64,000 nucleotides of DNA, taken from the NCBI RefSeq assembly GCF_900111745.1, contig NZ_FOIJ01000001.1, positions 1,054,001 to 1,118,000 of the forward strand, read 5' to 3'. Origin of the DNA: Stigmatella erecta. Its GTDB lineage: Bacteria; Myxococcota; Myxococcia; Myxococcales; Myxococcaceae. Under the pieces are notes generated by a model. That model was not told where the DNA came from and did not search any database. It saw only the letters and a program-made list of their open reading frames with translations. Both the position numbers and the translations under genes were made by a program. Of the stretch, positions 1-64,000 are shown one piece after another (position 1 is the first letter of the stretch; each line of letters starts with the position of its first letter).

Positions 1-61
1 ATCCCATCCACAGCACCACTGCCCCCGCGACGGCGAGCATCACTCCCACGAGCCGGGCCAC
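1..61 (-). CDS. Start of an unidentified membrane or exported protein (truncated by window edge)
   Basis: Only about 20 codons are inside the window. A GTG start at 61 on the minus strand is preceded by a good AAGGAGG-type ribosome binding site. It opens a reading frame made almost wholly of Ala, Val, Leu, Met and Gly, which looks like a signal peptide or first transmembrane helix. The gene would be divergent from the Nudix gene. No family can be assigned from so little sequence, and the frame could be chance. Confidence 0.35.
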   Translation of the reverse strand, partial: MARLVGVMLAVAGAVVLWMG

Positions 62-116
62 AGCCCCTCCTTCTTCGAGTTGGTGCCGCAAACTACCCCA
101 TCCCGGTGGATCCGGT

Positions 117-617
117 ATGCAGCGCGCCATGCCCTACACCCCCATCATCGGCACGCTCGGCTATGTCCTGTCCCCCGACGGGAGCCGGGTGTTGCTCGTC
201 CACCGCAACGCCCGCCCCCAGGATGCGCACCTCGGCAAGTACAACGGCCTGGGTGGGAAAATGCAGCCGGACGAGGATGTGGTGTCCTGCATGCGCCGGG
301 AGATCCGCGAGGAGGCCGCCCTAGAGTGTGTGGACATGCGGCTGCGGGGGACGATCAGCTGGCCCGGGTTCGGGCCCCAGGGCGAGGACTGGCTGGGGTT
401 TGTCTTCCGGATCGACCGGTTCACCGGCACCCCGCTGGAGCGCAACCCCGAGGGGGAGCTGTCCTGGGTGCCTGTTCAGGACATCCTGAAACTGCCCCTG
501 TGGGACGGGGACCGGCACTTCCTTCCCCTGGTTTTCGACAATGATCCACGGGCTTTCCATGGGATCATGCCCTACGCCCAGGGCCGCGCGGTGAGCTGGT
601 CCTTCTCCCGAATTTGA
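117..617 (+). CDS. Nudix hydrolase (MutT/8-oxo-dGTP diphosphatase type)
   Basis: 166 residues, the usual length for a single-domain Nudix enzyme, which hydrolyses a nucleoside diphosphate linked to another group in the cytoplasm. The Nudix box is clear at about residues 45-67: GGKMQPDE followed by REIREEA, giving the metal-binding REXXEE core. The Gly that normally follows the EE pair is replaced by Ala, a tolerated but non-consensus change. Downstream, the WPGFGPQGEDW segment and the closing region look like 8-oxo-dGTP diphosphatases, so nucleotide-pool cleaning is the best guess. Substrate cannot be read from the sequence. A second ATG lies four codons in, at 129, and is an equally good start. 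It stands alone between a divergent gene and a co-directional small gene. Confidence 0.85.
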   Translation: MQRAMPYTPIIGTLGYVLSPDGSRVLLVHRNARPQDAHLGKYNGLGGKMQPDEDVVSCMRREIREEAALECVDMRLRGTISWPGFGPQGEDWLGFVFRIDRFTGTPLERNPEGELSWVPVQDILKLPLWDGDRHFLPLVFDNDPRAFHGIMPYAQGRAVSWSFSRI

Positions 618-694
618 GAAGCGAGGCAAAGATCACCTACTCTGCGTGGAAGTAATGCCGTGAGATACTGCCCTTAACTGCCATCGAGCCCTCC

Positions 695-1192
695 ATGCCC
701 AAGAAGCCCGAAGCCAAGATCCAAAAGACCTCCTCCGCCCGCCCGGTGAAGCGCACGCCGGCCCGTACCGCGAAGGCCGCCAAGACCGCCGCCCCGAAGG
801 CCGCCGCCAAGAGCAGCCCCAAGGCGAGCCCGGCACGTGCTGGCACCAAGGCTCCGCGGGCTCAGTCCTCCCAGGCCGTGACGCAGCTGGTCGACGCGCT
901 CAAGGGCCACCCCCAGCAGAAGGATCTCGTCACGGCCGGGCAGCAGCAGAAGGATCAGCTCCTGCGCTCGCTCATCCCGCTCTACCTGGCGCGCGCCCTC
1001 AACCTGGAGGTCACCTCCGGCACCACCTCCCGCTTCTGGGGCACCTTCGGCGTCAGCTACGCCGCCCCCAACGCCGCCAAGGCGCTGCGCATGAACACCG
1101 GCTATGCCCAGGAGACCCGCAAGGGCAAGGCCATCACCTCCAAGGGCGTGCGCTACGTCGAGCAGGCCCTCAAGCAGATCCGGCCCGCCTGA
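695..1192 (+). CDS. Small protein with Lys/Ala/Pro-rich histone-H1-like tail and unknown C-terminal domain
   Basis: 165 residues in two parts. Residues 1-55 are composed of Lys, Ala, Pro, Arg and Ser with repeated AAK/PKA patterns, as in bacterial histone-H1-like tails. Residues 60-165 look globular, with a predicted helical region (LLRSLIPLYLARALNLEV) and a mixed segment ending in KGVRYVEQALKQ. The basic tail suggests binding to DNA or RNA, but this is inference. I do not recognise the C-terminal domain. Codon use in the tail follows the genome's GC bias, so this is a genuine reading frame and not an artefact. The ribosome binding site is weak. It is not obviously in an operon with either neighbour. 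Confidence 0.75.
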   Translation: MPKKPEAKIQKTSSARPVKRTPARTAKAAKTAAPKAAAKSSPKASPARAGTKAPRAQSSQAVTQLVDALKGHPQQKDLVTAGQQQKDQLLRSLIPLYLARALNLEVTSGTTSRFWGTFGVSYAAPNAAKALRMNTGYAQETRKGKAITSKGVRYVEQALKQIRPA

Positions 1193-1251
1193 GTCTCTCC
1201 CCTCCGTGAGGGCCGCCTCCCGGCTTCCGGGGGCGGCTTGCCGGGAACGCG

Positions 1252-2292
1252 TCAGGCCAGGGAGACGCGCCGGCCCTCGCTGGCGCTGCGCTGGGCCGCT
1301 TCGATGACGCGGATCACCTCCGCAGCGCTCTCCGCCGTCACCGGCACGGGCCCCTGGCCCGCGATGGCGGCGGCCAGCTGGCCGTAGAACCGCTCGTAGC
1401 TTCCCGGCGCCGTGGGCACGCTCCCGCCCTGGCTCAAGCGGCCGTGCCGCTCCGGGGGCTCCGCGCCCCAGCCCGGGGCGCCCGGCAGCAGGCCCGCCTT
1501 GAGCTGCTCCTCCTGGGGATCCAGCCCGTACTTGACGAAGGCATCCGCCTCGCCGTGCAGCACGAAGCGCGGCCAGGGCTCGTGCACCACCGAGCCCGAG
1601 CGCAGGATGACCCGGAGCTCGCCGTAGCGCAGCAGCAGGTGGAACCAGTCCACGGCCTGGGCCCCGGGGCGCTGCTGGCCCAGGTCCGCCATCACCGACT
1701 CGGGCAGGCCGAACAGCTGCAGGGCTTGATCGATCAGGTGGGCGCCGAGATCCCACAGCAGCCCCCCTCCCGGCACCGCGTCCTCCTTCCAGCGCTTCTT
1801 CACCTGGGGGCGCAGGCGGTCGAAGTGGCTCTCGAAGCTGTACAGCTTGCCGAGACGCCCCTGCCCGAGCAGCTGGCTCACGGTGAGGAAGTCCCCATCC
1901 CAGCGCCGGTTGTGGAAGACGGCCAGGCACAGGCCGCGCTCCCGGGCCAGGGCCCCCAGCTGGCGCGCCTCGCCCGAGTCCAGGGTGAAGGGTTTCTCAA
2001 CCACCACGTGCTTGCCGGCCTGGAGCGCCCGCCGCGCCAGCTCCGCGTGGCTGTCATTGGGCGAAGTGACGATGGCGACGTCCAGGGAAGGATCCGCCAG
2101 CAGCGCGTCCACGGAGAGCACCCGGGCCGAGGGCCAGTCCCGGGCCACCGCCTCGGCGTTCCGGGTGGAGACGGCCTCCAGGACGAAGGCCGGCTCCGCC
2201 GCGAGCAGCCGGGCATGGAACGTGGCGCCGGACAGCCCGTAGCCGATCAGGCCCACGCGCAGGGGTTTTCGAGGGGAAGGAAGGTCGGCCAT
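1252..2292 (-). CDS. Gfo/Idh/MocA-family NAD(P)-dependent oxidoreductase
   Basis: 346 residues. The N-terminal Rossmann fold starts with VGLIGYGLSG at about residue 15. The family's catalytic EKPF motif follows at about residue 97 (VVVEKPFTLD, with the conserved Lys). The C-terminal alpha/beta domain includes GGGLLWDLGAHLIDQ, typical of YdgJ/GFO-type sugar dehydrogenases. It probably oxidises a sugar, an inositol or a related polyol; the substrate is unknown. The start was taken at MADLPSPRK because the longer open frame upstream runs through arginine/proline-rich sequence without family similarity. It is divergent from the giant TPR gene, and the 184-nt space between them must hold both promoters, though no convincing -35/-10 pair was found there. 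Confidence 0.9.
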   Translation of the reverse strand: MADLPSPRKPLRVGLIGYGLSGATFHARLLAAEPAFVLEAVSTRNAEAVARDWPSARVLSVDALLADPSLDVAIVTSPNDSHAELARRALQAGKHVVVEKPFTLDSGEARQLGALARERGLCLAVFHNRRWDGDFLTVSQLLGQGRLGKLYSFESHFDRLRPQVKKRWKEDAVPGGGLLWDLGAHLIDQALQLFGLPESVMADLGQQRPGAQAVDWFHLLLRYGELRVILRSGSVVHEPWPRFVLHGEADAFVKYGLDPQEEQLKAGLLPGAPGWGAEPPERHGRLSQGGSVPTAPGSYERFYGQLAAAIAGQGPVPVTAESAAEVIRVIEAAQRSASEGRRVSLA

Positions 2293-2476
2293 GGGGCCCG
2301 ACCGTAGCGTGGGGCGGGCGCCATCCCAAGCCCTCGCTTGCCTGTCTCCTGGGGGCTCAGACACTCATTTCGTCAAGGAAGTCGGGAACTTGAGGGGTTG
2401 GCTGGCCGCATGTTACGACCCTCCGGCCAGGGGCCCCCGAGGCCCCGCATTCTTCACCGCCGGAGCCTGCTTCCCG

Positions 2477-5400
2477 ATGAGCGAGCCGACTGATCTCACG
2501 AAGACCTCGTCCTTCGTCTCTCCCCCCGTGCCGCCCGCGAAGCCCGCGGCCGAGGTGCTCGCCCAGAACCTGGGGACCTTGCCTCCGGTGACGGCCGAGG
2601 AGGAGGCCCGGGAGCGAGTGGCCGCGCTGGACCGGGAAGCGCGCGCCCTGAGCGTCTCGGAGCCGCAGCAGGCCGCCCTGCTCTTCCATGAGCTGGGGCT
2701 CATCTGGGAGGAGACGCTCAAGAACCCGCGCAACGCCGCCGTCGCCTTCCAGGCCGCCTACAAGCTGGCGCCGAAGTTCCTGGTGAACATCCGCGCCGCG
2801 CGCCGCCTCTTCGCGGACGTGGGCAACTGGCAGATGGTGCTCCAGCTCCTGGACGCGGAGCTCAACGGCACGGACGAGTCCCGCCAGAAGGCCGCGCTCC
2901 TCTTCGAGAAGGCCACCATCCTGGAAGAGCGGCTGTCGCGCGAGGCCGATGCCAAGGCCACCTGGCAGCAGTGCCTGGCGCTGAAGCCCACCGAGGTCGC
3001 GCTGCTCACCCAGCTCGAGGCGCACTACGCGGCCCGCAACGACTCCGAGTCCCTGGTGGAGGTGTACCGGCTGCTCGCCAGCGCCCTGGAGACGCCCGCG
3101 CTGCGCGCCCACTACCTCACCTCCGCGGGCCTGGTGCTGGAGGAGCGCCTCAAGCAGCCCGAGGCCGCCGCGGCCTGCTTCCGCGAGGCCTTCACCCTGG
3201 ACCGCTCGGACCTGCTGCTGCTCGCCTCGCTCAAGCGCGTGGCCGAGCGCGAGGGCCGCACCGACGAGATGCTGGCCGCCCTGGCCTCCGAGGCCCACCT
3301 GCTGGGCACCCAGGCCACCCCCGCGTACTTGCAGATCGCCAAAATCTACGAGCGCCTGGGCCGCAAGGACGACGCGCTCGCCGCGCTGCTGGCCGCCCGC
3401 CGCGTGACGCCCCAGGAGCCGCTCGTCCTGTCGGAGCTGGCCGGCATCTACGAGACCCAGGGCCGCTACGAGGAGCTGGCCGACGTGCTGCTCTCGTGGG
3501 TGGGCTCCATCAACGACGAGAACGAGCTGGTGGCCATCAACCTGCGCCTGGCGGCCCTCTACGAGGAGGACCTCAAGCGCGAGCTGGACGCCATCGCCCG
3601 CTACCAGGCCATCCTCGCGCGCATCCCCGGCCACGCCTCGGCGCTCGCGGGCATGGGCAAGCTCTACCACCGGCTCCAGAACTGGGAGGGGCTCGTCTCC
3701 GTGTTCGACGCGGAGATCGCCGCCGGCGACGAGCCCAAGCAGAAGGCCGCCCGCATGTACAAGGCGGCTGAAGTCCTGGAGGAGCGGCTGGGCCGCCAGG
3801 AAGATGCCATCTCCCGCTACAGCGCCTGCCTTCAGCTCCAGCCGGGCTACCTGCCCGCGCAGAAGGCGCTGGCCCGGCTCTACGAGCGCCAGGGCCGCTT
3901 CGCCGAGCTGGTGGCCATGTACGAGCAGGACCTGCTCCAGACGGCCGACCGCGACCAGCTCATCACCACCCTCAACAAGATGGCGGGCATCTACGAGGAC
4001 CGCCTGAGCGATCTGGCCCACGCCATCGATTGCATGAAGCGCATCCTGGATCTCGCCTCGGACCACCTGCCCACCATCCGCAACCTGTCGCGCCTCTACG
4101 AGCGCTCCGGGCAGTACCGCGAGCTCATCGAGACCCAGGAGCTGGAGGCCTCGTTCGCGGGCGACACCAAGCAGGTGCTCTCGCTCTACCACCGCAACGC
4201 GGAGATCCTCGACGAGCACCTGAAGGACCGCCCCGGCGCCATCACCGTCTACGAGCGCGTGCTCGCGCTGTCCCCCTCGTACCTGCCCGCGCTCAAGGCG
4301 CTGGGCCGGCTGTACGCGCAGGAGGGCCGCTGGAACGAGCTCATCAAGATGTACCGGGCCGAGGCGGAGATCGCCTCCTCCACCGAGCAGGCCTCCACCC
4401 TCATCTACAAGATCGGTGAGCTGTACGAGCACCGGCTCAAGAGCGAGAACGAGGCCATCGCCTCGTACCAGGAGGCGCTGACGCTGGCGCCCAGCTACTT
4501 CCCCGCCCTGCGCGCCCTGGCCCGCATCTACCGGACCCAGAACGCCTGGGAGAGCCTCATCGAGGTGCTGCGCTCCGAGGCCGCCAACCGCATCGATCCG
4601 GCCGAGCGCGCCAACGCCCTCTTCCAGGCCGCCGCCATCTGGGAGGACCAGCTCCAGCGGCCCGAGCTGGCCATCGAGGGCTACCAGGAAGTGCTGCGCG
4701 TGGCCCCCAGCCACGCCGCCTCCCTGCGCGCCCTGGAGCGCCTGTATGTCACCCAGGACAACACCAAGGAGCTGGTGGCCATCCTCGACCGGGAGACCCA
4801 GGTGGGCCACTCGCCCGGGGCCAAGGTCGCCGCCTACCTCAAGCTGGCGCGCCTCTACCTGGACCGCTTCCAGGAGCCCACCCGCGCCGCCCAGTGCTGC
4901 GAGGCCGTGCTCCAGCTCGAGCCGGGCCAGCTCTCCGCCCTGAAGATGCTGGAGCGCATCCGCTCCGGGGACCGCGCCCGCCGCGCCGAGCTGCGTGCCC
5001 GCCTGGCCGAGCGCGTCACCGACACGCGCCTGCGCACCGCGCTGCGCCTGTCGGCCGCCGTGGACCAGGACCAGACGGTCTCCGAGAGCACCCTGGACGA
5101 GTACAAGCTGGCCTTCCAGGAGGATCCCGCCGACGTGCGCGTGAGCTTCGCCCTGGAGCGCGCCATGCGCCAGGCCGGGGACGCCGCGGGCCTGGCGTGG
5201 CTGTACGCCCGCCGCCTGGAGGCGGTGACGGACGTCTACGAGCGCGTGGAGCTCACCCTGCGCGCCGCCGACGTGGCCGAGACCAAGCTGGGGGACCTGG
5301 AGCGCGCCGCCCAGCTCTACCAGTCCGTCCTGGATGCCCAGCCCACGTGCCTGCCCGCGCTCATGGGCGCCCGGCGCGTGCAGCTCAAGCAGGGCAACCC

Positions 5401-7522
5401 CGCCGCCGCCCGCGCCAGCCTGGAGGCCGAGGCCCGCGCCAGCAAGGATGCCCGGAGCGCCGTGGAGGCGTTCATCGCCGCCGCGAAGCTCTCCTCCGCC
5501 AAGCTGAATGATCTCGACGGGGCCGCCCTGCTCTACCGGCAGGCCCTGGAGAAGGATCCGTTCAACGCCGCGGCCACCACCGGCCTGGAGGACCTGCTCG
5601 CCCAGCGCGGCGGCACCGCGGACCTCGCCGCCCTGCACGAGCGCCGCGGCGAGGCGCGGCTCGTCAAGCGCGACGCGGCCGGGGCCGCCTCCGCGTTCGT
5701 CAGCGGGGCGAAGCTCTTCCTCACCGCGCTGGATGACCGCGCCAAGGCCCTGGCCCTGGTGGAGCGCGCCCTCCAGGCGCACCCGAGCTTCCCGGATGCC
5801 CTGGAGCTGAAGGGCCGGCTCCTGCTGGATTCCCAGAACTACGCCGAGGCCGCCGCCGCGCTCGCCCAGCGCGTGCAGCAGGGCGGAGACCCGCGCCTGC
5901 TGGCCCAGCACCACCTCACCCTGGGCGGGCTCTACCAGACGCACCTCAACGAGCCGGGCCGCGCCGCCGCGCACCTGCAGACGGCGCTCACCACGCTGCC
6001 CAAGAACATCGAGGCCCTGGACCGGCTGGCCACCCTGCACCTGCAGGGCCGCAACTGGACGGGCGCCGTGGACTGCCTCAAGCGCCTGCTGGAGCAGGAC
6101 CTGCCCAACGAGGACCGCGCCCGGCACACGGTGGAGCTGGCGCACGTGCACGACGAGGGCCTCAACGACATGGCGAGCGCCTCGCTGCTGTACCGCAAGG
6201 CCCTGGAGCTGATGCCCGGCGATGCGGCGCTGGTGGACCGGCTCGTCATCCTCTACGAGCGCTCCGCCAACCTCCCGGAGCTGGCGCAGATGCTGGAGGC
6301 CCAGGTGGGCGCGCTCGCCTCGGAGCCCAAGCGCGCCCAGTCCGTGCGGATGCGCCTGGCGGAGCTGTATGCCCGCTCGCTGGAGCAGCCCGCCCGCGCC
6401 ATCGCCGTCTACCGCCAGGTGCTGGAGCAGGAGTCCTCGCACCTGGCCGCGCGCGCGGCGCTCGCGGACCTCTACACGCGCGACAGCAGCACCACGCCCA
6501 TGGCCATCGAGGAGCACCGGCAGCTGCTCAAGCTGGACCCCTCGCGCGTGGAGAGCCTGCACGCGCTCTTCAAGCTGTGGGAGGGCCTCAAGCAGTATGA
6601 CAAGGCCTTCTGCGCCGCCGCCGTGCTGCAGTTCCTGCGCTCGGCCAACGAGGCCGAGGGCGTCTTCTACAGCGAGGCGAAGAACCGCCTGCCCCAGGAG
6701 GCCCAGGAGCGCCTGGCGCTGGCGGACCTGGACAACGCCCTGCTGCCGCCCTCCGCCCGGGGCCCCCTGCTGGAGGTGCTGCGCGCCGTGGGCGACCAGA
6801 CCGGCAAGCTCTACCCGCCCCAGTTCGAGATGCTGGGCGTGGACCGCAAGGTGGACCGGCTCAAGCCGGACTCGGCCGTGTTCAAGGCCATCCTCTCGGT
6901 GGCCAAGGTCTTCGGCGTGGAGGAGTTCGAGGTGTACCAGGCCCGCCGCGGGCTGATGACGCTGGAGACCACCGAGCCCTTGAGCGTGTGCGTGGGCCAG
7001 GACGTGGTGCGCAAGTACAACGCCCGCGAGCAGAAGTTCCTCATCGGCCGCGCGGTGCTGGGCCTGCTCAACCGCACCGCCATGCTCTCGAAGCTCTCCC
7101 AGGGCGAGACGGCGGACCTGCTGGGCAACTCCATCCGCATCTTCGCCCCTCAGTTCTCCGCGCTCGGCCGCAAGAACGACGAGATGGTGAAGCAGCTGCG
7201 CAAGGCCTACACGCGCAAGGCGCTCAAGGCCCTGGAGATGCCCGCCCTGGCCCTGGGCGATGCCACCAAGGTGGATGCCAAGGCCATGGCCGAGGCCCTG
7301 TCGCTCTCCGCGGACCGCGCCGGCATGCTCATGTGCGGCGATGTCTCCGTGGGCCTCGGGGTGGTGCTGCGCGAGGACCCCGCCATGTCCAACTCGAAGA
7401 TCGACTCCATGGATCCGGTGTTCGCCGCGCTCAAGCACCGGCAGGACCTGAGGGAGATGCTGAACTTCTCGCTCTCGGACGACTTCTTCCGGATGCGGCA
7501 GCGGATCGGCCTGTCGCTGTAG
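2477..7522 (+). CDS. Giant tetratricopeptide-repeat protein (1681 aa)
   Basis: 1681 residues. From about residue 60 to 1400 it is almost entirely helical TPR-type repeats of 34-38 residues, seen as recurring patterns such as LYERQGR..EL, ALAL.P.YLPALKALARLY and AAALFEKAAILEERL. There is no signal peptide or membrane segment, so it is probably a cytoplasmic scaffold. The last 270 or so residues change character: they carry no TPRs but have a compact block around LIGRAVLGLLNRTAMLS and a conserved-looking end. That part may be a dedicated binding domain. Giant TPR proteins of this kind are common in myxobacteria and mostly lack assigned function. The start at ATG 2477 is preferred over an upstream open stretch because MSEPTDLTK begins the normal composition. 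It converges on the MoCF gene with 3 nt between stops. Confidence 0.9.
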   Translation: MSEPTDLTKTSSFVSPPVPPAKPAAEVLAQNLGTLPPVTAEEEARERVAALDREARALSVSEPQQAALLFHELGLIWEETLKNPRNAAVAFQAAYKLAPKFLVNIRAARRLFADVGNWQMVLQLLDAELNGTDESRQKAALLFEKATILEERLSREADAKATWQQCLALKPTEVALLTQLEAHYAARNDSESLVEVYRLLASALETPALRAHYLTSAGLVLEERLKQPEAAAACFREAFTLDRSDLLLLASLKRVAEREGRTDEMLAALASEAHLLGTQATPAYLQIAKIYERLGRKDDALAALLAARRVTPQEPLVLSELAGIYETQGRYEELADVLLSWVGSINDENELVAINLRLAALYEEDLKRELDAIARYQAILARIPGHASALAGMGKLYHRLQNWEGLVSVFDAEIAAGDEPKQKAARMYKAAEVLEERLGRQEDAISRYSACLQLQPGYLPAQKALARLYERQGRFAELVAMYEQDLLQTADRDQLITTLNKMAGIYEDRLSDLAHAIDCMKRILDLASDHLPTIRNLSRLYERSGQYRELIETQELEASFAGDTKQVLSLYHRNAEILDEHLKDRPGAITVYERVLALSPSYLPALKALGRLYAQEGRWNELIKMYRAEAEIASSTEQASTLIYKIGELYEHRLKSENEAIASYQEALTLAPSYFPALRALARIYRTQNAWESLIEVLRSEAANRIDPAERANALFQAAAIWEDQLQRPELAIEGYQEVLRVAPSHAASLRALERLYVTQDNTKELVAILDRETQVGHSPGAKVAAYLKLARLYLDRFQEPTRAAQCCEAVLQLEPGQLSALKMLERIRSGDRARRAELRARLAERVTDTRLRTALRLSAAVDQDQTVSESTLDEYKLAFQEDPADVRVSFALERAMRQAGDAAGLAWLYARRLEAVTDVYERVELTLRAADVAETKLGDLERAAQLYQSVLDAQPTCLPALMGARRVQLKQGNPAAARASLEAEARASKDARSAVEAFIAAAKLSSAKLNDLDGAALLYRQALEKDPFNAAATTGLEDLLAQRGGTADLAALHERRGEARLVKRDAAGAASAFVSGAKLFLTALDDRAKALALVERALQAHPSFPDALELKGRLLLDSQNYAEAAAALAQRVQQGGDPRLLAQHHLTLGGLYQTHLNEPGRAAAHLQTALTTLPKNIEALDRLATLHLQGRNWTGAVDCLKRLLEQDLPNEDRARHTVELAHVHDEGLNDMASASLLYRKALELMPGDAALVDRLVILYERSANLPELAQMLEAQVGALASEPKRAQSVRMRLAELYARSLEQPARAIAVYRQVLEQESSHLAARAALADLYTRDSSTTPMAIEEHRQLLKLDPSRVESLHALFKLWEGLKQYDKAFCAAAVLQFLRSANEAEGVFYSEAKNRLPQEAQERLALADLDNALLPPSARGPLLEVLRAVGDQTGKLYPPQFEMLGVDRKVDRLKPDSAVFKAILSVAKVFGVEEFEVYQARRGLMTLETTEPLSVCVGQDVVRKYNAREQKFLIGRAVLGLLNRTAMLSKLSQGETADLLGNSIRIFAPQFSALGRKNDEMVKQLRKAYTRKALKALEMPALALGDATKVDAKAMAEALSLSADRAGMLMCGDVSVGLGVVLREDPAMSNSKIDSMDPVFAALKHRQDLREMLNFSLSDDFFRMRQRIGLSL

Positions 7523-7525
7523 CGG

Positions 7526-8257
7526 CTACTCCTGGCGGAGGACGGCATCCGCGGGCAGGCCGCCGCGGATGCGCGCCACGGCCTGCTCCACGGGCGGCGC
7601 CTCGGCGGCCTCCACCGTCACCTTCACCCGGTAGTCCAGCGTGGCGTCGAACACCGGGTAGGAGCCGATGGCCACGTGGGGCATGTCGAGCGCCACCCGG
7701 TCCAGCACCGCGGCGATGGCGCTCTCGCCCAGCCGCAGGTACAGGTTGCACAGGTGCACCGGCGTGCCGCGCAGCCGCGCCAGCACCGTCTCCAGCTGCA
7801 GCTTGAAGAGCTGCGGCACCCCGGGCAGCAGGAAGATGTTGTCCACCGTCAGCACCGGGAACCAGGTGCCCTCCTGGGGCAGCAGCACCGCCCCCTCGGG
7901 CGCGTCCGCCAGCCGCAGGGCCTCGGCGGTGAGGTTCTCCGAGCGCTTGCGCACCAGCTCCACCATCTCCGGCAGCCGCACCACCTGCCGCCCCAGCGCC
8001 AGCGCCACCGCGCGCACGGTGACATCGTCGTGCGTGGGGCCGATGCCCCCGCTGGTGAACACGTACGGGGCGCGCGCGCGGGCCCGGGCCACCGCCTCGA
8101 CGATGATGTCCACGTCGTCGGGGATGATCTCCACCGAGCGCAGGGGGATGCCCACCTCCCTCAGCCGCCGGATGAGCAGCGGACCGTTGGCATCCACCAC
8201 CTTCGCGGTGAGCACTTCGTTGCCGATGATGACCGCCGCTGCGCCGGTACGCTCCAT
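7526..8257 (-). CDS. CinA-type MoCF (molybdopterin-binding fold) protein
   Basis: 243 residues. It has the MoCF/MogA-type fold found at the N terminus of CinA: IIGNEVL near residue 12, FTSGGIGPTHDD near residue 65 (phosphate/nucleotide-binding loop) and FLLPGVPQ near residue 140. The C-terminal nicotinamide-nucleotide amidase domain of full-length CinA is absent, so this is the short, stand-alone form. In related proteins this fold hydrolyses ADP-ribose or pyrophosphate-linked nucleotides, but activity here is unproven. It is the last gene of the minus-strand run, 13 nt after tmk, so it is likely co-transcribed. The ATG at 8257 was chosen because MERTGAAAVIIGNE starts directly at the first beta strand. 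Confidence 0.88.
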   Translation of the reverse strand: MERTGAAAVIIGNEVLTAKVVDANGPLLIRRLREVGIPLRSVEIIPDDVDIIVEAVARARARAPYVFTSGGIGPTHDDVTVRAVALALGRQVVRLPEMVELVRKRSENLTAEALRLADAPEGAVLLPQEGTWFPVLTVDNIFLLPGVPQLFKLQLETVLARLRGTPVHLCNLYLRLGESAIAAVLDRVALDMPHVAIGSYPVFDATLDYRVKVTVEAAEAPPVEQAVARIRGGLPADAVLRQE

Positions 8258-8270
8258 GGGAGCGCCGAGT

Positions 8271-8933
8271 CTAGCGCGCGCGCTTGCGTCCAAGCACGGA
8301 GTGAATCTCCGCCAGCGCCGCTTCCGTCACGGCCTCCACAGAGGCCTCCCCGTCGATGCGGACGATGGGCTCCTGGGACTCGCGCCGCCGGATGGCCTCC
8401 TCGTACTGCCGGGCGATGCGCCGCTGGAGCGTGTCCTCCTCGAACAGCTCCTTGGCCCCGCCCCGCGCCGCGCGCCGGCGCGCCGCCACCGCCGGGGACA
8501 CGTGGACGAACAGCGTCAGGTCCGGCGGCACCGCGTGGCCGTTCACCGCCTCCACCCACGCCATGGCCAGCGCCGCGCCCTGGTAGGCCAGCGAGGACAG
8601 CACGTACCGGTCGCTCAGGACGATGTGGCCCGCCTCCAGCGCGGGGAGCACCTTGGCCTTCAGGTGGTCCGTGCGGTCGGCGGCGTACAGCAGCGCCAGC
8701 GTCTCCGGCGCCAGCGGCCCGCCCCCCTGGGGCAGGACGAGCCGGCCCGTGAGGGCCTGGCGGATCATCGTCCCGATGGGCCCATCCGAGGGCTCCCGGG
8801 TGGTGAGCACGGTGTGGCCCTCGGCGCGCAGGGCGGCGGCGAGGCGCTCGGCCTGCGTGGTGGTGCCCGCCCCGTCCAGCCCCTCCAGGACGAAGAAGCG
8901 CCCCTTGCCCGGCTTGCGGCGCAGGGCGCTCAC
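8271..8933 (-). CDS. tmk: Thymidylate kinase
   Basis: 220 residues. It phosphorylates dTMP to dTDP with ATP in the cytoplasm for DNA synthesis. The P-loop is FVLEGLDGAGTTTQ at about residues 14-27, the DRY/DRX motif is VLSDRYVLSSLAYQG at about residue 105, and dTMP-binding residues sit in TTREPSDGPIG. The reading frame is open far upstream, but the GTG at 8933 is the likely start. It overlaps the stop of the preceding membrane-protein gene by the GTGA arrangement, implying translational coupling, and places the P-loop at the usual distance from the N terminus. The Thr-rich P-loop (GAGTTT in place of GKST) is the common TMPK variation. Confidence 0.93.
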   Translation of the reverse strand: MSALRRKPGKGRFFVLEGLDGAGTTTQAERLAAALRAEGHTVLTTREPSDGPIGTMIRQALTGRLVLPQGGGPLAPETLALLYAADRTDHLKAKVLPALEAGHIVLSDRYVLSSLAYQGAALAMAWVEAVNGHAVPPDLTLFVHVSPAVAARRRAARGGAKELFEEDTLQRRIARQYEEAIRRRESQEPIVRIDGEASVEAVTEAALAEIHSVLGRKRAR

Positions 8934-9283
8934 CGGGGCAGCAACAGGGAAGGGTTGTCCAGGCGCAGCCGGCGCCGCAGCTCCAGCAGGTCGCCGTAGC
9001 GCTTCAGCTCCCCGGCGAGCTCCCGGCGCCCCTTGAGATAGTGCGAGAGGCTGTAGACGACGAGCCCCAGGGCCCCCGCGGCGGCCACGAAGCCCAGCAC
9101 CGGCGTCCGGAGGGAATCCCAGAAGAGCTTGATGGCCGCCCCTGCCAGGATGAAGGCCACCAGGGTGGCCACGCCCGCGTGGGCGAAGTGGAGGATGCTC
9201 TGCCGGGCGGCCAGGCTGCCCTGGAGCCGCTCGAGCTGAGACCGCAATTCCTCGGGGGTATCGACGTTCACGGGGCGGGGCAT
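8930..9283 (-). CDS. Small two-helix membrane protein of unknown function
   Basis: 117 residues. A short charged N-terminal region resembling a coiled coil (TPEELRSQLERLQGSLAARQ) is followed by two hydrophobic segments at about residues 38-58 (VATLVAFILAGAAIKLF) and 65-85 (PVLGFVAAAGALGLVVYSL). A basic, helical tail ends in LRLDNPSLLL. It is therefore predicted to be an inner-membrane protein with both ends in the cytoplasm. No family is recognised. It sits between thrC (40 nt upstream) and tmk (4-nt overlap), so it is probably translated with tmk. The context gives no functional clue because the neighbours are housekeeping enzymes of unrelated pathways. Confidence 0.8.
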   Translation of the reverse strand: MPRPVNVDTPEELRSQLERLQGSLAARQSILHFAHAGVATLVAFILAGAAIKLFWDSLRTPVLGFVAAAGALGLVVYSLSHYLKGRRELAGELKRYGDLLELRRRLRLDNPSLLLPR

Positions 9284-9323
9284 AGCGCACCCCCTGCCCG
9301 CCGTCGAGCCGGCAGCCCGCCTT

Positions 9324-10669
<1,346 letters not shown>

Positions 10670-10673
<4 letters not shown>

Positions 10674-11236
10674 GAGTCGGCCGCCACGCGCGTGCCACAC
10701 ACCGTACAGAGCTTCCCGGGCCGCGTGGGCGTGCGGCACTTCTGGCAGGGCTTCCACGCGTCCTCCTCCGAGCCCGCCTTCTGGGCCACGGCGGCCGGGG
10801 CCACGCGCGCCCGGGGCAGCCGCATGCCACAGCGGTCACACACCAGGCCCTCCGCCTGCACGTTGCGGCAGTACCGGCAGACGACGGCCCCCGTGGGCGC
10901 CGCCGTGCGCACGCCATCCGCGGCGGCCCGGCCCGTGTCCAGGTCCTGCACGGTCTCGACGGGGACCTGGGCCACCGGGGCCGCCCGCGTCGTCTCCATC
11001 TCCGGCATCGACTGGGCGGGAAGATCCGGCCCCGCCTTCTGGCGCGTGAAGTCCAGCTCGGGAATCAGCTCGGTGGGCACCGCGGCCCGTCCACCCGCGT
11101 GGTGCGTCTGCTCCAGCTCGGGCAGGGGCGCCACCGCCACGGGGGCCACTTGCCTCGGCTGCTGGAGCTTCTTGCCACAGTTCTCGCACTCGCTCCCCTG
11201 CGCCTGGGAGTGCTCGCACATCGGGCAGATGATCAT
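10670..11236 (-). CDS. Triple zinc-ribbon protein
   Basis: 188 residues with three CXXC pairs-of-pairs. They are CPMC..CENC at residues 5-21, CRYC..CDRC at about 120-138, and CQKC..CTVC at about 166-182. Each has the spacing of a small zinc ribbon. The 95-residue stretch between the first and second ribbon is low-complexity and rich in Ala, Pro, Glu and Thr, with recurring short motifs ending in ELDFTR, EMETTR and DLDTGR. No catalytic domain is present, so it is likely an adaptor or nucleic-acid-binding protein. It is coupled to thrC by a 4-nt overlap. I do not recognise a named family. Confidence 0.82.
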
Positions 11237-11284
11237 GCCGTGAGGTTAGCGGGCCGTGTGCCCCGGGGGCAACGCTGGGCCGTC

Positions 11285-11920
11285 CTAGCCCAGGGATTGG
11301 ACCTCGCCCGTCATCGGCACGAAGCGCACGGGCAACAGGCGCTCGACCCGGGGCACCTGGCCTTCCGGCAAGCGGGTGATCCGCAGCAGCTCCTGCGCCC
11401 CCCCTTGAGGCCCCACGGGGATGACCATGACACCACCCGGTTGAAGCTGGGCCAGAAGCCGGGGGGGCACGGACTCCGGGGCGGCCGTGGCGAGGATGAC
11501 GTCGAAGGGCGCCGCCTCGGGCCACCCCTGGCCCCCGTCCCCTTCGCGCAGGAACACGTTCGAGAAGCCCAGCTCGCTCAACAGGCTGCTCGCGGAGCGG
11601 GCAAGCGCGGAGACGATCTCCAGCGAGTAGACCTCCCGGCACAGCTGCGCGAGGACCGCCGTCTGGTAGCCCGAGCCCGTGCCGATCTCCAGCACCCGCT
11701 CGCTGCCCCGCAGGCCGAGCGCCTGGGACATCAGCGCCACGATGTATGGCTGGCTGATGGTCTGCCCGTGGCCGATGGCCAGGGGGGAATCCTCCGTGGC
11801 GGCATACCGGAGGGGCTCCGGGACGAAGGCGGCCCGGTCCAAGCGCGCGATGGCCTCCAGCACGCGGGAATCCTGAATGCCCTTCTTGGCCAATGCCTCC
11901 GCCAGGATGCGGTCGCCCAT
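11285..11920 (-). CDS. pcm: Protein-L-isoaspartate O-methyltransferase
   Basis: 211 residues, normal for bacterial Pcm. It uses S-adenosylmethionine to methylate L-isoaspartyl residues in damaged proteins so they can revert to aspartate. SAM-binding motif I is VLEIGTGSGYQTAVLA (about residues 78-93). Further family features are DSPLAIGHGQTISQPYIVA at about 45-62 and the FDVILATAAPESVP block. A strong GGAGGAG ribosome binding site precedes the ATG at 11920. It lies 69 nt after recG and 48 nt before the zinc-ribbon gene, in the same direction, so it probably belongs to the long minus-strand run. Confidence 0.95.
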   Translation of the reverse strand: MGDRILAEALAKKGIQDSRVLEAIARLDRAAFVPEPLRYAATEDSPLAIGHGQTISQPYIVALMSQALGLRGSERVLEIGTGSGYQTAVLAQLCREVYSLEIVSALARSASSLLSELGFSNVFLREGDGGQGWPEAAPFDVILATAAPESVPPRLLAQLQPGGVMVIPVGPQGGAQELLRITRLPEGQVPRVERLLPVRFVPMTGEVQSLG

Positions 11921-11989
11921 GGGTGTCTCCTCCTCCCTATATAAGGATACGCATGCCCTCTGGACGGGCAGGTGGGATGGAGTCCTCCT

Positions 11990-14701
11990 CTATCCTACCC
12001 GGGCCAGGGCCAGGCGGCCTTCCCAGCGTTCCTCCAGGGCCTTCACGAGCCCCTGGTGCTCGGGCGCCTGGAGGTGGGCGTCGCGTTCGAGAATCTTCCG
12101 GGCCTCGATCTGGGCCTGGGAGAGCAGGTCTCCATCGCGGACGAGGTTGGCCACGGCCAGCTCCGGCAGGCCGCTCTGGCGCGTGCCGAGAAACTCCCCG
12201 GGGCCGCGAATCTCCAGGTCCTTCTCGGCGATGACGAAGCCGTCGCTGCTGTGCTCCATCACGGAGAGGCGCTCGGTGGACTCCCAGGAGCGCGCGAGGC
12301 TGGCCACCAGGTAGCAGAAGCTGATGGCGGCGCCGCGTCCTACCCGGCCCCGGAGCTGGTGCAGCTGCGAGAGCCCGAAGCGCTCGGCGGCCTCGATGAC
12401 CATGACGGAGGCGTTGGGCACATCCACGCCCACTTCCACCACGGTGGTGCACACGAGGATGTGGATCTGCCGCTCGCGGAATGCCTCCATCACCGCGTCC
12501 TTCTCCTCGGGCTTCATCCGCCCGTGGAGCAGCCCCACGCGGGCGTGCGGAAACACCTGCTGGAGCTTCTCCGCGCCCTGCGTGGCGTCCTCCAGGTCGA
12601 GCTTCTCGGACTCCTCCACCAGCGGATAGACGATGTACGCCTGGTGCCCCTTGGCGATCTCCGCGCCCACGGCCTCGTACACGCGGGCGCGCTGCTGGGC
12701 GTTGAAGATGCGGGTGGACACGGGGGTGCGCCCCGGGGGCAGCTCGTCGATGATGGAGACGTCCAGGTCCCCATAGAGCGTCATCGCCAGGGTGCGGGGA
12801 ATGGGCGTGGCGGTCATCACCAGCACATCCGGCGTGGGGCCCTTGCTCATCAGCGTGTGGCGCTGGAGCACCCCGAAGCGGTGCTGCTCGTCGATGACGG
12901 CGAGCCCCAGCCGCTCGAAGGCCACCCCGCCCTGGATGAGGGCATGGGTGCCCACCGCGAGGTGAATCTCGCCCCGGGCCACGGCCTCGCGCACCTCGCG
13001 CTTGTGCTTCGCCGTCCCGGCGGCGCTGACCAGCCCCACGCGGAAGCCCAGCGGCTCCAGGAGCTTTCGGAAGCTGCGCTCGTGCTGCTCGGCGAGGATC
13101 TCCGTGGGGGCCATGACGGCCACCTGGTAGCCGTCCTGCAACGCAATCAGCGAGGCCACCACCGCCACGGCCGTCTTGCCCGAGCCGACATCTCCCTGGA
13201 CGAGCCGGTTCATGGGCTCGGCGCGGGCCATGTCCTCGGCCAGCTCGTCCACGACGCGCGACTGCGCGCCGGTGAGCTGAAAGGGCAACGCCCCCCGGGC
13301 CCGGCCCATCCGCTCCCCGGAGACGGTGAAGGCGATGCCCCGCTCCGTCTTCACGTTCTGGCGCTTGAGCCCCATGCCGAGCTGCAGGAAGAACAGCTCA
13401 TCGAAGGCGAGCCGCCGGTGCGCGGGGCTCAGGTGCGCATCCAGCGCCGCCAGGTCCGCGGTGTCCGGGGGAAAGTGGATGCTGCGCAGCGCCTCGGGCA
13501 GCGTCACCAGGCCGAGCCGCTTGCGCAGCGTCTCGGGCAGCGGCTCCTCGAGCTGCTGCGCGTAGTTCTCGCTCACCCGGGCGGCCACATCGCGGAAGGA
13601 GCGCTGATCGCCCCGCTCGAAGCCGGGGTAGATGGGGACGATGCGGTTGAAGTGGACCGAGGAGGACTCCAGATCCTCCGCGGGTTCGATCTCCGGGTGC
13701 GCCATCTCCCGGCCGGACATGGAGGCGCGGACTTCACCGGAGAGCACGAGCCGCTTGCCCACGGTGAAGCGGCCCTTGAGCCACGGCCCGGCGTGGAAGT
13801 ACGTGGCGGCGATGCTGCCCGACCGGTCGGCGACCACGGCCTTGAAGTAGCGCTTGCCGTTGCGGCCGGCCACGTAGTCCGCCGTCTTCACGACGCCCAC
13901 GGTGACGCCGCGCGCGCCCGGCTCCAGCTCGGCGATGGTCAGCAGCTTGCGCCGGTCCTCGTAGCAGCGCGGCAGCAGGAAGAGGATGTCGCCCATGCGC
14001 CGCAGCCCCTTCTTGTCGAGGGCATTCAGCAGGCGCGGACCGAGCCGCTTGCCCAGCGTCTTGAGCGGCGTGGACAGCGGCCCCGAGCGCGGCGCGATGG
14101 ACAGCAGCTTCGCCTCGGCGCGGGACTCCTCGGCCCCCGCGGCGCGCTTGCGCTTCTTGCCACCAGCGGCCTTCTTCGGAGCGGCGGCCTTCGGCTCCGC
14201 CGGGGGCGTCTTCGGCACGGCCGCGGCCGGAGGCTTCACCGCAACCGGAGGCTTCACCGCGGCCGGAGGCTTGGGCGCCGCGGGCTTCGAGGCGGACGGA
14301 AAGGCCAGCCGCCCGGAAGCGGGGCCCCCAGGAACCGGCTCCGCGGCCTTCCACGGGGGAACGCTCTCGCGCACGGGCTCGGCCCGAGCGGCCGGCAGGG
14401 GCTCCGGCGCCGGGGGCTCCTGTGCGGCCACGCGGGCCAGCTCGGGGGGAAGCTCCAGGCCACTGAGCTGGAGCGCGGACACGATGCGCCGCAGCGCGGC
14501 CTTGCGGCGCTCCACCAGCGGCGCATCCACGTGGGGCAGCGCGGCGCGCAGCACCGTCAGCGCCTGGGCATCCACCCCCGAGGCGCCCGCGAGGGCCCGC
14601 TCCAGCAGGCCGCGCAAATCCCTCACCGTGGACAGCTGGGCGAAGTCCCGCTGACAGGCGTACCGCAGAGGCCCTACGAGGCTGACGAGTGGATGGCTCA
14701 C
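11990..14701 (-). CDS. recG: ATP-dependent DNA helicase RecG with N-terminal extension
   Basis: About 903 residues, some 200 longer than E. coli RecG (693). It remodels stalled replication forks and branched DNA. The C-terminal 690 residues hold the family's OB/wedge domain and helicase motifs: VQGDVGSGKTAVA (Walker A), VIDEQHRFGV (DEQH box), VMTATPIPRTLAMTLYG and QLRGRVGRG. The extra N-terminal part contains an Ala/Pro/Lys-rich linker with an 18-nt tandem repeat (14226-14279). The GTG at 14701 was chosen because VSHPLVSLVGPLRYACQ begins a plausible helical region; an ATG at 14782 in the same frame is an alternative. It follows greA in the same direction. Confidence 0.93.
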   Translation of the reverse strand: MSHPLVSLVGPLRYACQRDFAQLSTVRDLRGLLERALAGASGVDAQALTVLRAALPHVDAPLVERRKAALRRIVSALQLSGLELPPELARVAAQEPPAPEPLPAARAEPVRESVPPWKAAEPVPGGPASGRLAFPSASKPAAPKPPAAVKPPVAVKPPAAAVPKTPPAEPKAAAPKKAAGGKKRKRAAGAEESRAEAKLLSIAPRSGPLSTPLKTLGKRLGPRLLNALDKKGLRRMGDILFLLPRCYEDRRKLLTIAELEPGARGVTVGVVKTADYVAGRNGKRYFKAVVADRSGSIAATYFHAGPWLKGRFTVGKRLVLSGEVRASMSGREMAHPEIEPAEDLESSSVHFNRIVPIYPGFERGDQRSFRDVAARVSENYAQQLEEPLPETLRKRLGLVTLPEALRSIHFPPDTADLAALDAHLSPAHRRLAFDELFFLQLGMGLKRQNVKTERGIAFTVSGERMGRARGALPFQLTGAQSRVVDELAEDMARAEPMNRLVQGDVGSGKTAVAVVASLIALQDGYQVAVMAPTEILAEQHERSFRKLLEPLGFRVGLVSAAGTAKHKREVREAVARGEIHLAVGTHALIQGGVAFERLGLAVIDEQHRFGVLQRHTLMSKGPTPDVLVMTATPIPRTLAMTLYGDLDVSIIDELPPGRTPVSTRIFNAQQRARVYEAVGAEIAKGHQAYIVYPLVEESEKLDLEDATQGAEKLQQVFPHARVGLLHGRMKPEEKDAVMEAFRERQIHILVCTTVVEVGVDVPNASVMVIEAAERFGLSQLHQLRGRVGRGAAISFCYLVASLARSWESTERLSVMEHSSDGFVIAEKDLEIRGPGEFLGTRQSGLPELAVANLVRDGDLLSQAQIEARKILERDAHLQAPEHQGLVKALEERWEGRLALARVG
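14226..14279. repeat. 18-nt tandem repeat in the recG linker
   Basis: Three copies of an 18-nt unit beginning (a/g)ccggaggcttcaccgc sit side by side inside recG, the third diverging in its last half. They encode repeated Lys-Pro-Pro-Ala-Val type residues of the low-complexity linker. The length may therefore vary between strains without breaking the frame. Confidence 0.7.
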
Positions 14702-14812
14702 GTGCGAATCCGAGCGCTCATCGTAAAGAGCGGGGATGACGTTCCGCACGGAATGGAGCGGGGGGAGCGGGCACGGGCCCACTCCCCCGGCCGCTGCTCC
14801 GGCGGCGGTGCG

Positions 14813-15322
14813 TCAGGGGGCCGGCGAGGCCTCGTCGTCCTGCGGATCCTCGAAGCGGATGTCCTGGATCTCGAACTCGCGCTCGCCCCCGGGGCTGCGC
14901 ACCAGGGCCACATCCCCCACGCGCTTGCCAATCAGCGCCCGGGCCACCGGCGAGGTGACGGCGAGCCAGCGCTTCTTGATGTCGGCCTCCAGCTCGCCCA
15001 CGATGCGGTAGGTCACCGTCTTGTCGGTGTCGGGATCCAGCAGCACCACGGTGGCGCCGAAGACGACCACGTCGCCCTTGAGCTTGCTGGTGTCGATGAC
15101 CTCGGCCCGGGCAATCCAGTCATTGAGGTCCAGGATGCGGCCCTCGATGTGGCCCTGCTTCTCCTTCGCGGCGTGGTACTCCGCGTTCTCGCGCAGGTCT
15201 CCATGGGCCCGGGCGACCTCGATCTCCCGAGAAATCTTCCCGCGCTCGACGGTCTGGAGCTGCTTGAGCTCCTCCTTGAGCTTCCGGAGACCGGAGGGGG
15301 TCATCGGGATGTTACCGCTCAT
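14813..15322 (-). CDS. greA: Transcription elongation factor GreA
   Basis: 169 residues. It binds RNA polymerase's secondary channel and stimulates cleavage of backtracked RNA. The N-terminal coiled coil (about residues 10-75) includes the tip motif GDLRENAEYHAA, with acidic residues D42 and E45 at the catalytic tip. The C-terminal FKBP-like domain runs from about residue 85 to 160 with SPVARALIGKRVGD. A strong ribosome binding site (CTGGAAGGAG) precedes the ATG. An intrinsic-terminator-like hairpin lies just upstream inside the leader, suggesting autoregulation by attenuation. recG follows on the same strand. Confidence 0.97.
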   Translation of the reverse strand: MSGNIPMTPSGLRKLKEELKQLQTVERGKISREIEVARAHGDLRENAEYHAAKEKQGHIEGRILDLNDWIARAEVIDTSKLKGDVVVFGATVVLLDPDTDKTVTYRIVGELEADIKKRWLAVTSPVARALIGKRVGDVALVRSPGGEREFEIQDIRFEDPQDDEASPAP

Positions 15323-15340
15323 CGAACCAGCTCCTTCCAG

Positions 15341-15379
15341 GGCAAAAAATAAAAAGGGCCGCCTGCCGGCACGCCCTTT
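15341..15379 (-). terminator. Intrinsic terminator inside the greA leader (possible attenuator)
   Basis: Reading the minus strand, a 7-bp stem AAAGGGC/GCCCTTT encloses a 13-nt loop that can form an inner 3-bp GCC/GGC stem. It is followed by a T-rich tract (TTATTTTTT). It ends about 19 nt before the greA start codon. There is no minus-strand gene between this hairpin and the gene ending at 16609, so it does not obviously end another transcript. Confidence 0.7.
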
Positions 15380-15419
15380 CCAGGGGCGGCCGGTGAGCGG
15401 CTACCGCAAAGCTGCCCCA

Positions 15420-15448
15420 AATGTAGGAGAGCTTTGACTATCGAGCAA
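15420..15448 (-). promoter_or_regulatory. Candidate greA promoter
   Basis: On the minus strand, TTGCTC and TACATT are separated by 17 nt, matching the -35 box at 3 of 6 and the -10 box at 4 of 6 positions. Transcription would start near 15413 and run through the terminator-like hairpin at 15341-15379 before greA. The match is only moderate. Confidence 0.35.
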
Positions 15449-15519
15449 ACGAAAGCAGCCGGCACGGCCCGATAAGCGTCTGGGTGTTCGGCGGCCAACC
15501 AACCCACTAGGCTGGGTGC

Positions 15520-16047
15520 ATGCTGCTGGTTCGCGAGGTCCGAGCCCTGGCGGGCAATCTCCAGAAAGAGGACTTCCTGCGGCAGGTGGGGCCCTTCGTG
15601 CTCGTGCGGCAGCCGCCGGATCCGGTGGTGGAGCGGCTGGCCTTGCGGCTCGGGGCCCACCGCACCCGGGTGGCGCGCTCGCAGGCCTCCGCCAAGATGC
15701 TCGTGGCGGAGCTGCTCCAGCACCTGGACGACCTGAGCGTGGCCACGCTGCCGCCCATCCGGGGCAGCGAGGAGCTGCAGATTGGCCGCCTGCCCGACAA
15801 TGATGTCGTCGTGGACGATCCGTCCGTCTCCAAGCGCCACGCGGTGCTGCGCTGGGACGCGCTGGCGCGCCGGTGCATGCTGACGGACCTGGGCTCACGC
15901 AACGGCACGTTGATCAACGCCGAGTACATCCGCGACGCCAACTCCCTGGTGAGTGACGGGGACATGCTGAGCTTCGGGGATGCGGAATTCTGTTTCCTGG
16001 AGACGCTCAGTCTCCTGTCGATGTTGCACACCGCGCACTACGCTTGA
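15520..16047 (+). CDS. FHA-domain protein (first of a tandem pair)
   Basis: 175 residues. The C-terminal 95 residues form an FHA phosphothreonine-binding domain with the key motifs IGRLPDNDVVV, SVSKRHAVL and LGSRNGTLIN. The Arg, Ser, His and Asn needed for ligand binding are all present. The N-terminal 80 residues (VREVRALAG..FLRQVGPFVLVRQPP) form a separate conserved segment shared with the next gene, of unknown function. No kinase or secretion domain is attached. It is likely a signalling adaptor in the Ser/Thr kinase networks typical of myxobacteria; the partner is unknown. It is followed after 12 nt by its paralogue. Confidence 0.88.
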   Translation: MLLVREVRALAGNLQKEDFLRQVGPFVLVRQPPDPVVERLALRLGAHRTRVARSQASAKMLVAELLQHLDDLSVATLPPIRGSEELQIGRLPDNDVVVDDPSVSKRHAVLRWDALARRCMLTDLGSRNGTLINAEYIRDANSLVSDGDMLSFGDAEFCFLETLSLLSMLHTAHYA

Positions 16048-16059
16048 GGCACACCCGTC

Positions 16060-16581
16060 ATGATCTCCGTCAAGGAATTGCGAGCACTCGGCACGTCGCT
16101 CCCGCTGGACGCCTTCCGCCGCCAGCTGGGCCCCTTCGCGCTCATCCAGCGCCCGCCCACCGAGGACCCCACGGCGGGGGCCATCACCACCCGGGTGGCG
16201 AACCCCAAGGTGATTGAGCAGGGCATCGTCTCGCTGCTGTTCGAGTTCGACGAGCTCATCGTCGCGCTGCTGCCGCCGCTGGAGGCCACCGACGCGCTGT
16301 CCATTGGCCGCATCACCGGCAACGAGCTGGTGGTGGAGGATGGCTCGGTGTCCAAGCAGCACGCGCGGCTGCAATGGAACCAGGCCGAGCGCCGGTGCAC
16401 GGTGAAGGACCAGGGCTCGCGCAACGGCACCTTCCTCAACGGCACGCTCATCATGGACCGGGAGGTGACGCTGCGCGACGGCGACATCCTGAGCTTCGGG
16501 CACGTGCAGTTCTGGTTCCTGCTCACCGAGACCCTGCACGCGCGGCTGCGCGGGGAGCTGGCCGGCGGGCGCCCGAAGTAG
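16060..16581 (+). CDS. FHA-domain protein (second of a tandem pair)
   Basis: 173 residues with the same layout as the preceding gene. An N-terminal segment (VKELRALGTSL..FRRQLGPFALIQRPP) is clearly related to that of its neighbour. It is followed by an FHA domain with LSIGRITGNELVV, SVSKQHARLQW and GSRNGTFLN. The core binding residues Arg, Ser, His and Asn are intact. The two proteins probably arose by tandem duplication and are probably co-expressed, because only 12 nt separate them. They could form a heterodimeric pThr reader, but this is inference. A short palindrome lies between its stop and the convergent monooxygenase gene. Confidence 0.88.
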   Translation: MISVKELRALGTSLPLDAFRRQLGPFALIQRPPTEDPTAGAITTRVANPKVIEQGIVSLLFEFDELIVALLPPLEATDALSIGRITGNELVVEDGSVSKQHARLQWNQAERRCTVKDQGSRNGTFLNGTLIMDREVTLRDGDILSFGHVQFWFLLTETLHARLRGELAGGRPK

Positions 16582-16592
16582 CGGGGCGCCCG

Positions 16593-16606
16593 CGCACGGC
16601 CGTGCG
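16593..16606. terminator. Possible bidirectional terminator hairpin
   Basis: A perfect 14-nt palindrome (CGCACG and CGTGCG around a 2-nt centre) lies between two convergent stops. There is no U tract and the loop is very tight, so the call is weak. Confidence 0.3.
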
Positions 16607-16608
16607 GC

Positions 16609-17760
16609 TCAGGGGGCGGAGAACTCGATCCGGCGGCGCATCTCATTAGTCACGCGCTTGCTGGAGGTCACCTTCAGGAGCTTCGCCCGCACCCAGCACG
16701 CGGCGGGGTTCTCCCACTGGCCAATCTGGCCGATGCGGTAGGACCGGGTGACGAATTCATTGGCCCGCTTCACGCGCAAGGCCTGGTAGCGCGCGAGCGC
16801 CGCGGGCAGCTCCGCCTCCACGGCCAGGCACCGCGCGAGCACCACGGCATCCTCCACGGCCTGGCAGCCGCCCTGGCCCATGTTGGGCGTCATCGGGTGC
16901 GCCGCATCGCCCAGGAGCACCACGCGCCCCTCCGCCCACTTCTCGATGGGGGCCCGGTCGTGGATGTCCGTGCGCAGGATGGCCGAGTTCGGCGTGTTCT
17001 GGATGAGCTGCGGAATCGGGGCATGCCATCCGGCGAAGCGCTTGAGCAGCTCCGTCCGGGCATCCGGCTGGTCCACGCCGTGCTCCGGGGCATTGGCCGT
17101 GGCGAACCAGTACGTCTGCCCATTGCCGATGGGGACGACGCCGAAGCGGCTGCCCTGCCCCCAGCTCTCGGAGGTGTAGTCCGGGCGCACCCCGTCGGAC
17201 ACCTCGCACACCCCGCGCCAGCTCGTGTAGCCCGAGTAGCGCGGCGCGGGCTCGTGGAGCATCTGCGCCCGGACCGCCGAGCGCAGGCCGTCGGCGGCCA
17301 CGAGCAGATCGCCCCGGACCTCGGTGCCATCCGAGAGCTTGACGAAGATGCCATCGGGCCCGTCCCGGTAGCCCTCCACCTTGGCCCCGAGCGTCAGGCA
17401 GTCGTCGCCCACCGCGTGGTGGAGCACGTCCTGGAGCAGCCCCCGGTGAATGGTAATCATGGGCGCGTCCACCAGCTCGGACACCTCCCGCACCAGCATG
17501 GAGCTGATCTCTTCGTTCCGGGGCGTGAGGATGGACCCCCCGTTGATCTTCTGGCCGGCCGCGGCCACCTGGGTGTCGATGCCCAGGGTCCGGAAGGCCA
17601 GCATCGCATTGCTCTGCATCGAGATGCCCGCGCCCACCTTCAGCATGGCGGGAGCACGCTCGAAGATCCTGAAAGCGATTCCCGCCCGGCGCAGGGCCAC
17701 CCCGAGCGTGAGTCCACCAATTCCACCGCCCGCGATGAGCACCGTGAATCCAGTCTTCAT
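16609..17760 (-). CDS. FAD-dependent monooxygenase (aromatic hydroxylase type)
   Basis: 383 residues. The N-terminal dinucleotide motif is LIAGGGIGGLTLGVALRRAG. The second FAD motif is VVLLGDAAHPMTPNMGQGGCQAVEDA at about residues 275-300, and a DG motif (LLVAADGLRSAVR) lies between them. This is the PHBH/salicylate-hydroxylase/zeaxanthin-epoxidase family, which uses FADH2 and O2 to hydroxylate or epoxidise a small organic substrate. The substrate cannot be told from sequence. The upstream open frame before ATG 17760 is Arg-rich and was excluded. It is divergent from the SH3 lipoprotein gene with 101 nt between starts. Confidence 0.9.
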   Translation of the reverse strand: MKTGFTVLIAGGGIGGLTLGVALRRAGIAFRIFERAPAMLKVGAGISMQSNAMLAFRTLGIDTQVAAAGQKINGGSILTPRNEEISSMLVREVSELVDAPMITIHRGLLQDVLHHAVGDDCLTLGAKVEGYRDGPDGIFVKLSDGTEVRGDLLVAADGLRSAVRAQMLHEPAPRYSGYTSWRGVCEVSDGVRPDYTSESWGQGSRFGVVPIGNGQTYWFATANAPEHGVDQPDARTELLKRFAGWHAPIPQLIQNTPNSAILRTDIHDRAPIEKWAEGRVVLLGDAAHPMTPNMGQGGCQAVEDAVVLARCLAVEAELPAALARYQALRVKRANEFVTRSYRIGQIGQWENPAACWVRAKLLKVTSSKRVTNEMRRRIEFSAP

Positions 17761-17861
17761 GCGGGCCGACTTAGCACCCGCCCGCGTGCGCGTCCCGATT
17801 CTTTCCCAGCCCGCCCTCCGGCATTGTCGGCGGCGCTGCATTGGGCTTTCCTGGAGCGCAA

Positions 17862-19796
17862 ATGCACTCATGGAACCGTGCCGCCCGGGCCCTGGCGGGA
17901 ATGCTGCTGGTGCTGCTGGCCACCGCCTGCGGCGAGCCTCAGGAGATGATGGTCCTCCACGAGGCGCTGGGGCTCCGGGAGGAGCCGCACCCCGAGGCCC
18001 CCGTCGCGGAGAAGCTGCCCCGGGGCACCCGGCTGAAGGTGCAGCCCGCCCGCCCCTGGGAGGCCGAAGGGTGGCGCCGGGTGATGACCCCCTCCGGCAT
18101 GCGCTGGACGACGCTCGAGGGGCTCGCCCCGTTCCCGCTCCAGGGCGAGGCCCGCTTCGTCTGGCAGGACGAGCTCCCCGTCCACTCCCAGCCGGACCCC
18201 TCCTCGCAGACCGTCGGGACGCTGAGGTTCGGGGACGAGGTTCACCTGCTGGCGGCCCCGGTTCCCGGCGTGGCCGGGTACACCGGGGTGGTGCGCGAGG
18301 GCACGCTCCTGGGCTTCGCGAACGCGTCCGCGCTCGGGGAGAAGCGGCCCACGGCGGAACTCCTCCTGGAAGAGACCCGCGCGATGCTCAAGCAGGGCAA
18401 CTTCCCGCAGGCCCTGCGCTGGGCCCGGTCCCTCCGGGCCCTGTCCGAGGGCACCGGGCGCCGCGGGGCGCTCGTCGATGCGCTGGAGCGCGCCGGCACG
18501 GAGCCCGCCTCCCTCCAACCGGAGCTCGACTTCAACGAGAAGGCCCGCGGCGCGGAGCCCCCCCGCCCGGGTACCCAGGGCTGGGTCATTCCGTCCCGGG
18601 TCCACCTCCGGGAAGGCGCGGACCTGCGGGACTCCATCACCACCGTGCTGTCCGCGGACGCGGCGGTGCAGGTGCTGGACATCCAGCCCCCGTGGGCGCA
18701 CGTGGAGCTCCTGACGAAGCAGACGCCGTGGATGGCCGTGGACCTGGGAGACTTCGCCGAGGTGCGGGGCGGACGGGCCATGGGCGTCGCGGCGTCCAAG
18801 CCGGGCACGCGCGGCCGGGGCTACCTGCCCATCGCCTCGCTCCAGGCCCAGCGCCTGAGCCCCGCGGAGCAGCAGGCCAAGGCCCTGGCGATGCAGCACG
18901 GGGAAGCCCGGCTCGAGCTGCTCAAGCGCGCCGTGGCGCTCTCGGGGCCGGAGCACCTCGCCCAGGTGGCCCCCGCCCTCATCGACGAGGCCTTCCTGGA
19001 CGAGCGCTACCGGCTGGCGGTCGCCGCCGCCCTGCGGCTGAAGGAGACGGACCCGAAGGGCGGCGCCGCCCCCCGGATGGCGTGGAAAGTCGAAGCCGTC
19101 ACCAGCCTCTATGGCTGCACGGGCCACCCCCTGGAGGCGCGCGTCGAGCCGGTGGAGTTCGAGCGGGGGGCGGAGTTCCCGAAGCCCCGGGGGGCCGTCT
19201 GTGCCCAGGTGTCCGGCCTGGAGTCCCCCTGTGATGTGTGCCTGTCCAACCTCTCGGACTACGACGCCGAGGCGCGTCAACACGTCCTGCGCGACAAGGC
19301 GGGGGTCGACGCCATGCTGGGCGAGCACGAGGAGATCATCACCCAACACTTGAAGGACTCGGCGCGGCTGGAGAACCTCTATGCCAAGCCCCCTCGCATG
19401 CGGGTCACCGTGAGGCCCGGCTCTGCCGCCCCCTCCCAGTCCCTCTTCCTCTTCGAGCTGCCGCTGGAGGTGGACCGCTACCAGGACAAGGCCGTCCTCT
19501 CGCCAGCCTTCCGGGAGGCACGCATGGCGGAGGTCCGCCTGCCCAGCGCCTCGGGCGAGAGCCGCTGGGAGTACTGGATGAGCACCCTCCAGTGGGAGGA
19601 CTCGGCCCACGGCGCGCTCTTCGCCCCGGACGCCCCGGCCGCCTGGAAGGCCATGCAGGACTTCGCCCAGGCCCTGAAGAAGACTCCGGAGGCGTTCCTC
19701 GAACGCAACGACTTCGAGGGCGTGGTGTACGCGTTGCACCTCTCCCGGCACTGCGGAAAGTGCCCCACCCGTCAGAAGGCGTCTCCCGGTCGGTGA
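17862..19796 (+). CDS. Lipoprotein with SH3-like domains, unknown role
   Basis: 644 residues. A signal peptide ends in the lipobox LLATAC, so it should be lipid-anchored at about residue 23. Two or three beta-rich SH3-like segments follow: GLREEPHPEAPVAEKLPRGTRLKV at about 30-55, DELPVHSQPDPSSQTVGTLRFGDEVHLL near 110, and SRVHLREGADLRDSITTVLSADAAVQVL near 250. SH3-like domains of this type often bind cell-wall peptides. The C-terminal 230 residues contain paired cysteines near VSGLESPCDVCLSNL and are unrecognised. The start ATG at 17862 gives a standard signal peptide. It is followed by the desaturase gene after 64 nt. Confidence 0.8.
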   Translation: MHSWNRAARALAGMLLVLLATACGEPQEMMVLHEALGLREEPHPEAPVAEKLPRGTRLKVQPARPWEAEGWRRVMTPSGMRWTTLEGLAPFPLQGEARFVWQDELPVHSQPDPSSQTVGTLRFGDEVHLLAAPVPGVAGYTGVVREGTLLGFANASALGEKRPTAELLLEETRAMLKQGNFPQALRWARSLRALSEGTGRRGALVDALERAGTEPASLQPELDFNEKARGAEPPRPGTQGWVIPSRVHLREGADLRDSITTVLSADAAVQVLDIQPPWAHVELLTKQTPWMAVDLGDFAEVRGGRAMGVAASKPGTRGRGYLPIASLQAQRLSPAEQQAKALAMQHGEARLELLKRAVALSGPEHLAQVAPALIDEAFLDERYRLAVAAALRLKETDPKGGAAPRMAWKVEAVTSLYGCTGHPLEARVEPVEFERGAEFPKPRGAVCAQVSGLESPCDVCLSNLSDYDAEARQHVLRDKAGVDAMLGEHEEIITQHLKDSARLENLYAKPPRMRVTVRPGSAAPSQSLFLFELPLEVDRYQDKAVLSPAFREARMAEVRLPSASGESRWEYWMSTLQWEDSAHGALFAPDAPAAWKAMQDFAQALKKTPEAFLERNDFEGVVYALHLSRHCGKCPTRQKASPGR

Positions 19797-19860
19797 GCCC
19801 CCTTTAGGCATCCCTGGAGTGCAGGTTTTCATCGCTTCGGGCCGGCCTCACGTTGCGGCC

Positions 19861-20889
19861 ATGAACACCAGCGCCGACCCGTCCCGCTACCCCAAGGACA
19901 CCCGGGCGCGCGCCCACAGCATCACCTACGCCATCCGGAAGGAGGAGCACCGCCTCCGGATGCGGCACGCCTGGCTCCAGTACCAGAGCCAGGCAGGCCT
20001 GGTCTTCCTGCTGGCCAGTCTGGCGGCCCTGGCGGGCATCGCCTCGCTCCATGGGAGCGGGCACCTCGCCGGGTGGTTGGCCCTTCCGCTGATGGCGCTG
20101 CCGCTCTCCGTGCTGCACGAGCTCGAGCACGATCTCATCCACCACCTCTACTTCCGCCACCAGCCCTGGCTGCAGAACCTCCTCCTGGGGGTGACGTGGG
20201 TGTGCAAGCTGGGCATGAACCCGTGGACCCAGCGCGAGCTGCACCTGCACCACCACAAGGTGAGCGGCCAGCGCGAGGATGTCGAGGAGCGGATGCTGGG
20301 GCTGGGCACCCGGAGCCTGTTCCTGCGGCTGGTGCTCGCCGCCTCGCCCCTGGGCAGCACCCTGTTGCTGCTGGACATCCGCAAGGACGCGCCGGGCTTC
20401 CCGTCCAAGCAGATCCTCGCGGGGCTCCTGCCCACGCGGCTGTTCGCGGACCTGCTGCTGCTGCTGGCCCTGGCCTACGGGCTGACGGGCAGCATCCACC
20501 CCGGAGGCCCCCTGCCCGCCGGGGGCTGGCCGTGGGTGAGCGGCGCCGTGACGCTCTGGGTGCTGCCCAACCTCCTGCGCCAGGCCTGCCTGACCCTCAT
20601 CTCCTCCTACAGCCACTACTACGAGGACATCCCCCCGGGAGATGTCTTCTTCCAGAACCAGATCCTCCACCACCCCCTGGTGTGGCCGCTCAACCTCTTC
20701 ACCTTCAACTTCGGCAAGACGCACATCATCCACCACTTCGTGGCCAACCAGCCGTTCTACCTGCGGCAGATGGTCTCCTCCGTGGCGTTCGAGGAGATGA
20801 AGAAGCAGGGCGCGCGCATCAATGACTTCAGCGTCATCTCGCGCGCCAACCGCTGGGGCAACCCGCGCTATTCGATCTTGAACTCCTGA
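19861..20889 (+). CDS. Fatty-acid desaturase family membrane protein
   Basis: 342 residues with at least four hydrophobic segments. The three histidine clusters that hold the diiron centre are present: HELEHD at residues 86-91 with H94/H95, HLHHH at 128-132, and HIIHH at 288-292. It should use O2 to introduce a double bond, a hydroxyl or a related group into a lipid in the membrane. The substrate is unknown. The start ATG at 19861 gives a normal N terminus; an upstream in-frame ATG at 19819 was rejected because it adds no family-like sequence. Its 3' end overlaps the convergent metallo-hydrolase gene by 22 nt. Confidence 0.88.
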   Translation: MNTSADPSRYPKDTRARAHSITYAIRKEEHRLRMRHAWLQYQSQAGLVFLLASLAALAGIASLHGSGHLAGWLALPLMALPLSVLHELEHDLIHHLYFRHQPWLQNLLLGVTWVCKLGMNPWTQRELHLHHHKVSGQREDVEERMLGLGTRSLFLRLVLAASPLGSTLLLLDIRKDAPGFPSKQILAGLLPTRLFADLLLLLALAYGLTGSIHPGGPLPAGGWPWVSGAVTLWVLPNLLRQACLTLISSYSHYYEDIPPGDVFFQNQILHHPLVWPLNLFTFNFGKTHIIHHFVANQPFYLRQMVSSVAFEEMKKQGARINDFSVISRANRWGNPRYSILNS

Positions 20890-22436
20890 GGTGCCCCACC
20901 CTCCGGCGCCTCACCGAACGGCCAGAGGAAGCCCGGCGTCCGCACCACCTCGGGGGCGCTGCGCCCCTTCCAGCGCAGCGCCTCGCCGGGCCGCAGCAGC
21001 AGCGCCCGGGGCCCCGCGCCCCGCCCCTTGCGCACCTGCGCCAGCCGCTCCGGGTACGGGTCCGCGTCCGGGTTCTCGTCCAGGGTGCTGGCCCCCGTGA
21101 CGGGCTCGCCGGGATAGCCCGGGTAGCGCGGCCCCATGCCCTCGCGCCAGTACCAGGGCGCCCCGCCGTCCGCGCACGGCACGACGTAGCGGGCCCCCAG
21201 CAGCGCCCCGAACTCCAGCGCCTCCTCGGGCCCGGCCATGAGCTGCTGGGGCGCGGTGAGGTGCTCCAGGGGCACATCCACGAGGAAGGCATCCAGCGTG
21301 GAGAAGCCGAAGAAGAGCGGCTTGAGCCGGAAGCCGCGCACGCCGCAGAACAGCACGTCCACGGGCCCCTCCTCGCGCACGCGCCGGCACACCTCGCGCA
21401 TGTCGCCGCGCACATCGTGCCCCGCGTCCGCGAAGAAGGCCGCCGAGAAGCCCGGGGCCCGCACGAGCCAGGTGTTCCCCTCGTTGAAGAGCCCCCCGTA
21501 GAGCCCCTGCTGATCCGTGGGCTGCTCGCCATGGAACGGCAGGGCCCGGACGGTGAGGTCTCCCACCTGCCGCTCGTCCCCCCAGCGCAGGGGCTCCACG
21601 CGCGTGAAACCGAGCTGCTCCAGCCGCAGCACACAGTCCGTGGAGAAGAGGCTCTCGCGCGGCACCGCCGGGACGAAGATGCGCGTGTCCCTCGGCAGTT
21701 GCAGCAGGGAGCCCAGGTGGAAGTGGTCCCCGTGCGAGTGGGTGATGAGCACCGCGTCCACGGGCCCCAGGTCCCCCGGCTGCATCGGCGAGTAGCCCGG
21801 CCCATCCACCCCGCTCGAGGGCCGGAAGTACGGGTCCACGAGGACGCGCCCCTGGCGCCCCGCCACGAGCACGGTGTTGTGGCCCACGAAGAGCGCCCCG
21901 GGCGTGGGCACCGTCACGGGCCCCGCGTGGCGGACAAGCCAGCCAGCCCCCGACAGGTCCGCGAGCAGCGCGCCCACCGCGGGCGCCGCCGAGAGCGCGC
22001 GAAGCTCCGCCCGGCTCGCCCCGCGCGACAGGCAGGCGAAAAGCTCCGAGAGCACCGGCCACTCGGCCCGGGCCACGGGCACATCGAGCCCGAGCTGCTC
22101 CTGGCGCAGGTGCAGCACCCGGGGACGGTGGCGGCGGGCATCCGGAAAGAGCACCTCGTGCCGGAGGACCCGGCGGCCCCGCCGCCGCTTCCCGTCCTCA
22201 CAGAGCGCGGCGTAGCGCGGGGTGTCCTCCAGCCACCGCACCAGGGCCCGGGCCTCCTGGAGCGCCCGGGAGGGGCCCAGCACCGCGAGCTGCCGCTTCA
22301 GCGCGGCGTGGGCCCGGCGCACGGGCCGCGAGGTGGGGCCCTGGATGCTGCACCCCAGGTCTTCGTGGTGCTCGGCCTCGGTCCGGGCCGAGGCGAGCAC
22401 CGCCAGGCTGACGCCCCGGTGAAGGGTGAGCTTCAT
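20868..22436 (-). CDS. Metallo-beta-lactamase-fold protein with long N-terminal domain
   Basis: 522 residues in two parts. The N-terminal 170 residues are mostly helical and include a possible winged-helix stretch at about 119-168. From about 180 onward is a metallo-beta-lactamase fold with the metal motif HSHGDH (H233, H235, D237, H238) and later possible ligands in FFADAGHD. The length and layout recall CmlA-type diiron hydroxylases, which have an N-terminal binding domain plus an MBL fold, but this is only a resemblance. A hydrolase is equally possible. It is convergent with, and overlaps, the desaturase gene, and may act on a related lipid; this is inference from position. Confidence 0.8.
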   Translation of the reverse strand: MKLTLHRGVSLAVLASARTEAEHHEDLGCSIQGPTSRPVRRAHAALKRQLAVLGPSRALQEARALVRWLEDTPRYAALCEDGKRRRGRRVLRHEVLFPDARRHRPRVLHLRQEQLGLDVPVARAEWPVLSELFACLSRGASRAELRALSAAPAVGALLADLSGAGWLVRHAGPVTVPTPGALFVGHNTVLVAGRQGRVLVDPYFRPSSGVDGPGYSPMQPGDLGPVDAVLITHSHGDHFHLGSLLQLPRDTRIFVPAVPRESLFSTDCVLRLEQLGFTRVEPLRWGDERQVGDLTVRALPFHGEQPTDQQGLYGGLFNEGNTWLVRAPGFSAAFFADAGHDVRGDMREVCRRVREEGPVDVLFCGVRGFRLKPLFFGFSTLDAFLVDVPLEHLTAPQQLMAGPEEALEFGALLGARYVVPCADGGAPWYWREGMGPRYPGYPGEPVTGASTLDENPDADPYPERLAQVRKGRGAGPRALLLRPGEALRWKGRSAPEVVRTPGFLWPFGEAPEGGAPQEFKIE

Positions 22437-22471
22437 CGGCGAAACACCGGAGCGTCAGGCACGGCCGGCCC

Positions 22472-24310
22472 CTAGGGGACCACCTGGATGCGGCCCAGCA
22501 CCGGCACGGTCAGCGGGTTGTTGGCGCGCAGGTAGACCTCCAGCGCGTCCACGTCGATGGGCCCGATGAGCAGGTCCTTGCCCTCGGTGAACACCGAGTA
22601 GTTGTCTCCGCCCGAGGCCATGAAGTTGTTCATCGACACCCGGTAGCTCGCCGCCGGATCGATGGCCTGGCCGTTGAGGGTCATCGACGCGGCGTTCACC
22701 TTGCTGCCCGCGGGGGCGGACAGGGAGAAGGAGTAGGAGAAGCCCTTGGAGACCTGCATGATCGACGGGTTGGCGTTGATGGGCGGGAACTGCTGCTCCA
22801 GCACGCGCTTGAGCTGATCGCCGGTGAGCGTCAGCGTCGCCACGTTGTTGGCGAAGGGCTGCACGGTGAAGATCTCCCCGTAGGTGATGTCCCCGGCGTT
22901 GATGTCGGCGCGCACGCCGCCCGGGTTCATCAGGGCGATGACCGCCCCGCCCTTCTCGGGGGCCTGGGTGATGGCCAGCATGGCGTCGGCGATGACGTTG
23001 CCGAGCACGGACTCACCCGAGTTGGTGGCCGACGGGGCGCGCACGGGCCGCAGCAGCTCGACCTCGGTGTAGCCGACGATCTTGTCGCGCAGGGGGGCGG
23101 CCTTGGTGACGTATTCCTTCACCATCGTGTCCACGGGCACATCCGCCGTCTCCCGGGTGACGATGACGTTGCGCGCGGCCGCTTCCTTCACATCGTTAGT
23201 GCCGGTGTTCAGCACCAGGTCCACATCCGTGACGATGCGCCCGTAGCTGGCGCCACTGGTGACACGGATGCCGTTGATGACGCAGTTGTAGGCCTGGTGC
23301 GTGTGGCCGGAGACCACCAGGTCCACTTCCTTGTTGAACCGGTTGACGATGTCCAGCAGGGGGCCCGAGATGCCCTTGCAGTCGTTGTAGAGGCCGTCCG
23401 CCTCCTGCAAGCCGCCCTCGTGGATGATGACCGCGACGGCCTTCACGCCCTGCGCGTTCAGCTCGGGGATGAGCGCGTTGACGGTGTCCGCCTCGTCCTG
23501 GAACTTCAGGCCGGTGATGCCGCTCGGGTTGACGATGGTGGGCGTGCCCTCCAGCGTCATCCCGATGAAGGCCATCTTCACGCCCTCGAACTCACGGATG
23601 GCGTAGGCCGGGAAGAGCGTCTGCTTGGCCGCCACGTCCGTGAAGACGTTGGCCGAGAGGAACTTGAACTTCGCGCCCACGAAGTTCGCGCTGCCCTGGC
23701 AACCATCCACCGGGTGGCACCCGCCCGTCTGCATGCGCCGCAGCTCGGCGGAGCCCTCGTCGAACTCGTGGTTGCCCACGGAGTTGAGGTCCAGGCCGAT
23801 CTGGTTCATCACCTCGATGGTGGGCTCGTCGTGGAACAGCGCGGAGACCAGCGGCGAGGCGCCGATCAGGTCTCCGGCGGACACGACGATGGTGTTGGGG
23901 TTGCTCTTGCGCAGCTCGGCGATGTGGTGGGCGAGGTACGACACGCCGCCCGCGTTCACCTCGGTGTCCGGCGCGGTCCGGACGCGGCCGCTGCTGCCCG
24001 TGGGCGGCTCGAGGTTGCCGTGGAGATCATTGATGGCGAGCACCTGCACGCGGATATCGCGGGGCTCGGGATCCGTCCCGCCATCCCCGCCGCCATCGGG
24101 CGTCCCATCGCCGCCATCGGGCGTCCCGCCGCCGCCATCGGGCGTCCCATCGCCGCCATCCGGCGTGCCGGGCTGCTCGGTGGGGGGCTTATCATCATCA
24201 TCGCCACAGCCGGCATGCATGACGAGCAGCGAGGCAGCGGCACAGGCACTCGCCAACAGCAAGGCCTTGGAACGCTTCGAGCCACGAGGGGCAGAGGAGG
24301 ATGAGGACAT
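22472..24310 (-). CDS. 5'-nucleotidase/2',3'-cyclic phosphodiesterase-type lipoprotein
   Basis: 612 residues. A signal peptide ends in a lipobox near MHAGC, then a linker of four TPDGG repeats at about residues 46-75. The catalytic domain has the metallophosphoesterase motifs INDLHGN, GDLIG, GNHEFD and SGHTHQAY, which bind two metals. The C-terminal 5'-nucleotidase domain (about residues 400-610) carries GGVRADI and ASGGDNYSVF. It likely cleaves nucleoside monophosphates or cyclic phosphates at the cell surface to scavenge nucleosides. It is divergent from the RNase Z-like gene with 126 nt between starts. Confidence 0.93.
   Translation of the reverse strand: MSSSSSAPRGSKRSKALLLASACAAASLLVMHAGCGDDDDKPPTEQPGTPDGGDGTPDGGGGTPDGGDGTPDGGGDGGTDPEPRDIRVQVLAINDLHGNLEPPTGSSGRVRTAPDTEVNAGGVSYLAHHIAELRKSNPNTIVVSAGDLIGASPLVSALFHDEPTIEVMNQIGLDLNSVGNHEFDEGSAELRRMQTGGCHPVDGCQGSANFVGAKFKFLSANVFTDVAAKQTLFPAYAIREFEGVKMAFIGMTLEGTPTIVNPSGITGLKFQDEADTVNALIPELNAQGVKAVAVIIHEGGLQEADGLYNDCKGISGPLLDIVNRFNKEVDLVVSGHTHQAYNCVINGIRVTSGASYGRIVTDVDLVLNTGTNDVKEAAARNVIVTRETADVPVDTMVKEYVTKAAPLRDKIVGYTEVELLRPVRAPSATNSGESVLGNVIADAMLAITQAPEKGGAVIALMNPGGVRADINAGDITYGEIFTVQPFANNVATLTLTGDQLKRVLEQQFPPINANPSIMQVSKGFSYSFSLSAPAGSKVNAASMTLNGQAIDPAASYRVSMNNFMASGGDNYSVFTEGKDLLIGPIDVDALEVYLRANNPLTVPVLGRIQVVP
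24088..24171. repeat. 21-nt tandem repeat in the nucleotidase linker
   Basis: Four consecutive copies of a 21-nt unit (cgccgccatcgggcgtccca-type) encode the repeated TPDGGDG-like linker of the lipoprotein. The first three units differ at one or two bases and the fourth diverges more. The unit is a multiple of three, so copy-number change would keep the frame. Confidence 0.85.
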
Positions 24311-24436
24311 GGATACGAGAGGAAATATCCGAAAACCGGCCCGCGCGGAACCACCCCGCCGGTAACGATCCCGTCAACGCCACCCGAGCGCGGAATTCCC
24401 CGGAACCGCGAGCCCCTCGCCGTTAACGTCACGGCC

Positions 24437-25288
24437 ATGATGACCGCCGTGCGTGCAGGGCCCTACACCGTCCGTGGCATCTCCCTGGGCGGCGTCTACA
24501 CCTCGCTGCAAGTCCCCGAGCTGGGGGTGGTGCTCGATGCGGGCGTGCCCCTGCGGAGCTTCGCCGGCACGGACCGGCTCTTCTTGAGCCACGGCCACCC
24601 GGACCACTCCAGCGCGCTCGGCTCCCTGCTGGGAATCCGGGGATTGTTGGGCAAGACGGCGCCGCTCCAGGTGTTCCTCCCGGCGGAAATCGAAGCGGCG
24701 GTCCAGGAGTCCCTGGCGGCCGCGGGAAGGCTCCACCGCTCGGCCACCGCCATCCAGGCCATTCCCCTGCTGCCGGGGGACGAGCGCCACCTCACGCATG
24801 ATCTCTGGGTCCGCGCCTTCCGCACGCACCACGCGGGGCCCTCGCTGGGCTATCAGTTCCTGCGGCGCGTCACCAAGCTGAAGCCCGAGCACCAGGGGCT
24901 GCCGGGACCGGAGATTGCCCGGCTGCGCCAGCAGGGCGCCGGCATCTTCGAGCAGACGGAGCGGCTGGAGCTGGCCTACGCCACCGACACGCTGTCAGAC
25001 GTGCTGGAGACCGCGCCGGGCATTCTCCAGAGCCGCGTCCTCATCCTGGAGAGCACGTACGTGGACTCCCGGCAAACGGTGGAGGCGGTGCGCGAGCGGC
25101 TGCACACCCACCTGGATGAAATCATCGCCCGCGCGGACCGCTTCGAGAACGAGGCCCTGGTGTTGATGCACTTCAGCCAGGCCTACGCCCCGGAGCAGGT
25201 CCACGCCCTCCTCCGCGAGCGGCTCCCGGAGCGCCTCCGGGACCGGGTGCGCATCTTCGCCCCGGAGTCAGGCCCCTGGTTCGGCTGA
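24437..25288 (+). CDS. RNase Z-like metallo-beta-lactamase-fold hydrolase
   Basis: 283 residues. The MBL motif FLSHGHPDHSSALG (about residues 49-62) has the two histidines, Asp and His that bind zinc. Further ligands are likely in FRTHHAGPSLGY, in LAYATDTLSDV and in the LMHFSQAY segment. This layout is that of RNase Z-type proteins that mature tRNA 3' ends, but the substrate-binding arm is short, so a different phosphodiesterase activity is possible. An alternative start three nt downstream (24440) is equally good. Its end overlaps the convergent HD gene by 21 nt. Confidence 0.85.
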   Translation: MMTAVRAGPYTVRGISLGGVYTSLQVPELGVVLDAGVPLRSFAGTDRLFLSHGHPDHSSALGSLLGIRGLLGKTAPLQVFLPAEIEAAVQESLAAAGRLHRSATAIQAIPLLPGDERHLTHDLWVRAFRTHHAGPSLGYQFLRRVTKLKPEHQGLPGPEIARLRQQGAGIFEQTERLELAYATDTLSDVLETAPGILQSRVLILESTYVDSRQTVEAVRERLHTHLDEIIARADRFENEALVLMHFSQAYAPEQVHALLRERLPERLRDRVRIFAPESGPWFG

Positions 25289-25882
25289 GCCCGCGGGCCG
25301 CAGCGCCTGGAGCTCCGCGAACAGGGCCTGCAACTGGGGCGTCTCCAGCACCTTCTGGGCGGAGGTGAAGAACTGCGAGAGGTCCCCCAGGCCCTGGTGC
25401 TCGTAGACACACGCCTGGAGCCCCATCTCCAGCCGGTCCACCTGGCGCACGAGCCGGGCCTCGAAGGAGCTGCCCTGCTCGTACTCGTCCCAGAGCGCCA
25501 GGTACTCCGCGCCCCGGGGCAGCTTGCCGAGGATCTGCTCCACGGCTTTGCGCTCCAGGACGTGCTTCTGCGCGGGGCTCACGCCGTCATGGGGGGTGAT
25601 GTCCCCCACCCGGGCCTCCCCGAGATCGTGCAGGAGCGCGATGCGCACGGTCTTGAAGGCATCGGCCTCGGGAAACCAGCTCTCGGCGAGGAACAGGCAC
25701 AGCAGCGCCACCCCCAGCGAGTGCTCCCCCACGCTCTCGCAGCGCTCCGGGGGCACGCCCACGCGCAGCCAGCCCTGGCGGTAAAGCTGCTTGAGGTGGT
25801 TGAACTCGAAGTAGGCCTCGAGGAGCGGCAGGGCCGCCCTCCCGGCCAGGTGGGTGATGGGCGGGGGGGCCTTCGTCTTCAT
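25268..25882 (-). CDS. HD-domain hydrolase (YfbR/5'-deoxynucleotidase type)
   Basis: 204 residues. The HD metal motif is split as expected: GEHSLGVAL (H54), LLHDLGEARVGDI (H85/D86) and a distal VDRLEMGLQA that supplies the last Asp. Proteins of this type dephosphorylate dNMPs or similar substrates in the cytoplasm. The start at ATG 25882 gives a normal-length protein; the longer open frame upstream is a low-complexity run. It follows the SmpA/OmlA-like gene by 4 nt and so is probably co-transcribed with it. The overlap with the convergent gene is notable because the window contains a second case of the same kind. Confidence 0.88.
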   Translation of the reverse strand: MKTKAPPPITHLAGRAALPLLEAYFEFNHLKQLYRQGWLRVGVPPERCESVGEHSLGVALLCLFLAESWFPEADAFKTVRIALLHDLGEARVGDITPHDGVSPAQKHVLERKAVEQILGKLPRGAEYLALWDEYEQGSSFEARLVRQVDRLEMGLQACVYEHQGLGDLSQFFTSAQKVLETPQLQALFAELQALRPAGSAEPGA

Positions 25883-25886
25883 CGGC

Positions 25887-26348
25887 TCACGGCCTCGGGG
25901 GCGGGGGGCCCATCTGGATGCCCGCGGGGACGAAGGTGCCGTCGGGCCCCACGCCCCAGAGCGAGTAGCGGCGGGTGGACACCTCCCGGAGCTGTCCCGC
26001 CTCGTAGCAGAGCACATACAGGGTGGTGGACGGCTCGGTGAGGGAGAACTGGCCGTGCTGGAAGCAGTCCTGCCCCGCGGCGTTGCGCTCCCGGCCCACG
26101 GGGCGGCCCAGCATCCGGAGGACCTCTTCCTGGGCCATGCCCGGGCTCACCATCTTGATGCCGTTGGCGGTGATGATGCGCATCGAGCCGGGCACCTCGT
26201 GCAGCGACGCCCAGGCCGCCAGCCCCGCCAGCAGCGGCACCAGCAGGGCCAGCCACCAGCGGCGGTTCGAGGTCTTCCGCTCCCGGAAGGCGCTGAAGAG
26301 GACCTCGTCCGCCGAAGTCCCCTGCCCGCTCACGGAGGAAGGATTCAT
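25887..26348 (-). CDS. Membrane-anchored SmpA/OmlA-like small protein
   Basis: 153 residues. A single transmembrane helix at about residues 33-48 (WWLALLVPLLAGLAAW) follows a charged N-terminal region. The periplasmic part has ANGIKMVSPGMAQEEVLRMLGRPVG, resembling the SmpA/OmlA domain that associates with outer-membrane assembly factors. The C-terminal part is short and ends in a run of prolines. The similarity is suggestive, not certain. It lies 4 nt upstream of the HD hydrolase gene. The ATG at 26348 was chosen because it leaves a compact N terminus before the helix. Confidence 0.7.
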   Translation of the reverse strand: MNPSSVSGQGTSADEVLFSAFRERKTSNRRWWLALLVPLLAGLAAWASLHEVPGSMRIITANGIKMVSPGMAQEEVLRMLGRPVGRERNAAGQDCFQHGQFSLTEPSTTLYVLCYEAGQLREVSTRRYSLWGVGPDGTFVPAGIQMGPPPPRP

Positions 26349-26429
26349 GCTGTCTGGCACGCTCACGCCGCCTCACATGCCGCTGTCTGCCCGGGGAATG
26401 CAAGCAAACCCTCGGGGACCCCGGCCCAA

Positions 26430-26449
26430 CCGCCGCTCTGGCGCGGCGG
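26430..26449 (-). terminator. Possible terminator after the alanyl-tRNA editing gene
   Basis: A 7-bp inverted repeat (CCGCCGC/GCGGCGG) with a 6-nt loop lies 43 nt beyond the stop of the alaX-type gene. There is no clear U tract on the minus strand. Confidence 0.3.
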
Positions 26450-26492
26450 ACCCAGCCTAACGCCCTGCCCCCGCGGGTTCATTCCGCGCCCC

Positions 26493-27695
26493 TCAACCGA
26501 GCAGCGAGGCCACCAGGGCCGGGAAATCCGTGCCGGGAGGAAGCCGCCCCTCGGCGTGCTCGGGACGGCCCCCGCCCCGCCCGCCCGCCGCCTCCGCCAG
26601 CCGCTTGAGGAAGGCCCCGCACCCGAAGGAGGAGCCCGCCCCCCGGGCAATCAGCACCGGCATCCCCTCGGGAAGCCGGCCCGCCAGCAGCACGGCCGCC
26701 TCCGGCCGCGAGGTGAGCCGCGCCGCGACGGCCCGCAGCGACTCCGGCGAGGCGCCCTCCAGCACCGCCACCACCCGGTGCTCCGGCGAGCGCTCCAGCG
26801 CGGCGGCCAGCTCCCCGGCGGTGTGCTCGGCCAGCTGGGCCCGGGCCGCGCCCAGCGCCTCGCGGGCCTCGGTGAGCTCGCGGCGCAGCTTGTCGATGGA
26901 GGTGGGCACCTCGCCGGGCCCACACGTGAAGGCCCGGCTCAGCCCGCGCAGGGTGCCCGCCTCCGCCCACAGCTCGCTCCGGGCCCGGCGCCCCGCCGAG
27001 AACGTCACCCGGCCCTTTCCTTTATAGCGCTCCACGCTCAGCACCCGGATCATCCCCACCTGCGCCGAGCGGGTGCAGTGCGTGCCCCCACACGGGGACA
27101 CATCGAAGCCTTCGATCTGCACCACCCGGATGTTCTCGGTCACCTTGGGCGCCCGGCGCAGCGGCAGCGCAGCCAGCTCCTCGGGGGTGGGGAAAAAGGC
27201 GCGAATGGCCACATCGTCGTCGATGACGGCGTTCACGAACGCCTCCGCCTCGGCCACCTTCCGCTCGTCGAGCACGTCCAGGTCCACATCGATGGTGCAC
27301 AGCGTCTCGCCCAGGCGGGAGGAGACGGTGTTCGCGTTGGCCACATCCACCAGGGCCCGCGAGAGCATGTGCTGGCCAGTGTGCAGGGCCATGTGGAGGC
27401 GGCGGCGCGCCCGGTCGATCTCGCCGGGAACCTCGGTCCCAATCCCGGGAAGGCTTGCCCCCTCGGGCAGCTCCAGCAGATGGTGAACGAGCCCCGCGTC
27501 GTCCACCTGGACGTCGCGCACGGGGACAGCGCCCAGCAGGCCCCGGTCGGCCATCTGCCCGCCGGCCTCGGGATAGAACGCGGTGCGATCCAAAACGACC
27601 GAGGGGACTCCCTCCCACGTGGAGTGGGCCACGACACGGCCCGTGAAACGGTGCAGAAATGGATCAGCGAAATAGAGACGTTCGGTGGATGCCAT
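26493..27695 (-). CDS. Stand-alone alanyl-tRNA editing protein (AlaX, long form)
   Basis: 400 residues. It hydrolyses tRNA mischarged with Ser or Gly in place of Ala. Zinc ligands of the editing site are present: HTGQH (H105, H109) and CGGTHC (C202, H206). The N-terminal half has YPEAGGQMAD, as in the AlaRS editing region. The C-terminal half has a DHHA1-like end (GRGGGRPEHAEG), so this is the long AlaX form. A regular Ala/Leu-rich helical linker sits between them. The ATG at 27695 starts with MASTERLYFADPF, which is typical. It is divergent from gltB. Confidence 0.93.
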   Translation of the reverse strand: MASTERLYFADPFLHRFTGRVVAHSTWEGVPSVVLDRTAFYPEAGGQMADRGLLGAVPVRDVQVDDAGLVHHLLELPEGASLPGIGTEVPGEIDRARRRLHMALHTGQHMLSRALVDVANANTVSSRLGETLCTIDVDLDVLDERKVAEAEAFVNAVIDDDVAIRAFFPTPEELAALPLRRAPKVTENIRVVQIEGFDVSPCGGTHCTRSAQVGMIRVLSVERYKGKGRVTFSAGRRARSELWAEAGTLRGLSRAFTCGPGEVPTSIDKLRRELTEAREALGAARAQLAEHTAGELAAALERSPEHRVVAVLEGASPESLRAVAARLTSRPEAAVLLAGRLPEGMPVLIARGAGSSFGCGAFLKRLAEAAGGRGGGRPEHAEGRLPPGTDFPALVASLLG

Positions 27696-27959
27696 GGGCT
27701 TGGTGTCAGGGATAACACGAAGTCCGGGCGCGGCGGCCCCAGGGACCCACGGCTCGCCCGGCCGGATCCGCCTATCCGTGGAGGATTTTCCCCAGGGCGG
27801 ACGGACCTGCCCGCTCGCTGGTATTCCAAGCAAATTCGTCCAGTCCCCCTCCCCGAGAAGCTTCTTTCCCAACCTGACGTGTCGCATTAGCGTAGTGCGT
27901 TACGGACTCTGGGTGTGCCCCTGCCGGGTGCGGCCCGAGTGCAAAGAAGGAGCCAACTG

Positions 27960-32519
<4,560 letters not shown>

Positions 32520-32522
32520 AGC

Positions 32523-33986
32523 ATGGGAAAGCCAACAGGGTTTCTGGAGTGGAACCGCCGTCCGGCCCCCAAGCGCGAGAAGGCCGAGCGCGTGCAGGAC
32601 TGGAAGGAGTTCGTGCTGCCGCTGGCGCCCGACGAGGCCAAGCGGCAGGCGGGGCGCTGTATGGACTGCGGCGTGCCCTTCTGTCAGCAGGGCTGTCCGC
32701 TGGGCAACCCCATCCCGGACTTCAACGACGCGGTCTATAACGGGCGCTGGAAGGCGGCGTACCTGGCGCTGAGCGGCACCAACAACTTCCCGGAGTTCAC
32801 GGGCAGGCTCTGCCCTGCCCCGTGTGAGGCCGCCTGCGTCCTGTCCATCAACCAGGACGCGGTGACCATCGAGCAGATGGAGAAGGAGATCGCCGAGCGG
32901 GCCTTCGCCGAGGGCTGGGTGACGCCGCGTCCGCCGGCCACGCGCACGGGCCGCCGGGTGGCGGTGGTGGGCTCGGGCCCGGCGGGGCTCGCCGCGGCGG
33001 CGCAGCTCAACCAGGCCGGCCACACCGTCACCGTGTACGAGCGGGACGACCGGCTCGGCGGGCTGATGCGCTACGGCATCCCGGACTTCAAGATGGAGAA
33101 GTCCGTGCTGGACCGGCGCATCGCCGTGATGGAGGCCGAGGGCGTGCAGTTCCGCACCGGCGTGGACGTGGGCAAGGAGATCGGCTTCAAGGCCCTGCGC
33201 GAGCAGCATGACGCGGTGGTGCTGGCCATGGGCGCGCGCAAGGCCCGCGAGCTGGAGGTGCCCGGCCGCGAGCTGGAGGGCGTGCTGCCGGCGATGCAGT
33301 TCCTGGAGCACCAGAACCGGGTCGTCTCGGGCCTGGCCACGCTGGATCCGCGGCTGAGCGCGGCCGGCAAGCGGGTGCTCATCCTGGGCGGTGGCGACAC
33401 CGGCTCGGACTGCCTGGGCACGTCCATCCGCCAGGGGGCCACGAGCGTGACGCAGGTGGAGCTGATGCCCGCGCCGCCCCAGGTCCGGGCCGCCGACAAC
33501 CCGTGGCCGCGCTGGCCGCTGGTGTTCCGCACCTCCTCCAGCCAGGAGGAAGGCGGCGTGCGCGAGTTCGGCTTCATGACCAAGCACCTGTCGGGCCAGG
33601 ACGGCCGGCTCCAGGCGCTGCACGCGGTGAAGGTGGAGCCCCGGCGCGAGGGGGATGGCCCCTTCCGGCTGGTGGAGGCGCCCGGCACCGAGGTGACGCA
33701 CGAGGTGGACCTGCTCATCCTCGCCATGGGCTTCACGGGGCCGGACACGGCGCAGCTCAGCGAGCAGCTGGGCGTGAAGCTCTCGCCGCGCGGCACGGTG
33801 CAGATCGACAAGGGCTTCGCCACCTCGGTGGACGGCGTGTTCTGCGCGGGAGATGCCGGCCGCGGGGCCAGCCTCATCGTCTGGGCGCTCTCCGAGGGGC
33901 GCGAGGCGGCGAAGGCCGTCGACACGTACCTCTCGGGCCTGCCCTCGGCGCTGCCGACGCGCGGCCGGGACGCCGCCTTCGGCTGA
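32523..33986 (+). CDS. gltD: Glutamate synthase, small subunit
   Basis: 487 residues, the usual beta-subunit length. It passes electrons from NADPH through FAD and 4Fe-4S clusters to the large subunit. N-terminal cysteine clusters are seen in CMDCGVPFCQQGCPLGN and LCPAPCEAAC. The FAD motif is VVGSGPAGLAAA (about 147-158) and the NADPH motif is ILGGGDTGSDC (about 290-300). A second FAD block is AMGFTGPD and FCAGDAGRGASL near the C terminus. It starts 3 nt after the gltB stop and is clearly co-transcribed. A strong hairpin follows its stop. Confidence 0.97.
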   Translation: MGKPTGFLEWNRRPAPKREKAERVQDWKEFVLPLAPDEAKRQAGRCMDCGVPFCQQGCPLGNPIPDFNDAVYNGRWKAAYLALSGTNNFPEFTGRLCPAPCEAACVLSINQDAVTIEQMEKEIAERAFAEGWVTPRPPATRTGRRVAVVGSGPAGLAAAAQLNQAGHTVTVYERDDRLGGLMRYGIPDFKMEKSVLDRRIAVMEAEGVQFRTGVDVGKEIGFKALREQHDAVVLAMGARKARELEVPGRELEGVLPAMQFLEHQNRVVSGLATLDPRLSAAGKRVLILGGGDTGSDCLGTSIRQGATSVTQVELMPAPPQVRAADNPWPRWPLVFRTSSSQEEGGVREFGFMTKHLSGQDGRLQALHAVKVEPRREGDGPFRLVEAPGTEVTHEVDLLILAMGFTGPDTAQLSEQLGVKLSPRGTVQIDKGFATSVDGVFCAGDAGRGASLIVWALSEGREAAKAVDTYLSGLPSALPTRGRDAAFG

Positions 33987-33995
33987 GCCAGGGAA

Positions 33996-34021
33996 GAGGC
34001 CCCTGCACTGTCAGGGGCCTC
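33996..34021 (+). terminator. Terminator hairpin after gltBD
   Basis: A perfect 10-bp inverted repeat (GAGGCCCCTG/CAGGGGCCTC) with a 6-nt loop lies 10 nt after the gltD stop. The T-rich tail is weak, so it may also act as an RNA-stabilising hairpin. Confidence 0.6.
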
Positions 34022-34040
34022 TCATGGCCTCCCCCGGTCT

Positions 34041-34110
34041 GAACAGTGCGTGACATTTGGAATGTTTCATTCCGCTGTCCGCACAATGCGTGACAGTTGG
34101 CGTGTTCCCG
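34041..34110. repeat. Pair of direct repeats with exact 40-bp period
   Basis: Two 30-nt blocks at 34041-34070 and 34081-34110 match at 22 of 30 positions. The core is TGCGTGACA followed by one variable base, TTGG, two variable bases and TGTT. The exact 40-bp spacing is close to four helical turns. They lie about 26 bp upstream of a TATAAC box in front of the double-zincin gene, as expected for activator sites. Confidence 0.75.
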
Positions 34111-34135
34111 CCCAGAACACGCAGGGGCCATCTTG

Positions 34136-34141
34136 TATAAC
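34136..34141 (+). promoter_or_regulatory. -10 box for the double-zincin gene (activator-dependent promoter candidate)
   Basis: TATAAC matches the -10 consensus at 5 of 6 positions. The bases 17 nt upstream have no recognisable -35 box, while the 40-bp repeats end about 26 nt upstream. This suggests a promoter that needs a bound activator. Transcription would start near 34148, leaving a leader of about 24 nt. Confidence 0.4.
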
Positions 34142-34171
34142 GCATGTCCTCACTTGCCCCGGGGGGGGGAC

Positions 34172-35662
34172 ATGACCATGAGAATCCGGCCAGGGGGACT
34201 TCCACATCCACAGCAACCGGCGCGTGCCGAGACGGCACCTGCCAACCAGGCCAGGGGAACCCCAGCGAAAGATTCATTCGCCGCGGCGCCCCAGAGTCTG
34301 GCACGCCGGGTGGGCTTCTCGGACCGAAGTGATTTCACCAGCAAGACGCCAGACATGACCGCGTCGTTCCGGCGGGAGTTTGGCGCGCTGGCTTCGGATC
34401 AGAAACAATTCCACGCGACGATGCGGACGGTGTTCGGCGAGGGCTACAACGCCGTCCGGGCGGAACAGTTCCGGCAACAGGCCCTGGCGGGAGACTTCCG
34501 CTGGCTCCCTCCCGTGAAGCTCGTCTCCGCGGAAACCCTCCAGGGCGGCCACGGCGCTTACGACGCCGCGTCCGGCACGGTGTTGATCAACCAATCCCTG
34601 GATCCCGCCCTGGCCGCGTCCACCTTCGTGGAGGAGGCGGGCCACCACCTGGACACCCAGCTCAACACCCAGGACACCCAGGGGGACGAGGGCGAGCTGT
34701 TCCGGCGAATCCTGTCCGGGGAGAAGCTGTCCTCCGCGCAGGTGGCGGAGATCCGCGCGGAGAACGACAAGGGCATCATCCGGGTCGACGGCAAGGACAC
34801 GGAAGTCGAGTTCCGGAACCCGCTCAAAGCATTGGGTAAGGCTTTCAAGAAGGCCGGCAACGCCGTGGGCAACGCGATCAGCTCGGGCGCGAAGGCCGTG
34901 GGCAATGTGGTGAAGACAGCCGCAACACGCGTGTTTGACGGTGTCCGAGGCATCGGGACAGGCATTTTCAGCATCCTGAAGAGCCAATGGCTCAACATCC
35001 GGGAAGGATTCGAAACGTACGTCGGAGGAATAGGCCAACTCTTCCAGGGAAAGTTCGCCAAAGGCTTCCTCCAAATGGGCAAGGGGCTGTTGAAACCTCT
35101 TGTGCAAACCCCCATTGACAGATCCTTGATGTTGGTAGGCCGTCTCGTCAGCGCCATCCAGACGCAATGGGGAGTGGAGCCGGTGGGACGCAAGCTCAAC
35201 TCCAGTGAGATCGCGACCCTGCGCAAGGTCTACGGGAACAGCATCAACTACTCCAACATCCGTATCAAAGAAGGCGACGCAGGACTGCTCACCGCTTTCC
35301 GCCGTCCGTTCACCCACGGAAACACCATCTACATTCCGAAGGGCCGTCTGCCTTTGGAGAACGACGACTTGATCCACGAGGCGGCACACGTCTGGCAACA
35401 CCAGCACGGCGGCACGGACTACATGAGCGAGGCGTTGTGGGCCCAACGAAGGGATGACGCCTACGACGTCGGAGAGGCCCTGGCCGGGAACAAGTCCTGG
35501 AGCCAGATGCATCCAGAACATCAGGCAACACTCTTGGAAGCGGCTTTCATCGATGGGTACTTCGACAATCCCAGCCAGGGCTTCTTCCATGAAGGCCGTG
35601 ACTACACGGCCGTCATACAAGACGCCGTGGCCCAGGTCCGTGCCGGGAAGGGAGCCCCCTAA
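34172..35662 (+). CDS. Protein with two separate zincin-like motifs (possible secreted effector)
   Basis: 496 residues with an unusual layout. Residues 1-45 are Pro/Ala-rich and disordered. A first metal-like motif, STFVEEAGHHLD (E154, E155, H158, H159), lies in the N-terminal half. A central Gly/Ala/Lys-rich amphipathic stretch (about 220-270) resembles a glycine zipper. A second motif, LIHEAAHVWQHQ (H402, E403, H406), is a complete HEXXH site of the type in DUF4157 and in domains of Rhs/VgrG-associated proteins. No signal peptide is visible. Several segments are less GC-rich than neighbouring genes, which may mean transfer. The ATG at 34172 sits directly after a G9 tract; a second ATG is two codons in. 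Confidence 0.8.
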   Translation: MTMRIRPGGLPHPQQPARAETAPANQARGTPAKDSFAAAPQSLARRVGFSDRSDFTSKTPDMTASFRREFGALASDQKQFHATMRTVFGEGYNAVRAEQFRQQALAGDFRWLPPVKLVSAETLQGGHGAYDAASGTVLINQSLDPALAASTFVEEAGHHLDTQLNTQDTQGDEGELFRRILSGEKLSSAQVAEIRAENDKGIIRVDGKDTEVEFRNPLKALGKAFKKAGNAVGNAISSGAKAVGNVVKTAATRVFDGVRGIGTGIFSILKSQWLNIREGFETYVGGIGQLFQGKFAKGFLQMGKGLLKPLVQTPIDRSLMLVGRLVSAIQTQWGVEPVGRKLNSSEIATLRKVYGNSINYSNIRIKEGDAGLLTAFRRPFTHGNTIYIPKGRLPLENDDLIHEAAHVWQHQHGGTDYMSEALWAQRRDDAYDVGEALAGNKSWSQMHPEHQATLLEAAFIDGYFDNPSQGFFHEGRDYTAVIQDAVAQVRAGKGAP

Positions 35663-35693
35663 TCCAACGAAACGGGTGAGGTTCCGGGGGGAA

Positions 35694-35719
35694 CCGTCAC
35701 GGCGGTAGCGCCGTGACGG
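35694..35719. terminator. Bidirectional terminator hairpin
   Basis: An 11-bp perfect stem around a GTAG loop lies between convergent stops at 35662 and 35738. Its core (TCACGGCGGT..GCCGTGA) is very similar to the hairpin at 47590-47611. No U tract is present on either strand. Confidence 0.55.
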
Positions 35720-35737
35720 CCCTCGTCCCACGGAGGA

Positions 35738-36427
35738 CTACTTGGGCTGGAGCTCGCTCTTGCTCTGCTGCGCCATGGCCGCCATGTTGCGCAGGTGCGG
35801 CTCGGTGGCGTTGCTGAACCGCTGGATGATGTCGTCGTAGGCGGCGATCGCCTCCGGGTGGCGGTTCTTGAAGCGCAGGACCATGGACTTGCTGAAGAGC
35901 GCTCCGGCCACCAGCGGCTTCAGCGCGGGATCGGCGGCGGCGCCGAACCGCTGCACCACCTCGTCGTAGAGCGACAGCGCCTCGTCCTGACGGCCCAGGG
36001 TCGCCAGGGTGTCGGCCAGGGTGAAGAGCGCCCCGGCCACCGGCAGGGGCATCGCCGAGGCGGCAACACTCTTGATCAGCTCGGAACACAGCGCCATGGC
36101 CTGATCGCTCTGGTTGAGATCCCGGAGGACGTTGGCCTTCTGCAGAAGTGCCTTCGCCGACGTCTCGCGCAGCGCGGGCTCGTTGCCTTCGGACCGCTTG
36201 AGGGCCTCGTCGAAGAGCGGCAGGGCCTCCAGGGGCTTCTGCTGCCGGTGCAGGGCGATGCCCTTGTTGATGAACGCGCGCGCCACTTGCACGCGGAGGC
36301 TGGCCTCGGAGGAGGTCCCAAACTTCTGGATCACCTCGTCATAGAGCGGCAGGGCCTCCTGGATCTGGTTCGAGTCGAACAGCCCAACTCCCTTATCGAC
36401 GAGTCCCTTCGCGACTTGCTCGGACAT
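35738..36427 (-). CDS. TPR protein (cytoplasmic)
   Basis: 229 residues made mainly of TPR-like helical repeats, recognised by the recurrent pattern GVGLFDSNQIQEALPLYDEVIQKFG, ALHRQQKPLEALPLFDEAL and RFKNRHPEAIAAYDDII. About five repeats can be traced. No signal peptide or membrane segment is seen, so it is likely a cytoplasmic protein-protein interaction module. The start at ATG 36427 is chosen because the in-frame upstream extension is Cys/Arg-rich and non-repetitive. It converges on the zincin gene. The function and partners are unknown. Confidence 0.78.
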   Translation of the reverse strand: MSEQVAKGLVDKGVGLFDSNQIQEALPLYDEVIQKFGTSSEASLRVQVARAFINKGIALHRQQKPLEALPLFDEALKRSEGNEPALRETSAKALLQKANVLRDLNQSDQAMALCSELIKSVAASAMPLPVAGALFTLADTLATLGRQDEALSLYDEVVQRFGAAADPALKPLVAGALFSKSMVLRFKNRHPEAIAAYDDIIQRFSNATEPHLRNMAAMAQQSKSELQPK

Positions 36428-36608
36428 CCACCACCTCATGCACTGGCAGGCCTGTCCTCCGCTTCCGGAGGCACAGACGGGGAAAGGCCCCCGTTCTACC
36501 CTTTCCCGAAGAAACCTACATCCGGAAACCCATTCCAGGGCCTGTCGCTTCGCGTCAGCTCCTGTCGAGCCAGACTGTCCCTGTGCCAAGAACGCTCGGC
36601 CACCAGGC

Positions 36609-37835
36609 CTACCGGGGCGCCATCTGCGAGAGCTTCTCCAGGAGGCCCGAACTCTGGAGCCACATCATGAGGGCGAAGTTGACCGTGTTGAAGGCCGCGT
36701 GGGCGAACATCACCGAGGGCAGGCGCGCGCGCTGGATGAAGACAAAGCCGAACCAGGCGCCCAGCATGGCCGTCTGAAAGACCGCGAGCGTGCCCTCGTA
36801 GACGTGTCCCAGCCCGAAGAGGGCGGCGGCCAGCGCGACCGCCCCGTACCAGCTCCCGCCCAGCACGACGCGCAGCCGCGGCACCAGGAAGCCCCGGAAG
36901 GTCAGCTCCTCGAAGCCGGTGACGAGCACCATCATCAGGGCGAAGGCGGGCACGCTCAGTCCGGTCTCCACGAGGGAGCTGGCGACCTCCTTGCGGGCGG
37001 CCATCTCCGCGCCCGAGAGCTTGAGGAGGGCCCCCAGGACGGCCACGGGCACGGACACCGCGATGTGAACGGCGTACGTGCCGACGAACACGGGCAGCCC
37101 CCAGAGCAGCTCGCGGCCGAGCCCCTCGCGCACGAGCCCCACCTGGGCAGGCCCCTGGCCATTGCGCCACAGCAGCAGGGCCACGAGCAGGCACATCCCG
37201 AGCGCCCGGATGCACAGCCACGTCATGGCGTTGCCCTGGAAGGGCCGGGCCTTGCGCGAGGGGCCCACGGGCACCTCCACCTCGCGCGCCTGTCCCGCGC
37301 GCTCCAGGGAGAAGCGAATCGTGGTGGCCTGGCCATCTCCGGCCTCCCGCACGCGCGTCTGGAAGTCCAGCTCGGGCTCGGACTCGGCCAGGGGCGAGCC
37401 ATTCACGGCGAGGATGCGGTCCCCCACCTCCAGCTTTCCGTCGGCTGGCAGTCCCGGCTTGACCGAGGTGAGTTCGACGCCCGCACCGGAGGGCTGGGTA
37501 TGGGTCACGCCCAGCCGGGGGGGCGGCGCGGCCGGCTCCATGAACCAGGCGCCTCCCAGCGAGGCCCCGAGCGCCAGGGGCCACAGGAGCACGGTCAGCA
37601 CGGCCTGGGCCCGCTGGCCCGCGCGCCACGGCACCCAGGGGCGCAGCAGGGCGAACCCCACGAGGGCGAGCACGCCCGTGGCGGCGATCAGCGGCGCGCG
37701 GCCGAGGGCGCCGAGGTTCGCGGGCAGGAAGACAGTGGCCAGCACCAGCGCCGCTTCGGCCAGGGCCCTTCCCCGCGAGGGGGCGTTGTCACAGAGGGAA
37801 GCGGCAAGCGGGGACACATCGCGCACGGCCCACAT
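36609..37835 (-). CDS. CPBP intramembrane protease with inserted PDZ domain
   Basis: 408 residues with about seven hydrophobic segments. A PDZ-like domain (about residues 105-195, with PGLPADGKLEVGDRILAVNG) is inserted between the first and second membrane groups. The CPBP/Abi protease motifs follow: EELTFRGF (E309, E310, R314), FGLGH (H344) and HAAFN (H379, N383). Such enzymes cleave within membranes, as CAAX processing proteases and regulators do. The PDZ domain, common in site-2 proteases, is unusual in CPBP proteins. It starts 1 nt after the stop of the DUF1801 gene, so the two are co-transcribed. Confidence 0.88.
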   Translation of the reverse strand: MWAVRDVSPLAASLCDNAPSRGRALAEAALVLATVFLPANLGALGRAPLIAATGVLALVGFALLRPWVPWRAGQRAQAVLTVLLWPLALGASLGGAWFMEPAAPPPRLGVTHTQPSGAGVELTSVKPGLPADGKLEVGDRILAVNGSPLAESEPELDFQTRVREAGDGQATTIRFSLERAGQAREVEVPVGPSRKARPFQGNAMTWLCIRALGMCLLVALLLWRNGQGPAQVGLVREGLGRELLWGLPVFVGTYAVHIAVSVPVAVLGALLKLSGAEMAARKEVASSLVETGLSVPAFALMMVLVTGFEELTFRGFLVPRLRVVLGGSWYGAVALAAALFGLGHVYEGTLAVFQTAMLGAWFGFVFIQRARLPSVMFAHAAFNTVNFALMMWLQSSGLLEKLSQMAPR

Positions 37836-37836
37836 G

Positions 37837-38184
37837 CTAGGCCATCTTCAAGAGGTGGACGACCACCCGCTCGATGAGGCCGTAGGGAATGGGCTGGTTC
37901 AGCGGAAACTGGAGGGTGTCCTTCGCATCGCGGTAGGGCGCGAGCTCCTCCTCGATGGGCTCCTTGGAACGGTAGATGGGGTAGAGCCCGATATGGCGCT
38001 TCCACGCCGCGAAGTACACCGCGTGCCGGCCGTTCAGCATGACGGCGGGCATCCCGTATTTGATCTTCTCCTCCGCCGAGGGCAGCACCTTCCGGATCGC
38101 CTGCCGGACCTGGCGGAGGATGGTCTGGACGTCCTCCGGAAACGAGGCGATGTACTCATCGACGGTCGAGAACTTGCTGGCCAT
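37837..38184 (-). CDS. DUF1801-family protein
   Basis: 115 residues. The pattern YIASFPEDVQTILRQVRQAIRKVLPSAEE, then IKYGMPAVML, AWKRHIGLYP and a C-terminal helix is that of the DUF1801/YdhG-YjbR-like family. Its biochemical role is unknown; related proteins have a frataxin-like fold. There is no signal peptide. It is directly upstream of the CPBP protease gene with only 1 nt between stop and start, so they are translated from one mRNA and may work together. The ATG at 38184 gives a typical start. Confidence 0.88.
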   Translation of the reverse strand: MASKFSTVDEYIASFPEDVQTILRQVRQAIRKVLPSAEEKIKYGMPAVMLNGRHAVYFAAWKRHIGLYPIYRSKEPIEEELAPYRDAKDTLQFPLNQPIPYGLIERVVVHLLKMA

Positions 38185-38315
38185 GCCGTGTCCTTCGGAA
38201 AGCGGGGGGCGCAACGTCCCCCACTTATCCTCCAAACGCCAGAGCCCGCAGTCTGGCTTGCCGGCCCCTGGGGCTTCGGCGAGGCTCCCCTCCCCTCTGT
38301 CCCTCCCGAGGTTCC

Positions 38316-40085
38316 ATGCACTCGATGCGAGTCCTGGGCGCGCTCTCCACGCTCCTCCTGCTCTCTCCTGCTTGCACCGCCTCGCGCCCACCCGCATCCC
38401 TGGCCGCGGTGGACGCCTCCGCCCTGTCCCCCGCGCAATCGGCCTTGCATGCCTTCGTGGACGCACACTTCGAGGACCACTTCCGCCGCTTTCCCCTCTC
38501 GGCCACCCAGGCGGGCATCCACACCTATGACGCGGAGCTGCGAGGCTTCACGGTGGAGGAGCGCACCGCCCACCTCGCGCACCTCAAGGCCGAGCTGGAG
38601 GCGCTGCCCCAGCGGGTGGACCGCCAGGCCCTGCCCCCCCTCGACCGGGCGGACTACGACATCCTCGAGAACCACCTGAGGGCCCGGATCCTCGACCACG
38701 AGGCCGTGCGCGGCTGGGAGCGCAACCCGAACACGTACCTGGGCATCGCCTCCAATGCCGTCTACCAGCTCATCAACCGGGACTTCGCGCCGATGCCGGA
38801 GCGCATGCGCTCGGCGGTGAGCCGCATGAAGACGGTGCCCGCGGTCTTCACCGTGGCCCAGGGCACGCTGCAGAACCCGCCCCGGCTGTGGACGGAGATC
38901 GCCCTCCAGCAGGCCGCCGGCACGCGCGCCCTCTACGCCGAGACGCTGCCCAAGGCCTTCGCCTCCGTGAAGGACGATGCCTTGCACGCCCAGTTCCAGC
39001 AGGAGCAGGCGCGCTGCCTGGCCGCCATCGACGGCTACCTTCGCTTCCTGCGCGAGGACCTGCTGCCCCGCTCCCAGGGCGAGTTCCCCATCGGGGAGGC
39101 GGTGTACCGCCAGAAGCTGCGCTACGAGGAAGGCGTCACCGAGGACATCGACTCGTTGCTGGCCTGGGGCCACGCGGAGTTGAAGCGCACGCAGGCCCAG
39201 TTCCACGAGGTGGCCAGGCGCATCGCCCCCGGCCAGGCGCCCATGGCCGTCTACCAGACGCTGGGCCAGGAGCACCCCACGCCCGAGGCGCTGGTGGACA
39301 CCACGCGCGCCACGCTGGAGGAGCTGCGCCAGTTCGTCATCGGCCGGAACATCATCACCGTGCCCAGCGAGGTGCGCGCCCAGGTGGCGGAGACCCCCGC
39401 CTTCAACCGGGCCCTGTCCTTCGCCAGCATCAGCATCGCGGGTCCCTTCGAGACGAAGGCCACCGAGGCCTACTACTACGTGACGCCGCCCGAGCCCACG
39501 TGGACCCCGGAGCAGACCGCGCAGCACATGAGCTTCTACAACCGCTACGCGCTGCCCATCGTCTCCATTCACGAGGCCTACCCCGGCCACTACGTGCAGT
39601 TCCTGTGGACGCGCAAGGTGGACTCCAAGGTGCGGCGGATGCTCGGCTCGGGCTCCTTCAGCGAGGGCTGGGGGCTCTACACCGAGCAGATGATGCTCGA
39701 TGAGGGCTACGGCAGCGGCGCCCAGGCGGACAAGCTGCGCCTCAACCAGCTCGCGCTCTACCTGCAGCGCCTGGCGCGCTACGTGGTGGGCCTGTCCCTG
39801 CACACCCGGGGGATGACGTACGGGCAGGCCGTGAGCTTCTTCGAGAAGGAGGCGTACATGACGCGCGTCAACGCCGAGCGGGAGGCGCGCCGGGGCACGT
39901 CGGATCCCACCTACCTCGTGTACGCGCTGGGCAAGAAGCTCATCCTCCAGCTGCGCGAGGACGCCCAGGCGAAGTGGGGCCAGGACTTCACCCTGAAGCG
40001 CTTCCACGACGAGCTGGTCTCCTACGGCTACCCGCCCATCCCCATCCTGCGCAGACTCATGCTCGGCGAGGACGAGGGCTCCTGA
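38316..40085 (+). CDS. DUF885-family lipoprotein (metallopeptidase-like)
   Basis: 589 residues. The signal peptide ends in the lipobox LSPAC, so it should be lipid-anchored. The family motif HEAYPGH (H419, E420, H425) is an HEXXXXXH-type site in line with a zinc metallopeptidase, and GSFSEGWGLYTEQ follows, which usually provides further ligands. It therefore likely degrades peptides or proteins in the periplasm or at the surface, but activity is unproven for this family. The C-terminal part has GLSLHTRGMTYGQAV and GKKLILQLRE. The acetyltransferase gene follows closely and may be in the same unit. Confidence 0.9.
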   Translation: MHSMRVLGALSTLLLLSPACTASRPPASLAAVDASALSPAQSALHAFVDAHFEDHFRRFPLSATQAGIHTYDAELRGFTVEERTAHLAHLKAELEALPQRVDRQALPPLDRADYDILENHLRARILDHEAVRGWERNPNTYLGIASNAVYQLINRDFAPMPERMRSAVSRMKTVPAVFTVAQGTLQNPPRLWTEIALQQAAGTRALYAETLPKAFASVKDDALHAQFQQEQARCLAAIDGYLRFLREDLLPRSQGEFPIGEAVYRQKLRYEEGVTEDIDSLLAWGHAELKRTQAQFHEVARRIAPGQAPMAVYQTLGQEHPTPEALVDTTRATLEELRQFVIGRNIITVPSEVRAQVAETPAFNRALSFASISIAGPFETKATEAYYYVTPPEPTWTPEQTAQHMSFYNRYALPIVSIHEAYPGHYVQFLWTRKVDSKVRRMLGSGSFSEGWGLYTEQMMLDEGYGSGAQADKLRLNQLALYLQRLARYVVGLSLHTRGMTYGQAVSFFEKEAYMTRVNAEREARRGTSDPTYLVYALGKKLILQLREDAQAKWGQDFTLKRFHDELVSYGYPPIPILRRLMLGEDEGS

Positions 40086-40143
40086 GATGCCGAACGCCGC
40101 CCCCGGCGCCTCGTCCCCACCCCAAGGTGGTAGAACCGGCCGC

Positions 40144-40695
40144 ATGATGGCTCCCCCCGTCCTGGAAACGAAGCGCCTGCTCCTCCGGCTCCCCAAGGCC
40201 GAGGACTTCGAAGGCTTCAAGCTCCTGCACGGAGACCCAGAGGCCAGCCGCTTCCTGGGAGGGGTGCAGCCCCCATCCGTGGTCTGGCGCCAACTGAGAA
40301 CCCTGGCGGGCGCCTGGGCGCTGGATGGCTTCGCCATGTTCTCCGTGGTCGAGAAAGCCAGCAACCGCTGGGTAGGCAGGCTGGGCCCGTGGCAGCCCGA
40401 CGGCTGGCCTGGCACCGAGGTGGGCTGGGGGCTGATCCGGGAGGCCTGGGGCAAGGGGTACGCCACCGAGGGGGCCGCCGCCGCCATCGACTGGGCGTTC
40501 GACACCCTGGGCTGGACGGAGATCATCCACTCCATCGAGCCGTCCAACACGGCCTCCATCAAGGTGGCCGAGCGGCTGGGCTCCCGCTACCTCCGGCCGG
40601 GCCGCCTCCCCCCGCCTTATGACAAGGCGGAGATAGGCCTGTGGGGGCAACGCCGGGAAGAGTGGCGCGAACGCCGCGCGGCAGGCCACACTTGA
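40144..40695 (+). CDS. GNAT N-acetyltransferase (RimJ/RimL type)
   Basis: About 183 residues with the RimJ/RimL-type core: LETKRLLLRLPKAEDFEGF at the start, then GTEVGWGLIREAWGKGYATEGAAAAIDWAF with acetyl-CoA loop residues, and NTASIKVAERLGSRYL. It transfers an acetyl group to a protein N terminus, amine or antibiotic; the substrate is unknown. The frame is open from 40087, which would add 19 low-complexity residues and lies 1 nt after the DUF885 stop. The ATG at 40144 (or 40147) matches the family's start and is preferred. A short gap leads to the hybrid kinase gene. Confidence 0.85.
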   Translation: MMAPPVLETKRLLLRLPKAEDFEGFKLLHGDPEASRFLGGVQPPSVVWRQLRTLAGAWALDGFAMFSVVEKASNRWVGRLGPWQPDGWPGTEVGWGLIREAWGKGYATEGAAAAIDWAFDTLGWTEIIHSIEPSNTASIKVAERLGSRYLRPGRLPPPYDKAEIGLWGQRREEWRERRAAGHT

Positions 40696-40722
40696 GGCTC
40701 CTTTCGCGGAAAGAGCGCCCTC

Positions 40723-43700
40723 ATGAACCCGGAGTACTCCACGGCCAGAGGGCCTGGCGCTGACAGCCCCTCGCCCAGCGGCCTGGACTGGCTCGCGGGC
40801 GGCGGAGAGATGGGCAAGCTCATCCGCGCCATGGACTGGTCCCGGACGCCCCTGGGGCCGGTGGAGTCCTGGCCGCAGAGCTTGCGCACCACGGTCAGCC
40901 TCTGCCTCTCGTCCACCTTCCCCATCCTGATCGCCTGGGGACCCGAGCACGTTCAGATCTACAACGACAGCTACCGTCCCATCTGCGGGGAGAAGCACCC
41001 CCAGTCGATGGGGCAGCGCTTCCGGGAGTGCTGGGCCTCGGCGCTCCCCGCGGTGGGCGGCGTCTTCGACCGCGCCCAGCAGGGCGAGGGCTCGTACATC
41101 GAGAACCTGCGCATGTTTCTCGATCGCTACGGGTACCTGGAAGAGGCCTTCATGACCTTCTCCTTCAGCCCGATCCGGGATGAGTCCGGCAAGGTCGGCG
41201 GGCTCTTCCACCCCATCACCGAAGTCACCGAGAAGATGCTCAGCGCCCGGAGAACCCAGGCGCTGCGGACCCTCTCCGAGCGGCTCGGCAAGGCCAAGAC
41301 CCTGCAGCAGATCTGGGACGCCACCGTCGCGTCGCACGACGACTATGCGCTCGACCTGCCCTTCCTCCTCATCTACCAGCTCGAGGGCACCACCGCCCAC
41401 CGGGTGGGCGCCGCCGGGCTGGCCACAGGCACCCCCGCCGCCCCCGAGCGCCTGGAGACTGGAGAGCCCCAGGCACCGGCCGCCTGGCCCGTGGCGCGCA
41501 TGCTCCAGTCCTGCCAGACGGAGCAGACCGATGCGCTGGACCAGCGGTTCGGCCCCCTGGACTGTGGCCCCTACCCCGAGTCCCCTACCTCGGCCCTGCT
41601 GATTCCCATCATCCCCTCGGGCATGAGCGCTCCGTTGGCCTTCCTCGTGGCGGGGGTCAGCTCGCGGCGGGCGATGGACTCCACCTACCGGGCATTCTAC
41701 GAGCAGTTCGAGACGACCGTGACCACGGCGGTCTCCAACGTGAGGGCGTACGAACAGGAGCAGCAACGGGCCGCGGCGCTCGCGGAGATCGACCGGGCCA
41801 AGACGGCCTTCTTCTCCAACGTCTCGCACGAGTTCCGGACCCCCCTGACGCTGATGCTGGGGCCGCTGGAGGAGTCCCTGTCCACCGGAGAGGGCCTCCC
41901 CCCGGCCCAGCGCGAGCGCCAGCAGCTCATTCACCGCAACGCGCTGCGCCTGCTCAAGCTCGTCAACTCGCTGCTGGACTTCTCCCGCATCGAGGCAGGA
42001 CGGGTCAAGGCGGCCTACCGGGCCACGGATCTGCCGAAGCTCACCGCGGACGTGGCCAGCTCCTTCCGCTCGGCGATGGAGAAGGCTGGGCTCCAGTACC
42101 ACGTCACCGTCCCGGACCAGCTGGAGCCCGTCTACGTCGACCACGACATGTGGGAGAAGATCGTCCTCAATCTGATCTCCAACGCCTTCAAGTTCACCCT
42201 CCGGGGAGAGATCGAAGTCAAACTGGCGCTGCTCGGGGACCGGGTCCGGCTGAGCGTGCACGACACGGGAACGGGCATTCCCGAATCGGAGCTGCCCCGC
42301 ATCTTCGAGCGGTTCCACCGGGTGGAGAGCTCTCAGGGCCGCACGTTCGAGGGCACGGGCATCGGGCTGGCCCTGACGCAGGAGCTCGTGAAGATGCACG
42401 GGGGCACCCTGAGCGTGCAGAGCACCCAGAACGTGGGCAGCACCTTCCACATCGATCTTCCCCTCGGCCATGACCACATCCCCGCCGGCCACATCGTCTC
42501 CGGGAGCGCGCCGGCCGGCCCCGGCACCTTGAGCGCCTCCTTCGTCGAGGAGGCCCTGCGCTGGCTCCCGGGCGCCGAGGAGGCCCTGGACGCAGCGGCG
42601 CCGCCAGCGCTCACGGCGGAGGCCCCCGCCGCGCGGGCCGTGCAAAGCCAGCGGCCCCGGGTGCTCGTGGCGGACGACAACGCGGACATGCGGGGCTACA
42701 TCCGGTCGCTGCTCGAGCAGTCCTGCGTGGTGAACACCGTGCCGGATGGCGAGGCGGCCTATGAGGCCCTCCTCGAAGCCCCACCGGACCTGGTGCTCAG
42801 CGACGTGATGATGCCCCGGCTCGATGGCTTCGGGCTCATCCAGAAGCTGCGCGCCAACCCGAAGACGCAGGGCATCCCGCTCATCCTGCTGTCCGCGCGC
42901 GCGGGAGAAGAGGCCCGCATCGAAGGGCTCCAGGCCGGAGCGGATGACTACCTGGTGAAGCCGTTCCACGCCCGGGAGCTGCTCGCACGCGTCGAGAACG
43001 CGGTACGCCTGGCCCGGGAGCGCTTGGAGCGGGAGCGGCAGGCCCAGGAGCGCATCGAGCTGGAGCAGCAGCTCATCGGCATCGTCAGCCATGACCTGCG
43101 CAACCCCATCTCCGCCATCTTGATGTCCACGAGCTTCCTGTTCCGGCTGGGGACCCTGGACGAGAAGTCGGCCAAGGTGGCCACCCGCATCCAGGCCAGC
43201 GCGGACCGGGCCATGCGGATGGTCCGGGATCTGCTCGACTTCACCCAGGCACGGCTGGGCGGGGGGCTGCGCATCGACCGCCGCGCGGCCGAGCTGCAGC
43301 ACATCGCCTGGTTGGCCATCGAGGACGTGAAGCTCGCCCACCCCGAGCGGGACATCCTGTTCGAAGCCACGGACATGAGGACGGGCGAGTGGGACGATGA
43401 CCGCCTCTTCCAGCTCGTCACGAACCTGGTCACCAACGCGGTGAAGTACAGCCCTGCGCCCACCCGGGTCACCGTGCGGCTCACCGGCACACAGGACGAG
43501 GCCCAGCTCCAGGTGCACAACGAGGGAGAGCCCATTCCGCCAGAGCTTCAGGCCCGGCTCTTCATGCCCATGCAACAGGGTTCGGGAGGAGGAGACCGCA
43601 GCGGCCGGAGCATCGGGCTGGGGCTCTACATCGTCTCCCAGATCGTCCGCGCGCACGGGGGGACGATCCACGTGGTCTCGGACCCCGGCGTGGGCACCAC

Positions 43701-43731
43701 CTTCACCGTGCACCTGCCCCTGCGGGGTTGA
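40723..43731 (+). CDS. Hybrid histidine kinase with two kinase modules and a receiver
   Basis: 1002 residues. The order is a PAS-like sensor (about 25-170), a GAF-like segment (about 180-330), a first HisKA/HATPase (phospho-site H369 in FSNVSHEFRTPL, ATP lid with GTGIGLALTQELV), a receiver domain (D694 in VLSDVMMPRLDG) and a second HisKA/HATPase (H790 in IVSHDLRNPIS). No transmembrane helix is seen, so it senses a cytoplasmic signal. Two complete kinase modules flanking a receiver allow internal phosphorelay. No dedicated response regulator gene lies next to it. Regulation and targets are unknown. A terminator-like hairpin follows it. Confidence 0.92.
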   Translation: MNPEYSTARGPGADSPSPSGLDWLAGGGEMGKLIRAMDWSRTPLGPVESWPQSLRTTVSLCLSSTFPILIAWGPEHVQIYNDSYRPICGEKHPQSMGQRFRECWASALPAVGGVFDRAQQGEGSYIENLRMFLDRYGYLEEAFMTFSFSPIRDESGKVGGLFHPITEVTEKMLSARRTQALRTLSERLGKAKTLQQIWDATVASHDDYALDLPFLLIYQLEGTTAHRVGAAGLATGTPAAPERLETGEPQAPAAWPVARMLQSCQTEQTDALDQRFGPLDCGPYPESPTSALLIPIIPSGMSAPLAFLVAGVSSRRAMDSTYRAFYEQFETTVTTAVSNVRAYEQEQQRAAALAEIDRAKTAFFSNVSHEFRTPLTLMLGPLEESLSTGEGLPPAQRERQQLIHRNALRLLKLVNSLLDFSRIEAGRVKAAYRATDLPKLTADVASSFRSAMEKAGLQYHVTVPDQLEPVYVDHDMWEKIVLNLISNAFKFTLRGEIEVKLALLGDRVRLSVHDTGTGIPESELPRIFERFHRVESSQGRTFEGTGIGLALTQELVKMHGGTLSVQSTQNVGSTFHIDLPLGHDHIPAGHIVSGSAPAGPGTLSASFVEEALRWLPGAEEALDAAAPPALTAEAPAARAVQSQRPRVLVADDNADMRGYIRSLLEQSCVVNTVPDGEAAYEALLEAPPDLVLSDVMMPRLDGFGLIQKLRANPKTQGIPLILLSARAGEEARIEGLQAGADDYLVKPFHARELLARVENAVRLARERLERERQAQERIELEQQLIGIVSHDLRNPISAILMSTSFLFRLGTLDEKSAKVATRIQASADRAMRMVRDLLDFTQARLGGGLRIDRRAAELQHIAWLAIEDVKLAHPERDILFEATDMRTGEWDDDRLFQLVTNLVTNAVKYSPAPTRVTVRLTGTQDEAQLQVHNEGEPIPPELQARLFMPMQQGSGGGDRSGRSIGLGLYIVSQIVRAHGGTIHVVSDPGVGTTFTVHLPLRG

Positions 43732-43761
43732 GCGTCCAGCGGAAAGCCTCCCGCTGGACGC
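43732..43761. terminator. Bidirectional terminator between kinase and subtilase genes
   Basis: A perfect 11-bp inverted repeat (GCGTCCAGCGG/CCGCTGGACGC) with an 8-nt loop lies directly between two convergent stops. Confidence 0.6.
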
Positions 43762-43783
43762 CCGCCTCAAGCGCCGGGGCGCG

Positions 43784-45880
43784 CTAGAACTGCAGGCTCC
43801 ACTTGTCGAGGTAGCCCGTGTCCCCCGAGGCCTTGTCGTTGACGCGGAGCTTCCAGGTCCCGTTGGCCGTCTCGCTGGAGGCGTTCACGGTGTACGTGGT
43901 GTTGATGTTGTCCGCAGAGCCGCCCGTGTAGTTGTGCAGCACGTAGACGGAGCCGTCCGGGGCGATCAGGTCCACCTTCAGGTCGCCCTGATAGGTGTGG
44001 GAGATCAACACACCAACCTTCAGCGCCGCCGGGGCATTGCCACTGCGCCCGCTCACGGTGATGGGGCTCTCGATCGTCTGCTTGTCCAGGATGGAGAAGT
44101 CGGTGGTGTTCTCGAAGAACGACTGCCCACCGCCACTGCCCGCCGTGTAGGCCCCGAGCAGCCTCACGCCCGAGAAGGCCGCGAAGCCACGCACCAGGAC
44201 ATGGTAGGTGCCCGCCTGCGGGGCGGCGAACGCGCAGCTCTCGACGTTGCCGCTCTTGTACGGGCGGCAGTCCGAGAGGCTGGTGGTGGGCGCCGCGCCG
44301 AACTTCACGTAGAGGTCGGCATCGCCCGTGCCTTCGGAGGTCGCGATCGTCAGGTTGCTCGAACCGGCCGGCACCTCCAGGGTGTAGCGCAGCTCCGTGC
44401 CGGTGCTACCCGACAGGCCGGTGACCGGCACGTTGTTCGTCAGGACGTTGCCCGTGGGCGGCTCGGGATCGGTCCCTCCCCCGTTCGTGGCCGCCTGGAG
44501 CGCCCCGTAGGCATTGACGATGCCGGCGCCGCAGCCGCCCGTGCATGCGCCCGGAAGCGCGCGCGCGGAGCTCTTGAGGATGGTTTCGATCTGCGCCGGC
44601 GTCTTGTTCACCACCGACAGGATCAACGCCGCCACGCCGGCCACATGCGGCGCGGCCATGGACGTGCCCATGTAGGTGCCGTCGTAGCTCTCCGTACCCG
44701 GCGTCGTGCTGCCCGAGTTGAGCGTGGACAGCACGCCGTAGGCGCCGTCGCCGCCCGGCGCGGTGACGTCGATGAGCGTGCCGTAGTTGGAGTAGGACGC
44801 CCGGGCGCCCGTCTTGCCATTGGCGGCCACCGCGATGACGTTGTTGCAGTTCGCGGGGCTGAAGCCAGACACGTTGGCGTTCGAGTTGCCCGCGGCGATC
44901 ACCATCACCGAGCCGCGGCCCACCGCGGCGTTGATGGCGTTCTGGAACGTGCTGCCGCACGAGCCGCTGCCGCCCAGGCTCAGGTTGATGACCTTGGCCG
45001 GGTTGGCATTGGCGGGTACGCCGGACACGGTGCCGCCCGAGGCCCAGATGATGGCGTCGGAGATGTCCGAGTCATAGCCACCGCCCCGCCCGAGCACGCG
45101 CACCGGGGAGATCTTCGCGCCGTAGGCCACACCCGCCACGCCCTTGGCGTTGTTGGTCACCGCGGCGATGGTGCCCGCCACGTGCGTGCCGTGCCAGCTG
45201 GAGGCATAGCCTCCCTCGAAGTCACCCGGGTCGCTGGGGTCCGCGTCGCGGCCGTTGCCATCTCCCGCGACCGCCGTGTCATTGATGAAGTCGTAGCCCG
45301 CGACGACGTTGGCGGTCAGGTCGCTGTGGTTGGTGATGCCCGTGTCGAGCACCGCGACGACGACGCCGCTGCCGGTGGAGATGTCCCAGGCGGCGGGCAG
45401 GTTGAGGCCGCCCGTGGGATCGAAGTAGTGCCACTGCTCGCTGTAGCGCGTGTCATTGGGCACGGCGAACGGCCGGTTGAGGCGGTCCACCTCGACGTAC
45501 TCCACGTCTGGCTCGGCGGCGAGCTCGCGCATCAGCGTCTCGGCCTCGGCGCGGTCCAGGCCACGGCCCACGGAGACCACGTCGGCCCCCACGGCGAGCC
45601 GGCGGATGTGGCCCATCACCAGGGGAGCTACCCCGTTGCGGTTCAGCGAGACCGAGCGCTGCGCGGTGGCCTCGAGGTGGCGCTGAACGCTCTCCGGCCG
45701 CGCGAACTGCGCACTGTCATCCCGGTACTTGACGATGAAGCGGTTGAACTGCCCTTCCGCTTGCAAAGTATTGATTTCAATGCGTCCGGCGGCCTCCGCC
45801 GGGCCCCCGGCCGCGGCGATCCCCAGCGCGGAAGTGGCGGTGAGCGCTTGCAGCCAAAGCGAGCCAATAAAACGATTCAT
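43784..45880 (-). CDS. Secreted subtilisin-family protease with PPC and P domains
   Basis: 698 residues. It has a signal peptide (cleavage probably near residue 31 at AEA-AG), an inhibitor-like propeptide (about 40-135), then the S8 catalytic domain with Asp179 (AVLDTGI), His230 (SSWHGTHVAG) and Ser407 (GTSMAAPHVAG). A PPC domain (about 490-570) and a proprotein-convertase P domain (about 585-698) follow, both usual in secreted bacterial proteases. The enzyme is exported and probably helps digest prey proteins. The TTGACA-type promoter at 46058-46086 fits its upstream region. Calcium sites are likely but were not mapped. Confidence 0.95.
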   Translation of the reverse strand: MNRFIGSLWLQALTATSALGIAAAGGPAEAAGRIEINTLQAEGQFNRFIVKYRDDSAQFARPESVQRHLEATAQRSVSLNRNGVAPLVMGHIRRLAVGADVVSVGRGLDRAEAETLMRELAAEPDVEYVEVDRLNRPFAVPNDTRYSEQWHYFDPTGGLNLPAAWDISTGSGVVVAVLDTGITNHSDLTANVVAGYDFINDTAVAGDGNGRDADPSDPGDFEGGYASSWHGTHVAGTIAAVTNNAKGVAGVAYGAKISPVRVLGRGGGYDSDISDAIIWASGGTVSGVPANANPAKVINLSLGGSGSCGSTFQNAINAAVGRGSVMVIAAGNSNANVSGFSPANCNNVIAVAANGKTGARASYSNYGTLIDVTAPGGDGAYGVLSTLNSGSTTPGTESYDGTYMGTSMAAPHVAGVAALILSVVNKTPAQIETILKSSARALPGACTGGCGAGIVNAYGALQAATNGGGTDPEPPTGNVLTNNVPVTGLSGSTGTELRYTLEVPAGSSNLTIATSEGTGDADLYVKFGAAPTTSLSDCRPYKSGNVESCAFAAPQAGTYHVLVRGFAAFSGVRLLGAYTAGSGGGQSFFENTTDFSILDKQTIESPITVSGRSGNAPAALKVGVLISHTYQGDLKVDLIAPDGSVYVLHNYTGGSADNINTTYTVNASSETANGTWKLRVNDKASGDTGYLDKWSLQF

Positions 45881-46057
45881 TTCGTGAATGCTCCCAGGAT
45901 GACATGAAATGCATGACAGCGGCCGGACCGGCCACCGCCTCCTCGTCCTTCCCTGCCCAGGGCATTCCGCTGCCCGCGCACATCAAATCCACGCGGCGGC
46001 TCAGCGCACGCCTCTGGACGGCCGCATCGCCCCCTGATGTTTCACGCGGTATCAATG

Positions 46058-46086
46058 ATGGTAAACGTAACAATTTTCAGTGTCAA
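46058..46086 (-). promoter_or_regulatory. Strong sigma-70-type promoter for the secreted protease
   Basis: On the minus strand, TTGACA (perfect -35) is followed after 17 nt by TACCAT (4 of 6 of the -10 box). It lies in an AT-rich patch that overlaps the stop codon of the alpha/beta hydrolase gene. The start would be near 46051, leaving a leader of about 170 nt to the protease ATG. Confidence 0.6.
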
Positions 46087-46937
46087 CCATCTGCGGCCCC
46101 GTCCAGAAACGCGAGGATGCGCTGAGCACACGCCTCGGGTTGTTCCAGCGGAAACAGATGGGTGGTGTCCGGCAGCACCTCGGTCCGCACGTGAGACACG
46201 GTGCCGCGGACGCGCTCCAGTGCGTCGGGGAAAAACACATCCGAGTCTCCGCCGCGCACCACGAGCACGGGCACCCGCACGGCGCGAAGGCTTCGCCAGA
46301 CATGGCGCGGAGATGTCTCGAAGATGCGGGCCTCCCAGGCCTTGGGGATGGACAGGCGGAACGTGCCTTCCGGCGTCCCGGTGAGGCCCGAGGTGATGTA
46401 GTCCTGGAAGCACTCGGGATCGAACTTCTGAAACAAAGGCTTGTGACGCAGCTTCCCGGCGGCCTCCTCGCGGGAGGGCCAGAGCTCGCGCCGGTTCCGG
46501 GCCTGGCTCGCGGGGGGAAACCAGCCGCGGAGCTTGAGCCAGGTCAGCACCCGGAGCAGCCGCAGGCGGCGGCCCGTGAGCAGCACCGGGTCCAGCGCCA
46601 CCACGGCCCGGAACAGGCCGGGATCCTGGGAGGCGGCCAGCAGGGTGGCCACGCTGCCCAGGCTGTGCCCCACCCCCACGATGCGCTCCAGTCCCCGCGC
46701 CCGCAGGGCGTGGACCAGGTCCCCGGCCACGTCATCCCAGGTGTGGATGTCCCGGGGATCCGTCCCCGGCACGAGCCACCGGTTGCGCAGCGTGAAGACG
46801 TGGTAGCGCGGCGTCAGGAACCCGATGAGCTTGCGGTAGGTGCCCGGCGGAAAGCCGTTGGCATGCGCCAGGTGCAGCACCGGGCCGGTGCCGCCCCAGT
46901 CCTCGAGCTCCAAGGGAAATGCACGGGGCCCCGTCAC
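46083..46937 (-). CDS. Alpha/beta-hydrolase
   Basis: 284 residues. The nucleophile elbow is GVGHSLGSVA (Ser near residue 93), the oxyanion region is HANGFPPGTYRKL, and the C-terminal acid and His lie in VVRGGDSDVF and DTTHLFPLEQPE. The fold fits carboxylesterases and related hydrolases, whose exact substrate is not predictable. No signal peptide is seen, so it is cytoplasmic. It lies 6 nt downstream of the outer-membrane protein gene and may share its message. The protease promoter overlaps its stop. Confidence 0.88.
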   Translation of the reverse strand: MTGPRAFPLELEDWGGTGPVLHLAHANGFPPGTYRKLIGFLTPRYHVFTLRNRWLVPGTDPRDIHTWDDVAGDLVHALRARGLERIVGVGHSLGSVATLLAASQDPGLFRAVVALDPVLLTGRRLRLLRVLTWLKLRGWFPPASQARNRRELWPSREEAAGKLRHKPLFQKFDPECFQDYITSGLTGTPEGTFRLSIPKAWEARIFETSPRHVWRSLRAVRVPVLVVRGGDSDVFFPDALERVRGTVSHVRTEVLPDTTHLFPLEQPEACAQRILAFLDGAADG

Positions 46938-46943
46938 GGGAGG

Positions 46944-47549
46944 TCAGTTGTACGTCGCGGAGAACACGACCAGGACGTTGGCGATGTTCCAGTCATCGTT
47001 GGAGTCGTCGCTGCGGATGCGGCCGAACATCACCTCGGCGCCCAGGCCCAGGCCCCAGTTGTCGCTCACCCACCACTCCTTGCCCAACCCCAGGTGCAGG
47101 CCTCCGCCCGGGTCCGTCTCGCCCACCCGCTCCCCATCGACGCTGATGCTCAGCTGGGTGAAGGACAGCGCGCCCGAGACATAGAAGTTGCTGGGCATGA
47201 TGTAGTAGCTGGCGCCCAGACCGATCGCGGAGAAGTTGAGGCTCACGTCGTCATCCCCCCGGATGAGCCCCTCGCCCGCCTCGATGTCCGGCCCCGGCGC
47301 GGCGGCGCCCCACAGCTTGCCGTAGAGGATGAAGTTGCGCGTCAGCGCGCCGCCAATCTCCGCGTTGAAGCCGGCCGCGCCCCCCTTGAGCTTCAGGTCC
47401 GCCGACACCGCGTCGGCATGGTTGTAGCCACCGCCCAGCTGCAGGCGCAGGAAGAAGCCGTCGTGGGTGTGGCGGCCCTCATCCCGCTGGGCGTTCGCGA
47501 GCGGCGCCGTGAGGAGCACGGCGGCGAAGATCCAAATGTTCCGCATCAT
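46944..47549 (-). CDS. Predicted outer-membrane beta-barrel protein
   Basis: 201 residues. A signal peptide (IWIFAAVLLTAPLANA, cut before Q) precedes regularly spaced amphipathic strands with aromatic ends: GFFLRLQLGGGYN, FNAEIGGALTRNFILYGKLWG and SASYYIMPSNFYVSGALSF-like segments. It ends in a Tyr-Asn dipeptide. This is typical of an 8-strand outer-membrane protein, of unknown specificity. The start with two Met codons (47549/47546) is preceded by an AAGGAA ribosome binding site. It is co-directional with the hydrolase gene 6 nt downstream. The exact role is not known. Confidence 0.8.
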   Translation of the reverse strand: MMRNIWIFAAVLLTAPLANAQRDEGRHTHDGFFLRLQLGGGYNHADAVSADLKLKGGAAGFNAEIGGALTRNFILYGKLWGAAAPGPDIEAGEGLIRGDDDVSLNFSAIGLGASYYIMPSNFYVSGALSFTQLSISVDGERVGETDPGGGLHLGLGKEWWVSDNWGLGLGAEVMFGRIRSDDSNDDWNIANVLVVFSATYN

Positions 47550-47589
47550 GGAGAAAGTTCCTTGGCCAGGGAGCCCGTCCGGCCCGGGG

Positions 47590-47611
47590 CTCACGGCGGT
47601 TATGCCGTGAG
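47590..47611 (-). terminator. Hairpin after the SNF2 helicase gene
   Basis: An 8-bp perfect inverted repeat (CTCACGGC/GCCGTGAG) with a 6-nt loop lies 36 nt beyond the helicase stop. It shares a 20-nt core with the hairpin at 35694-35719 (17 of 20 identical). No U tract follows. Confidence 0.5.
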
Positions 47612-47646
47612 TGGGCTCCGGGAGGCCAGCATTCCATGGAGGCGGC

Positions 47647-50595
47647 TCACGCGAAGAGTTCGAGCAGGTCCTCTCGGGTGATGGCCGTGGCCGTTCCCGC
47701 CTCGCTCAGGGCGGCCTCGAAGAGCGCGCGCTTCTTTTCTTGGAGTCCGAGGATCCGCTCCTCCACGGTTCCCTGGGACACCAACCGGTACACCATCACG
47801 GGACGCTCCTGGCCGATGCGGTGCGCGCGGTCCGCCGCCTGCGCCTCCACGGCCGGGTTCCACCAGGGGTCCATCAGGAACACGTGGTCCGCCGCGGTGA
47901 GGTTCAACCCGGTGCCGCCGGCCTTGAGGGACATCAGCATCACGGGCGCGCCCTCCGGGCTCTGGAAGCGCGTGGTGACCGCGCCCCGGTCGGCCGTCGT
48001 TCCATCCAGGCGCTCGAAGGTGATGCCCGCCCCCTTGAGCCCCGGCTCGATGAGATCCAGCAGCGAGGTCCACTGGGAGAACACCAGCGCCTTGTGGCCC
48101 TCCGAGACGGCGGTGCCGAGCGCATCCACCAGCGTCTGCACCTTCGAGGACGAGGTGGCATGCTGGCCCGGCACGAGCGCCGAGTGGCACGCCGCCTGGC
48201 GCAGGCGCAGCAGCGCCTCCAGCGCCTTGAGCACGCTGCCGCCCTCGTTGAGCAGGGCCACCACCTCCGCGCGCGTGGCCGCCATGACCGCGTCGTAGAC
48301 GGCGCGCTCCCGGTCATCCAGGGACACGTGCATCACGGACTCGGTGCGCGGCGGCAGCTCGGGTGCCACGTCCCGCTTGAGCCGCCGCAGGATGAAGGGC
48401 CGGATGCGCCGGCGCAGCCGGTCGGCCGCCTCGGGCTGGCCGTCGGTGATGGGCCGGGCCAGGCGCTCCTCGAAGTGCCGGCGCCCCCCCAGCAGGCCCG
48501 GGTTCACGAAGTGCATCAGGCTCCAGAGTTCCTCCAGCCGGTTCTCCATCGGCGTGCCGCTGATGGCCAGGCGGAAGTTCGCCTGGAGCCCGAACGCCGC
48601 GCGCGCCACCTGGCTCTCGGGGTTCTTGATGGCCTGCGCCTCGTCCAGGATGACGGCATCCCACACGCGCCCCGCCAGCACCGTGGCATCCAGCCGCAAC
48701 AGGGCATACGTGGTGAGCGTCACGTCCGTGGCGTCCTCCAGCGCGCGGCCCGGCCCGTGGTAGATGCCCACCCGGAGCGAGGGCCGGAAGCGCTTGAGCT
48801 CCGCGGCCCAGTTGGGCAGCACGCTCGTGGGGCAGACCACGAGCGTCTTGGGCCCCAGGACGCACAGCGTCTGGAGCGTCTTTCCCAGGCCCATGTCGTC
48901 CGCGAGGATGCCCCCGAGCCCCGCCTCCCGGAGGAAGCGCAGCCAGCTCACGCCCTGCAACTGGTAGGTGCGCAGCGTCGCGGTGAGGTCCGCGGGCAAC
49001 CCCGGCGGCGGAAGCTTCTCGAAGCCTTCGAGCATCGGCGCCAGCCGGTCGAGCCCCAGGGGCGGCGGCTGCTCCAGCGTCTCGCACAGCGCCGCCAGCT
49101 CCGGCAGGGCGTGGTTGGCCACCTTGCCATCCGCCTGCCGCGCCGCGAGCAGGTCCGCCACGCGCTGGCCGTTCTTGTCCAGCCACGCCCGGGGCAGCGG
49201 GGCCCACCCGCCCCCCTCCAGCGGCACGAGGCCCAGCCCCTCGTTCCACGCGCGAATCACCGCCGCGGCATCCACCGTCCGCGGCCCGCCCTTGCCGCCC
49301 TCCACCTGGAACTCCAGCGTGAAGCGCACCTCGGGCACGCCCGCGCCGGAGACGGCCGACTCCAGCTGGAGCGAGGGCCGGAGGCGGACATCGGGGCTGA
49401 CGATGCCCGCGCCGTCCCCCGTGAGGTCTCCGCGCCAGCGCCGCAGCTTGTCCGCCCAGCGCACCATCTCCGGGCCCTGCACCGTCAGCCGCCGGCCGGG
49501 CACCAGGTTCAGCTCGTCCCGGAGCTGGTGGACCAGGCGCTGCTCGGCCGCCTCGTCGCGCAAGGGCACCGCCCCGCGCAGGTAGACCATCTTGCCGTTG
49601 TCGATGCGCACCGAGGGCGGCGCCCCGTACACGAGCGTCGGCAGGACCGAGAGCCCCGAGTCGAGCTGGTGCAGCTCCACCTGGATGCGCGGCTTGAGAT
49701 CCCGATCGATGGACGGCAGGCGCTTGCTGCGGACCTCCACCGGAAGGCGGCGGACCAGCTCGGGCAGCACCTTCGCGGACAGCTCGCCCAGCTGCTCGGG
49801 CGCGTAGGTGCGCACGATGGGGAGGTTCTGGAGCCAGGGGCCCGTCATCTGCGTCTCGCCCAGCCGGGCCAGCGCATCCCCGAGCAGCGCGACGCCTGGG
49901 CTCACCACCTCCACGATGCGGGGGTCGCGCATCACCGTCACGGCCCACTGCGAGCCCCGGTCCTCCACCACGGCCTTCGGAACGACGGGCTCGTCCGAGA
50001 TGGCCACGGGGCGCCCATCGAGCAGCACGTTGCGCGCGGGCTCCAGGGCCTTGAGCAGCGCATCCAGCCGCTCGGGCGGGAGGGCCCCGCGGGTGCGGCG
50101 CTCCAGGAGCCGGTCCACGACCAGGTCCGCCTGTTCGATCTGCATCTCCGCGGCCCGGGCCGGCTGCGCCATGAGGGACGTCAGGCTGCCGTCGAAGGGC
50201 TCCTCGCGCCCGTCCGCGTGGACCAGCGTCCGGTGGAGCTGAAGCCCGCCGTCCACCCGGGTGAAGTGGTACACCACGCGGGTCCACCGGTTGGCCGTGG
50301 CCACCAGCGGCGTCTCCTGCTTCTCCGCCTGCTGCACCGAGATGGCCGCCGCCACCACGTGCTCGCACGGGTCCACCTGGCTGGGGCAGTCGCACTCCCA
50401 GACGTCATCGCCCGGGTACAGGTTGACCGTGAGCGCCACCGAGCGGCCCGGCGCCCGGACCCGCAGCTCCAGCGTCTTGTCCGTCTGGGACTGGAGCGCC
50501 ACGGCCCCGGCGCGGGCCAGCTTCACCCCGTTGGCCCAGATTCCCGGACGGGCTTCCTTACGCACGGCTTCGAGCAGTTGAGCGGTCGAGGACAT
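47647..50595 (-). CDS. SNF2/HepA-family helicase with SWIM zinc finger
   Basis: 982 residues. The N-terminal SWIM finger is [15 protein letters not shown] (C68, C70, C77, H79). A long middle region precedes the SNF2 helicase core: [11 protein letters not shown] (motif I), [12 protein letters not shown] (motif II), [16 protein letters not shown], and C-terminal motifs [13 protein letters not shown] and DRAHRIGQ. Such proteins remodel protein-nucleic acid complexes using ATP; the HepA/RapA type releases stalled RNA polymerase. The real role here is unknown. The ATG at 50595 was chosen because the upstream frame is Arg/Pro-rich. Confidence 0.93.
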
Positions 50596-50782
50596 GAGGA
50601 CACGCGACCTACGCTCCACGCGTGCCGCGCGCAACGCGGATGAGGCCAGGGGGGCGAGAAGGGGCCTCCCTGACCGCCCATGCCGCGCCGCGTCATCTTC
50701 CAGCGGACGGGAATCCTCCTCATTCATTGACCGGCCTGGGGGCAGAAGGGAACCTTCCCGCGAAGGTTTGCGCGGAGGGGAC

Positions 50783-52852
50783 ATGCGGGGTCTGGCAACG
50801 AAGTTGGGGTGGGCACTGCTCGCCATCGTGGGAGCGTTCTGCCTGGGCACGGTGGCGCTGCACCGGGGAGAGACGATCAACGCGACCTGGCTGGTGGTGG
50901 CCGCGGTCTCCGTGCTGATGATCGGCTACCGCTTCTACAGCCGCTTCATCGCCCAGAAGGCGCTGCAGCTGGACGCCAACCGGGCCACGCCCGCGCAGCT
51001 GAACAACGACGGGCTGGACTACGTCCCCACCGACAAGTGGGTGCTCTTCGGGCACCACTTCGCCGCCATCGCGGGCGCGGGCCCCCTGGTGGGGCCGGTG
51101 CTCGCCGCGCAGATGGGCTACCTGCCGGGCACCTTGTGGATCCTCTCGGGCGTGGTGCTGGCGGGCGCGGTGCAGGACTTCACCGTGCTGTTCCTGTCCG
51201 TGCGGCGCAACGGCAAGTCGCTGGGCGACATGGTGCGCATGGAGCTGGGGCCCGCGGCCGGCGTGGTGGCGATGATCGGCGTGCTGATGATCATGATGAT
51301 CATCCTCGCGGTGCTCGCGCTGGTGGTCGTCAAGGCGCTGGCCTCCAGCCCCTGGGGCACCTTCACGGTGGCCATGACCATCCCCATCGCCCTGATGATG
51401 GGGGGCTACCTGCGCTACCTGCGCCCGGGCAAGGTGCTGGAAGTCTCTCTCATCGGCTTCGTGCTGCTGATGCTGTCCATCTGGCTGGGCGGCCTCGTCG
51501 CCGAGGACCCCGCCCTGGCGCCGCTGTTCACCTATGACGGCAAGGCGCTCGCGTGGATGCTGATCGCCTATGGCTTCTGCGCCTCGGTGCTGCCGGTGTG
51601 GCTGCTGCTGGCCCCGCGCGACTACCTGTCCACCTTCCTGAAGATCGGCACCATCCTGGTGCTGGCGGTGGGCATCGTCCTGGCCATGCCCGAGCTGCGC
51701 ATGCCCGCGGTGACGCGCTTCATCGACGGCAGCGGGCCCGTGTTCTCCGGCAACCTCTTCCCGTTCCTGTTCATCACCATCGCCTGCGGCGCGGTGTCCG
51801 GCTGGCACTCACTCATCTCCTCGGGCACCACGCCGAAGATGCTGGCCAACGAGAGCGAGGCGCGCCTGGTGGGCTACGGCTCCATGCTCATGGAGGCCTT
51901 CGTCGCCATCATGGCGCTCATCTCCGCCTCGGTGCTGCAGCCGGGCGTGTACTTCGCCATGAACGCCCCGCCGGGCCTCATTGGCACCACCGCCGAGCAG
52001 GCCGCCCAGGTCATCAGCCAGTGGGGCTTCGTGATTACCCCGGAGGTGCTCACCCAGACCGCCAAGGAAATTGGCGAAACGTCCATCCTGTCGCGCGCCG
52101 GCGGCGCCCCGACGCTGGCGGTGGGCATGGCGCAGATCCTCCACGGGCTCGTCGGCGGCGAGGGCATGATGGCCTTCTGGTACCACTACGCCATCCTGTT
52201 CGAGGCGCTGTTCATCCTCACCACGGTGGACGCGGGCACCCGCGTGGGCCGCTTCATGATCCAGGAGCTCGCGGGCCTCGTGTACGCGCCCTTGAAGCGG
52301 ACCGACTCCTGGGGCGCCAACCTGCTCGCCACCGCGGTGTGCGTGTCGGGCTGGGGCTACTTCCTCTACCAGGGGGTGGTGGATCCCCTGGGCGGCATCA
52401 ACACGCTGTGGCCGCTGTTCGGCATCGCCAACCAGATGCTCGCCGCCATCGCGCTCATCCTCTGCTGTGTCGTCCTCGTGAAGATGAAGCGCGAGCGCTA
52501 CGTGTGGATTACCGCCCTGCCGGCCGCGTGGCTCATCCTCTGCACGCTCACCGCCGGGGCCGAGAAGGTGCTCAGCAGCAACCCGCGCGTCAGCTTCGTC
52601 GCCCATGCCCGGGGCTTCCAGGAGGCGGTGGCCAACGGCAAGGTGCTCGCCCCCGCCAAGTCCCTGGAGGAGATGCAGCAGGTCATCACCAACGACTACG
52701 TGGATGCCGCCCTCACCGTGCTGTTCATGCTGGTGGTCATCACCACGCTCGGCTTCGGCATCCGCGCCGTGCTGAAGGCCCGCCGCTCGGCGGTGCCCAC
52801 CGCCCAGGAGAGCCCCTACGTGCCCCTCACCCCCACGGGGCCCGCGGCATGA
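50783..52852 (+). CDS. cstA: CstA-family pyruvate/peptide transporter
   Basis: 689 residues and at least 15 hydrophobic segments. Family signatures include [27 protein letters not shown] near the N terminus and [18 protein letters not shown] near residue 540. CstA/BtsT-type carriers import pyruvate and, in some bacteria, peptides when carbon is scarce. The start ATG at 50783 follows a GGAGGGG ribosome binding site. The small YbdD-type gene overlaps its end by 4 nt (ATGA), which is the conserved arrangement for this transporter pair. The gene group is well placed to supply carbon from breakdown products. Confidence 0.95.
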
Positions 52853-53046
52853 CCGGGGCGGCGCTCACCCACTTCTGGCGCCGGGCGGTGCAGACCGCCC
52901 GGTTGCTCATTGGCGTGCCCGACTACGGCACCTATGTCGAGCACATGCGGCGGCACCACCCGGAGCGGCCGGTGATGAGCTACGCCGACTTCTTCAACGA
53001 GCGCATGCAGGCGCGGTATCGCAGCGGCGGAGGGCGCTGCTGCTGA
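52849..53046 (+). CDS. ybdD: YbdD/YjiX-family small partner of CstA
   Basis: 65 residues with the family core [32 protein letters not shown]. It ends in a double Cys. It overlaps the cstA stop by ATGA, so translation is coupled. Related small proteins are needed for activity of BtsT/CstA-type transporters in Escherichia and other bacteria. There is no signal peptide. A promoter-operator for the next gene starts soon after its stop. Confidence 0.88.
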
Positions 53047-53067
53047 GCCCAGGGCGGACGGGATTCA

Positions 53068-53095
53068 TTGCCAGCGTCAGATAAAACCGTATTAT
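53068..53095 (+). promoter_or_regulatory. Sigma-70-type promoter of the small secreted peptide
   Basis: TTGCCA (5 of 6) and TATTAT (5 of 6) are separated by 16 nt. Transcription would start near 53102, about 36 nt before the ATG. The -10 box is inside the palindrome at 53076-53100. Confidence 0.65.
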
Positions 53096-53100
53096 CTGAC
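53076..53100. promoter_or_regulatory. 25-bp palindromic operator candidate
   Basis: GTCAGATAA and its exact reverse complement flank a 7-bp centre. The element covers the -10 box and spacer, the classic position for a repressor. A transcribed hairpin is unlikely because the start would lie just after it. The cognate regulator is not in this window. Confidence 0.6.
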
Positions 53101-53137
53101 TTGTCTCAATAAACCCGTCAACCTGGAGAAATCCGTG

Positions 53138-53299
53138 ATGACCAAGGGCCGTCGTGTCTCGCTCGTGCTGTCCCTCCTGGCCGCCGCCGTGGGGGCCGCG
53201 CTCGTGGCTCCCGCCGCCGCGGCTGCCGCGGACTGTACCCCCCATTGCTACAAGCACCCCATCACCGGGGAGCTGATCTGCACCCCGCCCTGTCCGTAG
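53138..53299 (+). CDS. Tiny secreted four-cysteine peptide (53 aa)
   Basis: 53 residues, not matching any family I know. Residues 1-31 form a typical signal peptide: two basic residues, a long Leu/Ala/Val-rich core, then an Ala-rich AAAAAA-D cleavage region. The mature part of about 22 residues has four cysteines as CX3C-X10-CX3C (C33, C37, C48, C52), plus prolines and a TGE turn. That symmetric spacing resembles disulfide-paired helical hairpin peptides, but Pro after the pairs argues for a different fold. A GGAG site precedes the ATG. The gene has its own promoter, palindromic operator and terminator. It could be a toxin, signal or inhibitor; this is inference. Confidence 0.7.
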   Translation: MTKGRRVSLVLSLLAAAVGAALVAPAAAAAADCTPHCYKHPITGELICTPPCP

Positions 53300-53318
53300 C
53301 CCCCCTGCCCGAGCCCTC

Positions 53319-53360
53319 CGCGCCCGGCCGCTCTCCTGAGTGGCCGGGCGCGCGTGTTTT
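53319..53360 (+). terminator. Strong intrinsic terminator after the small peptide gene
   Basis: An 11-bp perfect GC stem (CGCGCCCGGCC/GGCCGGGCGCG) with a 12-nt loop is followed after a few bases by TTTT. It separates the peptide gene from the GH30 gene 20 nt downstream. Confidence 0.7.
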
Positions 53361-53379
53361 GCCCCTTCCGGAGTTGTTC

Positions 53380-55278
53380 ATGAACTCACAGTCCCCCTCG
53401 CGCCGTGCCCCGCGCGGCAAGCTGACCCTCGCCGCACTCATGCTGAGTGCCCTTCCCCTCTCCGCCGCGCACGCCGCGGGCGAGTCCGTCCAGGTCTGGT
53501 TGACCACCAGCTCGGGCAACACGCTCTCGAAGAAGCTGAGCGCCGAGGCCGCCAAGACGTTCGGCCCGGAGAGCGGCACCTCCACCGTCATCGACGTCAA
53601 CGAGGGCGTGACGTACCAGACCATCGATGGCTTTGGCGGCGCGCTCACCGACTCATCCGCCTGGCTCATCTTCAACTCCCCCCAGCGCAACGCCATCATG
53701 AACGATCTGTTCAACGTGGGCAGCGGCGGCGGGTACAACGTGGTCCGCCTGCCCATGGGCTCGTCGGACTTCGCGCGCAACCACTACACCTACGACCAGA
53801 CGTGCTGTGACTTGAATGACTTCTCGGTGAGTCACGACGTCCCCTACATCATTCCGCTCCTGCAACAGGCGCGGCAGATCAACCCCGAGGTGAAGATCAT
53901 GGCGGTGCCGTGGAGCGCGCCCGCCTGGCTGAAGTTCAACAACTCGCTCACCGGCGGCGGCTACCTGCGCAACGACCAGTACGGCCTGTACGCCAACTAC
54001 TTCGTGAAGTTCCTCCAGGCCTACGGCGGCCACGGGCTGCCCATCCACGCCTTCCTCATCCAGAACGAGCCGCACCACGCCGCCGGCGACTACGCCTCCA
54101 TGCAGATGGAGCCGGCGGACCAGTCGAACTTCGCGGCCAATAACCTGCGGCCCGCGCTGAACAGCGCCGGCTTCGGCGGGGTGAAGATCCTCGCGTGGGA
54201 CCACAACTGGCACGAGAACGGCAGCACGTCGCGCTTCCCGTTCGACGTGATGAGCCACAACGGAGGCCAGGCCCAGAGCGCTCTGGCCGGCGTGGCCTAC
54301 CACTGCTACGAGAGCGCGGACGGCGCCTTCAGCGTCCAGTCCGACTTCCGCAACAGCTACCCCAACGAGGAGGTCCACTTCACCGAGTGCTCGGGCGGCG
54401 CGTGGGCGACGGACGCGGCCGGCAACCTGTCGTGGGAGCTGCGCAACAACATCATCGGCCCGCTGCGCAACTGGGCGCGCACCTCGCTGTACTGGAACAT
54501 CGCGTTGGATCCCAACAACGGCCCGCGCGTGGGCGGCTGCACGAACTGCCGCGGCATGCTGACCGTGAACAACGGCAACGGCACCTACACGAAGAACGAG
54601 GACTATTACGCCTGGGCGCACTTCGCCAAGGTGGTGCGCGCCGGTGCCGTGCGCCTGTCGTCCACGTCGCTGGGCAACAACAACATCGAGACGGTGGCCT
54701 TCCGCAACCCGGACGGCTCGCTGTCGCTGGTGGCGCACAACTCCAACGGCTCCCAGGCCATCACCTTCAAGGTGCGCTGGGCCGGCCAGGCCTTCGACTA
54801 CACGCTGCCGGCGCGCTCGGTGGCCTCGTTCAAGTGGAACAAGGGCGCGGCCACCACCGCCTACCGCATCGTGAACAAGGCCACGGGCCGCTGCCTGGAC
54901 ATCGCCGGGCCCAGCACCGCGGATGGCGCCGCCATCCACCAGTGGGGCTGCCACACCGGCTCCAGCCAGCAGTGGTCCATGGAGGCCACCGACAACGGTT
55001 ACTACCGCTTCGTGTCGCGCTACAGCGGCAAGGCGCTGGATGTCGCCGACATGAGCGCCGCCGATGGCGCCAAGCTCCAGCAGTGGAGCGTCACCAACGC
55101 CAACCACCAGCAGTTCAAGCCCGTCTCCCTCGGCAATGGCTACAGCCGCCTGGAGGCCCGCCACAGCGGCAAGGTGCTCGACGTCACCAGCTGCACCACG
55201 AGCACCGACGGCACCCTGCTCCAGCAGTGGGCCTGGTCCAACAATGATTGTCAGCAATTCCGGCTTGAGCCGATGTAA
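53380..55278 (+). CDS. Secreted GH30 glycoside hydrolase with ricin-type lectin domain
   Basis: 632 residues. A signal peptide ends near AHA. The GH30 domain includes DGFGGALTDSSA, with the likely acid/base Glu230 in LIQNEPHH and nucleophile Glu336 in HFTECSGG. A C-terminal ricin-B (CBM13-like) lectin domain (about 505-632) has three QxW-type repeats (HQWG, QQWS, QQWA). GH30 enzymes of this layout include beta-1,6-glucanases and glucosylceramidases. Together with the neighbouring chitinase, a beta-1,6-glucanase aimed at fungal walls is the best guess. A terminator follows. The start is ATG 53380. Confidence 0.9.
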   Translation: MNSQSPSRRAPRGKLTLAALMLSALPLSAAHAAGESVQVWLTTSSGNTLSKKLSAEAAKTFGPESGTSTVIDVNEGVTYQTIDGFGGALTDSSAWLIFNSPQRNAIMNDLFNVGSGGGYNVVRLPMGSSDFARNHYTYDQTCCDLNDFSVSHDVPYIIPLLQQARQINPEVKIMAVPWSAPAWLKFNNSLTGGGYLRNDQYGLYANYFVKFLQAYGGHGLPIHAFLIQNEPHHAAGDYASMQMEPADQSNFAANNLRPALNSAGFGGVKILAWDHNWHENGSTSRFPFDVMSHNGGQAQSALAGVAYHCYESADGAFSVQSDFRNSYPNEEVHFTECSGGAWATDAAGNLSWELRNNIIGPLRNWARTSLYWNIALDPNNGPRVGGCTNCRGMLTVNNGNGTYTKNEDYYAWAHFAKVVRAGAVRLSSTSLGNNNIETVAFRNPDGSLSLVAHNSNGSQAITFKVRWAGQAFDYTLPARSVASFKWNKGAATTAYRIVNKATGRCLDIAGPSTADGAAIHQWGCHTGSSQQWSMEATDNGYYRFVSRYSGKALDVADMSAADGAKLQQWSVTNANHQQFKPVSLGNGYSRLEARHSGKVLDVTSCTTSTDGTLLQQWAWSNNDCQQFRLEPM

Positions 55279-55299
55279 CGCGTTTTTGTTTCGTGACGG

Positions 55300-55318
55300 C
55301 CTGCGTCAATGACGCAGG
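55300..55318. terminator. Small hairpin after the GH30-lectin gene
   Basis: An 8-bp inverted repeat CCTGCGTC/GACGCAGG with an AAT loop lies upstream of the larger terminator at 55329-55378. It may aid mRNA stability. Confidence 0.35.
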
Positions 55319-55328
55319 GAGCCATTCC

Positions 55329-55378
55329 CAGTCCCGTGATCCTCACGACATTCGGGGGGTCACGGGACTGTTTCATTT
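55329..55378 (+). terminator. Intrinsic terminator after the GH30-lectin gene
   Basis: An 11-bp perfect stem CAGTCCCGTGA/TCACGGGACTG can be extended by three more pairs. It is followed by TTTCATTT. It lies 50 nt after the GH30 stop. Confidence 0.75.
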
Positions 55379-55468
55379 CAGCGTGTCATCCCCTTCTGAT
55401 AGGCCATTGACCGGAGTTTGCGCACTCGCTGAACCGCCATCCTCCACCACCACCCCTGAGGAGAAGAC

Positions 55469-58717
<3,249 letters not shown>

Positions 58718-58750
58718 CGGAAACCCCCAGCGATTCTGGGATGCCATCGG

Positions 58751-58790
58751 GACGGGGCGCTGTTAGTTCAGCGCCCCGTCTTTCTTTTTT
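58751..58790 (+). terminator. Strong intrinsic terminator after the GH3 gene
   Basis: A 12-bp perfect GC-rich stem GACGGGGCGCTG/CAGCGCCCCGTC with a TTAGTT loop is followed by TTTCTTTTTT. It is the best rho-independent terminator in the window. Confidence 0.9.
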
Positions 58791-58811
58791 CCCTCCAGGG
58801 AAGGAACCGCG

Positions 58812-59837
58812 ATGGCCAAGGAACTCAAAGGGCGTGCAATCCACCTGAAGTCCCGTCCCCAGGGCGAGCCCACCGCCGCCAACTTCGAGCTGGTGGAGAC
58901 CACCATCCCCGAGCCCGCCGAGGGGCAGATCCTGGTGTGCAACCTCTTCATGTCCGTGGACCCGTACATGCGCGGGCGCATGAACGACGTGAAGTCCTAC
59001 GTGCCGCCCTTCCAGGTGGGCCAGCCGCTGGACGGGGGCGTGGTGGGCCAGGTGGTCCACTCCAAGGCGCTGGGCTTCGAGGAGGGGGACTTCGTCAGCG
59101 GCCCGGGCGGCTGGCGCGAGTACCACGTCGCCCCTGCGAACCAGTACATGAAGGTGGACCCGGGCGTGGGCTCGCTGTCCGCGTACCTGGGCGTGCTCGG
59201 CATGCCGGGCATGACGGCCTACGTGGGGCTGCTGGATCTCGGCAAGCCCCAGGCGGGCGAGACGGTGTTCGTCTCCGGCGCGGCCGGCGCGGTGGGGGGC
59301 CTGGTGGGGCAGATCGCCAAGCTCAAGGGCTGCCGGGTGGTGGGCAGCGCGGGCTCCGCGGAGAAGGTGAAGCACCTGCGCGAGGAACTCGGCTTCGATG
59401 ACGCCTTCAACTACAAGGACGGCCCGGTGGCGCAGGCCCTGGAGCGCACCTGCCCCGAGGGCATCGACGTCTACTTCGACAACGTGGGCGGCGAGCACCT
59501 GGAGGCCTCCATCGGGAAGATGAAGAACTACGGGCGCATCGTCCTGTGTGGCGCCATCTCCCAGTACAACGCCACGGCGCCCGCGCCCGGCCCCCGCAAC
59601 CTCATGCTGGCCGTGGCCCGGCGCCTCACGCTGCAGGGCTTCATCGTCAGCGACGAGCGCCACCAGGAGCGGCGCCCGGACTTCCTGCGCGATGTGGGCG
59701 GCTGGCTGCGCGAGAAGAAGGTGAAGGAGGTGGAGACGGTGGTGGAGGGGCTGGACAAGGCGCCCGAGGCCTTCATCGGCCTGCTGCGGGGCCACAACAC
59801 CGGGAAGATGGTGGTGAAGCTGGCCTCGCCCGTCTGA
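58812..59837 (+). CDS. MDR-family NADP-dependent oxidoreductase (curcumin reductase-like)
   Basis: 341 residues. It is a zinc-free MDR enzyme: the alcohol-dehydrogenase-like N-terminal domain with SVDPYMRGRM, then the NADPH-binding motif VFVSGAAGAVGGLVGQIAKLKG (about 152-173) and FDNVGGEHLEA. This is the CurA/leukotriene B4 dehydrogenase-like group, which reduces alpha,beta-unsaturated ketones. Cellular substrate unknown. It starts 22 nt after a strong terminator, so its own promoter must be very close or readthrough occurs. It does not fit the glycosidase theme of its neighbours. Confidence 0.93.
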   Translation: MAKELKGRAIHLKSRPQGEPTAANFELVETTIPEPAEGQILVCNLFMSVDPYMRGRMNDVKSYVPPFQVGQPLDGGVVGQVVHSKALGFEEGDFVSGPGGWREYHVAPANQYMKVDPGVGSLSAYLGVLGMPGMTAYVGLLDLGKPQAGETVFVSGAAGAVGGLVGQIAKLKGCRVVGSAGSAEKVKHLREELGFDDAFNYKDGPVAQALERTCPEGIDVYFDNVGGEHLEASIGKMKNYGRIVLCGAISQYNATAPAPGPRNLMLAVARRLTLQGFIVSDERHQERRPDFLRDVGGWLREKKVKEVETVVEGLDKAPEAFIGLLRGHNTGKMVVKLASPV

Positions 59838-59879
59838 GCCCCGGGGCCCTCCGGGCCCCCCCGCGAGAATACGACACGG

Positions 59880-59901
59880 GACTTTGACCCGAAAGTCGGG
59901 T
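59880..59901. promoter_or_regulatory. Overlapping inverted repeats upstream of the chitinase gene
   Basis: Two overlapping dyads, GACTTT/AAAGTC with a 6-nt centre and ACCCGA/TCGGGT with a 3-nt centre, lie about 80-100 nt before the TTG start. They may form an operator. No clear -35/-10 pair was seen nearby. Confidence 0.35.
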
Positions 59902-59982
59902 TATCCGCCTCTATCCTAGCACCCCCGGAAGGCAGCGTTTCGCTGTCTTCGGGACACCCGCTGGAACAGAGAGGACCCCCCC

Positions 59983-61413
59983 TTGGCCCGCTTCGTATCC
60001 CCGTTTCGACACCTGGTCTTTGGCGCCGCCTGCCTGAGCGCGCTCGCGGCTTGCTCCGGGCCGATGGACGCTCCCACCGAGGAGCCCACGGCCACGCAGG
60101 AGCAGCCCGCGCTCGCCACCAAGGTGGTGGGCTACTTCCCCAGCTGGGCCGGCGACGTCAACGCCATCCAGTACGACAAGCTCTCCCACATCAACTACGC
60201 CTTCATCGTTCCCACCGCGCAGGGCGGGCTGACGGGCCCGGGCAGCGGCGACAGCCGGCTGCGCTCGCTGGTGACCGCGGCGCACGCCCGGGGCGTCAAG
60301 GTCTCCATCGCCGTGGGCGGGTGGAACAACGGCAATGACTCGGGCTTCGAGCAGCTGGCGGCCAACGCCAGCACCCGCACGGCCTTCGTCAACAACCTGG
60401 TGAACTACGTGAACCAGGCCGGGCTGGACGGCGTGGACATCGACTGGGAGTACCCGGACCCGGGCACCTCGGCGAACAACTTCGCGGCGCTGATGCGCGA
60501 GCTGTCCACCGCGATGCACAGCCGCGGCAAGCTGCTCACCGCCGCCGTGGTCGCCAACGGCTACACGGGCGGCGGCGTCCCCACGGCCACCTTCGCCGAC
60601 GTGGATTTCCTCAACATCATGGCCTACGACGGCGGCCAGCCGCACTCGACGTACACCTACGCCGTCCAGTCGCTGGACTACTGGCTGGGCCGCGGCCTCC
60701 CCAAGGAGAAGGCCGTGCTGGGCGTGCCGTTCTACGGCCGCTCGCCGTCCACCTACGAGGGCTACAAGTCCCTGGTCGCCCGCGACTCGCAGGCGCCCTA
60801 CAAGGACAACGTCGGCGACGTCTATTACAACGGCATCGCCACCATCCAGTCGAAGACCACGCTCGGAATGCAGCGCGGCGGCGGCGTGATGATCTGGGAC
60901 ATCTCGGATGACGCCACCGGCAGCGCCTCGCTGTTGACGGCCATCTACCAGCGGGCGCAGGGCACCACGCCCCCGGTGACGGGCAACCTGCTGGCCAACG
61001 CCGGCTTCGAGAACGGCAACCTGTCGAGCTGGAACTCCGAGTGGCACAACGCCGCGCTGGCGCACAAGGTGGACACCGACACCGTGTACGCGGGCAGCTA
61101 CAAGCTCACCCACTACGCCTCCGCGGCCTACCAGCAGGTGACGGGCCAGTCGCTGCCGGTGGCCAACGGCACCTACCGCGCCAGCGTCTGGGCCCGCTCC
61201 AGCGGCGGCCAGCGCGCGCTGCGCCTGTATGCCAAGAACCACGGCGGCGCCGAGCTGACCGCGGAGGTTGGCTCCGGCGCGGTGGCCGGCTGGACGAAGT
61301 ACACCATCAGCAACATCCCGGTCACCACGGGCACCCTCGAAGTCGGTGTCTACAGCGACGCCAACGCGCAGAACTGGTCGGCCTTCGATCAGTTCGAGCT
61401 CGTCAAGCAGTAA
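59983..61413 (+). CDS. GH18 chitinase lipoprotein with C-terminal carbohydrate-binding module
   Basis: 476 residues from a TTG start with GAGAGGA upstream. The TTG is needed to retain the signal peptide. The lipobox LAAC predicts lipid anchoring at about residue 24. The GH18 signature DGVDIDWE (about 149-156) has catalytic Glu156, and YDGGQPHSTYT supports chitinase activity. A C-terminal module (about 338-476) is nearly the same as that of the next gene's product. It hydrolyses beta-1,4-GlcNAc polymers at the cell surface. The next gene starts 28 nt after the stop, so they are co-transcribed. Confidence 0.93.
   Translation: MARFVSPFRHLVFGAACLSALAACSGPMDAPTEEPTATQEQPALATKVVGYFPSWAGDVNAIQYDKLSHINYAFIVPTAQGGLTGPGSGDSRLRSLVTAAHARGVKVSIAVGGWNNGNDSGFEQLAANASTRTAFVNNLVNYVNQAGLDGVDIDWEYPDPGTSANNFAALMRELSTAMHSRGKLLTAAVVANGYTGGGVPTATFADVDFLNIMAYDGGQPHSTYTYAVQSLDYWLGRGLPKEKAVLGVPFYGRSPSTYEGYKSLVARDSQAPYKDNVGDVYYNGIATIQSKTTLGMQRGGGVMIWDISDDATGSASLLTAIYQRAQGTTPPVTGNLLANAGFENGNLSSWNSEWHNAALAHKVDTDTVYAGSYKLTHYASAAYQQVTGQSLPVANGTYRASVWARSSGGQRALRLYAKNHGGAELTAEVGSGAVAGWTKYTISNIPVTTGTLEVGVYSDANAQNWSAFDQFELVKQ
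61003..61413. repeat. 411-nt duplicated carbohydrate-binding module, copy 1
   Basis: This segment at the 3' end of the chitinase gene corresponds, base for base in length, to 62927-63337. The encoded 136-residue modules differ at about 15 positions; the last 210 nt are almost identical. This points to recent duplication or gene conversion between neighbouring genes. Confidence 0.9.
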
Positions 61414-61441
61414 GCCTTCGCGCCCTCACCGAATACACACC

Positions 61442-63337
61442 ATGAATTCTCTGACGACGTGGAAGCGCCTGACGGCTTCGGCCCTGGCCCTGGGCACCCT
61501 CGCCACGGGAACGGCCGCTTCGGCCGCCCCCACCGCGCAGGTCATCTGGAGCTCCGAGAAGAACCCGGGCAACGGCAGCTGGTTCAGCGGCCCCACCTCC
61601 ATTCCCTACACCCTGAGCCCGCAGGCCAACATCGCCCTGACGAGCCCCACCACCACGCAGGCCACGACGCTCGCGGTGGACCCCGCGGTGCAGTACCAGA
61701 CCATGCTGGGCATCGGCACCTCGCTCGAGGAGTCGACCATCTACAACCTGTCGCGCATGTCCCTGGCGAAGCGGACGGAGGTGCTCAAGAAGCTGTTGGA
61801 TCCCGCCACCGGCGCGGGCATCAACCTGCTGCGCATCACCCTCGGAACGTCTGACTTCACCGCGCGCCCGTTCTACACGTACGACGACCGGCCCGCGGGA
61901 CAGACGGACCCCAACCTCACGTACTTCTCGATCCAGAAGGACATCGACTACAACATCATCTCGACGATCAAGCAGGCGCTGGCGGTCAACCCCAACCTGA
62001 AGATCTTCGCCAGCCCGTGGAGCCCGCCGGCCTGGATGAAGGACAATGGCAGCCTGATTGGCGGCAAGGTGCTGACGCAGTACATCCCCCAGCTGGCGGT
62101 GTACTACCGCAAGGCCATCCAGGCCTACCAGCAGCAGGGCATTCCCATCTACGCGCTGACGGTCCAGAACGAGCCCCTGTACACGGCCCCGGACTACCCC
62201 AGCGCCTCGGTGAGCCCCGCCCAGTCGAAGCAGCTCACCCTCGCGCTGAAGAACGAGCTGAACGCCAACGGGCTGAGCACGCGCATCTGGGCGTTCGATC
62301 ACAACTTCGACTCGGCCTGGTCCTACGTGCCCACCCTGCTGGATGACGCCGCGTCGAACGCGGCGGTGGATGGCGTGGCCTTCCACGACTACGCGGGCGA
62401 GCCCAGCGTCATGACGGAGGTGCGCAACGCCTACCCGAACAAGAACATCCTGATGACCGAGCGCGCCGTGTGGGGCACGGCCGGCGCGGACCGGATGGCG
62501 CAGTACTTCCGCAACTGGGCGGCCGGGTACAACTCCTGGGTGACGATGCTGGACAGCAACATCCAGCCGGAGAAGTGGACCGGCACCCCGGGCCCCACGA
62601 TGCTCATCCAGAGCGCCTCCGCGTATGACACGTACTGGGCGCTGCCCGAGTACTACCTCATCGCCCAGTACGCGAAGTACGTGAAGGCGGGCGCCAAGCG
62701 CATCTCCAGCAGCTACGGCTCGGCGAGCACCGTGACGAACGTGTCCTTCCTCAACCCGGACAACACGGTGGTGTCCGTCGTCATCAACCAGACCGCCGCG
62801 AGCCAGCGCTTCAAGCTGTCCTCGGACGGGTGGGAGCTGCTCGCCACGCTGCCAGCGAAGACGGTGGGCACTTACCTCTGGACGCGCGAGGCCGGCCCCA
62901 CGCCCACCAACCTGCTCACGGATCCCGGCTTCGAGAACGGCAACCTGTCGGCCTGGAACTCCGAGTGGCACAACGCGGAGCTGGCCCACAAGGTGGACAC
63001 CGACACCGTGTACACGGGCAACTACAAGCTCACCCACTACTCGGCCGCCGCCTACCAGCAGCTCACCGGCCAGACGAAGGCCGTGGCCAACGGCACCTAC
63101 CGCGCCGGCGTCTGGGTCCGCTCCAGCGGCGGCCAGCGCGCGCTGCGCCTGTATGCCAAGAACCACGGCGGCGCCGAGCTGACCGCGGAGGTCGGCTCCG
63201 GCGCGGTGACGGGATGGACGAAGTACACCATCAACAACATCCCGGTCACCACCGGCACCCTCGAAGTCGGTGTCTACAGCGACGCCAACGCGCAGAACTG
63301 GTCGGCCTTCGACCAGTTCGAGCTCGTCAAGCAGTAG
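61442..63337 (+). CDS. Secreted GH30 glycoside hydrolase with C-terminal carbohydrate-binding module
   Basis: 631 residues. A signal peptide ends near ASA-A. The GH30 catalytic region has acid/base Glu244 in TVQNEPLYT and nucleophile Glu340 in LMTERAVWG. The C-terminal module (about 495-631) is shared with the chitinase. It differs from the other GH30 protein in that it lacks a ricin domain. It is most likely a beta-1,6-glucanase or glucosylceramidase-type enzyme. The start ATG at 61442 has no good Shine-Dalgarno sequence, so it may depend on coupling with the chitinase gene 28 nt upstream. A hairpin follows. Confidence 0.9.
   Translation: MNSLTTWKRLTASALALGTLATGTAASAAPTAQVIWSSEKNPGNGSWFSGPTSIPYTLSPQANIALTSPTTTQATTLAVDPAVQYQTMLGIGTSLEESTIYNLSRMSLAKRTEVLKKLLDPATGAGINLLRITLGTSDFTARPFYTYDDRPAGQTDPNLTYFSIQKDIDYNIISTIKQALAVNPNLKIFASPWSPPAWMKDNGSLIGGKVLTQYIPQLAVYYRKAIQAYQQQGIPIYALTVQNEPLYTAPDYPSASVSPAQSKQLTLALKNELNANGLSTRIWAFDHNFDSAWSYVPTLLDDAASNAAVDGVAFHDYAGEPSVMTEVRNAYPNKNILMTERAVWGTAGADRMAQYFRNWAAGYNSWVTMLDSNIQPEKWTGTPGPTMLIQSASAYDTYWALPEYYLIAQYAKYVKAGAKRISSSYGSASTVTNVSFLNPDNTVVSVVINQTAASQRFKLSSDGWELLATLPAKTVGTYLWTREAGPTPTNLLTDPGFENGNLSAWNSEWHNAELAHKVDTDTVYTGNYKLTHYSAAAYQQLTGQTKAVANGTYRAGVWVRSSGGQRALRLYAKNHGGAELTAEVGSGAVTGWTKYTINNIPVTTGTLEVGVYSDANAQNWSAFDQFELVKQ
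62927..63337. repeat. 411-nt duplicated carbohydrate-binding module, copy 2
   Basis: Partner of 61003-61413, at the 3' end of the second GH30 gene. The frame, length and stop codon are the same. See copy 1. Confidence 0.9.
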
Positions 63338-63345
63338 CCCCCCTG

Positions 63346-63374
63346 CCGCCGGTGCCCCACCCGGGCACCGGCGG
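63346..63374. terminator. Bidirectional terminator between GH30 and ammonium transporter genes
   Basis: A 12-bp perfect stem CCGCCGGTGCCC/GGGCACCGGCGG with a CACCC loop separates two convergent genes. No U tract is present. Confidence 0.55.
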
Positions 63375-63382
63375 GCGGGCGC

Positions 63383-64000
63383 CTACGCCGGGACCGGAAC
63401 GGAGCGCTCCGGGGTGGGCGCCTCGGCCTTGAGGGCCGGGGCCGCCTCGGGCGCGGCGGCGGCCACGGCCGTCTCGCCCACGGTCTCTCCGTGCTGGCTG
63501 AGATCCAACCCTTCCTCCTCCTGCCCCTGCGTGACGCGCAGAGGAACGATGAGGTTGACCACCTTGTAGAGGAGGTAGGAGCCCGCGAAGGAGAAGACGG
63601 TGACGATGCCCAGCGCGAGCAGGTGCATCAGGAAGGTGTCCGTCTTGCCGGTGATGAGGCCCACGTCCTTGGCCAGCACGCCGGTGAGCACCATGCCCAC
63701 CACGCCGCCCAAGCCGTGGCAGGGGAACACATCCAGGGTGTCATCCAGCGCGGTGCGGCTCTTGAAGTGCGCCGCGGCGTTGCTGACGACGCTGGCCACG
63801 AAGCCCACCAGGATGCTCTGGCCCACGGTGATGAAGCCGGCCGCGGGCGTCACGGCCACCAGGCCCACCACCGCGCCCACGCAGGCGCCCATGGCGTTCG
63901 GCTTGCGGCCGCGCATCCAGTCGAAGGCCATCCACGTGAGCATGGCGGAGGCCGAGGCGGTGTTGGTGGTGGCGAAGGCGAGCGTGGCCAGCGACGAGGC
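63383..64000 (-). CDS. amt: Ammonium transporter (3' part; start lies beyond the window)
   Basis: The last 205 residues of an Amt/MEP/Rh-family protein; the gene continues to the right of the window. Transmembrane segments with DWMRGRKPNAMGACVGAVVGLVAVTPAAGF, FPCHGLGGVVGMVLTGV and a later FSFAGSYLLYKVVNLI are typical, including the conserved His region. A cytoplasmic tail of about 45 residues, rich in Ala and Glu, ends the protein. It imports ammonium for assimilation by the glutamine synthetase/GltBD route encoded nearby. Regulation by a PII protein gene further right is common but not visible here. Confidence 0.93.
   Translation of the reverse strand, partial: ASSLATLAFATTNTASASAMLTWMAFDWMRGRKPNAMGACVGAVVGLVAVTPAAGFITVGQSILVGFVASVVSNAAAHFKSRTALDDTLDVFPCHGLGGVVGMVLTGVLAKDVGLITGKTDTFLMHLLALGIVTVFSFAGSYLLYKVVNLIVPLRVTQGQEEEGLDLSQHGETVGETAVAAAAPEAAPALKAEAPTPERSVPVPA

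Follow-up and report, generated by a model that had tools for sequence, protein, structure and literature searches.

A putative intrinsic terminator in the greA leader of Stigmatella erecta with a GraL-like layout

The window, a 64,000-nucleotide stretch of the Stigmatella erecta genome, carries greA on its minus strand (Table 1). The encoded protein was identified as a true GreA by its match to the NCBIfam equivalog NF001261 (221.8 bits; cut-off, 167). On the minus strand, a promoter, a hairpin, a U tract, a Shine-Dalgarno sequence, and greA follow one another in this order. The gene upstream of greA encodes an FHA-domain protein and is divergent, so the leader hairpin ends no upstream gene, as an earlier sequence-only reading of this DNA had stated.

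Table 1. Positions of the features at the greA locus in the window
Feature	Position	Strand	Details and basis
greA, 169 aa	14813..15322	-	ATG at 15322; ORF; Pfam GreA_GreB_N and GreA_GreB
Shine-Dalgarno sequence of greA	15331..15338	-	GGAAGGAG; sequence; kept in 8/8 rows of alignment A2
U tract of leader terminator	15344..15355	-	TTTTTATTTTTT; sequence; only exact copy in the genome; top T-tract score in the window
Leader terminator hairpin (predicted)	15358..15401	-	Folds; terminator score 43.4
Candidate competing hairpin	15397..15407	-	GCGG-TAG-CCGC; overlaps 5′ arm of the terminator; folds of growing transcripts
greA promoter (predicted)	15420..15448	-	-35 TTGCTC, 15448-15443; 17-nt spacer; -10 TACATT, 15425-15420; sequence
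Divergent FHA-domain gene, upstream neighbor of greA	15520..16047	+	Pfam FHA, 63.4 bits

In its preferred fold (-32.0 kcal/mol), the leader hairpin has a bulged stem of 16 bp. The outer stem of 6 bp (GCCGCT/GGCGGC) is followed by a 2 × 2 internal loop, the middle stem of 5 bp (CCGGC/GCCGG) by a 1-nt 3′ bulge at 15371, and the upper stem of 5 bp (CGCCC/GGGCG) is capped by a 7-nt loop. Only CC separates the 3′ end of the hairpin (15358) from the start of the U tract (15355). The 7-bp stem proposed in the sequence-only reading, GGCCGCC (15391-15385) with GGCGGCC (15363-15357), is present in the sequence, but the preferred fold is the longer, bulged one; the gap between the U tract and the ATG, given there as 19 nt, is actually 21 nt. 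In the 9.2-Mb genome, the exact U tract occurs once, and sequences with at most one mismatch to it occur at four places, both strands included.

The leader was then evaluated with a d'Aubenton-Carafa-type score that combines the hairpin and the U tract. None of 3000 dinucleotide shuffles reached the score of the window leader, 43.4 (highest shuffle, 39.3); the positive control, E. coli GraL, obtained a lower value with the same scorer (35.1). Only four sites on both strands of the 64-kb window scored >10; the greA leader ranked second by score and had the strongest U tract. It was absent from the list of a simple terminator scan of the window because that scan excludes bulges and any loop larger than 8. 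The fold energy of the whole leader was unexceptional (z, -1.2 to -1.7), and the signal resides in the hairpin and the U tract, not in whole-leader fold energy. These results agree with the earlier proposal of a terminator in the minus-strand greA leader.

We surveyed the greA leaders of the order, for which greA was sought in 145 genomes and matched in 141, and all 141 leaders were scored. The score exceeded 0 in 54 leaders, compared with 120 of 2820 shuffles (4.3%), and exceeded 20 in 30 leaders, compared with 10 of 2820 shuffles. Among controls, the antisense strand of the leaders gave 0/141 and the upstream stretch from -400 to -270 gave 0/69. By family, scores >0 were obtained in 7/11 leaders of f2, 18/23 of f3, 0/1 of f4, 1/1 of f5, 0/3 of f6, 1/1 of f7, 5/5 of f8, and 2/2 of f9, which amounts to 34 of 47 leaders outside f1, the family of the window. 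Within f1, 20 of 94 leaders scored >0 and 74 did not; the positive ones belonged to the genera g1 (4/7), g19 (15/27), and g26 (1/7), and every other genus had none. Elsewhere in the phylum, the score was >0 in 5 of 37 leaders, one leader having masked bases, compared with 7 of 728 shuffles. Among 38 more distant or mixed loci, of which at least two duplicate members of the order, 14 scored >0 in 150-nt windows (raw count, without shuffles). A test of T content past the lowest-energy hairpin was rejected, being confounded by hairpins that extend beyond the U tract.

Comparison among related species, which the sequence-only reading had recommended, gave a divided picture: the hairpin is widely kept, but only some lineages retain the U tract and others have lost it. 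The U tract is identical in G036, G037, and G038 and lost in three of the seven species of the window's genus (G039, G040, and G041). None of 2 genomes of g5 and none of 16 genomes of g6 were above the threshold; in some g6 genomes, the start codon was set upstream of its proper place by a few codons, and the 130-nt window is shifted accordingly. At three g6 loci (L134, L133, and L135; genomes G021, G024, and G026), the hairpin is wholly missing and the Shine-Dalgarno sequence stands almost directly after the -10 box; these leaders are natural deletions of the element. A hairpin with a 3′ bulge of 1-2 nt located 4-7 bp below the loop was found in 46 of 61 f1 leaders, many of which are closely related and do not represent independent events, compared with 71 of 1830 shuffles. 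This count covered leaders of at least 40 nt from g1, g2, g3, g5, g6, g7, g8, and g19. The stem sequences of the bulged hairpins are quite different among g1, g5, g6, g7, and g19; in g2, g3, and g8, the bulge was found in 0/8 leaders, and among the terminator hairpins of other families, in only 7/34.

A consensus promoter scan of the window returned nothing at its threshold for a greA promoter. The promoter that had been judged plausible upstream of the hairpin proved to be conserved in relatives, with TTGAC/TTTGC ... TACA(T/G)T at the same position in FHA-linked genera of the window's family. The transcription start is predicted at ~15413, ~92 nt from the ATG. Among the terminator-scoring leaders of the order, 45 of 54 had a promoter-like pair (at least 8 of 12 matches to the consensus) upstream of the hairpin, compared with 17 of 270 shuffles; the promoter scorer chose a wrong site in G000 and G037, where the -35 is weak, and the promoters there were read by eye. 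In terminator-scoring leaders, the -10 of the TTGAC-like pair usually ends 4-18 nt ahead of the hairpin, so that the hairpin would start a few to ~12 nt from the predicted transcription start. In f3 leaders, it starts 4-13 nt past the -10 box, with almost no RNA upstream. A hairpin near the predicted start leaves little room for a ligand-type antiterminator. Two further candidate elements were dropped: an inverted repeat spanning the -10 box (CAAAGCT-N16-AGCTTTG, 15436-15407, minus strand), which G038 lacks, and base pairing between the 5′ end of the leader and the Shine-Dalgarno region, in which the bases involved differ in G036 and G038.

An order-level RNA model (R1) was built from 32 leaders outside f1. 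Up to E 1, it gave no match at the leader of the window; of the 25 f1 loci searched alongside, only L115 produced a match, a weak one of 15.9 bits (E 0.059). The best genome matches of R1 were mostly its own building sequences and thus not independent, and a single order-wide RNA family was rejected on these grounds. In the R1 alignment (A1), four of the 11 pairs are invariant, and a control with columns slid by -1 was similar in covariation score (0.176 vs 0.165); since the outer stem is nearly invariant, the evidence from covariation is limited. Judged by position, the window's hairpin plausibly shares descent with those of other families, but homology lacks sequence support because the window leader is not matched by R1. 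Within f2, f3, and f8 (e.g., L187, L190, L194, and L208), the outer stem GCGGCC/GGCCGC is near-invariant, and the GreA proteins of these families are only ~55-65% identical to that of the window. The stem sequence there is conserved beyond what pairing requires.

We also classified the genes upstream of greA, using tblastn since naive ORF reading is useless in this GC-rich DNA. The leader element was present in 7/7 cases with a divergent ArgC gene, 20/85 with a divergent FHA gene, 20/33 with a co-directional CarB gene, and 7/16 with an unclassified gene. CarB is the upstream neighbor of greA in f3, f6, and f9 and in five f1 genomes. When the element was missing next to CarB, no more than 42 nt separated the CarB stop from the greA ATG in 10 of 13 cases (the exceptions being G045, G001, and G130), which leaves little space for a separate promoter and leader. 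At L184, L185, L195, L224 (f3g34), L216, and L218 (f6), greA has no leader terminator and begins 4-20 nt past the carB stop, as would be expected if the two genes were transcribed together. Across three neighbor types, two of them divergent, the terminator-like leader tracks greA rather than its neighbor.

We next compared the leader with known greA leaders. Like E. coli GraL (RF01769), it has a predicted intrinsic terminator with a U tract between the promoter and the start of greA on the same strand, and in both, the hairpin lies <20 nt from the transcription start, which in the window is a predicted one. According to PMC6829880, 19 nt precede the terminator in E. coli, GraL ends about two thirds of the transcripts, and the ATG is at +150, compared with ~92 nt in the window. 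The same source reports that E. coli GreA reduces its own expression via GraL, that catalytically active GreA raises GraL termination, and that this autoregulation seems to require an unidentified factor. GreA dependence has been demonstrated for GraL only. The stem sequences also differ. The likeness to the E. coli leader noted in the sequence-only reading holds for the layout but does not extend to the RNA family: RF01769 matched E. coli with 127.5 bits, but was not among the matches to window positions 14700-15700 up to E 5 and did not match seven related loci up to E 1. With Rfam as a whole, nothing in window positions 14700-15700 or these seven loci exceeded a gathering score. In PMC2965389, leader terminators recur at greA and rnk in Proteobacteria, bacilli, and clostridia, and greA/rnk is the seventh most attenuated family. 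Since greA attenuators are already known elsewhere (PMC2965389; RF01769), the window's leader belongs to a known type. A search of the main text of PMC2965389 gave no mention of either Myxococcus or Deltaproteobacteria. A search of open-licence literature by title or abstract opening, in which greA also matched "great," found no paper on a myxobacterial greA leader, and for PMC2704228 and PMC11585934 the text matches to greA were to other words or none.

Several explanations may account for the hairpin. It could be a 5′ untranslated region structure serving mRNA stability or translation, with the U tract a lineage-specific addition and termination a minor matter. The bulged hairpin of f1, which extends to genera without a U tract such as g6 and g5, favors this explanation; against it, a unique 12-nt U tract directly past the stem is found here in a GC-rich genome, and most leaders outside f1 combine a terminator-scoring hairpin with a U tract, so that we consider it rather unlikely. 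An origin as a relic 3′ terminator, left behind by an upstream gene (carB, for example) that is no longer there, would fit the co-directional CarB genes of other families and of five f1 genomes, but it is highly improbable given the promoter-like sites between CarB and the hairpin, the short CarB-greA distance in most CarB-linked leaders lacking the element, and the presence of the element where the neighbor is a divergent ArgC or FHA gene.

A classical attenuator or riboswitch, in which mutually exclusive structures would respond to a ligand or an upstream ORF, seems barely credible. A 4-bp hairpin, GCGG-TAG-CCGC, does appear first in folds of the growing transcript and is a weak candidate antiterminator, since it overlaps the 5′ arm of the terminator, and antiterminators are reported in greA leaders of other phyla (PMC2965389). 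Those, however, are clear ones, whereas the hairpin in the window is 7.6 kcal/mol less stable than the terminator at full length; in addition, f3 leaders have almost no RNA ahead of the hairpin, and Rfam yielded no match above a gathering score at window positions 14700-15700 or in the seven related loci.

The greA leader of the window is probably an intrinsic terminator that would stop a share of transcripts 60-70 nt past the start. Partial termination in the leader is its most likely function, and the predicted features are best read as constitutive or polymerase-level attenuation resembling GraL. RNA polymerase would start near 15413, the nascent hairpin would fold from ~+13, and polymerase would either release in the U tract or read through into greA. 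Since the hairpin lies near the start and leaves little room for an antiterminator, control, if any, would most likely act on polymerase, through GreA, as proposed for GraL, or through other elongation factors; otherwise, the terminator would simply fix a low, constant expression of greA. That GreA regulates termination in this leader is a tentative proposal based on analogy with E. coli. The similar signals before greA in many related species suggest a way of limiting the amount of GreA. It is also conceivable, though quite improbable, that throughout the order the terminator stands almost at the start so that the elongation complex leaving the promoter senses the GreA level without ligand or antiterminator, with the 3′ bulge of the window's family as a recognition or pausing determinant. 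A leader that differs from GraL in sequence, shares its layout, and is kept through changes of neighbor offers a natural comparison to GraL, and lineages that have a U tract, such as Anaeromyxobacter, and those that lack one, such as Corallococcus, could be used to test whether control of greA dosage needs the terminator.

Elsewhere in the same genome, a leader terminator was looked for at three GreA-family paralogues and none was seen. GreB at L002 (G000:C9:310560-311012; NCBIfam PRK01885 equivalog, 211.7 bits) is without one. Apart from the greA leader, the window has a single strong terminator-like site, at 58751-58780 on the plus strand (score 47.1), where a perfect stem of 12 bp precedes TTTCTTTTTT.
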